From: an uncultured Craurococcus sp.
Lineage (GTDB): Bacteria > Pseudomonadota > Alphaproteobacteria > Acetobacterales > Acetobacteraceae
Reading direction: 5' to 3'
DNA length: 46,615 nt
Assembly: GCA_902805545.1 (NCBI GenBank)
Contig: CADCTD010000136.1
Location: forward strand, 1-46,615
Below the pieces are notes generated by a model that saw only the letters and a program-made list of their open reading frames with translations, ran no database searches and was not told the DNA's origin. Shown here one piece after another: positions 1-46,615 of the stretch (position 1 is its first letter; every line of letters starts with the position of its first letter). A program made the translations under genes and the position numbers.

Positions 1-210
1 TCGACCACGCGGCGTGGTTCGGGCATTCTCATGGCTGTCCATCCGGGGCTCCGGGTTGCTGGTTGTTGGCCTCGCAACCACAGCCAACCAACTCAGCCCC
101 GGAGGGACAACCTCCATAGCAGCGACACCTAGAGCGGTCTCCGCCCGGCCTGGCTCACGGAACCTGCCCCAGCCTGCTGCGTGGTCGGGCAGATCGCTCC
201 GATCGGGTGA
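1..210. other. Left-edge non-coding stretch
   Basis: No convincing gene is seen here. Open frames in this stretch have no recognisable protein and no good ribosome site. A short hairpin (GGAGG, 5-nt loop, CCTCC) lies near 103-117, and a looser TTGG/CCAA-rich inverted repeat lies near 56-93. The right half is a copy of an interspersed repeat, listed separately, which runs into the 3' end of hpnN. Either hairpin could help end hpnN transcription, but neither has a T-run in the right direction, so no terminator is called. Confidence 0.5.
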
Positions 211-229
211 TCACACCTGATCGGACTTA
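129..229 (+). repeat. MITE-like interspersed repeat, copy A
   Basis: This stretch matches, in the opposite orientation, a second stretch at 15488-15595. Shared blocks include TAGAGCGGT, CCTGGCTCACG (149-159), TGGTCG, CTCCGATC and GATCGG, in the same order and with nearly the same spacing. The end facing hpnN has lost the terminal TTAGAGC motif that the other copy keeps. The last codons of hpnN (encoding KSDQV) and its stop lie inside the repeat. I infer a small non-autonomous element or an intergenic repeat family; its name is not known to me. Confidence 0.65.
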
Positions 230-2805
230 CCCTGGCGCCCGTCGGCGGCGAAGGCGTGCAGCAGGGCGGGCAGCGCCAGCAGCACCGACGCCAGGACGGA
301 GACCAGCGATATCGCCAGGAGGACGCCCATGCTGGCCGTGCCGGGATGGGAGGAGAGCGCCAGCGTGCCGAAGGCGCACGCCGTCGTCAGGGCGCTGAAC
401 ATCACGGCGCGGGTCAGCGCCGTCGGCAGCATCGCCCGCTCCCCGGCCCGCCAGGCGACGACGTAGTAGATGTCGAAGGCGACGCCGATGCCGAAGAGCA
501 GCGGCAGGGCGATGATGTTGGCGAGGTTCAGCGCCGGGCCGAAGACGGCGCAGATCGCCAGCGTCACCAGCCCGGCGAGCACCAGCGGGGCGAGGGCCAG
601 CAGGGCGAGGCGCAGGCTGCGCAGGGTCGCCAGCAGCAGCGCGCAGGTCCAGGCGAGGCCGATGGCGCCGGCCTGGAGGAAGGCCTCGCGGATCGTGGCC
701 GAGGAGGCCTGGATGGAGATCGCCATGCCGCTGGCCTCCGGCGCCACTGCCCGCACCGCATCGGCGAAGCGGCGGAGGGGGGCGTTGTCGTCCGACAGGT
801 CGCGCGGCCAGGCCTCGATGCGCGCCTGGCCATCCGCCGAGACCCAGTCGCGGCGCAGCTCGGGGGGGATGCTCTCGAGCGTCACCGGGGCGGCCTGCAG
901 GGCGTCCGCGAGCTGGGCGAGGGTGGCGGCGAGGCCGGGCAGCAGGGCCGCGGCGAGGCGGGCGCGGCCTTCGGGGGGGCCTTCGGCGAGCCGGGCGAGG
1001 GAGGTGGCGAGGCGGCGGGCATCGGCCGCCTCGGGGCTCTGGCCCTCGGCCGCCTTCGCCAGGCCCGCGGCGAGGTCGCGGAGCGCGGCGGCGATGGCAG
1101 GGTCGTCCGGCGGCGGCTGGATCCCGGGCGGGGCGAGGGTGGGGCCGAGCAGGTCGGCGGCATCCTCGATCAGGGCGAGCTTGGCCGGCTGGTCCTCCGG
1201 GACGAAGCTCGCCAGCGTCATCACCCGGGCTATCTCGGGCAGCGTCTCGAGCCGGGCGGCGATGGGCCGGGCGGCCTCCAGCGAGGGGGCGAGGATGTTC
1301 AGCGTGTTGGGCGTCGTCTCGGCCGAGTGCATCAGGTCGCGGAAGGTCGCCACCGCCTCGGAGTGCGGGTCGCGCAGGTTCAGCGGGTTGAAGTCGAAGC
1401 TCAGCACCGGGAGCGTCGCGGCGGCGGCGAGGGCCAGCAGGGCGAGCAGGCCGACGACCCAGCGACGGGCCAGCGCGCGCTCCAGCGGGGCGAGGGCCGT
1501 CCAGCCGATCTCGGCCGCCTCGCCGGGCGGGGAGAGCAGGCGGAGCAGGGCAGGCAGCAGGGTGAGGGAGAGCAGCGCCGCGATCAGCATGCCGACGCCG
1601 GCGATGGCGCCGAGCTCCGAGACGCCGCGGTAGTCGGTCGGCAGGAAGGCGAGGAAGCCGCCGGCGATGGCCAGCGCCGCGAGCAGGATGCCGGGGCCGG
1701 CGACCGCGCCGGCGGCGGCGATGGCGGCGGCCAGGCTCCCTGCCTCGCGCCGCTGCTCGCGGAACCGCACGGCGTACTGGATGCCGAAATCCACGCCGAG
1801 GCCGATGAACATCACGGCGAAGGCGATGGAGAGCGGGTTGAAGGGGCCGATCGCCAGCGCCCCGAAGGCCGCCGTCGCCAGCAGGCCGAGCAGCAGCGTC
1901 GCCAGGACGGGAAGGATCAGCCGCCAGGACCGCAGCGCGAGCCAGAGGAGGAGGGCGACCAGGGCGAGGGAGAGCAGCGTGTTGCGCACGGCGCCCTCGG
2001 CGACGGAGGCGAACTCCTCGTCGGCCATCGGGATCGCGCCGGTCATGCGGAAGCGCGTGCCGGGGATGTCGAGATGGGCGGTGGCGTCGCGGATCGCATC
2101 GGCCGCCGTGGCGCCGGGGCTGAGGGCGGAGAAGTCGAGCCGCGGGCGGACCAGGACGAAGCGGCGCAGCGCCTGCGGGTCCGGCGCGCGGCCGGTGAAG
2201 AGGGCGGCCCAGTCGGGCGGCACGGTGCGGCCGGCGGCGGCGGCCTCGGCGGCCGGGGCCAGGGCGGCGAGGGGGGCGGCCAGGTCGGCGAGCGTCGCAT
2301 CGCCCCGCTCGATCCCCTGGAGGATCAGGCCGAGGGCGGTCGAGAGGCCGCGGAGGCTCGGGTCGGCGGCGAGCGTCCCGAGCAGGGGCTGGGCGGCGAT
2401 GATGCGCTCGGTCGTCCGCCGCACCTCCTCGGTCTCGAGGAAGAGCAGGCCGTTGCGGCGGAAGAAGGGGAGGGCATCCGGCCGCTCGATGGAGAGGAAG
2501 AGCTCCCGGCGGCGCGCGAGGGCCTCGGCCAGGCCGGCGGCGGCGCGGTCGGCGGCATCGCCGGTCTCGCCGTCGACGACGACGGCGATGACGCGCTCGC
2601 GCTGGGGGAAGGCTCCCGCGATTCGCTCCTCGGTCAGCCGCCAGGGGAGGTCGGGCGGGAAGAGCGCGTCGGTGTCCGTGTTCATGGTGAAGCGGCTGCC
2701 GACGGCCAGCGCGCTCAGCAGGGCGAGCGCCAGGGCGAGCAGGACCGCGCGCCAGGGCCGGGCCGCCGCCGCATGGGCGAGGGCCGCGGTGATCCGTGAG
2801 AGCAT
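211..2805 (-). CDS. hpnN: Hopanoid RND-type transporter HpnN
   Basis: 864 residues, the normal size for HpnN, an inner-membrane RND/MMPL-superfamily protein needed to move hopanoids to the outer membrane. It shows the expected plan: one N-terminal membrane helix (about 19-37), a large periplasmic domain that starts near the motif MNTDTDALFPPDLPWR, a central bundle of five to six helices (with the segment FIGLGVDFGIQYAVRFREQR), a second periplasmic domain, and a C-terminal helix bundle with FGIGVAFDIYYVVAWR. The ATG lies 5 nt after the copD stop, so the two genes are probably co-transcribed; an in-frame extension further upstream is only a shadow of copD. The final five codons lie in an interspersed repeat. 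The function fits hpnH just across the divergent promoter region. Confidence 0.9.
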   Translation of the reverse strand: MLSRITAALAHAAAARPWRAVLLALALALLSALAVGSRFTMNTDTDALFPPDLPWRLTEERIAGAFPQRERVIAVVVDGETGDAADRAAAGLAEALARRRELFLSIERPDALPFFRRNGLLFLETEEVRRTTERIIAAQPLLGTLAADPSLRGLSTALGLILQGIERGDATLADLAAPLAALAPAAEAAAAGRTVPPDWAALFTGRAPDPQALRRFVLVRPRLDFSALSPGATAADAIRDATAHLDIPGTRFRMTGAIPMADEEFASVAEGAVRNTLLSLALVALLLWLALRSWRLILPVLATLLLGLLATAAFGALAIGPFNPLSIAFAVMFIGLGVDFGIQYAVRFREQRREAGSLAAAIAAAGAVAGPGILLAALAIAGGFLAFLPTDYRGVSELGAIAGVGMLIAALLSLTLLPALLRLLSPPGEAAEIGWTALAPLERALARRWVVGLLALLALAAAATLPVLSFDFNPLNLRDPHSEAVATFRDLMHSAETTPNTLNILAPSLEAARPIAARLETLPEIARVMTLASFVPEDQPAKLALIEDAADLLGPTLAPPGIQPPPDDPAIAAALRDLAAGLAKAAEGQSPEAADARRLATSLARLAEGPPEGRARLAAALLPGLAATLAQLADALQAAPVTLESIPPELRRDWVSADGQARIEAWPRDLSDDNAPLRRFADAVRAVAPEASGMAISIQASSATIREAFLQAGAIGLAWTCALLLATLRSLRLALLALAPLVLAGLVTLAICAVFGPALNLANIIALPLLFGIGVAFDIYYVVAWRAGERAMLPTALTRAVMFSALTTACAFGTLALSSHPGTASMGVLLAISLVSVLASVLLALPALLHAFAADGRQGKSDQV

Positions 2806-2810
2806 CGGGG

Positions 2811-4475
2811 CTAGGCCTCGCGGTAGATCAGCAGCAGCAGGCCGATGCCGATCAGGCAGGCGGGCCAGAGCCAGCGGCCGACCCGCGCCAGCTCCGGCGG
2901 GCCGCGCAGCTCCGTCCAGCGGGCGCAGCCGGCGACCACCGCGAGCAGGGCGAGCGGGAGGTGCGACAGCTCGATGAGCTGCGCCTCCTTGATGTTCGAG
3001 ATGGCATGGGTATGGGCGAGGAGGAGGACGCCGCCGGCCAGCATCGCCAGGGGGAAGACGAAGCGCACCCGGCCGCGCAGCAGGTCGAGGCGGACCGACC
3101 ATTCCGAGACGGCGAAGGCGACGACCAGGAGCGATGCGAGCTTGTGCTGCACCACCTCCGGGTCGCGCAGGCTCTCGAGCAGGCCGATATCGCCGAGCGG
3201 CCAGGCCTCCGGGTCGGAGCGGATGAGGAGGAAGGCGGCGAGGCCGAGGAAGACCAGCGGCCAGTGCCGGGCCAGCTTCACCCGCCCCGTCGCATCCAGC
3301 AGGGCGGCGAAGCCGACCAGCAGGACCATGATGCCGGCCCAGTGGTGGTTGTACTCGCTCCAGGCGATGTCGGTGGCGTTGCGCGGCGGCAGCAGGCCCT
3401 CGCCCGGGGTGAAGGCCTGCGGGCGCTGCGCGGCCTGGCGCTGCTGCCATTCGGCATCGAGCTGGGCCTGCAGCGCGGGGATCGCCAGGTCGGCATGGTC
3501 CGGGCTGGTGAGGCGCGGCCAGGCGGGGGTGAAGCGCTCGGTGATCTCGGCCCAGGTGACGCGGTCGTCGGGCAGGTCGGCCGCGGGCGGGACGGAGGTG
3601 AGGGAGGCGGCGACGGCCAGCACCGCGATGCCGATCGCCATCTCCGCCTCGATGAAGCGGCGGAGGCGGAGCGTGCCGCCGGGCGTCGGCGCCATGCGGT
3701 GCAGCAGGCGGTAGTTCATCGCGCCGAGCGCCAGCAGCAGGACCAGCATGATGGTCTTGGTGGCGGCCATCGAGCCATAGGCGGTGCCGTAGACCGCCTC
3801 GACGGAGCCGATGAAGCCGAACCAGAATCCCGCGCTTCCCAGCAGGATCAGCCCGACGCCCCCGGCGGCGAGGAGGGAGTAGCGCTGGCCGACGCGGCGG
3901 GCCGAGGGCGGCGTCAGGCGGAGGGCGGCGATCAGGCAGGGCAGGCCGCCGAGCCAGAAGGCGGCGCCCGCCTGGTGGAGCGCGGTGGAGGCGAGCAGCA
4001 TCGCCCGTCCCTCGGTGCGGGCGATGGCATGGCTGCCGAAGGTGACGGCGAGCAGCACCAGCAGCGCCGCACCCCCGAGGGCGAGGCGGCGGTCGCGTCC
4101 CGGGGCCTCGCGCGGCAGGGCGAGGGCGAGCAGGACCAGCATCGCCAGCAGGTCGAGGCCGGTGAAGAGGATGAAGTCGGCGCCGAGCAGCGCGCCGGAG
4201 GGCAGGTCGAGCGTCGCCTGCAGCGCGCCGAAGCCGAGCAGGCCGAGCAGGAAGGTCGCGGCGAGGGAAGCGATGCCGCCCAGGATCACCGTGCGCCGGG
4301 CGATGGCGTGCAGGCGCCCGGCATCGCCCGGCGGCAGCAGCCGGCCGAGGGGCACGGCGAGCAGCACCCAGAACAGGACGGAGCCGAGCAGCACCGTCCG
4401 TGCGACCAGCTCCACCGCGTGGAGGATGACGCTGGCGAAGCCGTAGAGGTCGAGGAACTGCTCCACTGGGAACAC
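2811..4475 (-). CDS. copD: CopD-family copper resistance membrane protein
   Basis: About 554 residues, almost wholly hydrophobic, with roughly a dozen membrane helices. The first two thirds match the CopD family (an arrangement of helices with buried His residues; a typical segment is MNYRLLHRMAPTPGG followed by IEAEMAIGIAVLAVAAS). The last 180 residues add further helices, as in the long CopD variants. CopD works with the periplasmic copper-binding CopC, whose gene lies 84 nt upstream. The first available start is GTG at 4475 with a poor ribosome site; a GTG nine bases further in (4466) has AGG at better spacing and may be the true start. The role in copper uptake or tolerance is inferred from the family. 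Confidence 0.8.
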   Translation of the reverse strand: MFPVEQFLDLYGFASVILHAVELVARTVLLGSVLFWVLLAVPLGRLLPPGDAGRLHAIARRTVILGGIASLAATFLLGLLGFGALQATLDLPSGALLGADFILFTGLDLLAMLVLLALALPREAPGRDRRLALGGAALLVLLAVTFGSHAIARTEGRAMLLASTALHQAGAAFWLGGLPCLIAALRLTPPSARRVGQRYSLLAAGGVGLILLGSAGFWFGFIGSVEAVYGTAYGSMAATKTIMLVLLLALGAMNYRLLHRMAPTPGGTLRLRRFIEAEMAIGIAVLAVAASLTSVPPAADLPDDRVTWAEITERFTPAWPRLTSPDHADLAIPALQAQLDAEWQQRQAAQRPQAFTPGEGLLPPRNATDIAWSEYNHHWAGIMVLLVGFAALLDATGRVKLARHWPLVFLGLAAFLLIRSDPEAWPLGDIGLLESLRDPEVVQHKLASLLVVAFAVSEWSVRLDLLRGRVRFVFPLAMLAGGVLLLAHTHAISNIKEAQLIELSHLPLALLAVVAGCARWTELRGPPELARVGRWLWPACLIGIGLLLLIYREA

Positions 4476-4559
4476 CTATCAAAAACGGCCCTTGCCCGGC
4501 TGTGCCAGGCCTCGGGATGGAGCGATGAACCGGGGCCGCCGCGGCGCCGCAGGAATACG

Positions 4560-4946
4560 TTACGGAGCCTTCAGGGTGAAGGGGATGTCGCCTCGGGTGA
4601 TGTGCCCGTCGATCGCCAGCACCTGCCAGCGGAGCCGCCAGGCGCCTGGGGCGAGGCCCGGGGGCAGGGGGGCGGCCAGTACCACCGGGTCGCCCTCCGC
4701 CGCGATGGCGAGGGCGGTCTGGGCATTGTCGGCGCCGATCAGCAGCAGGCGGCTGCGCTCATGGTCAAGCCGGCTGTTGAAGCGGATGCTCACCTGGGCG
4801 GGGGCGGCGGCGAGGGTGGCGCCGGCGGTGGGTTCCGAGGTGACGACGATGGCATGGGCGGCGGCCGGGCCGGCGCCGCAGACCGGCAGGGCGAGGAGGA
4901 GGGCCAGCAGCAGGATGGGGTGGGCAGGGGACGCAAGTTGTGACAT
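4560..4946 (-). CDS. copC: CopC-like periplasmic copper-binding protein
   Basis: 128 residues. The start at 4946 has a strong GGAGG ribosome site 6 nt upstream. A signal peptide (about 28 residues, hydrophobic run [20 protein letters not shown]) should be cut just before HAIVVTSEP. That leaves an N-terminal histidine, which is the Cu(II) ligand in CopC proteins. The mature domain has the CopC beta-sandwich signatures ISIRFNSRL-like ([13 protein letters not shown]) and [17 protein letters not shown] near the C-terminus; the DGH of the latter supplies the other usual ligands. It delivers or stores copper with CopD. It is the first gene of a minus-strand run copC-copD-hpnN and is divergent from ispH. 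Confidence 0.85.
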
Positions 4947-5131
4947 GGCAACCTCCGGCCGGGGATGAAATGATGCCGTTACGCGTCGGCGCCACTCCCC
5001 GGTTGCAACGCGGCCGCAAAGTGCAGCAAAACATGTGCAGCGCAAGATGCCGCGAGGCGGAACGGTCGCTGCCGGCCCCTGGGGAGTGCAGGGGACGCGG
5101 CCAGCGGCGATCAGGCTGGGGGGCGTTGTTG

Positions 5132-6076
5132 ATGCGGATTGTTCTGGCGCAGCCGAGGGGTTTCTGCGCCGGCGTCGTGCGGGCGGTGGACATCGTCGAG
5201 CGGGCGCTGGAGAAGTACGGGGCGCCCGTCTATGTGCGGCACGAGATCGTCCACAACCGCCGCGTCGTGGCGACGCTGGAGGCCAAGGGCGCGCGCTTCG
5301 TCGAGGAGCTGGAGGAGGTGCCGCCGGGGGCGGTGACCATCTTCAGCGCCCATGGCGTCTCCCGCGCCGTGGAGCAGGCGGCGGAGGCACGCGGCCTGCC
5401 GGTGCTGGACGCGACCTGCCCGCTGGTCTCCAAGGTGCATACCGAGGGGCAGCGCTATATCGCCCAGGGACGGGCGCTGATCCTCATCGGCCATGCCGGG
5501 CATCCGGAGGTGGAGGGGACGCTCGGCCAGATCCCCGGCGAGGTTCACCTGGTCGCGAGCGCAGCGGAGGTGGCGGCGCTGCCGATCGCCCGCGAGCGGC
5601 CGGTGGCCTTCGTCACCCAGACCACGCTCTCGGTCGATGACACGCGCGGAATCATCGATGCGCTGAAAGCCCGCTTCACGGACATCGTCGGGCCTGATAC
5701 GCGGGACATCTGCTATGCGACCCAGAACCGCCAGACGGCGGTGCGGGAGCTGGCCAAGCGGGTGGACGTGCTGCTGGTTGTAGGGGCCGCCAACAGTTCC
5801 AATTCCAACCGCCTCAGGGAGATCGGGTCGGAGCAGGGGGTGCCCTGCTACCTGATCCCGGATGCCGAAGCGCTCCGGCCGGACTGGCTGGGGGGCGCCG
5901 AGGTCGTTGGTATCACCGCCGGGGCCTCCGCCCCGGAAAGCCTGGTGGAGGAGGTGATCGCGGCGCTGGCCCGGCTCGGGCCCGTCGAGATCTCCGCCCT
6001 GCCGGGCATCGTCGAGGATGTGTCGTTCAAGCTGCCCGCGGCCCTCGTTGAACCCGAGGCCAGCGCGGCGAGCTGA
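5132..6076 (+). CDS. ispH: 4-hydroxy-3-methylbut-2-enyl diphosphate reductase (IspH)
   Basis: 314 residues, normal length. It carries out the last MEP-pathway step, reducing HMBPP to IPP and DMAPP with a [4Fe-4S] cluster. The three cluster cysteines are visible: C12 ([12 protein letters not shown]), C96 ([12 protein letters not shown]) and C194 (DICYATQNR). The substrate-binding histidines H41, H74 and H124 and the proton-donor glutamate E126 (HAGHPE) are present. The start at 5132 follows a G-rich ribosome site and gives the canonical [15 protein letters not shown]-terminus; upstream in-frame codons look non-coding. hpnH begins 13 nt after the stop, so IPP/DMAPP supply and hopanoid side-chain synthesis are probably co-expressed. 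Confidence 0.97.
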
Positions 6077-6089
6077 GGAGCAGGTTGCT

Positions 6090-7256
6090 ATGGGTATCCC
6101 GCTGCGGCAGCAGATGAAGGTCGGCGCCTATGTGCTCAAGCAGCACATGCTGGGGCGGAAGCGCTATCCGCTCGTGCTGATGCTGGAGCCGCTGTTCAAG
6201 TGCAACCTGGCCTGCTCGGGCTGCGGCAAGATCGACTATCCGGACCCGATCCTGAACAAGCGCCTCTCGGTCGAGGAGTGCCTGGCCGCCGTCGACGAGA
6301 CGGGCGTGCCGGTGGTCGCCATCGCCGGCGGCGAGCCTCTGCTGCACAAGGAGATGCCGCAGATCGTCGAGGGGATCCTCGCCCGCGGCAAGGTCGTCAT
6401 CCTCTGCACCAACGCGCTGCTGCTCGAGAAGCGGATCGAGCAGTACAAGCCGCACCCGAACTTCACCTGGGACATCCACCTCGACGGCGACAAGGACCAG
6501 CATGACTGGGCGGTCAGCCAGAAGGGCGTCTACGACCGCGCGGTCGCGGCGCTGAAGGATGCCAAGGCGCGCGGCTTCCGCGTCGCCATCAACGCCACGC
6601 TCTTCAACAATGCCGAGCCGGAGCGGATGGCGAAGTTCTTCGACGACGTCACCGCCATGGGGGTGGACGCCATCATGGTCTCGCCCGGCTATGCCTATGA
6701 GCGGGCGCCCGACCAGCAGCACTTCCTCAACCGGCGGAAGACGAAGGAGCTGTTCCGCGGCATCTTCGCCCGCGGCAAGGGGAAGGGGTGGAAGATGGGC
6801 AACTCCCCGCTCTTCCTCGACTTCCTGGCCGGGAACCAGACCTACAACTGCACGCCCTGGGGCAACCCGACGCGGAACATCTTCGGCTGGCAGCGGCCCT
6901 GCTACCTGCTGGGCGAGGGCTATGCGAAGAGCTTCAAGGAGCTGATGGAGACCACCGACTGGGACAAGTACGGGGTCGGCAATTACGAGAAATGCGCCGA
7001 CTGCATGGTGCATTCCGGCTTCGAGGCCTCTGCGGTGATCGACTCCATCAAGCATCCGCTGAAGGCGATGGCGCGGCAGATGCAGGGGCCGAAGACCGAG
7101 GGCGAGATGGCGCCCGAGATCGACCTCTCGAACCAGCGGAAGGCGGATTTCGTCTTCTCCCGGCATGTGGAGCAGACCATGGCGGAGCTCAAGCATGAGC
7201 CGAAGCCGGTGCGCGGCGCGAAGCATGGCGGCACCCCCGCCGTCGCGGCGGAATAG
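6090..7256 (+). CDS. hpnH: Adenosyl-hopene transferase HpnH (radical SAM)
   Basis: 388 residues. Radical SAM enzyme that attaches the adenosyl group of SAM to diploptene, the first step in making C35 extended hopanoids. The cluster motif CxxxCxxC is at C38, C42, C45 (KCNLACSGCGK), preceded by the hallmark YPLVLMLEPLF. The SAM-binding AGGEPLLH motif and the C-terminal NYEKCADCMVHSGFEA region are also present; all are typical of HpnH. GAGG/AGGAG stands upstream of the ATG. It follows ispH closely, and the hopanoid transporter hpnN lies in the divergent gene set. Other hopanoid genes (shc, hpnC-E) are not in this window. Confidence 0.95.
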   Translation: MGIPLRQQMKVGAYVLKQHMLGRKRYPLVLMLEPLFKCNLACSGCGKIDYPDPILNKRLSVEECLAAVDETGVPVVAIAGGEPLLHKEMPQIVEGILARGKVVILCTNALLLEKRIEQYKPHPNFTWDIHLDGDKDQHDWAVSQKGVYDRAVAALKDAKARGFRVAINATLFNNAEPERMAKFFDDVTAMGVDAIMVSPGYAYERAPDQQHFLNRRKTKELFRGIFARGKGKGWKMGNSPLFLDFLAGNQTYNCTPWGNPTRNIFGWQRPCYLLGEGYAKSFKELMETTDWDKYGVGNYEKCADCMVHSGFEASAVIDSIKHPLKAMARQMQGPKTEGEMAPEIDLSNQRKADFVFSRHVEQTMAELKHEPKPVRGAKHGGTPAVAAE

Positions 7257-7350
7257 CGGCAGAGTAAGGGGGGCGGGTTGCATCCGGGGCTAAAGCCGAC
7301 CACGTTAGTCCGGAAATAACCCGCTCGCCGGCTTTGTCAGGACCCGACCC

Positions 7351-7911
7351 ATGTTCATCGAGACCGAAGGCACCCCGAACCCCGCCACCCTGAAGTTCCT
7401 TCCCGGGCGGGAGGTGATGGGCGCGCGGGGCACCGCCGACTTCGCCTCCGCCGATGTGGCGACGCGCAGCCCGCTCGCCGCCCGCATCTTCGCGCTCGGC
7501 GGCGTGGCGCGGGTCTTCCTCGGCGGCGATTTCGTCACCGTCACCCAGACCGGCGACGCCGACTGGGCGCAGCTGCGGCCGCAGGTGCTCGGCGCCATCA
7601 TGGACCACTTCATGGCCGGCCTCCCCGTGCTCGACAGCGACGGCGATGCGGAGGAGGAGGAGTATGACGAGGCCGATGCCGAGATCGTCGACCAGATCAA
7701 GGAGCTCCTCGACACCCGCGTGCGGCCTGCGGTCGCGGGCGACGGCGGCGACATCGTCTTCCGCGGCTTCCGCGACGGGGTGGTGAAGCTGCACCTCCAG
7801 GGCGCCTGCTCGGGCTGCCCCTCCTCCCGCGCGACGCTGAAGCATGGCGTCGAGAACATGCTCCGGCATTACGTGCCGGAGGTTGTGGCGGTGGAGCAGG
7901 TCGAGGCCTGA
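7351..7911 (+). CDS. Nfu-type Fe-S cluster scaffold/carrier protein
   Basis: 186 residues, the usual size of alphaproteobacterial and mitochondrial Nfu1-type proteins. Residues 1-90 are the Nfu N-terminal domain (MFIETEGTPNPATLKFLPGR is diagnostic). After an acidic linker (about 97-112), the NifU C-terminal domain carries the CxxC that binds a [4Fe-4S] cluster at C153 and C156 (GACSGCPSS). It likely passes clusters to target enzymes; nearby clients could include IspH and HpnH, but that is only inference. AGGA precedes the ATG. A 7-bp inverted repeat (CATCACC/GGTGATG, 7916-7932) follows the stop but lacks a T-run, so it is a doubtful terminator. Confidence 0.93.
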   Translation: MFIETEGTPNPATLKFLPGREVMGARGTADFASADVATRSPLAARIFALGGVARVFLGGDFVTVTQTGDADWAQLRPQVLGAIMDHFMAGLPVLDSDGDAEEEEYDEADAEIVDQIKELLDTRVRPAVAGDGGDIVFRGFRDGVVKLHLQGACSGCPSSRATLKHGVENMLRHYVPEVVAVEQVEA

Positions 7912-8014
7912 GCGCCATCACCGGCGGTGATGACGATGATGGGCCCGGCGCGATTGGCGGCGGGCCGCGATGGGGCGATACCGGTCGGCATAGCGAAGCC
8001 TCCAGGAGCTTGCC

Positions 8015-8608
8015 ATGGCTGACCAGACCATCGACACCGCAGCGCTCGACCAGCTCTTCCGCAGCGCGCGGACCCACTACAAGTGGCAGGACCGGCCGGT
8101 GCCGGACACCAAGCTCGCCGAGCTCTACGACCTGCTGAAATACGGGCCGACCAGCGCCAACTCCTCCCCCGCCCGCTTCGTCTTCATCCGCACGGCGGAG
8201 GGCAAGGAGAAGCTGCGGCCGGCGCTCTCCGAGGGCAATCTCGAGAAGACGCTGACCGCGCCGGTCGTCGCCATCGTGGCGCATGACACGCGCTTCTACG
8301 AGGAGCTGCCGCGGCTCTTCCCCCATGCCGATGCGCGGTCCTGGTATGCCGGGAACGAGCCCCTGGCGGAGGTGACGGCCTTCCGCAACGGCACGCTGCA
8401 GGGCGCCTACCTGATCCTCGCCGCGCGGGCCATCGGCCTCGATGCCGGGCCGATGAGCGGCTTCGACAATGCCAAGGTGGACGAGGCCTTCTTCGCCGGG
8501 ACGAGCTGGAAGTCGAACTTCCTGGTCAATCTCGGCCATGGGGATGAGAGCGGTCTCTTCCCCCGCAGCCCGCGCCTGTCCTTCGACGAGGCGGCGCGGT
8601 TCGAGTAG
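8015..8608 (+). CDS. RutE-like nitroreductase family protein (malonic semialdehyde reductase type)
   Basis: 197 residues, the length of the RutE/HadB subgroup of FMN nitroreductases. The motif [18 protein letters not shown] (about 49-66) matches the flavin-binding PTSAN-SPAR segment of RutE, which reduces malonic semialdehyde to 3-hydroxypropionate in pyrimidine breakdown. The C-terminal half has [24 protein letters not shown] and FLVNLGHGD, both typical. No other rut gene is near, so a role in uracil catabolism is not supported by context and a general quinone or enal reductase is equally possible. AGGAG lies 7 nt before the ATG. It ends 8 nt from the convergent response-regulator gene. Confidence 0.85.
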
Positions 8609-8616
8609 GGCCTGGC

Positions 8617-9336
8617 CTAGCCGGCGGCGGCGGTGCCCGCCGCCGGGTCCAGGCGGTAGCCGCCGCCCTCGGTCAGCAGGAGCCGGGCATTGGTCGGGTC
8701 GGGCTCGATCTTCTGGCGGAGGCGGTAGATATGCGTCTCCAGCGTGTGGGTCGTCACCGCGCTGTTGTAGCCCCAGACCTCGTTCAGCAGGATCTGCCGC
8801 CCCACCGGCTTGCCGCCGGCGCGGTAGAGGTATTTCAGGATCGCGCTCTCCTTCTCGGTGAGGCGGATCTTGCGGTTGCGCGCCTGCTCCATCAGCAGCT
8901 TCGCCGAGGGGCGGAAGGTGTAGGGGCCGACCAGGAAGACGGCGTCCTCGCTGTTGTCGAAGACGCGGAGCTGGGCGCGCAGCCGCGCCAGCAGCTCATT
9001 CAGCCGGAAGGGCTTGGCGATGTAGTCGTTGGCGCCGGCGTCGAGCCCACGGACCACGTCCTGCTCGCCATCGGCGCCGGTCAGCATGATGACAGGGATC
9101 TTGAGGCCCTGGCGGCGGAGGCGCGTGCAGAGCTCGCGGCCATCCCCGTCGGGCAGGCCGATATCCAGCAATACGGCGTCGAAGCGATTCGTGGGGGAAG
9201 CGAGCATCTGCTCGGCCTCCTCGGCCGTAGAGGCTTCAGCGGGCTCGAATTCGCCGTCCAGCGAAAGCTGCTCCGCCAGCGTCGCCCGGAGGGCGGCGTC
9301 GTCATCCACGATCAGCAGCGGGCGGGGACCAGCCAT
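8617..9336 (-). CDS. OmpR-family response regulator (CenR-like)
   Basis: 239 residues from the ATG at 9336, which has GGGAG 5 nt upstream; a TTG four codons earlier is possible but less likely. The receiver domain (1-115) has the acidic pocket D11-D13, the phospho-acceptor D58, T86 and K108. The winged-helix DNA-binding domain covers about 135-235, with the recognition region VTTHTLETHIYRLRQKIEPDP. The sequence resembles the conserved alphaproteobacterial regulator called CenR in Caulobacter and Brucella, which controls envelope functions, but I cannot confirm orthology. No histidine kinase gene is adjacent, so the partner is elsewhere. It is divergent from ribA. Confidence 0.85.
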   Translation of the reverse strand: MAGPRPLLIVDDDAALRATLAEQLSLDGEFEPAEASTAEEAEQMLASPTNRFDAVLLDIGLPDGDGRELCTRLRRQGLKIPVIMLTGADGEQDVVRGLDAGANDYIAKPFRLNELLARLRAQLRVFDNSEDAVFLVGPYTFRPSAKLLMEQARNRKIRLTEKESAILKYLYRAGGKPVGRQILLNEVWGYNSAVTTHTLETHIYRLRQKIEPDPTNARLLLTEGGGYRLDPAAGTAAAG

Positions 9337-9542
9337 GCCATCTCCCAAGGAAGGATTTCTTGTCAGGATAGATTAGACCCAGTCGATGGCGAAGCTGTGG
9401 CGCAGTTGTCAAGCCATTGCGCGCCACCGGGCCGGTCGAGCCTACCCTGTAATCAATATTTCGCTTCACCTCCTGTCAGATGCCGTCACGGCGCCACATT
9501 CATAATGCGCCATGTGGCCTGAATGGACCTAGATTGACGATC

Positions 9543-10691
9543 ATGCCCTTTCCTGTTGTTTCTGACGCGCCTGGCGCGGAAACCCCGGCCCTGCCTGCGG
9601 CGGCGCTGTCGCTGCGGGCGGTGCACCGTGCTGCGTCGGAGCTGCGGCGGGGCACGCCCGTGCTGTTGCGTGCCGGCGACCATGCGCTGGTGATCGCCGC
9701 TGCGGAGACCGTCGGCGCGGCGGGGCTGGCCGAGCTGGCGGCCCAGGCCAAGGGTCCGGCGGTGCTGCTGCTGGCGCCGAGTCGCGCGGCGGACATCGCG
9801 CCCACGCCCGTGCTGCGGCCGGTGCAGGGGGTGGAGGAAGCGGCGATCGCGCTGCGGGCCCCGCCGGCCCTGCTGGACCCGGCGCTGCTGCGAAGCCTCG
9901 CCGACCCGACCGCCGACCGGCTGCCCGAAGGCAACCGGGCGGAGCGCGTGCCGGCGCCGCCGGCCTCCGACGCGGCGCTGGCGCTGGCCAAGCTCGGCCG
10001 GCTGCTGCCGGCGGTATTGGCAGCGCCGGCCGGGCCTGCGCGGGGCGAGCTGCTGGTGGTGGAGGCGAAGGACGTGCTCGCCTATCCGCTGGAGGCCGCG
10101 ACCACGCTGCGGAAGGTCGCCGAGGCGGCGGTGCCGCTCGAGGATGCGCCGGATGCCCGCATCGCCGCCTTCCGCGCGGCGGATGGGGGCATCGAGCATC
10201 TCGCCATCCTGATCGGGCGGCCGGAGGAGGAGGGGGCGCCGCTCGTCCGGCTGCATTCCGAATGCTTCACGGGCGACCTGCTCGGCTCGCTCCGCTGCGA
10301 TTGCGGGCCGCAGCTCCGCGGCGCCATCCGGCGCATGGGGGAGGCGGGGTCGGGCGTGCTGCTCTACCTGGCGCAGGAGGGGCGAGGGATCGGCCTGGTC
10401 AACAAGCTCCGCGCCTATCGGCTGCAGGATGGCGGGCTGGACACGCTCGACGCCAACCGGGCGCTGGGCTACGGCGCGGATGAGCGGAACTTCATGGTGG
10501 CGGCGACCATGCTGCGCCAGCTCGGCATCGAGCGGGTGCGGCTGCTGACCAACAACCCGGAGAAGCTGGCCTCGCTCGGCGCCTGCGGCATCACCGTCGA
10601 GGCGCGGGAGGCGCATTCCTTCGCGCCGAACGGCGTCAATGACGGCTATCTCGAGACCAAGGCGCGGCGCTTCGGCCATCTGCTGACGTGA
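9543..10691 (+). CDS. ribA: GTP cyclohydrolase II (RibA) with N-terminal extension
   Basis: 382 residues, about twice the core enzyme. The C-terminal 180 residues are GTP cyclohydrolase II, which opens GTP to start riboflavin synthesis. Zinc ligands are C241, C252 and C254 (HSECFTGD...RCDCG), followed by the catalytic YLAQEGRGIGLVNKLRAY and the late RVRLLTNNPEKL. The first 200 residues are alanine-rich; they do not show the acidic active-site motifs of DHBP synthase (RibB), so I see no sign of a bifunctional RibBA. The ATG at 9543 is preferred to an upstream one at 9480. No FMN riboswitch was recognised in the 206-nt leader. The stop overlaps the next start (GTGA). Confidence 0.93.
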   Translation: MPFPVVSDAPGAETPALPAAALSLRAVHRAASELRRGTPVLLRAGDHALVIAAAETVGAAGLAELAAQAKGPAVLLLAPSRAADIAPTPVLRPVQGVEEAAIALRAPPALLDPALLRSLADPTADRLPEGNRAERVPAPPASDAALALAKLGRLLPAVLAAPAGPARGELLVVEAKDVLAYPLEAATTLRKVAEAAVPLEDAPDARIAAFRAADGGIEHLAILIGRPEEEGAPLVRLHSECFTGDLLGSLRCDCGPQLRGAIRRMGEAGSGVLLYLAQEGRGIGLVNKLRAYRLQDGGLDTLDANRALGYGADERNFMVAATMLRQLGIERVRLLTNNPEKLASLGACGITVEAREAHSFAPNGVNDGYLETKARRFGHLLT

Positions 10692-11185
10692 CCACGGCCA
10701 TCCTCCGGCGGGACGGGGTGCTGCGGCTGGAGGCCGGGGCCTGGCGCTGCGCGCTCGGCAAGGGCGGCATCCGGCGGGACAAGCGCGAGGGGGATGGGGC
10801 GACGCCGGTCGGGCTGCTGCCGCTGCGGCGGGTGCTCTACCGGGCAGACCGGGTGGCGGCGCCGCGCTGCCGCACCGGCGTGGAGCCGATCGCGCCGTCC
10901 GATGGCTGGTGCGACGATCCGGGGCATGCCGACTACAACCGTCCGGTCCGCCTGCCGCATCCGGCGCGGCATGAGGCGCTGTGGCGGGAGGACCCGCTCT
11001 ACGACATCATCGGCGTGCTCGGCTGGAACGACGCGCCGGTGGAGCGGGGGAGGGGGAGCGCCATCTTCCTCCACCTCGCGCGTGCCGACCTGGCGCCGAC
11101 CGAGGGCTGCATCGCCCTGCCGGAGCGCGACCTGCGGGCGGTGCTGGCGGCGGGGCTGAGCGCCATCGAGGTCATGGACGAATGA
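10688..11185 (+). CDS. L,D-transpeptidase-family (YkuD) protein
   Basis: 165 residues, starting with GTG inside the ribA stop (GTGA overlap), so translationally coupled. It matches the small YkuD-type family (COG3786 style): GATPVGLLPLRRVLYR, then DDPGHADYNRPVRLP, then the catalytic His at H129 (AIFLHLAR) and Cys at C141 in APTEGCIALP. The usual SHGC is PTEGC here, which is normal for this subgroup. There is no signal peptide or membrane helix, which is odd for an enzyme acting on periplasmic peptidoglycan; either export uses another route or the substrate differs. The ribA-ykuD pairing is seen in other alphaproteobacteria as far as I recall. Confidence 0.85.
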   Translation: MTTAILRRDGVLRLEAGAWRCALGKGGIRRDKREGDGATPVGLLPLRRVLYRADRVAAPRCRTGVEPIAPSDGWCDDPGHADYNRPVRLPHPARHEALWREDPLYDIIGVLGWNDAPVERGRGSAIFLHLARADLAPTEGCIALPERDLRAVLAAGLSAIEVMDE

Positions 11186-11250
11186 TGGCCGCCTGGACAT
11201 CCTCCGGCTGATCCTGCCACTGTCACGGCCAAAGGCGGGAGGCCCGAGGG

Positions 11251-11415
11251 ATGGCAGGCAGCATCAGTGCAATTCTCGCGCGGCCGGTGCCGATTGTGGC
11301 CGGCCTGATGGGGCTCGGGGCCGTGCTCGCCTATGTCGAGCAGGGCACGGCGGCGGCCCTGGCCTTCATGGCGGCCGGTCTGGTCCTGATGATAGCCTAC
11401 GGACGGATGCACTAA
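11251..11415 (+). CDS. Small two-helix membrane protein, 54 residues
   Basis: A short frame starting MAGSISAILARPVPIVAG and ending IAYGRMH. It has two hydrophobic stretches (about residues 13-29 and 34-50) separated by YVEQGTAAA, so it is predicted to be a hairpin membrane protein. GGGAGG stands 8 nt before the ATG, a good ribosome site, and this is the main reason to call it. It lies 65 nt after the L,D-transpeptidase gene on the same strand and ends 30 nt from convergent yggS. No known family is recognised. It could be a spurious frame, but composition, spacing and ribosome site favour a real gene. Confidence 0.6.
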   Translation: MAGSISAILARPVPIVAGLMGLGAVLAYVEQGTAAALAFMAAGLVLMIAYGRMH

Positions 11416-11445
11416 GCCGCGCCTCAGGCCTCCGGCGATCAGGGT

Positions 11446-12111
11446 CTAGGCCCTTGCTCCGAAGATGGCGCTGCCGACCCGGACATGGGTGGCGCCGCAG
11501 GCGATCGCCGCCTCGAAATCGGCGCTCATCCCCATGCTGAGCACCGGCAGGGCGTGGCGGGCGGCGAGCTCCGCCAGATAGTGGAAGTGCGGGCCCGGGT
11601 CCTCCGCCGCGGGCGGGATGCACATGAGGCCGCGGACTGGCAGGTCCCACTCCTCGCGGCAGGCGCGGAGGAAGGCTTCGGCCTCGGCGCGGGGAATGCC
11701 GGCCTTCTGCGGCTCGTCGCCGGTATTCACCTGGACGAGGAGGTCGGGGCGGCGGCCCTCCTTCGCCATGGCCTCGGCGAGGGCCGCGGCGAGCTTCGGG
11801 CGGTCCAGGCTTTCGATGACATCGGCGATGCGGACGGCGTCGCGCGCCTTGTTGGTCTGCAGCCCGCCGATGACGTGCAGGCGGAGCGCGGGCCAGGCGG
11901 GGCGGAGCGGGGGAAACTTCCCGGCGGCCTCCTGCACGCGGTTCTCGCCGAAGACGACCTGGCCGGCGGCCAGCGCCGCGGCCACGGCCTCGGCCGGGTT
12001 GGTCTTGGAGACGGCGACGAGGGTGACGGCACCGGCCGGGCGGTTGGCGCGGGCGGTGGCCTCGGCGATCCTCTGCCGGATCAGGGCGAGGTTGGCGGCG
12101 ATGTCGGTCAT
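11446..12111 (-). CDS. yggS: YggS/PROSC-family PLP homeostasis protein
   Basis: 221 residues, normal length. It is a pyridoxal-phosphate-binding TIM-barrel protein (alanine-racemase-like fold) that buffers PLP and affects amino-acid and keto-acid metabolism; it has no known catalytic reaction. K36 in LVAVSKTNP is the PLP lysine. Further signatures are FGENRVQEAAGK (about 54-65), LHVIGGLQTNKAR, LLVQVNTGDEPQKAG, GLMCIP and the C-terminal LSMGMSADFEAAIACGATHVRVGSAIFG. The stretch GGLQTNK differs slightly from the usual GHLQxNK. Its start is only three bases from the divergent thiE-like start. Confidence 0.93.
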   Translation of the reverse strand: MTDIAANLALIRQRIAEATARANRPAGAVTLVAVSKTNPAEAVAAALAAGQVVFGENRVQEAAGKFPPLRPAWPALRLHVIGGLQTNKARDAVRIADVIESLDRPKLAAALAEAMAKEGRRPDLLVQVNTGDEPQKAGIPRAEAEAFLRACREEWDLPVRGLMCIPPAAEDPGPHFHYLAELAARHALPVLSMGMSADFEAAIACGATHVRVGSAIFGARA

Positions 12112-12114
12112 GCG

Positions 12115-12696
12115 ATGGGCAAGCTAGAGGCGGCGGCGCGGCGGCTCAAGCCATGGGCGGGGCCGCGGCTGGTGCTGGTCAGCGACCCGTTGCGGCTGCC
12201 GGACCCGCGCGCGCTGGCGGCCCGCCTGCCGCCGGGGGGGGCGGTGCTTGCGCGCGGGGTGGCGCCGGGGGTGCTCGACGGGCTTGCCGGGATCGTCCGC
12301 GCAAGGCAGGCGGGCCTGATCATCGGCGGGGACGGGCGGCTGGCGCTCCGGCTCGGGGCGGGGCTGCACCTGCCGGACCGGGACGGGGTGGCGGGGCTGC
12401 TGCCCTTCCTGCGGGCGCGGCGTGGCCGCGGGCTGCTGCTGACGGCGGCGGTGCATGGCCGACGGGGGCTGGCCCGGGCAAGGCGGCTCCGCGCCGATGC
12501 GGTGCTGGTCTCGCCGGTCTTCCCGACGCGAAGCCACCCCGGGGCGAGGGGGCTCGGGCCGCTGCGCTGGGCGGCGCTGGCGCGGCGGGCGGGCCGGCCG
12601 GCGATCGCGCTCGGGGGGATCGGGCCAGGGAATGCGGGGCGGCTGCCGCGCTGGGCGGCAGGGCTGGCGGCGATCGATGGTTTCCGGCCTTTGTGA
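12115..12696 (+). CDS. Thiamine-phosphate-synthase-like protein (ThiE/TenI family)
   Basis: 193 residues, a TIM barrel of the ThiE/TenI group. Seen motifs are LVLVSDPLRLPDP (start of the barrel), HLPDRDG, AAVHGRRGLARARRLRADAV and the ThiE-like phosphate loop VSPVFPTRSHPGARGLGPLRW, followed by AIALGGIGPGNA. ThiE couples HMP-PP with thiazole phosphate; TenI regulates or aromatises thiazole. The sequence is alanine/arginine-rich and shorter than classic ThiE (about 210). Its ATG lies only three bases from the divergent yggS ATG, with no clear ribosome site, so it may be leaderless or start further in. No other thi gene and no TPP riboswitch are near. Confidence 0.75.
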   Translation: MGKLEAAARRLKPWAGPRLVLVSDPLRLPDPRALAARLPPGGAVLARGVAPGVLDGLAGIVRARQAGLIIGGDGRLALRLGAGLHLPDRDGVAGLLPFLRARRGRGLLLTAAVHGRRGLARARRLRADAVLVSPVFPTRSHPGARGLGPLRWAALARRAGRPAIALGGIGPGNAGRLPRWAAGLAAIDGFRPL

Positions 12697-12770
12697 CAAA
12701 ACTCGTACAAACCGCTGTGGCGACGGCGCCACAGTGTCTCAGCGAAGTCGCGGTAATGCCGTGTCGCCGG

Positions 12771-12800
12771 TTGCCGCAGTTTAAGGCGCTGGCCCATAGT
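12771..12800 (+). promoter_or_regulatory. Possible porin promoter
   Basis: TTGCCG and CATAGT with an 18-nt spacer stand about 140 nt upstream of the porin ATG, in a 244-nt gap that holds no gene. The match to a sigma-70 promoter is only fair, and the long leader is unproven. The gap also contains TTGTGACAAAACTCGTAC just after the thiE-like stop, which is AT-richer than its surroundings. Confidence 0.3.
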
Positions 12801-12940
12801 CCGGTGCGGACCCGATCATGTCCGTCATCCGGCATGGGTCGGGTTTGGGTATGGCTCCTGCCAAAGTGGCGCAAGCTATGGGGGGGCGGGTCAGTCAGAC
12901 AGGGAACAGCCGGCCAGCCCGGCGAGTGAGGAGGTTTAGA

Positions 12941-14410
12941 ATGCGCAAGATACTGCTGGGCACGACCGCGGTGGTCGGCGCGGCGCTCCTGGCCCCGGCC
13001 GTCGCCGTGGCCCAGGAAGCCCCGACCGTCCGCATCGGCGGCTTCTTCCGGGCCTACTACGGCAACACGCAGCAGAGCGGCCGGAACAGCACCACGCCGT
13101 CCAGCCTGGCGACCAACACGTCGGGTGCGACGTCCAACCTGAACCAGCAGACAACCCCTGGGGCTCAGACCACGGCCATCGGCGCCACCACGACCGAGAG
13201 CGCCGGCAACGTTGCCCGGCTTTCGAAGAACGACTTCAGCACCGACGCCGAGGTCCATGTCTTCGTCAACGGCAAGACGGCCAATGGCCTGTCCTATGGT
13301 GCGGTGGTCGAGATCGCCTTCAACCAGCAGGAAGGCCGCAACATCGTCCAGCAGCGTGCCAGCACCGGCAAGACGACGGCGAGCATCGACGAGATGTATG
13401 CCTTCGTCGCGTCGCCCACCTTCGGCCAGATCCGCTTCGGTGACGAGGACGGCCCGGTCGGCGGCCTGATGAACTCCGGCGTCATCACCAACTTCGGCAC
13501 CGGCGGCATCTACGGCGACCGCGAGTCCTTCGTGACCCGCCAGGCCAATGTGCGGACCACGACCTCTCCGGGTGGCCTGGGCGACAACACCAAGATCATC
13601 TACCTGTCGCCGCAGTTCTTCGGCTTCGACTTCGGCGCCAGCTTCGCCTTCAACTACAACGAAGGCGAGGACACGGGCTGCCCGAGCAACCAGAGCAGCG
13701 GGTTCTGCGACGCCGCCTATGCCTTCACCGGCGCCAGCAACTTCGGCATCGCGGCCGCTGGTCCGAACCAGTCGGTTCGCCGCAACGAGTACCAGGCGGC
13801 TGTCCGCTGGCGCGGCAGCCTCGCGGGTATCGGCCTGGCGGTCACCGGTGGCTATGTCGGCGCCGGCGCGGCGCGCGAGCTGACGCTGCAGGGCACGCAG
13901 GCGCGGCTGTTCAACAACCTGAACGTCTTCCAGGTCGGCGCCCAGGCTTCGGCCTACGGCTTCACGGTCGGCGCGCAGTACGAGCACGGCGACGCGAACT
14001 TCTTCTGGGGCAACACCCTTCGTGGTGACCGCCCGATGGATCAGTTCTTCACCGGCGCCAGCTACACGATCGGGCCGGTCACCATCGGTGGCAACTACCT
14101 GATCCAGACCGTCGAGGGCGGCAGCCGCAGCTCCTTCAGCGCAGCTGCGGCCAATGCCGGCAGCAGCACCGGCCTCGTCGCCAACCCCGGCACCCCGGGC
14201 GTCGGCAACGGGACCAATGCGGCCTTGATGCGCCGCATCGGCTGGGGCGTCGGCGGCAACTACCGTCTGGCACCGGGCCTCGACATCGTCGCGGAATACA
14301 GCAGCTACACCGTGGCCGAGCGTGGCCGCGACCTCGACCCGTCCAACCCGGGCATCCAGGACCGCAACACCGCGAAGGTGTTCATCCTGGGCACCCGCCT
14401 GGCCTTCTGA
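12941..14410 (+). CDS. Gram-negative outer-membrane porin
   Basis: 489 residues. The start is set by GAGGAGG 6 nt upstream. A signal peptide (MRKILLGTTAVVGAALLAPAVAVAQ, cut after AVAQ or nearby) is followed by APTVRIGGFFRAYYGN, the usual first strand of alphaproteobacterial porins. The rest alternates in porin fashion, with GQIRFGDEDGPVGG (the conserved porin segment after strand 3), Gly/Asn-rich turns and a C-terminal phenylalanine (GTRLAF) needed for BAM-mediated insertion. It forms a general diffusion channel; substrate preference cannot be read from the sequence. Codon use is more restricted than in its neighbours, as expected for high expression. A strong intrinsic terminator follows. 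Confidence 0.93.
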   Translation: MRKILLGTTAVVGAALLAPAVAVAQEAPTVRIGGFFRAYYGNTQQSGRNSTTPSSLATNTSGATSNLNQQTTPGAQTTAIGATTTESAGNVARLSKNDFSTDAEVHVFVNGKTANGLSYGAVVEIAFNQQEGRNIVQQRASTGKTTASIDEMYAFVASPTFGQIRFGDEDGPVGGLMNSGVITNFGTGGIYGDRESFVTRQANVRTTTSPGGLGDNTKIIYLSPQFFGFDFGASFAFNYNEGEDTGCPSNQSSGFCDAAYAFTGASNFGIAAAGPNQSVRRNEYQAAVRWRGSLAGIGLAVTGGYVGAGAARELTLQGTQARLFNNLNVFQVGAQASAYGFTVGAQYEHGDANFFWGNTLRGDRPMDQFFTGASYTIGPVTIGGNYLIQTVEGGSRSSFSAAAANAGSSTGLVANPGTPGVGNGTNAALMRRIGWGVGGNYRLAPGLDIVAEYSSYTVAERGRDLDPSNPGIQDRNTAKVFILGTRLAF

Positions 14411-14431
14411 TCCTCCGGGACCAGCGGAACG

Positions 14432-14462
14432 GGGGCGGCAGGGCAACCTGCCGCCCCTTTTT
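14432..14462 (+). terminator. Rho-independent terminator of the porin gene
   Basis: A perfect 11-bp stem (GGGGCGGCAGG / CCTGCCGCCCC) closes a GCAA tetraloop and is followed by five T residues and an AT-rich tail. It lies 21 nt after the porin stop codon. This is the clearest terminator in the window. Confidence 0.95.
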
Positions 14463-14520
14463 ATTTCTGAACAAAATTGATGCTTGATTGCCCAGGCGGC
14501 GCATCTAGTGTGCGCGCATC

Positions 14521-15057
14521 ATGAAGCCTGTCCTTTTCGCTTTCGTTGCCGCCCTTCCCCTGCTTGCCGCTTGCGGCGGCGAAAATCAGCGCCTTGTCGG
14601 CAATGACGAGTATGGCGACTGGCGCCAAGGCCGGGCGCGCAACCGGCCCCAGGGCGCGAGCGCCGGCATCGTCGTCTTCGGCGTCGACAAGGACCGCGAG
14701 GCGCGCGAGGCGGCCGCCAGCGGCGGCGGCACCGGGCTCAGCGTGAACGCCTATCTCTGGCGGGCGACGCTCGACACGCTGTCCTTCATGCCGCTGGCCT
14801 CGGCCGATCCCTTCGGCGGGACGATCATCACCGACTGGTACGCGCCGGCCACGGCCAATGGCGAGCGGTTCCGGGCCCAGGCCTATGTGCTGGGCCGCCA
14901 GCTCCGTTCGGACGGGGTGCGGGTGCAGGTATTCCGGCAGACGCTGGATCGCGGGCAGTGGGTGGACAGCCCGGTCTCGCCCTCGACCAACTCGGATCTC
15001 GAGGACAAGGTCCTGGCCCGGGCGCGGGAACTGCGGAGCCAGTCGGCCTCGCGCTAG
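14521..15057 (+). CDS. DUF3576 lipoprotein
   Basis: 178 residues. The signal peptide ends in a lipobox (PLLAAC) with the lipidated cysteine at C18, so this is a membrane-anchored lipoprotein. The core carries VNAYLWRATLDTLSFMPLASADPFGGTIITDWY, the signature of the DUF3576 family, which is widespread in alphaproteobacteria and of unknown function. As far as I know it normally lies directly upstream of leuS; here about 5.5 kb carrying a small lipoprotein, cox genes and a hydrolase lie between them. There is no evident ribosome site before the ATG. Confidence 0.88.
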   Translation: MKPVLFAFVAALPLLAACGGENQRLVGNDEYGDWRQGRARNRPQGASAGIVVFGVDKDREAREAAASGGGTGLSVNAYLWRATLDTLSFMPLASADPFGGTIITDWYAPATANGERFRAQAYVLGRQLRSDGVRVQVFRQTLDRGQWVDSPVSPSTNSDLEDKVLARARELRSQSASR

Positions 15058-15148
15058 GGCCTGAACCCAATCGGCTTGGCGGCCGGTCATCGCCGCGAGA
15101 CCCGAGGGTGGCGTCCGAGCTGGAGTTTGGCGCCGGGGAGGGGCGGCG

Positions 15149-15177
15149 TGGACTTGCCCATGGAGCCCGGCTATACT
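15149..15177 (+). promoter_or_regulatory. Probable sigma-70 promoter of the 73-residue lipoprotein
   Basis: TGGACT and TATACT with a 17-nt spacer. The -10 box is five of six to consensus and stands out in this GC-rich DNA. It lies 28 nt before the ATG of the small lipoprotein gene. Confidence 0.5.
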
Positions 15178-15205
15178 CGGTCCGCAATCGATATGGTGAA
15201 CGGCG

Positions 15206-15427
15206 ATGGTTCGGATCGCTTTGGCGCTGTCCGTGATGGCGATGGCGGGTGGCTGTAGCTCCGCGGACGTGGACAGGGCCGTGGCCTGGATCAACTCGGG
15301 TTCCGGCATGTCCGTCGGAATGGGTCCCTATGGCGGAGGGGCTCTCGGCCTGAACGCCCAGCGCGAGCGCGCCGAGAAAAACCTTTACGGCTGGAGCTCG
15401 GTCGGAACCCTGCGCAGCGGCCCCTAG
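15206..15427 (+). CDS. Small putative lipoprotein, 73 residues
   Basis: Short protein with a hydrophobic N-terminus (VRIALALSVMAMAGGC) that fits a lipoprotein signal, with the acceptor cysteine at C17, and then a Gly/Ser-rich mature part containing YGGGALGLNAQRERAEKNLYGW. No family is recognised. The ribosome site is weak (GGTGAA), but a good promoter lies just upstream. It stands alone between DUF3576 and a repeat element, in a region that looks like an insertion relative to the usual DUF3576-leuS order. It could be a strain-specific gene or a remnant. Confidence 0.5.
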   Translation: MVRIALALSVMAMAGGCSSADVDRAVAWINSGSGMSVGMGPYGGGALGLNAQRERAEKNLYGWSSVGTLRSGP

Positions 15428-15487
15428 AGGCACTTCCACGGCTCGCCGTAGGGGGTCTCCAACGACCGAACTGATTGGGTTCTGACC

Positions 15488-15595
15488 TTAGAGCAAGCGC
15501 CGATCGGATGGAATTACCTGATCGGAGTAATTTGCTCGACCAAACGACAGACCAGAATGGGTCTCGTGAGCCAGGTCGAACGGAAACCGCTCTAA
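15488..15595 (-). repeat. MITE-like interspersed repeat, copy B, with terminal inverted repeats
   Basis: A 108-bp stretch bounded by TTAGAGC on the left and GCTCTAA on the right, a 7-bp perfect terminal inverted repeat. Its reverse complement aligns along nearly its whole length with the stretch at 129-229; for example CGTGAGCCAGG at 15565-15575 matches CCTGGCTCACG at 149-159. The right terminus supplies the TAG stop of coxS. No transposase gene is present. I infer a non-autonomous element. Confidence 0.7.
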
Positions 15596-16092
15596 CGCAC
15601 GGGCGCAACCTCCGTCCACTTACCGAGCGCCTGGGCGGCGGCGCGGACGGATTTCAGGATGTTCTGGTAGCCGGTGCAGCGGCAGAGGTTCGAGGAGAGG
15701 ACGTGGCGCAGCCGCGCCTCATCCACCGGCTCCGGCTGCTCCAGCATCCAGGTCGCCAGCATCAGGAAGCCGGGCGTGCAGAAGCCGCATTGCAGGCCGT
15801 GATTCTCCCAGAAGGCGCGCTGGAGCGGGTCGAGGGTGCCGTCGGCGGCGGCTAGGCCTTCGACGGTACGGACGGCACGGCCATCGGCCTGGACGCCGAA
15901 GAGCAGGCAGGCACGCACCGGCTCGCCCTCCAGCAGCACGGTGCAGGCGCCGCAGACGCCGTGCTCGCAGCCAAGATGGGTGCCGGTCAGGCCGCACTCA
16001 TCGCGCAGCGTATCCGCAAGGCTGCGACGGGGCTCGACGGCGACCTCATGCGGCACGCCGTTCACGGTGAGGCGGATCGGCATCTTGCTCAT
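15592..16092 (-). CDS. Molybdenum hydroxylase small subunit, (2Fe-2S) protein (CoxS-like)
   Basis: 166 residues. It carries two [2Fe-2S] clusters: a plant-type ferredoxin set C42, C47, C50, C62 (GCEHGVCGAC...C) and the XDH-type set C102, C105, C137, C139 (QCGFCTPG...CRCTG). It passes electrons from the molybdenum site of the large subunit to FAD in the medium subunit. Its ATG overlaps the large-subunit stop (ATGA), so translation is coupled. The TAG stop is formed by the end of an interspersed repeat, so the last residues may have been changed when the repeat inserted. Confidence 0.92.
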   Translation of the reverse strand: MSKMPIRLTVNGVPHEVAVEPRRSLADTLRDECGLTGTHLGCEHGVCGACTVLLEGEPVRACLLFGVQADGRAVRTVEGLAAADGTLDPLQRAFWENHGLQCGFCTPGFLMLATWMLEQPEPVDEARLRHVLSSNLCRCTGYQNILKSVRAAAQALGKWTEVAPVR

Positions 16093-18395
16093 CGGGCGTT
16101 CCGGATCAGGGCGCGGATGCGGGCGGGCGTCGCGGGCAGCTCGGCGATGTCGACGCCGAAGGGCGAGAGCGCATCGCTGATGGCATTGGCGATGGCGGCC
16201 GGGGCCCCGATGGCGCCGCCCTCGCCGAGGCCCTTTGCGCCGGTCAGCGTCTCCGGGCTTTCCGTCTCCATGTGGATGATCTCGATGTGGGGGATCTCGG
16301 CGGCGCTCGGGGGCAGGTAGTCGGCGAGGCTCCCGGTCAGCGGGTTGCCATCCGGGGCGTAGAGCACCTCCTCCAGCAAGGCGTTGGCGATGCCCTGGGC
16401 GACGCCGCCATGCACCTGGCCATCGGCGATCAGCGGGTTCAGCAGGCGGCCGGCATCCTCGACGACGAGGAAGCGGAGGATGCGGACATGGCCGGTCTCG
16501 GCATCCACCTCGACCTCGGCGACATGGCAGGCATTGGAGAAGGTGCCGCCCGGGTCGTAGGAGGCGGTCTCGGCGAGGTTGAAGCCGCCGAGGTCGGAGA
16601 GCTGCTCGGAGCGCTGGTGGACGCGGCGGGCGATCTCGGTGAGGGGAATGGAGGCCTCGCCGGCCCAGGCGGCGCCGTCGCGGAGGGTGACGGAATCGGG
16701 CTCGGCCTGGAGCAGGCGAGCGGCGGCGCGGCGGAGGCGGGCGGCGAGCTTGTCGGCGGCGAGCTGGGTGGCACCGCCGGCGATGACGGCGCCGCGGCTG
16801 GCGAAGCTCCCCCAGCCATAGGGCGTGCGGTCCGTATCGCCATGGATGACGCGGATGCGGGACGGGTCGAGGCCGAGGCGGTCGGCGGCGAGCTGGGCGA
16901 GGGCGGTGCGCAGGCCCTGGCCATGCGGGGAGGCGCCGATGCGGACCTCGACCTCGCCGGCCGGGGTCATGGCGATGTCGACCACCTCGTAGCCCGGGAC
17001 GATGCCCATGCCGCGGGCGGCGAAGGCCGGGGTGCCGTAGCCGGTGCGCTCGTTGAAGACCGCGAGGCCGAGGCCGAGATAGCGGCCCTCGCGCCGGGCG
17101 GCCTCCTGGCGGGCGCGGAAGGCCGGGATGTCGGCCGCCTCCACCGCGCGGTCCAGCGCCTCGACATAGGAGGCCTGGTCGAGGGTCAGGCCGGTCGGCG
17201 TCACATGGGGGAATTCGGTGACGAGGTTGCGGCGGCGGAGCGCCACCGGGTCGAGGCCGAGGGCGGCGGCGGCGCGGTCCATCAGCCGCTCCAGCCCGAA
17301 GGTGACGACGGGGCGGGAGACGCCGCGATAGGGGGCGGCGGGGCAGGTATGGGTGGCCAAGGCGCGTGCGCGGGCCGAGTAGGTGGGGAGGCGGTAGGGG
17401 CCGGGATACTCGGCCAGCGCCATCAGCGGCTCGACGCCGCAGGTGGTGGGGTAGCAGGAAAAGGCGCCGGTATTGGCGAGGATGTCGGCCTCCAGCCCCA
17501 GCAGCGTGCCGTCGGCGGCGAAGGCGGCGCGGAGGTGGTGGATCTGGTCGCGGCTATGGGCGGAGGCGATCAGGTTCTCGTTGCGGTCCTCGATCCAGCA
17601 GAAGCTGCCGCGATGGCGGCGGGCCAGCCAGACCAGCAGCGGGTATTCGGGAAAGAGGGCCATCTTCTGCCCGAAGCCGCCGCCCACATCGGGGGCGACG
17701 ACCTGCAGGTCGGCCTCCGCCATGCCGAGCAGGGCGGCGATGCCGGTGCGGAGCATGTGCGGCATCTGGCAGGAGGCGGTGAGGCGGATGCGGCCGGTGG
17801 CGCGGTCATGGGCGGCGAGGCCGGCGCGGGCCTCCAGGGGCGTCGCGTTCTGGCGGCCGGAGCGGAGGCTGAATTCGACGATCCGGTCGGCGCGGGCGAA
17901 GGCGGCCTCGCAATCCGGGTGGCGGATGGTGCCGTCGACGACGACGTTGCCCGGGGCCTCGGCGTGGAGGGTGGGGGCGCCGGGGCGCAGCGCATCCTCG
18001 ATGGTGACGACGGCCTCCTCCGGCTCGATGTCGAGCAGAACGGCCTCGGCGATGTCCTCGGCCTCCTCCGGCGTGGCGGCGACCACGGCGGCGATGGGCT
18101 GGCCGACGAAGTGAACGCGCTCGCGCGGCAGGACCGGCTGGGCGATGGCGCGGTAGTTGAAGCGGAAGAGCTCCGGCCGGATGGCGCCGACGCCCTCCAG
18201 GTCGGCGCCCGTCACCAGCAGGGCGCCCGGCGGCAGGTCGGGCGCGGCGATCGAGAGGATGCGGCCGGCGGCGAAGGGGCTGCGGAGGAAGCGCACGGCG
18301 CGGGCGCCGGCGGCGAGGTCGGCGGTGAAGGCGCCCTCGCCGCGGAGCAGGGCAGGGTCCTCGGTGCGGGGTAGGCGGCGGCCGGTCCAGTTCAT
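16089..18395 (-). CDS. Molybdenum hydroxylase large subunit (xanthine dehydrogenase family, CoxL-like)
   Basis: 768 residues, the normal length. It binds the molybdopterin-cytosine-dinucleotide cofactor and the substrate. Seen are LPRTEDPALLRGEGAF at the N-terminus, VAPDVGGGFGQKM (about 233-245), and the catalytic glutamate E725 in GAKGLGEGGAIGAP. The loop that decides substrate reads PYRGVSR (355-361). True CO dehydrogenase has AYxCSFR and form II has AYRGAGR, so this is not a CO dehydrogenase by sequence; an aldehyde or N-heterocycle hydroxylase is more likely. ATGA overlaps couple it to both neighbours. Maturation genes (coxD/E/F, mobA) are not in the window. Confidence 0.92.
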   Translation of the reverse strand: MNWTGRRLPRTEDPALLRGEGAFTADLAAGARAVRFLRSPFAAGRILSIAAPDLPPGALLVTGADLEGVGAIRPELFRFNYRAIAQPVLPRERVHFVGQPIAAVVAATPEEAEDIAEAVLLDIEPEEAVVTIEDALRPGAPTLHAEAPGNVVVDGTIRHPDCEAAFARADRIVEFSLRSGRQNATPLEARAGLAAHDRATGRIRLTASCQMPHMLRTGIAALLGMAEADLQVVAPDVGGGFGQKMALFPEYPLLVWLARRHRGSFCWIEDRNENLIASAHSRDQIHHLRAAFAADGTLLGLEADILANTGAFSCYPTTCGVEPLMALAEYPGPYRLPTYSARARALATHTCPAAPYRGVSRPVVTFGLERLMDRAAAALGLDPVALRRRNLVTEFPHVTPTGLTLDQASYVEALDRAVEAADIPAFRARQEAARREGRYLGLGLAVFNERTGYGTPAFAARGMGIVPGYEVVDIAMTPAGEVEVRIGASPHGQGLRTALAQLAADRLGLDPSRIRVIHGDTDRTPYGWGSFASRGAVIAGGATQLAADKLAARLRRAAARLLQAEPDSVTLRDGAAWAGEASIPLTEIARRVHQRSEQLSDLGGFNLAETASYDPGGTFSNACHVAEVEVDAETGHVRILRFLVVEDAGRLLNPLIADGQVHGGVAQGIANALLEEVLYAPDGNPLTGSLADYLPPSAAEIPHIEIIHMETESPETLTGAKGLGEGGAIGAPAAIANAISDALSPFGVDIAELPATPARIRALIRNAR

Positions 18396-19252
18396 GCGGC
18401 AAGCGAGCCTTCCAGGGCGCGGCGGGTCATGGCGCGGACCAGGTCGCGCCGGTAGTCGGCAGGGACCTGGGCATCCTCGGTCGGCTCGAAGCCCTCGGCG
18501 GCGATGGCGGCGGCGGCGCGGAGGCTGTCGGGAGTGGGTGAGGCACCCAGAAGGGAGGCGGCTGCGGCCTCGGCCAGGATCGGCGTTCCGGCGACGCCGC
18601 CGAGGGCGATGCGGGCCTCGGCAACATGGCCGGCGGCATCGAGACGCAGCGCCGTCACCGCCATGGCGAGGGCGAAGTCGCCGGCGCGGCGGTTGAACTC
18701 GGCGAAGCCGCAGCGCCAGTCGGGGCCGAGCAGGGGGAGGCTCGCCTCGGCCAGCAACTCGTCCGGGGCGAGGGCGGTGGTGAAGACCGATTGGAACCAG
18801 CCGGCGGCCGGGACCAGCCGCTCGCCGCCCTCGCGCAGCACCCGGAGGTCCGCACCCAGCGCCAGGGCGATGCAGCACCATTCGGAGGCCGGGTCGGCAT
18901 GGGCGAGGCTGCCGCAGAAGGTGCCGCGGGTGCGGATCGGCGCATGGGCGATGTGCTCCGCCGCGCGGGCGAGGAGCCGGCCGGTCGGGCCGGGCGCCAC
19001 GGGGCGCTCGAAGCGGGCATGGCGGGCCAGCGGCCCGATGCGCAGCCGGCCGCCCTCGGCGCGGCAGTAGTCCAGCCCGGCGATGCGGTTGATGTCGATC
19101 AGCCTGGCCGGGCGCGCCAGGCGGAAGGCCATGGTCGGCACCAGGCTCTGGCCGCCGGCGAGGATCTTGCCCTCCTCCCCATGCCGGGCCAGCAGGGCCA
19201 GGGCCTCCGCCTGGCTCCGCGGCGCGTGGTAGTCGAAGGGCGGGCATTTCAT
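18392..19252 (-). CDS. Molybdenum hydroxylase FAD-binding medium subunit (CoxM-like)
   Basis: 286 residues. FAD-binding subunit of the same enzyme as the two following genes. The two FAD motifs are present: AGGQSLVPTMAFRLARP (32-48) and TFCGSLAHADPASE (111-124), where the family usually has T-GG; the second position is FC here, a mild departure. The C-terminal domain (about 175-280) has the CO dehydrogenase flavoprotein fold with ALGGVAGTP. It is the first gene of the operon M-L-S, 44 nt after the convergent-free end of the hydrolase gene upstream on the same strand. No regulator gene is adjacent. Confidence 0.9.
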   Translation of the reverse strand: MKCPPFDYHAPRSQAEALALLARHGEEGKILAGGQSLVPTMAFRLARPARLIDINRIAGLDYCRAEGGRLRIGPLARHARFERPVAPGPTGRLLARAAEHIAHAPIRTRGTFCGSLAHADPASEWCCIALALGADLRVLREGGERLVPAAGWFQSVFTTALAPDELLAEASLPLLGPDWRCGFAEFNRRAGDFALAMAVTALRLDAAGHVAEARIALGGVAGTPILAEAAAASLLGASPTPDSLRAAAAIAAEGFEPTEDAQVPADYRRDLVRAMTRRALEGSLAA

Positions 19253-19296
19253 GCGGGGGAGGGTAGGGGCGGCGGTTCCGCCGGCGCAAGGGCCTG

Positions 19297-20391
19297 TCAG
19301 CCGCCGCCGCAGGGGGTGCGGCGGAGGCCGCGCGGGGCGGCGGCCTCCGGGCCCTCGACCAGGGTCAGCAGGCAGGCGCCGTAGAGGGCGGTGAAGCGCC
19401 AGTCATTGCCGCCGCCATGGCCGCGGATGGCGGCGGGCGGCGGCCCGGAGGGCCAGAGGGCGAGCAGGGGCGCGCGGCGGCTGCGCGAGGCCTCGTCGAG
19501 CAGCCTGGCGCGGGCCTCGGGGTCCGGGTCGAAGTCATCGCCATCGAAGACGGCGACGGCGAGGCGGGGGCCGCCCGCGGGCAGGCCGGCGAGCAGGCGG
19601 GTGAAGTCCTCGAGGCCCGAGATGAGGTTGTTGGCGCGGCTCGCCTCGCCATGCGCGGCGGGGGCGGTGGCGATGACGGCATCGACCAGCTCCGGCCGGG
19701 CGCTCGCCGCCATGATCGCCTGCCAGCCGCCGCGGGACTGGCCGCCGAGCACGATATGGCGGTAGCCGGCATCGCGCACCGCCTGCAACCCGCCGACCAG
19801 CCGCGGCAGGCTGGTGTAGAGCGCATCCTCGGCCGGGTTGCGGTCGAAACGCAGCACGTCCCACCCCGCATCGTTCAGGATGGAGACGAAGCCGGGCGTC
19901 GGCGTATTGCGGTTGTCGCGCTCCGGGCCGCCATAGCCATGCGACCAGATGACGGCGCCGCGGGCCGCCTGCGGGCCGCGGCGGAGCAGCATCGGCGACC
20001 AGCGGAAGGGGCCGATGCTGCCCCGCACCAGCGGCACGGAGGGGCCCCCGGCGAGGCCGGCATCGCGGGCGAGGAGGCGGCACTCGGCCTGGACCGGGCC
20101 CAGCGTGCGCCGGCAATTCTCGAGGGCGAGGGCCTCGGCCGCCTCCGGGGTGGATGCGCCGCTGGCGAAGCCCCAGACGGAGCGGCCGGAGGCCTCGCGC
20201 GCCACCGCGAAGGCGGCATGGCCCATCAGGCCGCGATAGACCAGGGTGTAGCTGCTGGCGAGGCCGAGCGAAGGCCCCGGCGTGCCCAGCGCCGCGACGG
20301 AGAAGATGCTGCGGTACTGCTCCTCGATGCCCTCTGCATGCAGCGGGCGGGCGAGGCCAAGCAACAGGATCACCAGCAGGCGGAAGCGCAT
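19297..20391 (-). CDS. Exported alpha/beta hydrolase
   Basis: 364 residues. Signal peptide ([18 protein letters not shown], cut near residue 19). Residues about 50-95 hold a small segment, [24 protein letters not shown]...ENCRR, that recalls DUF4189-type domains. The hydrolase domain starts near 143 with [12 protein letters not shown] and has the nucleophile elbow GQSRG with S219; acid and base are probably D in FDGDDFDPD and H in IRGHGGG. The substrate is unknown; it resembles periplasmic esterases of the dienelactone-hydrolase type. It lies upstream of coxM on the same strand and is divergent from leuS. Confidence 0.82.
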
Positions 20392-20526
20392 CGGCAGTCC
20401 ATGCGAAGGGGCGCTCCCTATGTGGCCCTGCCGTGTCGCAGTGGCAACGGCGTCGATGGCGGCACGCCCTTCCCTAATGGCGGGCGCCAGCCTATTCCCT
20501 CTGTTCAGTCAGTCTCTTGGGCCCCG

Positions 20527-23136
<2,610 letters not shown>

Positions 23137-23664
23137 GCGCGGGCTGCTCGGGGGGCTTCTCGGCCTCTCGGCCTGCGGCTTCCGCCCGCTCTATGGGCCG
23201 ATCACGGCCGAGGACGGCAGCGAGGCCGACCTCGAGGCGGAGCTGGCCGCGGTGCGCATCGGGCCGGTCTACGAGCGCACGGGGCAGCTGCTGCGGCGGA
23301 GCCTGCAGCGGCGCATGGAGGAGAGCCTGCCAGGGACGCCGGCGCGGTACCTGCTCAACGTCAACGTCGATCTCGGGTCGGAGATTCTTGGTTACCGGCG
23401 GGACGGGACGCCGACGCGGGTCCGCTTCATCCTGAACGGCAACTGGAATCTCGACACCATCACCATTCCGCCGCAGCGGATCGCGGCCTCGGGCATCCCC
23501 TACCGCACGATTGATTCCTTCAACATCCCGGACCTGCAGTTCTTCTCGGCCGATACCTCGCGCGACGCGGCGCTGGCGCGGCTGATGGAGGACCTCTCGC
23601 AGGAGGTCACCCGGCAGGTGGCGATGGCGCTGCGCCGGCAGAAGGAGCAGCCGGCGGCGGGCTG

Positions 23665-24684
23665 ATGGCGAAGCTCGACGCAAGGCGGGTCGGGGCCTTC
23701 CTCGCCGACCCCGGCGGGTGCCGGGTGGTCCTGCTGCATGGCGACGATCCGGGGCTGATCCGCGAGCGGGCGGAGGCGCTCGTCCGGCGCGTCACGGAGG
23801 GCGATGCGCTGCGGCTGGTGGAGCTTGGGCGGGAGGCGCTGCGGAGCCCCGGGCAGCTCGCCGCCGAGGCGGCCAGCTCGCCGCTGACAGGGGGGCGATG
23901 CCTCGTCCGCGTGCGGGAGATCGGGGACGGGGCGGCGCCGGTGGCGGCGGCAAAGGCGGCGCTGGCGGGGCCGGGGCCCGGCCTCGTCGTGCTGGAGGCG
24001 CCGGAGCTCAGGACCAGCAGCGCGCTCTACAAGGCGGTCGAGGGAGCCCAGCAGGGGGCGGTGATCGCCTGCTACCGCGAGCGGGGCGCGGAACTCGCGC
24101 AATCGATCGGGCAGATCCTGCAGGAGCTGGGCGTGTCGGCGGAGCCGGCGGCCATCGAATGGATGGCGCAGCGGCTGGGCGAGGACCGGATGCTGCTGCG
24201 GCGGGAGCTCGAGAAGCTGGCGCTCTTCGTCGGCGCAGGCGGGCGGGTGACGCCGGAGGATGTGCTGGCCTGCATCGCCGAGGGCTCGGCGCTCGACCTC
24301 GAGGAAGCGCTGATGGCGGCCATGGCGGGGGAGACGGCGGTGGCCGACCGGGCGCTTGCCACGGCCTTCGCCGAGGGGGCGAATGCGGTGCAGGTGGTGC
24401 GTGCGGCGCTCCGCCATGTGCAGCGGCTGCATCTGGCCTCGCTCACCGTGGCGGGCGGGGCGGCGGCCTCGGCGGCGGTGGATGGGCTGCGGCCGCCGGT
24501 CTTCTTCCGCCACAAGCCGGCCTTCGAGCGGGCGCTGCGGCTGTGGCGACCGGAGGCGCTGGAGGCGGCAGGGGCGGCGTTGCTGGACGCCGAGAGGCGG
24601 ACGAAGACGACGGGCATTCCGAGCGAGGTGATTGCCAGGAATGCCGTCACAGGCCTGGCAAGGCAGGCGGCGGCACGGCGGTGA
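23665..24684 (+). CDS. holA: DNA polymerase III delta subunit
   Basis: 339 residues, normal length. HolA is part of the clamp-loader that opens the beta clamp. The N-terminal ATPase-like fold starts with VVLLHGDDPGLIRERAEAL and continues to LVVLEAPELRTSSALYKAVEG; the C-terminal collar domain includes FFRHKPAFERALRLW. Like other delta subunits it lacks a functional Walker A. TGATG overlap with lptE implies coupled translation. It ends 86 nt from the convergent parB gene; no clear terminator was seen in that gap. Confidence 0.93.
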   Translation: MAKLDARRVGAFLADPGGCRVVLLHGDDPGLIRERAEALVRRVTEGDALRLVELGREALRSPGQLAAEAASSPLTGGRCLVRVREIGDGAAPVAAAKAALAGPGPGLVVLEAPELRTSSALYKAVEGAQQGAVIACYRERGAELAQSIGQILQELGVSAEPAAIEWMAQRLGEDRMLLRRELEKLALFVGAGGRVTPEDVLACIAEGSALDLEEALMAAMAGETAVADRALATAFAEGANAVQVVRAALRHVQRLHLASLTVAGGAAASAAVDGLRPPVFFRHKPAFERALRLWRPEALEAAGAALLDAERRTKTTGIPSEVIARNAVTGLARQAAARR

Positions 24685-24770
24685 GGGGGCTGTACCTCTC
24701 AAGAACCCTCCCCGGCGCTCCCATCGACGATAGAGTCCGCTTAGGCTGAGAGGCCTTGGAGACCGGAAGC

Positions 24771-25613
24771 TCAGCCCTGTAACAGGCGGATCACGCCGTC
24801 CAGCTGGTCGAGGTCGCGGTAGGCGATCGTCACCTGGCCGCCGCGGCCGCTGCTGCGGATGCTGATGCGAAGGCCAAGGCGTTCCGACAACTCGCGCTCC
24901 AGGGCAGCGACTTCAGGCTCGGCCCGGGCGGGGCGCTCGGCGGGGTCGCGGGGCTTGGCGGCGGCGAGGGCCTCGGCCTGGCGGACATTGAGGCCGCGAT
25001 CGACGATCTGCAAGGCGAGGCCGATGGGGTCCGGCGCGGTCAGCAGGGCGCGGGCATGGCCGGCAGTGAGGGCGCCATCGCGCAGCAGCTCCCGCACCCG
25101 GTCGGGCAGCGCCAGGAGGCGAAGCGTGTTGGCAACATGGCTGCGGCTCTTGCCGACGGCCTGGCCGAGCTTATCCTGGGTGAGGCCGAACTCCTCCAGC
25201 AGGCGGCGATAGCCTTCGGCCTCCTCCAGGGCATTGAGGTCCTGGCGTTGCAGGTTCTCGACCAGGCCAGCGGCCATGGCCTCGCGGTCGCTGAGGTCGC
25301 GGATGACGACCGGGACCTCATGCAGCGGGACAAGCTGGGCCGCGCGCCAGCGGCGTTCCCCACCGATGATCTGGTACTGGCCGGCCTGGCCGGGCTTGGC
25401 GCGGACGAGGATCGGCTGCAGGACGCCATGCTCCCGCATGCTCTCCGCCAGTTCCTGCAAGGCGGCTGGCTCCATCGGACCACGGGGCTGGAAGGGGCCT
25501 GGCTCCAGCACCTCGATGGGCAGGGTGCGGAGGGCTTCGCCCGCAGGCGGTGCGGCGCTCGGGGCATCACCGAGCAGGGCGGAAAGGCCGCGGCCGAGAC
25601 GGGGGGATTTCAT
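24771..25613 (-). CDS. parB: Chromosome-partitioning protein ParB
   Basis: 280 residues. CTP-dependent DNA clamp that loads at parS and spreads. It has the N-terminal LGRGLSALLGD (ParA-stimulating region), the CTP-binding arginine-rich motif GERRWRA (85-91), and a helix-turn-helix around GLTQDKLGQAVGKSRSHVANTLRLL (about 143-167). The C-terminal dimerisation domain ends IAYRDLDQLDGVIRLLQG. ATGA overlap with parA. Its binding sites are very likely the two parS copies about 1.4 kb upstream in the same operon. Confidence 0.97.
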   Translation of the reverse strand: MKSPRLGRGLSALLGDAPSAAPPAGEALRTLPIEVLEPGPFQPRGPMEPAALQELAESMREHGVLQPILVRAKPGQAGQYQIIGGERRWRAAQLVPLHEVPVVIRDLSDREAMAAGLVENLQRQDLNALEEAEGYRRLLEEFGLTQDKLGQAVGKSRSHVANTLRLLALPDRVRELLRDGALTAGHARALLTAPDPIGLALQIVDRGLNVRQAEALAAAKPRDPAERPARAEPEVAALERELSERLGLRISIRSSGRGGQVTIAYRDLDQLDGVIRLLQG

Positions 25614-26428
25614 GCGGCGGACCCTTCGCGGCGGCGGAACTCGAGGGCGAGGGCGGCATAGGCCTGGGCACCGGGCGAGCGCGGATCGTAGAGGCTGACC
25701 GGCAGGCCATGCGAGGGCGCCTCGGTGATCCGGACGTTGCGTGGGATCACGGTCTCGAACACCTTGTCCTTGAAGAAGCCCCGGACATCCTGCGCAACCA
25801 GCTCCGAGAGGTTGTTGCGGCGGTCATACATGGTCAGCACGATCCCCTCGAGGGTGAGGGCGGGGTTCAGGGCCCGGCGGACCCGGTCGATGGTCTTGGT
25901 GATCTGGCTGACTCCCTCAAGGGCAAAGAACTCAGTCTGCAGGGGCACCAGAACGCCATGGGCGGCGACCAGGGCATTCAGCGTCAGCAGGCCGAGGGAG
26001 GGCGGACAGTCGAAGAAGATGTAGTCGAAGCCGCCGGTGAGCTCGGGCGCGGCGGTGAGGATGTGGCGTAGGCGGCGCTCCCGGTCGTCGAAGCCGACGA
26101 GCTCCACTTCTGCGCCGGCGAGGTCGCCATCCGCCGGGATGAGGGTGAGGTTGGGGACGGGGGTGGGCCGCAGGACCTCGGCCAGCGGGCAGTCCTCGAT
26201 CATCAGCGCATAGGTGCCGGCGCCACGGGCGCTGCGGTCAATGCCGAGGCCGGTGGAGGCGTTGCCTTGCGGGTCCAGGTCGACCAGCAGCACGCGGCTG
26301 CCGGTGGCCAGGGCGGTGGCAAGGTTGATGGCGGTTGTGGTCTTGCCGACGCCACCCTTCTGGTTGGCAAAGGCGATGACGCGCGGCGTGGCGCGGTCAG
26401 GCTTGGGCGCTGACAGGGCGGATCTCAC
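25610..26428 (-). CDS. parA: Chromosome-partitioning ATPase ParA
   Basis: 272 residues. Deviant Walker A motif KGGVGKTT at 24-31 (ANQKGGVGKTTTAINLA), Walker A' region VDLDPQGNASTGLG, and Walker B FDYIFFDCPPSLG. It makes ATP-dependent gradients on the nucleoid that pull ParB-parS to the cell pole. The start is GTG at 26428, giving a 15-residue leader before VIAFANQK, and it overlaps rsmG by 32 nt. Part of the operon mnmE-...-mnmG-rsmG-parA-parB. Confidence 0.97.
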   Translation of the reverse strand: MRSALSAPKPDRATPRVIAFANQKGGVGKTTTAINLATALATGSRVLLVDLDPQGNASTGLGIDRSARGAGTYALMIEDCPLAEVLRPTPVPNLTLIPADGDLAGAEVELVGFDDRERRLRHILTAAPELTGGFDYIFFDCPPSLGLLTLNALVAAHGVLVPLQTEFFALEGVSQITKTIDRVRRALNPALTLEGIVLTMYDRRNNLSELVAQDVRGFFKDKVFETVIPRNVRITEAPSHGLPVSLYDPRSPGAQAYAALALEFRRREGSAA

Positions 26429-27014
26429 TGAGCCGGAGGATGGTGGAATCGGGGTCGGTGCGGCTCGGGAACCGCTCTATGCGCATAGTCCAGTCCGCGG
26501 CGGCGGCCGTCAATTCCTCCGTAGCGGTGCGGCCTTTTGGGAAGAGGGCAATGCCGCCGGGAGAGAGGATGCGGTGCGCATGGCCGAGGAGGGTGGGCAA
26601 GGGAGCCAGGGCGCGAGCGCTGACGATAGCAGCGAGCGGCAGGCGGGCGGCTTCGATGCGGCTGGGGTGGATAGTCACACCGGTGAGGCCGAGGAGACGG
26701 GCGGCCTCTTGCAGGAAGGCGCATTTGCGACGGTCCGATTCGACGAGATGGGTGTCGCGGCCGCTCAGCAGGGCGAGGACGAGGCCGGGGAAGCCGGCGC
26801 CGGAGCCGAGATCGACCAATGGGCCCGGCTCGGCGGGGAGCAGGGGCGCAAGCTGGGCGGAATCGAGGATGTGCCGGGCCCATGCCACCTCCGCCTCAGC
26901 CCTGGCGATGAGGTTGATGCGCGTGTTCCAGCGAAGGAGGAGCGACAGATAGTCCCGCAACCGCGCTTCCGTTTCACGTGAAACACCAGCGAGCACGCCA
27001 TCGGGCTGTTTCAC
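26397..27014 (-). CDS. rsmG: 16S rRNA (guanine527-N7)-methyltransferase RsmG
   Basis: 205 residues. It methylates G527 of 16S rRNA using SAM. The SAM-binding motif is [12 protein letters not shown] at 66-77, followed by [21 protein letters not shown] and VSARALAPL, all typical. The start is GTG at 27014, overlapping the mnmG stop as GTGA. That GTG is itself part of a parS site, and codons for VSRET (11-15) form the second parS, as in other bacteria where gidB carries parS. Confidence 0.95.
26970..26985. promoter_or_regulatory. parS site 1 (ParB centromere)
   Basis: CGTTTCACGTGAAACA, 15 of 16 to the universal parS TGTTTCACGTGAAACA with the 14-bp palindromic core intact. It lies inside rsmG and encodes VSRET. 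Confidence 0.95.
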
Positions 27015-27022
27015 GTGAAACG
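27007..27022. promoter_or_regulatory. parS site 2 (ParB centromere)
   Basis: TGTTTCACGTGAAACG, 15 of 16 to parS with an intact core. It spans the last mnmG codons (encoding RFT and the stop) and the GTG start of rsmG. Its centre lies 37 bp from that of site 1. Each copy differs from the consensus at one opposite end base. Confidence 0.95.
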
Positions 27023-28882
27023 CACCTCGGCGCGGCGAAGATGGACGGCAAGGGCGGCGAGGGCGGCAGGGGTGATGCCAGGGACACGGCCGGCGCTGCC
27101 GAGGGTCGCAGGGCGAGAGGTTGCAAGGCGCTGACGCATCTCGGCCGAAAGGCCGGCAACTTCGGTGAAGTCGAGCGCGGAGGGAATCGGCAGCTTCTCC
27201 TCACGCTCGAGGATGCGAAGCTCGGCCGACTGACGCTCAAGATAGGGCGCGTAAAGCGCCTGAGCTTCCAACTCGGCCCTGACCTTCGGCGGCAGGTCGG
27301 GAAGCCATGGGAAGAGCCGCTCGGCATCGGTTGGGGATAGCGCGGGCAGTGCGAGGACTTCGAGAGCCGAGCGCCAGCGGCCATCCTGGTTCACCGCGAC
27401 GCCGGCGGCGGCGTATTGTGCCGGCGTCCTGCCATCCGACCGGGCGCGGGCCAAGGCATCGGCGACAGCCGCCTTGAAGCGGGCGTGCTGCGCGGCGCGG
27501 TCGGCGCCGACACAGCCCCAGGCAAGGCCACGATCCGTGAGGCGGAGGCCGGCATTATCGGCACGGAGGGCGAGCCGGTATTCGGAGCGGGCCGTGAGCA
27601 TCCGGTAGGGCTCCGTCACGCCCTGCAGCACAAGGTCGTCGATCAGCACGCCCGTATAGGCCTCGCCACGAGTGAGGATGCGGTCGGGGTCGGTGCCCCC
27701 GGCACGACAGGCGGCGTTGAGGCCGGCCATCAGGCCCTGGGCAGCCGCTTCCTCGTAGCCCGTGGTGCCGTTGATCTGGCCGGCAAGGAAGAGGCCCGGG
27801 GTCGTCCGCAGCTCCAGCGTCGGCAGGAGCGAGCGCGGGTCGACGAAGTCGTATTCGATGGCATAGCCGGGGCGCCGGATGCGGGCGCGCTCCAGCCCGG
27901 GAATGGAGGCGATCAGCGCGGCCTGGATCTCCTCCGGCAGGCTTGTTGAGATGCCGTTGGGGTAGACGGTGTCGTCCTCAAGCCCCTCGGGCTCAAGGAA
28001 GATCTGGTGGCGCTGGCGCTCGGCAAAGCGGACCACCTTGTCCTCGATGGAGGGGCAGTAGCGCGGGCCGGTACCCGCGATGCGGCCGCCATAGACGGCG
28101 CTGCGATGCAGGTTGGCACGGATCAGCGCATGGGTCGCGGGCGTCGTCGCTGTGATCGCGCAGGCGACCTGGCGGTTGGCGATGCGCTCGGTGAGCCAGG
28201 AGAGGGGCTCGGGCGGGTCGTCTCCGAGTTCGGCCTCGAGGCCTGCCCAGTCGATGCTGCGGCCATCGAGGCGGGGCGGCGTGCCGGTCTTCAGCCGGGC
28301 CAGGGGCAGACCGAGGCGGCTGAGGCTGTCCGCGAGCCCGACCGAGGGCGCCTCGTCAACCCGGCCAGCAGGGATGCGGCGCTCGCCGATATGGATCTCG
28401 CCGCGGAGGAAGGTGCCGGTGGTGATGACCACGGCGGCTGCGCCGATGCGGCGGCCGGCGGCCGTGACCACGCCGATGATGCGGCCGGCAGGGTCGAACA
28501 GGAGGTCCTCAGCAGCCTCGGCGAGCAGGTCGAGCCCCAGGGTGGCGTGCAGGAGGGCCTGCATCGCCTCCCGGTACAGGCGACGATCGGCCTGGGCGCG
28601 TGGACCGCGGACGGCCGGGCCCTTGCTGCGGTTGAGCAGCTTGAAATGGATGCCGGCCGCATCGGCCGCGCGGGCCATCAACCCGTCGAGCGCGTCGATC
28701 TCGCGCACCAGATGCCCCTTCCCGATGCCGCCGATGGCCGGGTTGCAGGACATCTCGCCGATGGTCTCGAGCCTATGGGTCAGCAGCAGGGTATGGGCGC
28801 CGCAGCGGGCGGCTGCCGCCGCGGCCTCGCAGCCGGCATGACCGCCGCCGATCACCACCACATCGCATGTCGTGTCGAACAT
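27011..28882 (-). CDS. mnmG: tRNA uridine-5-carboxymethylaminomethyl modification enzyme MnmG
   Basis: 623 residues, normal length. With MnmE it modifies U34 of certain tRNAs. The FAD-binding Rossmann motif is [14 protein letters not shown] (8-21); further signatures are [54 protein letters not shown] and [22 protein letters not shown], the last two diagnostic. The C-terminal MnmE-binding domain includes [10 protein letters not shown] and [18 protein letters not shown]. The final codons are within a parS site, so the C-terminal VRFT is constrained by ParB binding. Confidence 0.98.
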
Positions 28883-28905
28883 GCGGGGGCGTATAGCACC
28901 AAATC

Positions 28906-29520
28906 TCAGGCGGGGCCGAAGCCCAAGGCGCGGCGCCAGAGGCCTTCGGTGAAGCGAAGGTCCTCCAGCAATTCAGCGGGGGCGAGGCCGCTGCGCTTCA
29001 GCACCTCGCGGATGCTGGCGAGGGCGGGCTCATCGAGCACCAGGTGGACGCCGGTGGTGATGGCATAGCCGGAGACGCGGCCAAGCCGGGTGGCGACGAT
29101 GCTCCCCGGCTCGGCCGCCTCGGCGAGGCCCTCGTCGAGCACCCAGACCTGGCCGCCGAGCAGCGTGTCCTCCAGCAGCAGGCCCGCATCGGGGTGGCTG
29201 TCCTCCACGCGGAAGATCGACAGCCAGGCATGGGTGAGGGCGTTGAGGACCAGGGCGGCCTCGCTGGACAGCCGGGCATGCTGCCGGGCGATGCGGTCGA
29301 TGGCGCGGCTGCGCCCGGGCGGGGCCGCGTAGATGGCCAAGTCGATCGCATAGGCCAGTTCCTCATCGCCGACCTGCGCCAGCTCCCGATCCAGCTGCAG
29401 GCCGAGCCGCCGGGCCTGCTCGGCCAGCTTCGTGGGCGGCAGGGCCTGGGCGGCCATTTCCAGGAAGCGCTGGCGGGCGGCGGCGTGGCGGGTCCAGGCG
29501 GCGCGGAGGTCGTCGTCCAT
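28906..29520 (-). CDS. Protein of unknown function between mnmE and mnmG, 204 residues
   Basis: The N-terminal 100 residues are charged and look alpha-helical ([22 protein letters not shown] ... [14 protein letters not shown]). The C-terminal half looks like a small beta-rich domain: [53 protein letters not shown] recognise no family. The second half faintly recalls domains found in SEC-C-motif proteins, but no metal-binding cysteines are present. It starts one base after the mnmE stop and ends 23 nt before mnmG, so it is certainly co-transcribed with them. Cytoplasmic; a role tied to tRNA modification or ribosome work is only a guess from position. Confidence 0.82.
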
Positions 29521-29521
29521 C

Positions 29522-30823
29522 TCATTTCCCAATGCAGAATTCACCGAAGACAACGTCCAGCACCGCCTCCACGCCCACCCGGCCGGTGATGCGGCCGATG
29601 GCGCGGAGGGCGGCGCGCAGGGCCTCGGCACGAAGCTCCGGCAGGGCGGCGGTCGGCAGGGTATCGAGCCAGGCGAGGGCGTCCTGTAGGGCGGCGCGGT
29701 GGCGGGGACGGGTGAGCAGCGTTTCGCCGGTGGCGCCGGCGCGGGCCAGGGCCTCGGCCTCGAGGCGGGCCCGAAGGGCAGGGAGGCCCTCGCCCGTGCG
29801 GGCGGAGACGGGGAGGCCGCCGAGGCCGGGCAGGGCCGCGCCGAGGTCGGACTTGCTGAGCACGACCAGCGCCTCGGGGCGGCGCCAGGCAAGGGTCTCG
29901 GCATCCGGCTCCCGGTCGGCGGCAAAGAGGAGGAGGAGGAGGTCGGCCTCCTCGGCGCGGCGGCGGGCGCGGCGGATGCCCTCGACCTCGATCTCGTCCG
30001 TGGCGTCGCGCAGACCCGCTGTGTCGGCCAGGGTGACGGGCACGCCGCCGAGGTCGAGCCGCGCCTCCACCACGTCGCGCGTCGTGCCGGCGCGGGCGGA
30101 GACGATGGCGGCCTCCCGCCCGACCAGCGCATTCAGCAGCGAGGACTTGCCGGCATTGGGGGCGCCGAGGATGGCGATGTGCAGCCCCTCGCGCAGCCGC
30201 TCGCCACGGCCGCCATCGGCGAGGTGGCCGGCGATCTCGGCGCGGAGGGCGGCAGCGGCGGTGGCAACGGCGTCGTCGAGATCGGCGGGGAGGTCCTCCT
30301 CCTCGAATTCGATGAAGGCTTCCTGCCGGGCGAGCAGGGCGGTCAGGCGCATGGTCCAGTCGCCATAGAGGCTGGCGAGGGCGCCGCCGGCCTGGCGCAG
30401 AGCCTGGCGGCGCTGGCCGGCGGTCTCGGCCGCGATGAGGTCGGCGATACCCTCCGCCGCCGTCAGGTCCAGCTTGCCGTTGAGGAAGGCGCGGCGGGTG
30501 AATTCGCCGGGCTCGGCGGGGCGGGCGCCGGCGGCGACCAGCGCCTCGGCGACGCCGGCGAGGATGGCGGGGCCGCCGTGAAGGTGGAGTTCGGCGCTGT
30601 CCTCGCCCGTATAGCTGGCGGGGCCGGGGAACCAGAGGACCAGCGCCCTGTCCAGCAGCTCGCCCCCGTGGCGGAGGCGGCGGAGGGAGGCGTGGCGAGG
30701 CGGCGGCAGGCGGCCGGCCAGGACCTCCACCACGGCGCCGGTGTTGCGGCCGGAGAGGCGCAGCACGGCCACGGCGGCCCGGCCGGCGCCGGAGGCCAGG
30801 GCGAAGATCACATCCTCATGCAT
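29522..30823 (-). CDS. mnmE: tRNA modification GTPase MnmE
   Basis: 433 residues, slightly short but complete. The N-terminal formyl-THF-binding domain (1-115) includes PGPASYTGEDSAELHLHGGP. The G domain has G1 GAPNAGKSSLLNAL (about 219), G2 AGTTRDVVE, G3 DTAGLRDATDEIE and G4 LSKSD. The C-terminus ends FCIGK, the invariant C(I/F)GK motif with the catalytic cysteine region. It partners MnmG, encoded 640 nt downstream. It begins 3 nt after the ferredoxin-like gene, in one operon. Confidence 0.97.
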   Translation of the reverse strand: MHEDVIFALASGAGRAAVAVLRLSGRNTGAVVEVLAGRLPPPRHASLRRLRHGGELLDRALVLWFPGPASYTGEDSAELHLHGGPAILAGVAEALVAAGARPAEPGEFTRRAFLNGKLDLTAAEGIADLIAAETAGQRRQALRQAGGALASLYGDWTMRLTALLARQEAFIEFEEEDLPADLDDAVATAAAALRAEIAGHLADGGRGERLREGLHIAILGAPNAGKSSLLNALVGREAAIVSARAGTTRDVVEARLDLGGVPVTLADTAGLRDATDEIEVEGIRRARRRAEEADLLLLLFAADREPDAETLAWRRPEALVVLSKSDLGAALPGLGGLPVSARTGEGLPALRARLEAEALARAGATGETLLTRPRHRAALQDALAWLDTLPTAALPELRAEALRAALRAIGRITGRVGVEAVLDVVFGEFCIGK

Positions 30824-30826
30824 GGG

Positions 30827-31183
30827 TCAGGATTTTGGCGGCGGGACGTCCTTCTCCGTCAGCATCAGGCGCGGGACGCGGCCGCCGTCCTGGAGATGAG
30901 CGTTGAGGATCTCGTCGATGTCCTCCCGCGTCTCCGGCCGGTACCAGATGCCCTCCGGGTAGATCACCAGCGTGGGGCCGAATTCGCAGCGGTCGAGGCA
31001 GCCGGCCTGGTTGATGCGGATGCCCGCGAGGCCGAACTCCTTGGCGCGGGCCTTCATGTAGTCGCGCAGCGCCTCGCTGCCGCGGGCGGCGCAGGAGCCG
31101 CGGCGATGGCCTTCGGGGCGGCGGTTGCAGCAGACGAAGACATGCGCCCGGAAGAAGGGGGGCGGGTCGGCGATATCAGCCAT
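30827..31183 (-). CDS. Thioredoxin-like (2Fe-2S) ferredoxin
   Basis: 118 residues. Thioredoxin-fold [2Fe-2S] protein of the Shethna/NuoE-like type. The opening HVFVCCNRRPEGHRRGSC contains C18 and C31, and the later NQAGCLDRCEFGPTLVIYPEG carries the third and fourth cysteines (near 62 and 66). These four are the normal cluster ligands; the spare C19 is common in this group. It probably donates electrons to an unknown partner. It is the first gene of the operon with mnmE, as seen in other Rhodospirillales as far as I recall. Confidence 0.85.
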   Translation of the reverse strand: MADIADPPPFFRAHVFVCCNRRPEGHRRGSCAARGSEALRDYMKARAKEFGLAGIRINQAGCLDRCEFGPTLVIYPEGIWYRPETREDIDEILNAHLQDGGRVPRLMLTEKDVPPPKS

Positions 31184-31249
31184 GGCGGAGGGCTTCCCAA
31201 GGGTCGCCCTCCATGTAGCGGCGGCACCCCCCGGCGGCCAGGGCCGCGC

Positions 31250-31278
31250 TTGACGACGCCTCGGGCGAGGTGTGCCAT
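31250..31278 (+). promoter_or_regulatory. Possible promoter of ogt-qor
   Basis: TTGACG and TGCCAT with a 17-nt spacer, ending 9 nt before the ogt ATG. The -35 box is good and the -10 is weak. If used, the transcript would be nearly leaderless, which fits the missing ribosome site before this ATG. Confidence 0.35.
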
Positions 31279-31287
31279 GATCCTCCC

Positions 31288-31827
31288 ATGCCGCACCTGA
31301 CCCTGCATACGCCCCTTGGCGAGATCACCGTCTTCGAGGAGGACGGCGCCATCCTGGCCCTCGACTGGGGCCGGGCCTATGGCATCGACAACCCAGCCCC
31401 GACGCCGGTGCTGCGCGAGGCGGTGGCGCAGCTGCACGACTATTTCGACGGCAAGCGCGTGCGGTTCGACCTGCCGCTGGCGCCGCAGGGCAGCGCCTTC
31501 CGCCGGAGCGTCTGGGCCGCGCTGTGCCGCATCCCGCCGGGGCAGACGCGCAGCTATATCGACATCGCGCGGGAGATCGGCTGCGGCTCGCCGCGGGCGA
31601 TCGGCCAGGCGAATGGCGCGAACCCCATCCCGATCATCATTCCCTGCCACCGCGTCATCGCGGCGGGCGGGGGGATCGGCGGGTATTCGGGGGCGGGCGG
31701 GATCGCGACCAAGCGTTTTCTCCTGGCCCTTGAAGCCCGCGGGGTTTCGCGCGAGGAAGCGGCAGCGCTCCCCCTGTTCCGCCCCTCCCCCGCTGCATCG
31801 ACGGCGCCGCAAGGAACCCTGCTATGA
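31288..31827 (+). CDS. ogt: Methylated-DNA--protein-cysteine methyltransferase (Ogt)
   Basis: 179 residues. Suicide repair of O6-alkylguanine. The acceptor is C120 in NPIPIIIPCHRVIAAGG, followed by IGGYSGAGGIATKRFLLALE. The DNA-binding helix-turn-helix is FRRSVWAALCRIPPGQTRSYIDIAREIG (71-98), with the arginine finger in SPRAIGQANGANP. There is no Ada-type N-terminal domain, so it is the constitutive Ogt form. The C-terminal 25 residues beyond EARG are an unusual tail. TGA overlaps the next ATG (ATGA), so the oxidoreductase is co-translated. Confidence 0.94.
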   Translation: MPHLTLHTPLGEITVFEEDGAILALDWGRAYGIDNPAPTPVLREAVAQLHDYFDGKRVRFDLPLAPQGSAFRRSVWAALCRIPPGQTRSYIDIAREIGCGSPRAIGQANGANPIPIIIPCHRVIAAGGGIGGYSGAGGIATKRFLLALEARGVSREEAAALPLFRPSPAASTAPQGTLL

Positions 31828-32792
31828 ACCATGCCATCCGCGTCCATGAACATGGCGGCCCCGAAAAGCTGGTCTGGGAGGAGGTGCCGCTGCCCGGCCC
31901 GAAACCGGGCGAGGTGCTGGTGCGCCACCATGCGGTGGGGCTGAACTACATCGACGTCTATTTCCGCACCGGGCTCTACAAGGCGCCGAGCATGCCGGTG
32001 ACGGTCGGCATGGAAGGCGCCGGCGTAGTCGAGGCCGTGGGCGACGGCGTGACCGAGCTCAAGGTCGGGGACCGCGTGGCCTATGCCGGCGCGCTCGGCG
32101 CCTATGCGGAGGCGCGCTGCGCCCCGGCGGACCGGCTGGTGAAGATCCCCGACGGGATCGACTTCACCCAGGCGGCGGCGATGATGCTGCAGGGGATGAC
32201 GGCGCAGTTCCTCGTCAAGCGCACCTATGCTGTGAAGCCGGGCGACACCATCCTGGTGCATGCGGCGGCCGGCGGCGTCGGCAGCATCCTGGTGCAATGG
32301 GCGAAGCATCTCGGCGCGACCGTCATCGGCGTGGTCTCGACGCCGGAGAAGGCGCAGCTCATCACCAAGCTCGGCGCCGACCATGCGCTGCTGACCAGCG
32401 AGGACATCCCCGCCCGGGTACGGGAGATCACCGGCGGGGCCATGCTGCCCGTCGTCTATGACAGCGTCGGCAAGGATACCTTCACCACCTCGCTCGACTG
32501 CCTCCGCCCCTTCGGGCTGATGGTCACCTATGGCAATGCCTCCGGCCCGGTCACGACCGATCTCGGCGTGCTGGCGGCCAAGGGCTCGCTCTACGTCACC
32601 CGGCCGACGCTGAACACCTACACCGCCAAGCGCGACGACCTGGTGGCGACGGCACGGGACCTGTTCGAGGTGGTGAAGTCGGGCGGCGTGAAGATCGCAG
32701 TCAATCAAACCTTCGCCCTGAAGGATGCCGCCGAGGCACATCGGGCGCTGGAAGGACGGAAGACGACCGGCAGCACGGTCTTCACGGTCTAG
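31824..32792 (+). CDS. qor: NADPH:quinone oxidoreductase (zeta-crystallin family)
   Basis: 322 residues, the normal length of Qor. Zinc-free medium-chain dehydrogenase/reductase. The N-terminal catalytic domain has HEHGGPEKLVWEEVPLPGP and VGLNYIDVYFRTGLYKAP, a hallmark of the quinone-reductase group. The NADPH-binding Rossmann fold is HAAAGGVGSILVQWAKHLGATVIGVVST (about 150-175). It makes one-electron or two-electron reduction of quinones and may remove reactive carbonyls. It is coupled to ogt, which suggests a shared stress role; a LysR regulator gene follows 58 nt later. Confidence 0.92.
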   Translation: MNHAIRVHEHGGPEKLVWEEVPLPGPKPGEVLVRHHAVGLNYIDVYFRTGLYKAPSMPVTVGMEGAGVVEAVGDGVTELKVGDRVAYAGALGAYAEARCAPADRLVKIPDGIDFTQAAAMMLQGMTAQFLVKRTYAVKPGDTILVHAAAGGVGSILVQWAKHLGATVIGVVSTPEKAQLITKLGADHALLTSEDIPARVREITGGAMLPVVYDSVGKDTFTTSLDCLRPFGLMVTYGNASGPVTTDLGVLAAKGSLYVTRPTLNTYTAKRDDLVATARDLFEVVKSGGVKIAVNQTFALKDAAEAHRALEGRKTTGSTVFTV

Positions 32793-32807
32793 GCTTTCCC
32801 GATGAGG

Positions 32808-32833
32808 CCGGTATATACCGGAACGATTCCGGT
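32808..32833. promoter_or_regulatory. Overlapping palindromic operator before the LysR gene
   Basis: A perfect 14-bp palindrome CCGGTATATACCGG (32808-32821) shares a half-site with a second inverted repeat, ACCGGAA-CGA-TTCCGGT (32817-32833). CCGG half-sites thus recur at 10-11 bp steps, about one helical turn, and a fourth CCGG follows at 32844. TATATA inside the first palindrome may also serve as a -10 box. The likely ligand is the adjacent LysR protein acting on its own promoter, which is inference. Confidence 0.6.
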
Positions 32834-32850
32834 AGGAAATTTTCCGGCCA

Positions 32851-33759
32851 ATGGATAGGCTGCAGCAGCTCTCGGTCTTCCGGCGCGTGGTGGAGACCGG
32901 GAACATCACCCGCGCCGCCCGCGACCTGGCGATGAGCCAGCCGAGCGTCTCCCGCATCATCGGTGAGCTGGAAGGGCGGCTCGGCGTACCGTTGCTATTG
33001 CGCTCGCCACGCGGCCTCACCGCCACCGAGGCGGGGCAGCTCTTCCATGGCGAGGCGGTGCGCATCCTCGAACAGCTCGACGAGGCAGAGGCGACGGTGC
33101 GCGGCGCCCAGGCCTCGCTTGTCGGGCCGGTGCGGATCGCCTGCGTCGGGGCCTTCTTCAACCAGGTGGTCCTGCCCTGGCTGCAGGATTTCCTGCTGGC
33201 CCATCCCGGCATCCAGCTCGATGCGCGGCTGGATCCACGGCCGGTCGACCTCGTCGGCGAGGGGATCGACCTCGCCATCCGCTTCGGGCCGATCCGCGAG
33301 CAGTCGCTGATCGTGCGGCGGCTCGGGCGGATCGACTTCGCGCTCTTCGCCTCGCCGGCCTACCTGGAGCGGGCCGGGATGCCGGCGATGCCGGAGGCGC
33401 TGGCGGAGCACGCGTTCTGCCGCCTGACCACCGGGCGGGCCACCAACCTGCTGACCCTCGACGGGCCGGACGGGCGGACCGTCACCATCGAGACCCATGG
33501 GCCTTTCGCCGCCGACAGCGTGGACAGCACGCATGCGGCGGCGCGGGCGGGGCTCGGCATCGCCCTGCTGGCGCCCTGGGGCGTGATCGACGAGGTGGCG
33601 GCCGGGCTCCTCGTCCCCGTGCTGCCGGGCTGGCGGGCGGAGCCGCGCGACGTGCATGCCGCCTGGCCGGGCAGCCACAGCCTGCCGCGGCGCGTGCGCG
33701 CGGTGCTCGACATCCTGGTGGAGAAGGCGGCGGCGGAGCCGGGGCTCAGGGCGCGCTGA
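32851..33759 (+). CDS. LysR-family transcriptional regulator
   Basis: 302 residues. The N-terminal winged helix (1-60) reads LQQLSVFRRVVETGNITRAARDLAMSQPSVSRIIGELEGRLG, typical of LysR proteins; the effector-binding domain follows from about 90, with GPVRIACVGAFFNQVVLPWL and DLAIRFGPI. This pattern is close to the CrgA/DsdC-like LysR proteins that sense small organic molecules. Its natural targets may include qor/ogt upstream or its own promoter. The last 14 bases overlap the convergent GNAT gene. Confidence 0.92.
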   Translation: MDRLQQLSVFRRVVETGNITRAARDLAMSQPSVSRIIGELEGRLGVPLLLRSPRGLTATEAGQLFHGEAVRILEQLDEAEATVRGAQASLVGPVRIACVGAFFNQVVLPWLQDFLLAHPGIQLDARLDPRPVDLVGEGIDLAIRFGPIREQSLIVRRLGRIDFALFASPAYLERAGMPAMPEALAEHAFCRLTTGRATNLLTLDGPDGRTVTIETHGPFAADSVDSTHAAARAGLGIALLAPWGVIDEVAAGLLVPVLPGWRAEPRDVHAAWPGSHSLPRRVRAVLDILVEKAAAEPGLRAR

Positions 33760-34492
33760 GCGGGCGGATGCGATAGCGGTAGCGATAGGCCTCCGCCAGC
33801 CCGACGCGGCGCTGCAGGGCGAGGGAGGCGGCGTTGGCCGACGCCACCTGGGCCCAGAGGCGGGTGGCGCCGAGGCCCGCGGCCCAGTGCGCGGCGGCGC
33901 GGACCAGCCGCTCGCCGAGGCCGCGGCGGCGGAATTCCGGGCGGGTCGCCAGGTCGAAGATGCCGCACCAGGGGCCGTCCACCACGGCGAAGAGGCAGGC
34001 GGCATCCACCCCGTCCTCCCGCAGGAGGAACCAGCCGCCGGGAGTCGCCAGCAGCTCCGGCAATCGGAGCTTCTCGGCGCGGCGGGCCTCGGTCTGGTAC
34101 TCGGCGGTCGCCACCACCGCCATCCAGTCGGGCTCGGGCCCGTCGAGGCAGCGGGTGGCGCGGTCGGGCCCCGCCGGCAGGGGGCCGGCATGGACGATGG
34201 TCTCCTCGCCCTCCGCATAGCCGCGTTCGATGAGCAGCGGCTCGAGCCCGGGCGGGTCGAGCGGCGTCAGGCGGAAGCGGCAGGGCAGGCCGTGGCGGGC
34301 ATAGAGCGCCTCGATCCGCGCGACGCAGGCAGGGAGGCCCGGATCGGGCGCGGGGTCGAGCGAGCTCACCGCATTGCTGCGGCCGGTGCCGCCGAGGAAG
34401 AGCTTCGCCACGAAGGGCCCGTCGAAGGCCTGCCGCGGCGCCGGCAGCGCGGTGAGGCAGGCGCGCTCCAGCGCCGCGACCCCGGCCCGCAT
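33746..34492 (-). CDS. GNAT-family N-acetyltransferase
   Basis: 248 residues. The C-terminal GNAT domain (about 110-245) has the acetyl-CoA loop ATRPEFRRRGLGERLVRAAAHWA (R-x-x-G-x-G form) followed by ARLWAQVASANAASLALQRRVGLAEAYRYRYR-like text (GATRLWAQVASANAASLALQRR). The N-terminal 100 residues form a second, degenerate domain, so it belongs to the two-domain acetyltransferases that act on unknown metabolites. It starts in a TGATG overlap with the Bug-type protein gene upstream and ends overlapping LysR by 14 bases. Confidence 0.85.
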   Translation of the reverse strand: MRAGVAALERACLTALPAPRQAFDGPFVAKLFLGGTGRSNAVSSLDPAPDPGLPACVARIEALYARHGLPCRFRLTPLDPPGLEPLLIERGYAEGEETIVHAGPLPAGPDRATRCLDGPEPDWMAVVATAEYQTEARRAEKLRLPELLATPGGWFLLREDGVDAACLFAVVDGPWCGIFDLATRPEFRRRGLGERLVRAAAHWAAGLGATRLWAQVASANAASLALQRRVGLAEAYRYRYRIRPLSAP

Positions 34493-35466
34493 CAGCCGGC
34501 GGTGAGCTTCAGGCGGCGGATCAGCGCCTCCTCCCGCGCGACGGTCTCACGGATGTCCGCGGCATAGCCAGCGCTGTCGCGGTACTCGTCCGGCATGTCG
34601 TAGCGGGCGAGGAGGGTGCGGAATTCCTCCGCCTTCTGCGCCGCGGCGAAGGCATCGTGCAGGATGCGCGTCGCCGCCGGGTCGAGGCCGGCGGGGGCGA
34701 CGATGCCGAAGGGCGTCGTCACCACCATGCCGTAGCCGAGCTCCTTCAGCGTCGGCGCCGCGGGCCAGCGGACGAGGCGCTCCGCCGTCCAGACATTGAG
34801 GATGCTGGCCTGGTTGCCATCGGCCAGCGCGCCGAGGCCGGAGCCGCCGGCCATGACGTCGATATGCCCGCCGAGCAGCGCCTGGGAGCCATCGGCATCG
34901 CCGCGGAAGGGGGCGTGGATCAGCTCGATCCCCTCCTTTGCGGCGAGTTCCGCCATGGTGACATGCGGGGTGCCGTTGGCGCCGGTCGAGCCGAAGGCGA
35001 GCTCGCCCGGGCGGCGCCGCGCCTCGGCGACGAAATCGGCCCAGCCATTGGGGAAGCGGCCGGCCTTGGCGATGACCATGAAGGTATAGCCGGTGACGCT
35101 GAGGACGGGGGTGAAGTCGCGCAGCGTGTCATAGGCCAGCTTCTGCAGGAGCTGCACGCGGATGGCGGAGGCAGGAAGCTGGGTGAGCAGGTAGCCATCC
35201 GGCCGGGCGCGCGCGACGGCGGCGGCGCCGAGCGTGTTGGCCGCACCGGGCTTGTTGTCGATGATCACCTGCTGCGGCAGGTGGCGGGAGGCGCCTTCGG
35301 CCAGGGCACGGAGGACGACATCGGTCGTGCCGCCGGGCGGGAAGGGGACGATCAGCGAGATGGCGCGGCTGGGGAAGGCGGGCTGCGCCTGCGCCAGCAT
35401 CGGCGTGGCGAGAAGGCCGCCGAGCAGGGCGCGACGGGGCAAAGGCGAGGGCGCCTTATCGGACAT
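34492..35466 (-). CDS. Bug-family (TctC) periplasmic substrate-binding protein
   Basis: 324 residues from the ATG at 35466, with GGGAG upstream. The N-terminus is a Tat-type signal (PRRALLGGLLATPMLAQAQ). The mature part starts AFPSRAISLIVPFPPGGTTDVVLRALAEG, a clear Bug/TTT binding-protein signature, with later AFGSTGANGTPHVTMAELAAKEG and GHIDVMAGG. These proteins bind carboxylates for tripartite tricarboxylate transporters, but no tctA/tctB gene is near. Such orphan Bug proteins are very common in Acetobacteraceae and Burkholderiales. The in-frame extension upstream of 35466 is not used. Confidence 0.92.
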   Translation of the reverse strand: MSDKAPSPLPRRALLGGLLATPMLAQAQPAFPSRAISLIVPFPPGGTTDVVLRALAEGASRHLPQQVIIDNKPGAANTLGAAAVARARPDGYLLTQLPASAIRVQLLQKLAYDTLRDFTPVLSVTGYTFMVIAKAGRFPNGWADFVAEARRRPGELAFGSTGANGTPHVTMAELAAKEGIELIHAPFRGDADGSQALLGGHIDVMAGGSGLGALADGNQASILNVWTAERLVRWPAAPTLKELGYGMVVTTPFGIVAPAGLDPAATRILHDAFAAAQKAEEFRTLLARYDMPDEYRDSAGYAADIRETVAREEALIRRLKLTAG

Positions 35467-35618
35467 GGTGCATCTCCCGGAAGAAGCGGGCGCACCATGC
35501 CGCCTCACGCATTGATGCGCCAGGGGCAGGGCTGCTATCGCCACTGTCATCGGCTTGGCACTCACAATCGGGGACGGGGCATGCCATGTTGCTGGCACGG
35601 GACGCCGGTTGAGCAGTT

Positions 35619-35651
35619 CCGGGCCGCTCCCCCCCCCCTCAAGCGGCCCGG
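35619..35651. repeat. Hairpin with a ten-C loop
   Basis: A perfect 10-bp stem CCGGGCCGCT / AGCGGCCCGG encloses a 13-nt loop that begins with ten C residues. It lies between the end of the HD gene (minus strand) and the start of the Bug gene. It may end HD transcription, but no T-run follows. The homopolymer could vary in length. The remainder of the 225-nt gap shows nothing clear. Confidence 0.6.
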
Positions 35652-35691
35652 GATCAGACCCCCCAAGCCGGCCGGCGTCCCGGATTTCCCA

Positions 35692-36267
35692 TCATCCTCG
35701 AGTTTCCTCCGCCAGGCGGGCGACCGCGTGGCGATAGGTCTCGTCGAAGAGCGCATCGAGCCCCGGATCGGCGCCCCTCGCGCTGGCGGCGACGCGGCCA
35801 GCCCAGCCGACATATTCAAGGCGGCGGGCATGGTCCCAGCCGGCGGGCGGGCTCTCCTGCAGCGTGCGGAGATTGGCGATCTTGTCGGCGAGCTTCACCT
35901 GCTTCGCCGCCGCCGACGCGCGGGCGGCATGACGGATCTGCAGACCCTTGCGGACCTCCTTCGGCAGCGACTTGTCGTCCGAGACCTCGGCGACAATGCC
36001 GGCGACCTCGGCGCCGAAGGCGGCCTCGAGGTCGGCGAGGGTGGTCGGCACCGGGTCGGCGTCGCTGTCCTCGACGGTGTCGTGCAGCAGGCCGGCGATG
36101 ATGGCGGCGGGCGGGGCGCCGGCGGCGGCGAGGATCTCGGCCACCTCCAGCACATGGTTCACATAGGGCTCGGCGGCGGCGCCCTTGCGGCGGTGCGTGG
36201 CATGGACGCGGGCGGCGAAGCTGGCGGCGCGGAGGATGGTGGCAAGCGGTTCGACCTCGCGGGTCAT
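35692..36267 (-). CDS. HD-domain phosphohydrolase, MESH1-like (possible small (p)ppGpp hydrolase)
   Basis: 191 residues, a stand-alone HD domain of the RelA/SpoT hydrolase type. Metal-binding motifs are HATHRRKGAAAEPYVNHVLEVAEIL (first His), GLLHDTVEDSDA (the HD pair with ED), and VKLADKIANLRTLQ (the distal Asp). All are what SpoT- and MESH1-like pyrophosphohydrolases have; there is no synthetase or TGS domain. It may remove the 3'-pyrophosphate from ppGpp or act on NADPH, as MESH1 does in animals. It is a separate transcription unit downstream of rho, with a bidirectional hairpin in between. Confidence 0.85.
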   Translation of the reverse strand: MTREVEPLATILRAASFAARVHATHRRKGAAAEPYVNHVLEVAEILAAAGAPPAAIIAGLLHDTVEDSDADPVPTTLADLEAAFGAEVAGIVAEVSDDKSLPKEVRKGLQIRHAARASAAAKQVKLADKIANLRTLQESPPAGWDHARRLEYVGWAGRVAASARGADPGLDALFDETYRHAVARLAEETRG

Positions 36268-36294
36268 TCTGTCTCCCTGGGTGGCGGATAGCAG

Positions 36295-36316
36295 AAGGGG
36301 GGCTTTCGCCCCCCTT
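36295..36316 (-). terminator. Probable rho-gene terminator hairpin
   Basis: A 9-bp stem AAGGGGGGC / GCCCCCCTT with a 4-nt loop, about 100 nt past the rho stop codon in its transcription direction and just upstream of the HD gene. The T-run is weak (TT then CT), so it may pause rather than end transcription. The symmetry would let it work on either strand. Confidence 0.6.
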
Positions 36317-36332
36317 TGCGTCAGGTGTTCAT

Positions 36333-36384
36333 GGCGTCGCGCCGAAGGCGCGCGGGGGGGCGTCGCGCCGAAGGCGCGCGGGGG
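36333..36384. repeat. Tandem 26-bp duplication with stem-loops
   Basis: Two perfect head-to-tail copies of a 26-bp unit starting GGCGTCGCGCCGAAGGCGCG. Each holds the hairpin CGCGCC-GAA-GGCGCG. Just left of them, TCAGGTGTTCAT (36321-36332) repeats the bases of the rho 3' end at 36409-36424, so this spacer seems to contain a partial copy of the rho terminus. Confidence 0.8.
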
Positions 36385-36408
36385 AATGACCCGATGCAGG
36401 GAACACCC

Positions 36409-37683
<1,275 letters not shown>

Positions 37684-37997
37684 GGCGCGGTGCGTCCGGA
37701 TGCGAGGGGACAGGACGGTCCCGATGAGGCCGGGATCGCGGCGCGTGGCGCGCCATAGGTCCGGCCCTTCCGCCTGTGCCATGAACACGGACCCATGGAG
37801 GGGCCGGGGCCAGTGGCCGGCGATGTCCCAAGGAAGGAAGGAGGGAGTAAGGCAGCAGGCGCGTGACGCACCCTATGCCCCGAGGAAGCGGGCCGGACCC
37901 TAGAGGACTGGATCGCTGGCCGTCAACGGTTGAGATGGGGCATTCGGCGCGGAAGGTCAAGTCTCGTGAGGCGCAGGCGCCCTGCTATGCTCCGCGG
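37684..37997 (-). promoter_or_regulatory. rho leader and divergent rho/def promoter region
   Basis: A 314-bp gap with no gene. On the minus strand TTGACG (37926 down to 37921) and TCTAGG (37904 to 37899) with a 16-nt spacer form a fair sigma-70 promoter for rho. This would give a 5' leader of about 210 nt, consistent with autoregulation by Rho in its own leader, which is known in E. coli but not shown here. The def promoter must lie in the right-hand 60 bases; TATGCT at 37986-37991 is a possible -10 box. Confidence 0.45.
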
Positions 37998-38576
37998 ATG
38001 GCCGTGTTGAAGATCGCCCGGATGGGCCACCCCGTGCTGCTCGAGCATTGCCGGCCGGTCGCCGACCCCGGCGCGCCGGAGATCCGCCGCCTGGTGCGGG
38101 ACATGATCGACACGATGGAGGATGCGCCGGGGGCAGGCCTCGCCGCGCCGCAGGTGCATGTCCCGCTCCGGCTCTTCGTCTTCCGCGTCCAGCCGCACCG
38201 CTCGACGGGGGCGGCGGGGGATGCGGTCCTCGGCAATACCGTGGTGATCAACCCGGTGATCGAGCCGCTGGGCGAGGAGAGGCAGATCCGCTGGGAGGGG
38301 TGCCTCTCAATTCCTGGCCTGCGCGCCGCGGTGCCGCGCTTCGCCCGCATCCGCTATTCGGGCGTCGATTGCGACGGCCGCGAGGTCGCGGCGGAGGTGA
38401 CGGGCTTCCATGCCGGCGTCGTCCAGCACGAGTACGACCACCTCGACGGCATCCTCTACCCGATGCGCATGGCGGATTTCCGGCCGATGGGCTTCACCGA
38501 GGAGATCGGCCGCGCCGAGGAGCTGGCGGGGCGGATGGATGAGATTCGCACGGAATGGGCGGGGCTTGCCGGATAG
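37998..38576 (+). CDS. def: Peptide deformylase
   Basis: 192 residues. It removes the formyl group from nascent proteins. All three motifs are present: GAGLAAPQ (45-52), EGCLS (100-104) with metal ligand C102, and HEYDH (144-148) with H144, H148 and catalytic E145. The C-terminus extends past the core with MGFTEEIGRAEELAGRM. It is not linked to fmt (methionyl-tRNA formyltransferase) as the main def gene usually is, so the genome may have a second copy. It is divergent from rho and followed 142 nt later by a transporter gene. Confidence 0.94.
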   Translation: MAVLKIARMGHPVLLEHCRPVADPGAPEIRRLVRDMIDTMEDAPGAGLAAPQVHVPLRLFVFRVQPHRSTGAAGDAVLGNTVVINPVIEPLGEERQIRWEGCLSIPGLRAAVPRFARIRYSGVDCDGREVAAEVTGFHAGVVQHEYDHLDGILYPMRMADFRPMGFTEEIGRAEELAGRMDEIRTEWAGLAG

Positions 38577-38718
38577 GCGTGCCGGCGTCGCGGCAGACAT
38601 GGCGTGGGGCCACCGGTCACCCCGCCTGTGCTGCCCGGGATAGCCGGCCGGACCTCCACGGCGCCTGCCCCAGGCAGGTCATCGACGCGCAGGATGGGAA
38701 TCGACAGGGACCAGCGCC

Positions 38719-39315
38719 ATGGATGATGCAGCGGGCGATCTCGGCCTCCGGCGCGTCGTGCGGTGGGTCGCGGCGCTGAACCTCGGCTATTTCGGCATCG
38801 AGTTCGCCGTGGCCCTGGCCATCGGCTCCGTCTCGCTCTTCGCGGACAGCATCGACTTCCTCGAGGATGCTGCGGTCAACCTGCTCATCCTGCTGGGGCT
38901 GGGCTGGAGCCTGCGGCAGCGCGCGCGCCTCGGCATGGTGCTCGCCGGGATCCTGCTCATCCCGGCACTCGCCACGCTGTGGACGGCCTGGGGCAAGGTC
39001 CTGCTGCCGGTGCCGCCGGCACCCCTTCCCCTGACCCTGGCCGGGGCCGGAGCCCTCGCGGTGAACCTCGCCTGCGCGGCCATGCTGGCGCGGTACCGGA
39101 TGCAGGGCGGCAGCCTGACGCGGGCCGCCTTCCTCTCGGCCCGCAACGACGTGCTGGCCAACATCGCCATCATCGGGGTCGGGATCGCAACGGCCCATGT
39201 CTGGAGTTCGGCCTGGCCCGACCTGATCCTCGGCCTCGGCATCGCCGCGATGAACGCCGACGCGGCCCGCGAGGTCTGGCAGGCGGCGCGCGAGGAGCAT
39301 CGCACGGCCGCCTGA
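38719..39315 (+). CDS. Cation diffusion facilitator-like transporter, short form
   Basis: 198 residues with six predicted membrane helices and almost no cytoplasmic C-terminal domain. Helix 2 has SLFADSIDFLEDAAVNL and helix 5 FLSARNDVLANIAII, which match the CDF family positions that bind Zn/Mn. In most CDF proteins these are HxxxD or DxxxD; here helix 2 gives D46 and D50 while the helix-5 His is replaced, so metal preference may differ. The missing C-terminal dimer domain suggests a reduced type. Upstream TATA-like boxes are not evident. It is a single gene. Confidence 0.8.
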   Translation: MDDAAGDLGLRRVVRWVAALNLGYFGIEFAVALAIGSVSLFADSIDFLEDAAVNLLILLGLGWSLRQRARLGMVLAGILLIPALATLWTAWGKVLLPVPPAPLPLTLAGAGALAVNLACAAMLARYRMQGGSLTRAAFLSARNDVLANIAIIGVGIATAHVWSSAWPDLILGLGIAAMNADAAREVWQAAREEHRTAA

Positions 39316-39375
39316 TCCTCCCCGACCGGACTGCTGCCCGCGCGGCAGGCATGGCGATCGAGCGTTGAAGGAAGG

Positions 39376-39828
39376 CTAGAACGGCTTCACGATCACCATG
39401 ATGACGATGACGATCATCAGGACCGTCGGCACCTCGTTCATCATCCGCCAGTAGCGCTCGGTATGCGGCCGCTGTCCGGCGGCGAAGGCGCGGCGGGCGC
39501 CGGCCAGGTGCATGTGGAAGCCCGTCATCAGCAGCACCGAGAGCAGCTTCAGGTGCCACCAGCCGCCGCGCCAGTCGACCGCCCCCGGCGTCAGGATCAG
39601 GGCGAGGCCCAGGAGCCAGGCGGCGATCATCGCCGGGTTCATGATGGCGCGCAGCAGCCGCCGCTCCATGGTCTCGAACAGCGTGGCCTGCGCCCCGGCC
39701 CCCGGCAGCTGGCTGTGATAGACGAAGAGCCTCGGCAGGTAGAACAGCCCGGCCATCCAGGCGATGACCGCGATCAGGTGCAGCGCCTTGGTCCAGGGGT
39801 AGAGGGGCGCGAGGGCGTCGACCGTCAA
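39376..39828 (-). CDS. hemJ: Protoporphyrinogen oxidase HemJ
   Basis: About 150 residues, four membrane helices. The opening APLYPWTKALHLIAVIAWMAGLFYLPRLFVYH is the HemJ signature; later GGWWHLKLLSVLLMTGFHMHLAGARRAFA and WRMMNEVPTVLMIVIVIMVIVKPF complete it. HemJ oxidises protoporphyrinogen IX in organisms without HemG or HemY. No ATG is available at the N-terminus; the likely start is TTG at 39828 (17 nt after the upstream stop, AGGA nearby), with CTG at 39846 as another option. It belongs with hemH and hemE in the same direction. Confidence 0.9.
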   Translation of the reverse strand: MTVDALAPLYPWTKALHLIAVIAWMAGLFYLPRLFVYHSQLPGAGAQATLFETMERRLLRAIMNPAMIAAWLLGLALILTPGAVDWRGGWWHLKLLSVLLMTGFHMHLAGARRAFAAGQRPHTERYWRMMNEVPTVLMIVIVIMVIVKPF

Positions 39829-39845
39829 TGTCTTGGCATCCTGGG

Positions 39846-40427
39846 TCAGGTATCCTGGCCGGCGCAGGTCTCGACCGGGCGGGTGAAGGCGACCCAGGTG
39901 TCGCCCTGCTGCAGGCAGCCATTCACCCAGTCGCCCTCGAACACGCGGCCCTGCACGGTGAGCCGGCCGGGCCCCTGCGGGTGGCCGCCGAGGAGCCTGC
40001 CCTCGAATTCGATGCGGAGGCGGGGCAGGGCGAGGCGGCCCTCGACCAGCCGGTCGTCGCGGAACACGCCCTCCTCCTCGCTCACCACCCGGCTGCCCTC
40101 GGTGATGGTGAGCTTGCCGCGGCCCTCGTTCTTCCCGCGGATGATGTCGCCCTGGTAGTCCATGCGGCGGGTCTCGCCGCGGCTCTGCCAGGTGACGATG
40201 GCGCGGCCGGGGCCCATGGCGGGGCCCTCGGGGCAGGCGCCGTTCCAGTCGGCGACGACATCCGTCGCCCCCGGCTCGATGCCGCCGGCCCAGAGCCAGC
40301 AGCCGCTCCTCGGGTCCGCCACCCAGCCGGCGCGGCCGCCCGGGACCATGCGCTCCGCCTCGGGCGGCTCGCCGGCGGCCACCAGCAGCAGCGCCGCCGC
40401 GGCGCCGAGTATTCCGCGTCCGATCAT
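39846..40427 (-). CDS. Exported protein with MORN-like repeats, unknown function
   Basis: 193 residues. A signal peptide (MIGRGILGAAAALLLVAAG) is followed by repeats with a W-x-G-x-C-x-x-G-x-x-x-G-x-G spacing (for example ADWNGACPEGPAMGPGRAIVTW and GKNEGRGKLTI), which recall MORN repeats. Four cysteines may form two disulfides. It is located between hemJ and an HAD phosphatase gene, in a heme operon, 4 nt from the HAD gene and 17 nt from hemJ, so it is co-transcribed. No function is known; a surface or lipid-binding role is a guess. Confidence 0.75.
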   Translation of the reverse strand: MIGRGILGAAAALLLVAAGEPPEAERMVPGGRAGWVADPRSGCWLWAGGIEPGATDVVADWNGACPEGPAMGPGRAIVTWQSRGETRRMDYQGDIIRGKNEGRGKLTITEGSRVVSEEEGVFRDDRLVEGRLALPRLRIEFEGRLLGGHPQGPGRLTVQGRVFEGDWVNGCLQQGDTWVAFTRPVETCAGQDT

Positions 40428-40430
40428 GGG

Positions 40431-41081
40431 CTACTCCTCGATCCCAAGCAGGGCCGGCAGCTCCGCCATGCTGGCGAAGGGCCGGGCGCCGATGGCGGCC
40501 AGCACGGCCGCATCCGTCTCCCGCGTGAAGCCCAACACGCGGCAGCCCGCGGCGATCCCGGCCCGGGCGCCGAGCAGGCTGTCCTCCACCACCACGCAGG
40601 CCTCGGGCCGGGCCCCGCAGGCGGCGGCGGCGGCGCGGTACATGTCGGGCGCGGGCTTCGGGCGGGGAACGTCCTCGAAGGTGAAGACGCGCTCGCCGAA
40701 ATACCGGGCGAGGTCGAGCCGGGCGAGCTTGGCGCGCAGCTCCCCCCGGGTGGAGTTGGAGGCGACGGCCAGCGGCAGCCCTGCGGCGGCCGCGGCCGCG
40801 ACGGCGGCAGGGGCGCCGGGGATGGCCTCCACCTCCTCGGTCAGGGCGGTGAGGATGCGCCGCGTCAGCGCCTCGCCCCAGTCGCCGGGAAGGCGGCCGC
40901 AGCGGGCCTCGATCACCGGCAGCATCTCCGGCAGGGCCATGCCGAGGAAGGTCTCCCGCGCCTGATGGGCCGAGAGCTGCCAGCCCTGGGCGCTGATCGC
41001 CTCCGCGACCAGGCGGTTCACCAGCCCCTCGCTGTCGGCCAGCACGCCGTCGCAGTCGAACAGGACGGCGGCGGGGCGCAT
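40431..41081 (-). CDS. HAD-family phosphatase (Gph/YniC type)
   Basis: 216 residues. HAD motif I is VLFDCDGVLADSEG with nucleophile D9 and acid D11, motif II LAVASNSTRGEL, motif III K in RPKPAPDMY and motif IV VVEDSLLGARAG. The cap is the small helical C1 type of beta-phosphoglucomutase and phosphoglycolate phosphatase. The substrate cannot be told. The start overlaps the hemH stop as TGATG. Its place in the heme operon looks conserved rather than functional, though a phosphatase acting on a heme precursor cannot be excluded. Confidence 0.87.
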   Translation of the reverse strand: MRPAAVLFDCDGVLADSEGLVNRLVAEAISAQGWQLSAHQARETFLGMALPEMLPVIEARCGRLPGDWGEALTRRILTALTEEVEAIPGAPAAVAAAAAAGLPLAVASNSTRGELRAKLARLDLARYFGERVFTFEDVPRPKPAPDMYRAAAAACGARPEACVVVEDSLLGARAGIAAGCRVLGFTRETDAAVLAAIGARPFASMAELPALLGIEE

Positions 41082-42157
41082 CAGGCGAGTTCCCTGGTCC
41101 GGGCGCGGGCCCGGGCATGCGGGCAGTCGCCGAAGGGCTTCGGGCACTGCCGCCCGCCGGCGAAGCTGCACAAGGGCCGCTCATCGGCATCGGCGCGGCG
41201 GACCAGGTCGCGCAGCGCCCTGATGAAGGCCGGGTCGCTGTTCTGCGCCGGGACGCGGTAGTAGCCGGGGACGCCGAGGCGCTCCGCCTCCTCCCGGTAC
41301 TCGACGTCGAGCTCGACCAGCGTCTCGGAATGCTCGGAGACGAAGGCGATGGGGCAGATCAGCACCGCGGTCTTGTCATGGCCGGCGCGCTCCAGCTCCG
41401 CCTCGGTGCTGGGGCCGATCCATTTCTGCGGGGTGACGCGGGACTGGTAGCAGACGATGTGGTCCAGCCCCTCGATATGCAGCCGCTCGACCACGGCGGC
41501 GACGGACTGCTCCACCTGCCACTGGTAGGGGTCGCCGCGCTTGACGATGCTCTCCGGCAGGCCGTGGGCGGAGAAGAGGATGCGCAGCGGCACCTCCGGC
41601 GCCAGGGCGGCGCGGGCGGCGTGATAGGCGGCCCGCACGGCCGCCGCCGTCGCCTCGGCGAAGGCCGGGTCGGAATGGTAGCAGCAGAGGGTGCTGGTCG
41701 GCACGGCGAGGCCGGCGCGGGCCGCGGCCTCATCCCAGGCGGTGATGCTGCTGCCGGTCGTCGTCGTCGAGTATTGCGGGTAGAGCGGCAGCAGCAGCAC
41801 CCGGTCCGGGCCCCAGTCGCGCACGGCGCGGGCGGCGGCGTCGCTCATCGGGTGCCAGTAGCGCATGGCGACGAAGCAGCGGTACTCGGCGCCGCCGGCC
41901 GCGTTCAGCTCCGCCTCGAGGTCGCGGGCCTGGGCCTCGGTCAGCTCGAGAAGGGGCGAGCGGCCGCCGAGGATGGCATAGTTCTCGGACGCGGCCGGGG
42001 TGCGCCGCTTGGCGATGAACCGGCCGAGCCAGGGGCGGATGAAGCCGGGCACCCGCAGGATGGCCGGGTCGGTGAACAGGTTCTCGAGGAACGGGCGCAC
42101 GCTGTCCGGCGCGTCCGGCCCCCCGAGATTGAACAACACCACCGCCACCCGCTGCAT
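41081..42157 (-). CDS. hemH: Ferrochelatase
   Basis: 358 residues. It inserts Fe(II) into protoporphyrin IX. Start at 42157 with GGGAG 6 nt upstream gives VAVVLFNLGGPDAPDSVRPFLENLF, the standard N-terminus. Catalytic H198 is in LFSAHGLPESIVKRGDPY and E278 in FVSEHSETLVELDVEY. The last 30 residues contain three cysteines, C330, C338 and C345 (CX7CX6C), beyond the core; several bacterial ferrochelatases bind a [2Fe-2S] cluster with C-terminal cysteines, so this one may too. It is upstream of the HAD gene and downstream of hemE, with which it may share a transcript despite hairpins between them. Confidence 0.96.
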   Translation of the reverse strand: MQRVAVVLFNLGGPDAPDSVRPFLENLFTDPAILRVPGFIRPWLGRFIAKRRTPAASENYAILGGRSPLLELTEAQARDLEAELNAAGGAEYRCFVAMRYWHPMSDAAARAVRDWGPDRVLLLPLYPQYSTTTTGSSITAWDEAAARAGLAVPTSTLCCYHSDPAFAEATAAAVRAAYHAARAALAPEVPLRILFSAHGLPESIVKRGDPYQWQVEQSVAAVVERLHIEGLDHIVCYQSRVTPQKWIGPSTEAELERAGHDKTAVLICPIAFVSEHSETLVELDVEYREEAERLGVPGYYRVPAQNSDPAFIRALRDLVRRADADERPLCSFAGGRQCPKPFGDCPHARARARTRELA

Positions 42158-42276
42158 CGGAACTCCCCGAGCCCAAGATCCAGGCCCGCAGATTTGGCCG
42201 GTTCGCCAGCGGGTCAAGCTGCGGGTTAGAGCAAAGCGGGGGCGGGGGGAATTACCCGGCGGGCGGAATCGGGGCA

Positions 42277-42329
42277 TTGAGGGGGCGCTGCCCCCTCAAA
42301 CTCCCCTGCCAAGGGCCGCAGGGCCCTTG
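42277..42329 (-). terminator. Two strong hairpins between hemE and hemH
   Basis: Right-hand: CAAGGGCC-GCAG-GGCCCTTG (42310-42329). Left-hand: TTGAGGGGGC-GCT-GCCCCCTCAA (42277-42299), a 10-bp stem. Both are perfect. They stand 12-64 nt past the hemE stop in its direction of transcription. No T-run follows, so they may slow Rho or protect the 3' end, or be members of a palindromic intergenic repeat family seen in related genomes. The remaining bases to the hemH start show nothing else. Confidence 0.6.
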
Positions 42330-42340
42330 AAACCCTTGAG

Positions 42341-43399
42341 TCAGCCGGTTCGCACAAGGCGGACGAGACTGGAAACATTCTCAGGCGACGTCACCTTCTC
42401 GATGCCGTGGCCGAGGTTGAAGATGAAGGGGCGGCCGCGCATGGCACCCAGGATGGACCGGGCCTCCGTCTCGAGCGCCATCCCGCCCGTGACCAGCGAG
42501 AGGGGGTCGAGGTTGCCCTGGAGGCACATGGTGGGCGGCACGGCCGAGGCGGCCCAGCGCAGGTCCATCGAGGTGTCGATGCCGAGTCCCTGGACGCCGG
42601 TGCGCTGGCTGTACTCGATCAGCATCGGCCCGGCGAGGCGGGGGAAGCCGATCAGCGGGATGGTCGGGTGGCGCTTGCGGATGGCCCGCACCAGCGTCGC
42701 CGTCGGCTCGATCACCCAGCGGCGGAACTGGCTCGGCGACAGCAGGCCGGCCCAGCTGTCGAACAGCATCAGCACCTCCGCCCCCGCATCGGCCTGGGCG
42801 CAGAGATAGTCGGTGCTGGCCTCGACCAGGGTGCGGATGAGGCGGCCGAACAGCGCCGGGTCGCCATAGGCCATGCCCCGGGCGGCGGCGAAGTCGCGGC
42901 TGCCATGGCCCTCGACCATGTAGCAGGCGACGGTGAAGGGGCTGCCGGCGAAGCCGATCAGCGTCGTCCGCGGCGCCTCCCGCTCCAGCCCGGCGCGGAC
43001 CAGGCGGACCGTCTCGATGATCGGCGCGGCATTGGCGGCGCAGACCGAGGGGTCCAGCCGGTCGATCGCGGCCGCGTCGCGCAGCGGCTCCAGCACCGGC
43101 CCCTCGCCCTCGGCGAAGCGGAGCGGCTGGCCCATCGCCCAGGGGACCATGAGGATGTCTGAGAACAGGATGGCGCCGTCCATGCCGTAGCGGCGGATCG
43201 GCTGCAGGGTGACCTCGGCCGCGAGGCCTGGGTTGGTGCAGAGGGCGATGAAGTCGCCGGCCTGGGCGCGGATCTCCCGGTACTCGGGCAGGTAGCGGCC
43301 GGCCTGGCGCATCAGCCACATCGGCGGCGGCCAGACCGCCTCGCCGGCCAGGGCACGGAGCAGGGGTTTCGGGGCAGGACTCTCGCTCGGGCCAGGCAT
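42341..43399 (-). CDS. hemE: Uroporphyrinogen decarboxylase
   Basis: 352 residues. It decarboxylates uroporphyrinogen III to coproporphyrinogen III. The start at 43399 has GGAG 6 nt before it. The active-site arginines R31 and R35 lie in MWLMRQAGRYLPEYREIRA, and the catalytic aspartate is in ILFSDILMVPWAMG. GFAGSPFTVACYMVEG and the C-terminal FNLGHGIEKVTSPENVSSLV (with the active-site His) are diagnostic. Its 5' end borders the probable origin; transcription runs away from it. Confidence 0.97.
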   Translation of the reverse strand: MPGPSESPAPKPLLRALAGEAVWPPPMWLMRQAGRYLPEYREIRAQAGDFIALCTNPGLAAEVTLQPIRRYGMDGAILFSDILMVPWAMGQPLRFAEGEGPVLEPLRDAAAIDRLDPSVCAANAAPIIETVRLVRAGLEREAPRTTLIGFAGSPFTVACYMVEGHGSRDFAAARGMAYGDPALFGRLIRTLVEASTDYLCAQADAGAEVLMLFDSWAGLLSPSQFRRWVIEPTATLVRAIRKRHPTIPLIGFPRLAGPMLIEYSQRTGVQGLGIDTSMDLRWAASAVPPTMCLQGNLDPLSLVTGGMALETEARSILGAMRGRPFIFNLGHGIEKVTSPENVSSLVRLVRTG

Positions 43400-43467
43400 G
43401 CGTTTCTCCTTCGAGCCTAACCCTTCGCAAGAAAACAAGAGTCTTGAAAGGATGGAGTAGTGATAGG

Positions 43468-43514
43468 GCCTGTGGATGCTGTGGAGCCAATTACTCCGGA
43501 TTCCATCCACAGGC
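43468..43514. repeat. Inverted repeat 1 in the probable oriC
   Basis: GCCTGTGGATG and CATCCACAGGC, 11-bp perfect arms with a 25-bp spacer. Each arm holds a DnaA-box-like core. The spacer contains TGTGGA and the AT-richer CCAATTACTCC. Confidence 0.85.
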
Positions 43515-43527
43515 CTGTCCACCATCG

Positions 43528-43612
43528 CCTGAGTCGGCGACTCGCTGACTCCGTTGGGGGAATCCTCCCTCGTCCCGGAGTCGACCGACTCAGGCGGGAA
43601 TCCTCTCCCGCC
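43528..43612. repeat. Nested inverted and direct repeats in the probable oriC
   Basis: CCTGAGTCGG (43528-43537) pairs with CCGACTCAGG (43585-43594). GAGTCGGCGACTC (43531-43543) is itself a palindrome. GACTCCG (43547-43553) pairs with CGGAGTC (43576-43582). The 10-mer GGGAATCCTC is repeated directly at 43558 and 43596. GGCGGGA-ATCCTC-TCCCGCC (43593-43612) is a hairpin. Seven of the GANTC sites fall within these repeats. Confidence 0.85.
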
Positions 43613-43711
43613 CGGACGGGGTGTGCGGAGTCACCCCCCCTATCCACCGCGGACGGCATTCGCGCCCGAGTTTTCCACTGCGTCCACAACGGGCTGCGCT
43701 ATTCTCCCGGG

Positions 43712-44605
43712 ATGCCCCACAGAATCGTCAACCTGCACCTGGTCTCCGACAGCACGGGCGAGACGCTCAATTCGATCGCCCGGGCGACCCTCGCGCGGTT
43801 CGAGGACCATCATGTGGTGCATCATCGCTGGAGCCTCATCCGCTCCCGCCTGCAACTCGACCGGGTGCTGGAGGGGCTCAACCACGAGCCGGGGCCGGTG
43901 CTCTTCACCCTGGTCGACAAGAGCCTGCGGCTGGCACTGGAGGAGAGCTGCATGCGGCTCGGCGTGCCCTGCCTCTCCGTCCTCGACCAGGTGGTGGAGC
44001 TGCTGCAGGGGCAGCTGGGCGCGCGGGCGCGGGAGAAGCGGGCGGCGCAGCATGTGATGGATGCCGACTACTTCCGCCGGATCGATGCCATGCACTACGT
44101 GCTGGCGCATGACGACGGGCAGGGCACGGCGGGCATCCACGAGGCGGATGTCTGCCTCGTCGGCGTCTCCCGCAGCAGCAAGACGCCGACCTGCTTCTAC
44201 CTGGCGAACCGAGGGATCAAGGCGGCCAATGTCCCGATCGTCCCCAATACGGAGCTGCCGCCGGAGCTCGCCGATTCGCCCTGCCCGGTGGTGGGGCTGA
44301 CCATCGAGACCAATGCGCTGATCGAGATCCGCCGGCACCGGCTGCGGCTGATCGGCGCCGACGGGGTCCGCCAGGACACCAACGACTACATCGACCATGA
44401 CAGCGTGAAGGCGGAGATCCTCTCCGCCCGGCGGCTCTGCAACCAGCATGGCTGGCCGGTGATCGACGTGACCCGGCGCAGCATCGAGGAGACGGCGGCG
44501 ACCGTCCTCCAGCTGATGGAGGCCTGGCATGCCCGGCGGGGCGCCGAGGCCGCGCATGCCCCGGCGGACCCGGCGGCGGCGGTGCTCGGCGGAGGCGCGC
44601 CGTGA
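43712..44605 (+). CDS. ppsR: Pyruvate, phosphate dikinase / PEP synthase regulatory protein (PpsR, RP001 homologue)
   Basis: 297 residues, DUF299 family. Bifunctional kinase/phosphorylase that uses ADP to inactivate PPDK or PEP synthase by phosphorylating a threonine and Pi to reverse it. The nucleotide loop is GVSRSSKT (151-158), preceded by [19 protein letters not shown] (7-25, diagnostic) and followed by [18 protein letters not shown]. The start at 43712 is the first ATG after the origin gap. It is the marker gene of alphaproteobacterial origins. Its stop overlaps maf (GTGA). Confidence 0.95.
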
Positions 44606-45213
44606 TCCAGCGGGAGGCGCCGGCCCTCATCCTCGCCACGGCCTCCGCGGCGCGGCGGGCGGTGCTGGCGGCGGCAGGGCTGCGCTTCACCGCCGAGGCG
44701 GCGGCGGTGGACGAGGCAGCGATCAAGGAGAGTGCGAGGGCCGAGGGCATCCCGCCCGGAGAGGCGGCGATGCTGCTGGCCGAGGCCAAGGCGCAGCGCA
44801 TCGCCCGGCGCCACCCGGAGGCGCTGGTGATCGGCGCCGACCAGCTGCTGGTCTGCGACGGGCGCTGGTTCGACAAGCCGCCGGACATGGCCGCGGCGCG
44901 GGCCCAGCTGCTGGCGCTGCGCGGCCGGCCGCATGAGCTGATGACGGCGATGGTCTGCTGGCGCGGCGGCCAGCGCGCCTGGCAGCACCTGGCGCGGCCG
45001 CGGCTGACGATGCGGGAATTCTCCGAGGAATTCCTCGACGCCTATCTCGTGGCGGAAGGGGAGGCGGTGCTCGGCTCGGTCGGGGCCTATCGGCTGGAGG
45101 GGATCGGGGTGCAGCTGTTCAGCGCCGTCGAGGGGGAGCACGGCGCCATCCTTGGCCTCCCCCTGCTGCCGCTGCTCGGCTTCCTGCGCCAGCATGGAGT
45201 TCTGGCCGGGTAA
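44602..45213 (+). CDS. maf: Maf-family nucleotide pyrophosphatase
   Basis: 203 residues. Maf proteins hydrolyse non-canonical or UTP/TTP-like nucleotides. The N-terminal motif [20 protein letters not shown] replaces the usual LASxSPRR; the catalytic aspartate region [18 protein letters not shown] has D80. The central stretch of acidic residues and the final [14 protein letters not shown] fit. The GTG start overlaps the ppsR stop. In most alphaproteobacteria aroE, coaE and dnaQ follow; here they do not. Confidence 0.9.
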
Positions 45214-45313
45214 GGGTTCCCAGGAAATCGTATATTGACGACAAGGTGAGGACACACGATCCTGTGAGGAGGCTGGGCGCCATTCCGCGCCTGGCGGCCT
45301 ATGGGATGGCGCG

Positions 45314-45847
45314 ATGCCGGATCGTCAGGATGGGCGGCTTACGGAAGCCGAGCCGGGGGCCGGGGCGGCCCATGCGGAGCGGCCGGCCGGGCTGCGCAGC
45401 CACGGGGACCTGCTGGCGGAGAATGGCGGGCTGGTGCCGTGGTGCGGGCCGGCGACGCTCGCCCTGGCGAGCGGGCTGCCCTACCGCGCGGCGAGCACCA
45501 TGCTGCGGGGCATCGCGCCCGAGTGGTATCCCGGCAACGGGCCGGTGGTGACGGCCTATTGGCGGGACATCCTCGGGGCGCTCGAGCACATGGACGTCGC
45601 CCATGTGCCGGTCGACCTGCCGGAGCGGCGGCCGAGCCTGCTCAGGCTGGTGCGGGACGGGCTGGCGCCGGGCTGGTACCTGCTGCGGGTGACGGACCAC
45701 TTCCTGCTGCTGAACAACCGGGGCTTCGGCCTGGCCGCCGTCCATGACAACCGGCTGACCGCCGCGGTGCTGACCGCCAGGACCCATGGCCGCCGCCGCG
45801 TCACGCACGCCGCGCAGCTCGTCGCCGGCCCCCGCCTGCGCTTCTGA
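45314..45847 (+). CDS. Putative papain-like cysteine peptidase, unknown role
   Basis: 177 residues with the order expected of a small papain-like or C39-like enzyme: PWCGPATLALASGLPYRAAS with candidate nucleophile C44, then GWYLLRVTDHFLLLNN with candidate H129, then GLAAVHDNRLTA with D145 as the third member. Similar short proteins (C-x-x-A-x-A-x-A-x-G-x-P-Y ... H-x-x-x-x) occur in phages and mobile DNA, where the role is often unclear. There is no signal peptide. The ribosome site is weak. It takes the place in which aroE-coaE-dnaQ are expected after maf. It ends 3 nt from the convergent XRE gene. Could also be an inactive fold. Confidence 0.55.
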   Translation: MPDRQDGRLTEAEPGAGAAHAERPAGLRSHGDLLAENGGLVPWCGPATLALASGLPYRAASTMLRGIAPEWYPGNGPVVTAYWRDILGALEHMDVAHVPVDLPERRPSLLRLVRDGLAPGWYLLRVTDHFLLLNNRGFGLAAVHDNRLTAAVLTARTHGRRRVTHAAQLVAGPRLRF

Positions 45848-45850
45848 GCC

Positions 45851-46258
45851 CTACTTGTGGCGGGGTCCGGGGCCAAGCTTTGGCCCCGGCGGGGGCATGG
45901 GGGTGGAACCCCCATCCAGCGTCTGGAGCAAGGCCCGGATGGTATCCGGGGACAGCTTGCGAATATCCCGCGCCAACCGGTTGGCCAGCGCCGTCGCCTC
46001 CGGGCTCAGCCCCGCCGTGTCGAGCACCACCCGCGGATGGGAGAGGCGGGCGAGCCGCGCCATCTCCTCCGCATCGTCCCAGATCAGCCCGAAGAACTCG
46101 TTCACCTGGTGGATGAGTCCCGGCGAGGGCCGCCCGCGATGGCCGTGCTCAAGCGCCGAGAGATAGGCCGGCGAGACGTGCAGCGCCTGGGCGAGGGCGG
46201 CCTGGCTGACGCCATGGGCCTCGCGGAGGGCACGGAGGCGCTGGCCGAAGGGGGTCAT
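45851..46258 (-). CDS. XRE-family helix-turn-helix regulator
   Basis: 135 residues. The helix-turn-helix covers about 5-60: FGQRLRALREAHGVSQAALAQALHVSPAYLSALEHGHRGRPSPGLI, a clear Cro/C1 type with RGRPS motif. The rest (NEFFGLIWDDAEEMARLARLSHPRVVLDTAGLSPEATALANRLARDIRKLSPDTIRALL) is a conserved helical domain of alphaproteobacterial regulators with unknown ligand; the tail is proline-rich. The start overlaps the Smr gene stop (ATGA). The two genes are paired in many alphaproteobacteria near the origin. Confidence 0.9.
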   Translation of the reverse strand: MTPFGQRLRALREAHGVSQAALAQALHVSPAYLSALEHGHRGRPSPGLIHQVNEFFGLIWDDAEEMARLARLSHPRVVLDTAGLSPEATALANRLARDIRKLSPDTIRALLQTLDGGSTPMPPPGPKLGPGPRHK

Positions 46259-46615
46259 CGGCGCCGGCGGAGCAGCAGGTGGACGGCGCCGGGGTTGCTG
46301 GCATGCGGATGGGCGGCACCGAGCAGGAGGGGGCGCATCTCGGCCGCGTTCAGCCAGAAGGGCAGCTCGCGGCGGAGGACGCCGCCTTCGGTGCTGGAGC
46401 CCTTGCCGGTGACGATGGCGACGCAGCGGAGGCCGTCGGCCTGCGCCTCGTGGAGGAAGCGGCGGACGGCGGCATGGGCGTCCTGGGCGCGGCGGCCGTG
46501 CAGGTCGAGGGTGCGCTCGGGCTTGGTGCGGCCGCGGCGCAGCTCGCGCCAGCGCTTGCCGTCGAGGCCGGGGGGCGCGGCGCCGACCTGAAGCTCGGGC
46601 GCGGGGCGAGGGGCG
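46255..46615 (-). CDS. Smr-domain protein, 5' end outside the window
   Basis: About 119 C-terminal residues are seen; the start lies beyond the right edge. The Smr domain has the LDLHG motif (TLDLHGRRAQDAHAAVRRF) and the TGKG motif (CVAIVTGKGSSTEGGVLRREL), typical of DNA/RNA nicking or ribosome-collision endonuclease domains of MutS2-C type. The upstream part is alanine/arginine-rich. In related genomes this gene follows mltA and precedes the XRE gene, which fits the order seen here. Confidence 0.88.
   Translation of the reverse strand, partial: APRPAPELQVGAAPPGLDGKRWRELRRGRTKPERTLDLHGRRAQDAHAAVRRFLHEAQADGLRCVAIVTGKGSSTEGGVLRRELPFWLNAAEMRPLLLGAAHPHASNPGAVHLLLRRRR

Follow-up and report, generated by a model that had tools for sequence, protein, structure and literature searches.

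Introduction

The chromosomal replication origin of Caulobacter crescentus, Cori, adjoins the hemE gene and contains DnaA boxes, and the short palindrome GANTC is the target of the cell-cycle methyltransferase CcrM in alphaproteobacteria. The origin of Caulobacter and its close relatives has been described as containing 'several GANTC motifs' (PMC3973325, citing Shaheen et al. 2009), and CcrM in that organism is reported to act late in the cell cycle (PMC3973325, PMC4490391). According to the first of these accounts, GANTC sites near the origin are hemimethylated in approximately 80% of Caulobacter cells, cells without CcrM have a wild-type-like DNA content in minimal medium, and extra chromosomes build up when CcrM is over-expressed (PMC3973325). 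The diverging results of CcrM loss and over-expression (PMC3973325) leave the control of DnaA-type alphaproteobacterial origins by this enzyme looking unsettled. The origins of repABC replicons have also been called GANTC-rich (PMC6090056), and for one of these, ori2 of Agrobacterium tumefaciens, hemimethylation has been proposed to prevent re-initiation (PMC11514494, PMC6090056).

That GANTC occurs in the Caulobacter origin has been published before, and the locus described here, from a relative of Belnapia in the Acetobacteraceae, is a denser, phased variant of it. A search of the open-licence PMC literature found no description in the Acetobacteraceae of the density of the sites, of evidence for their selection, or of their phasing.

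The hemE-ppsR gap as a probable chromosomal origin

The window (that is, the whole stretch of DNA that was analysed, 46,615 bp in length) is contig C136 of a genome assembly of 4,526,974 bases in 192 contigs. Judged by the ppsR gene, the named relatives nearest to it are Belnapia arida and B. moabensis, whose best-matching segments are 97% identical, and after them other members of Belnapia and Paeniroseomonas. The following features of the window are relevant to the argument.

24771..25613, minus strand: parB (Pfam ParB_N, HTH_ParB and ParB_C)
25610..26428, minus strand: parA (Pfam AAA_31; the name is suggested by its position beside parB)
26397..27014, minus strand: rsmG, or gidB (Pfam GidB)
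26970..26985, unstranded: parS-like site with one mismatch
27007..27022, unstranded: parS-like site with one mismatch
27011..28882, minus strand: mnmG, or gidA (Pfam GIDA)
41081..42277, minus strand: hemH, ferrochelatase (Pfam)
42341..43399, minus strand: hemE, uroporphyrinogen decarboxylase (Pfam URO-D)
43400..43711, unstranded: hemE-ppsR intergenic gap and predicted oriC, 312 bp between the start codons of divergent genes, with DnaA-like boxes, and with parS and parAB-gidAB in the window
43424..43453, unstranded: candidate unwinding element, the most A+T-rich 30-bp tile of the gap (GC 0.37), containing the GANTC nearest hemE
43439..43726, unstranded: GANTC cluster, established by counting and by shuffles, with sites starting at 43439, 43499, 43531, 43539, 43547, 43560, 43578, 43587, 43598, 43628 and 43722
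43467..43515, unstranded: inverted repeat (43467-43478 and 43504-43515; 12 nt, 100%), which overlaps the DnaA-like boxes of the left group
43471..43479, minus strand: DnaA-like box of the left group, two mismatches to TTATCCACA
43503..43511, plus strand: DnaA-like box of the left group, two mismatches to TTATCCACA
43526..43596, unstranded: inverted repeat (43526-43537 and 43585-43596; 12 nt, 100%), based on two GANTC sites
43531..43632, unstranded: densest part of the cluster, eight GANTC in 102 bp, between both groups of DnaA-like boxes
43640..43648, plus strand: DnaA-like box of the right group, two mismatches to TTATCCACA
43671..43679, plus strand: DnaA-like box of the right group, two mismatches to TTATCCACA
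43712..44605, plus strand: ppsR, kinase/pyrophosphorylase (Pfam PF03618)

The gap is very probably the chromosomal oriC of a Belnapia species, because it contains DnaA-like boxes, separates the divergent hemE and ppsR genes, and is accompanied in the window by parAB-gidAB and two parS-like sites, approximately 16 kb away. The four DnaA-like boxes of the gap compare with a shuffle mean of 0.44 (one of 500 shuffles held as many), and none of 138 other 312-bp tiles of the window contains more than two. A comparison set of 80 gaps was assembled from the window together with 79 other loci, out of 80 that were fetched (L067 was left out, hemE not being on it); these gaps average 3.95 DnaA-like boxes, compared with 0.42 after shuffling, and 69 of them contain a site with at most one mismatch. 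The division into a left and a right group of boxes was visible by eye in 29 gaps that were inspected. A parS match was found in nine of 13 genomes searched, in each of which the contig with ppsR carries one match at a distance of 8-69 kb from that gene, and was absent in the other four. These markers agree with the original prediction, which had placed the GANTC cluster at a probable hemE/ppsR origin; ten of its sites lie within the gap.

Additional features of the gap were surveyed. GC skew does not change sign at this point in the window, and across 120 stretches sampled from the relative Belnapia sp. F-4-1 it is weak and noisy, with no clear minimum at ppsR. The CtrA boxes of Caulobacter Cori are of the form TTAA-N7-TTAA. 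TTAA is absent from the window's gap, which consequently has no CtrA box of that type, and the full motif occurs in one of the 80 gaps (L040). Since CtrA control is described as differing among alphaproteobacteria (PMC2877005), the missing boxes lower the case for Cori-like control rather than the case for an origin. A GANTC in an A-rich context is found within 75 bp of the hemE start in 57 of the 80 gaps, as a loose pattern that includes gaps without a dense array. Rfam returned no match in the window at the gathering score, and a scan for sigma-70 promoters and terminators found nothing, the promoter scan of 43300-43800 being almost empty in shuffled sequence as well and thus of little power. 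Strand folding of the region gave a z-score of -3.23; because GANTC is palindromic and any two sites can pair, a functional hairpin is not claimed.

Density of GANTC sites

The original prediction had counted eleven GANTC sites within 288 bp (43439-43726), ten of them between 43439 and 43632, at a place where approximately one is expected by chance, and had reported none in the following 550 bp of ppsR. A direct recount reproduced the count exactly, and the first site after 43722 is at 44273. Ten sites lie in the 312-bp gap, compared with a mean of 1.03 in shuffled sequence, and none of 500 mononucleotide shuffles reached ten. One further site, the twelfth, is located at 43378, within hemE. 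The window as a whole contains 41 GANTC, with a maximum of three in any 288 bp outside the cluster.

Ranking at the scale of a genome was conducted with Belnapia sp. F-4-1, using 120 stretches that together cover 2,397,998 bp (44%) of its 5,395,585-bp main scaffold; the stretches were spread across the scaffold and supplemented by extra ones near ppsR, one of which caught a second cluster. This sample contains 2,109 GANTC (0.88 per kb). The homologous hemE-ppsR gap ranks first within it, with 11 GANTC in 288 bp, and is followed by stretches with seven (3' of acs), five and five sites, the remainder having at most four. The origin gap is the densest GANTC stretch seen in the F-4-1 sample, yet another dense cluster exists: none equals eleven, as the original prediction would have it, but seven sites fall within 176 bp at one place. 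A group of five GANTC in 67 bp was observed in the same genome, approximately 1 Mb from ppsR (L181:15933-15999; G121:C1:2681933-2681999).

Conservation of the GANTC sites and evidence for selection

Comparison with related gaps suggests that evolution keeps the GANTC sites, and it gives good support to selection on CcrM sites in this origin. Across the 80 gaps, GANTC ranks first of 256 gapped words for over-representation (744 occurrences on both strands, compared with 176.7 expected, or 4.2-fold), and the other 15 gapped palindromes occur at 0.28 to 2.07 times expectation. GANTC exceeds its own shuffles at p<0.05 in 49 of the 80 gaps, and the origin stretch is the richest in GANTC of all 288-bp stretches in 64 of 79 loci, with eight ties and seven loci in which it is lower.

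Further analyses examined which positions of the sites are retained. Within the Belnapia clade (eight gaps), pairs of rows differ at 8.5% of the GA and TC columns, at 24% of the centre columns and at 25% of the others; the site columns were chosen for having GANTC in at least four rows, and a control using other shared words gave p values of 0.026 and 0.038. Among 39 disjoint pairs of gaps, in which each pair was counted in both directions and alignments near 75% identity are noisy, GANTC was retained in 162 of 330 cases (49%), compared with 5,210 of 21,630 (24%) for other words, and the centre base had changed in 38% of retained GANTC sites, compared with 17% of other retained words. GANTC ranks eighth of 191 words for retention. 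Six of the seven words retained better resemble segments of conserved boxes of the DnaA type, with a changed centre in 0-16% of cases; in the seventh, CG.TA, the centre has changed in 40%. The centre base of GANTC, with strands pooled, is A or T in 52% and C or G in 48% of sites, compared with 38% A/T in the gaps, so that it is variable and not exactly at background.

The number of sites itself is labile. At least seven GANTC are present in 21 of the 80 gaps, one of which (L049) is an 862-bp gap, and their distribution implies at least nine changes on a ppsR plus hemE tree, in which gain and loss are indistinguishable. The gap of Roseomonas mucosa ATCC BAA-692 contains 12 sites and that of R. 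acroporae contains eight, in middle sequences that look unlike those of Belnapia by eye; in the alignment, five of the 12 R. mucosa sites and five of the eight R. acroporae sites align to within a single column with a site from a preceding row. The seven named Belnapia and Paeniroseomonas loci have 8-11 GANTC each, as expected of an array that is conserved among relatives, but that expectation does not extend to the family, in which the median gap has four sites, 48 of 80 gaps have 0-4, and three have none. A further 40 gaps contain 0-6 sites (four of them lack hemE ahead of ppsR and cannot be compared with the rest). Given these low counts in 48 of 80 and in the further 40 gaps, the family does not depend on a dense array.

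Spacing of the sites along the helix

In eight lineages with 6-12 sites, which were picked after the counts had been seen, the inter-site distances, taken up to 70 bp, tend towards values of approximately 10, 20, 30, 40, 50 and 60 bp. The best period is 10.0 bp, with R 0.432, a value that none of 400 random placements reached (the maximum at their best period was 0.335). When 11 rows were used and pairs whose columns had already occurred in a preceding row were left out, R was 0.334, which none of 500 random placements reached. Taken singly at 10.25 bp, six of 11 lineages give p<0.03 and five fail; when the period is not fixed, neither the window (50 of 400 placements as phased) nor R. mucosa (35 of 400) stands out alone. 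Overall, the spacing of approximately 10 bp favours a placement of GANTC on one helical face in the dense arrays.

Other gaps and origins display the periodicity less clearly or not at all. Sixteen named gaps with 4-6 sites, related ones included, are weakly phased (8 of 500), six held-out gaps of the family were matched by 67 of 500 random placements, 13 bp is the peak period in 42 gaps with 3-6 sites, and 14 gaps drawn at the level of the class show no phasing (R 0.024; 492 of 500). The GATC sites of Escherichia coli oriC are not phased by this measure (R 0.16). The phasing is therefore a property of this group of origins; a protein array or a bend would explain it as readily as a reader of methylation.

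Of 16 words used as controls, three (C-tract words and ATC) match GANTC in the strength of their phasing. C-tracts in the origin gaps of the eight lineages recur at approximately the helical period, offset from GANTC by roughly half a turn; for CCC and TCCC this offset was matched by 0 and 1 of 300 null placements, respectively, and it is weaker for four other words.

Methyltransferase, GcrA and SeqA

The original prediction presupposed a CcrM gene, which is present. A profile search found one RAMA-domain match in the genome, and a CcrM-type gene (L001:1489-3039, minus strand) encodes an N6_N4_Mtase domain followed by a RAMA domain, with scores of 209.4 and 68.9 bits, both above the cut-off. 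This combination is the CcrM architecture, and methylation of GANTC is predicted in this species; in an isolate of Roseomonas gilardii, m6A at GANTC has been detected by SMRT sequencing (PMC5356067). A gene for GcrA is present as well. RAMA was found in 189 of 200 Acetobacteraceae genomes searched and was missing in 11, and in three of the 169 genomes that are at least 90% complete and at most 5% contaminated; it is missing too rarely for genomes without CcrM to be usable as a natural control. The analogy with E. coli and SeqA that had been drawn for this locus holds for the cluster of methylation sites in oriC but not for the reader, since a search for SeqA (PF03925) found no match in four Belnapia genomes, and among 14 control genomes gave a match in E. 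coli.

A second GANTC element near acs

The second cluster of the F-4-1 sample lies 3' of acs, which was recognized by its AMP-binding and ACAS_N domains. The stretch after acs contains 3-7 GANTC in seven Belnapia loci, and in L109, on the other strand, six GANTC occur in 288 bp. One conserved element was found in all 12 genomes tried (eight Belnapia and four Siccirubricoccus); in a Siccirubricoccus locus (L280) it is flanked by genes for a histidine kinase and for an M48 peptidase, the latter read as htpX. The copy in the window's own genome (G000:C147:27514-27573; also L104, L273 and L285; sequence model R1) is intergenic and has the core CCCGAGTCGCGCGAACGAATCGCTGAC. By sequence model R1, the element is present in 51 of 200 Acetobacteraceae genomes, 48 of which have a single match, and in 28 of 102 genera; matches at the weak end, near E 0.01, may be due to chance.

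In seven of the eight genomes in which the element and ppsR share a contig (G175, G172, G121, G036, G152, G088 and G104, three of them Belnapia), the distance between them is approximately 27-227 kb; in G045, where the match is weak, it is approximately 407 kb. In G160 the element is more than approximately 270 kb from ppsR, if that genome is the one to which L027 belongs, and in the remaining genomes the two are on different contigs.

The GANTC centres of this element are mostly fixed. Its left end has the form GAAC-N7-GAAC, exactly in nine of 33 rows, with one mismatch in 17 and with more in seven (four of 1,650 shuffles contain an exact copy), and this form is the reverse complement of GTTC-N7-GTTC, which is described as the alphaproteobacterial LexA motif (PMC3323433). 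The right-hand LexA-like box is exact in only one of the 33 rows, and Rfam gave no match up to E 1 in three loci that carry the element. Because the centres are mostly fixed and the left end is LexA-like, the element may be an SOS-controlled RNA or promoter rather than a component of the system at the origin.

Proposed role of the array and alternative readings

The preferred reading, to which a probability of roughly 0.5 is assigned, is that at this Belnapia oriC two groups of DnaA-like boxes flank selected CcrM sites, and that hemimethylation, read on one face of the helix, lowers or delays re-initiation. The two groups would flank a middle part of the origin filled with GANTC, in which selection appears to act on the sites themselves, with GA and TC kept, the centre base varying, and the number of sites having risen or fallen repeatedly. 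Initiation would leave both daughter origins hemimethylated until CcrM is synthesized late in the cycle, and if the timing reported for Caulobacter also holds here, the dense array would mark a newly replicated origin throughout most of the cell cycle. A complex bound to the DNA at several GANTC along one helical face could distinguish a hemimethylated from a fully methylated origin, and re-initiation would be lowered or delayed either by hindered assembly of DnaA between the box groups or by a changed bend of the middle part. In simpler terms, the cell may use GANTC to tell old origins from freshly copied ones, and a delay of re-initiation seems the likeliest use of such a label. Control of initiation by methylation is itself something that we infer, and caution is called for mainly because Caulobacter cells without CcrM display a wild-type-like DNA content in minimal medium (PMC3973325).

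Among the alternatives, an unlikely one is that CcrM methylation and GcrA control the hemE and ppsR promoters that overlap the origin, with little role in initiation. At a promoter, one or two GANTC are expected. The eleven sites of the cluster are far above that number, they fill the middle part between the groups of DnaA-like boxes, and both their number and their places turn over; in addition, no sigma-70 promoter was found in 43300-43800, an observation of little power given that shuffled sequence contains almost none either. The genes for both proteins are present, the A-rich-context GANTC close to the hemE start recurs in 57 of 80 gaps as a loose pattern, the intergenic regions of alphaproteobacteria have been described as enriched in GANTC (PMC3973325), and the binding of GcrA is reported to depend on GANTC methylation (PMC3667746), all of which would suit such a role.

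It is improbable that the middle part serves instead as phased, bendable DNA or as a track for a DnaA filament, in which GANTC steps containing A/T alternate with C-tracts approximately every half turn, selection acts on the shape and methylation is incidental. The phasing of both C-tracts and GANTC at approximately 10 bp, roughly out of phase with one another, is what such a structure would display. A requirement for shape would not, however, prefer GANTC among words that contain A/T, yet GANTC tops all 256 words, and GANTC sites without an adjoining CCC or GGG keep an R of 0.43 at 10 bp (42 distances, with no null run).

That the cluster arose by chance, mutation bias or local duplication and was preserved through common descent is very improbable, for although many site positions are common to relatives and the gap contains short inverted and direct repeats, no shuffle of 500 reaches the count, dense arrays occur where the middle sequence looks different by eye (for example, in L072 and L059), and GA and TC are kept as the centre varies.

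The preferred reading, of a hemimethylation label on the origin, can be extended, although the extension is tentative and itself rather doubtful. Belnapia and several Roseomonas-like lineages may have evolved, perhaps repeatedly, a hemimethylation switch without SeqA for a DnaA-dependent origin of the chromosome, in which a phased CcrM array is bound by a protein reader on one face of the DNA, and for which the element near acs would be a second control site.

Comparison with known origins

An origin with approximately ten apparently selected, phased CcrM sites would be a stronger test object for CcrM control, and its phasing names what to seek: a protein that binds multiple GANTC from the same side of the helix. 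The locus resembles Cori of C. crescentus in having hemE beside the origin, DnaA boxes, several GANTC and CcrM in the genome. It is unlike Cori in its 11 sites in 288 bp, in their phasing, and in the absence of TTAA from the gap, the Cori sites being described in print as 'several'.

A second likeness is to E. coli oriC, which has 11 GATC in its annotated 232-bp origin, compared with 11 GANTC in 288 bp, and where the modification is likewise the work of a solitary adenine methyltransferase. The two nevertheless differ in that the motif of the Dam/SeqA system is GATC, in that SeqA was not found in the four Belnapia genomes, and in that the GATC sites are unphased. The repABC origins of Rhizobiales, such as A. 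tumefaciens ori2, share with this locus a richness in GANTC, and hemimethylation has been proposed to block re-initiation there; unlike the DnaA-type chromosomal origin predicted here, they belong to RepC-type replicons.
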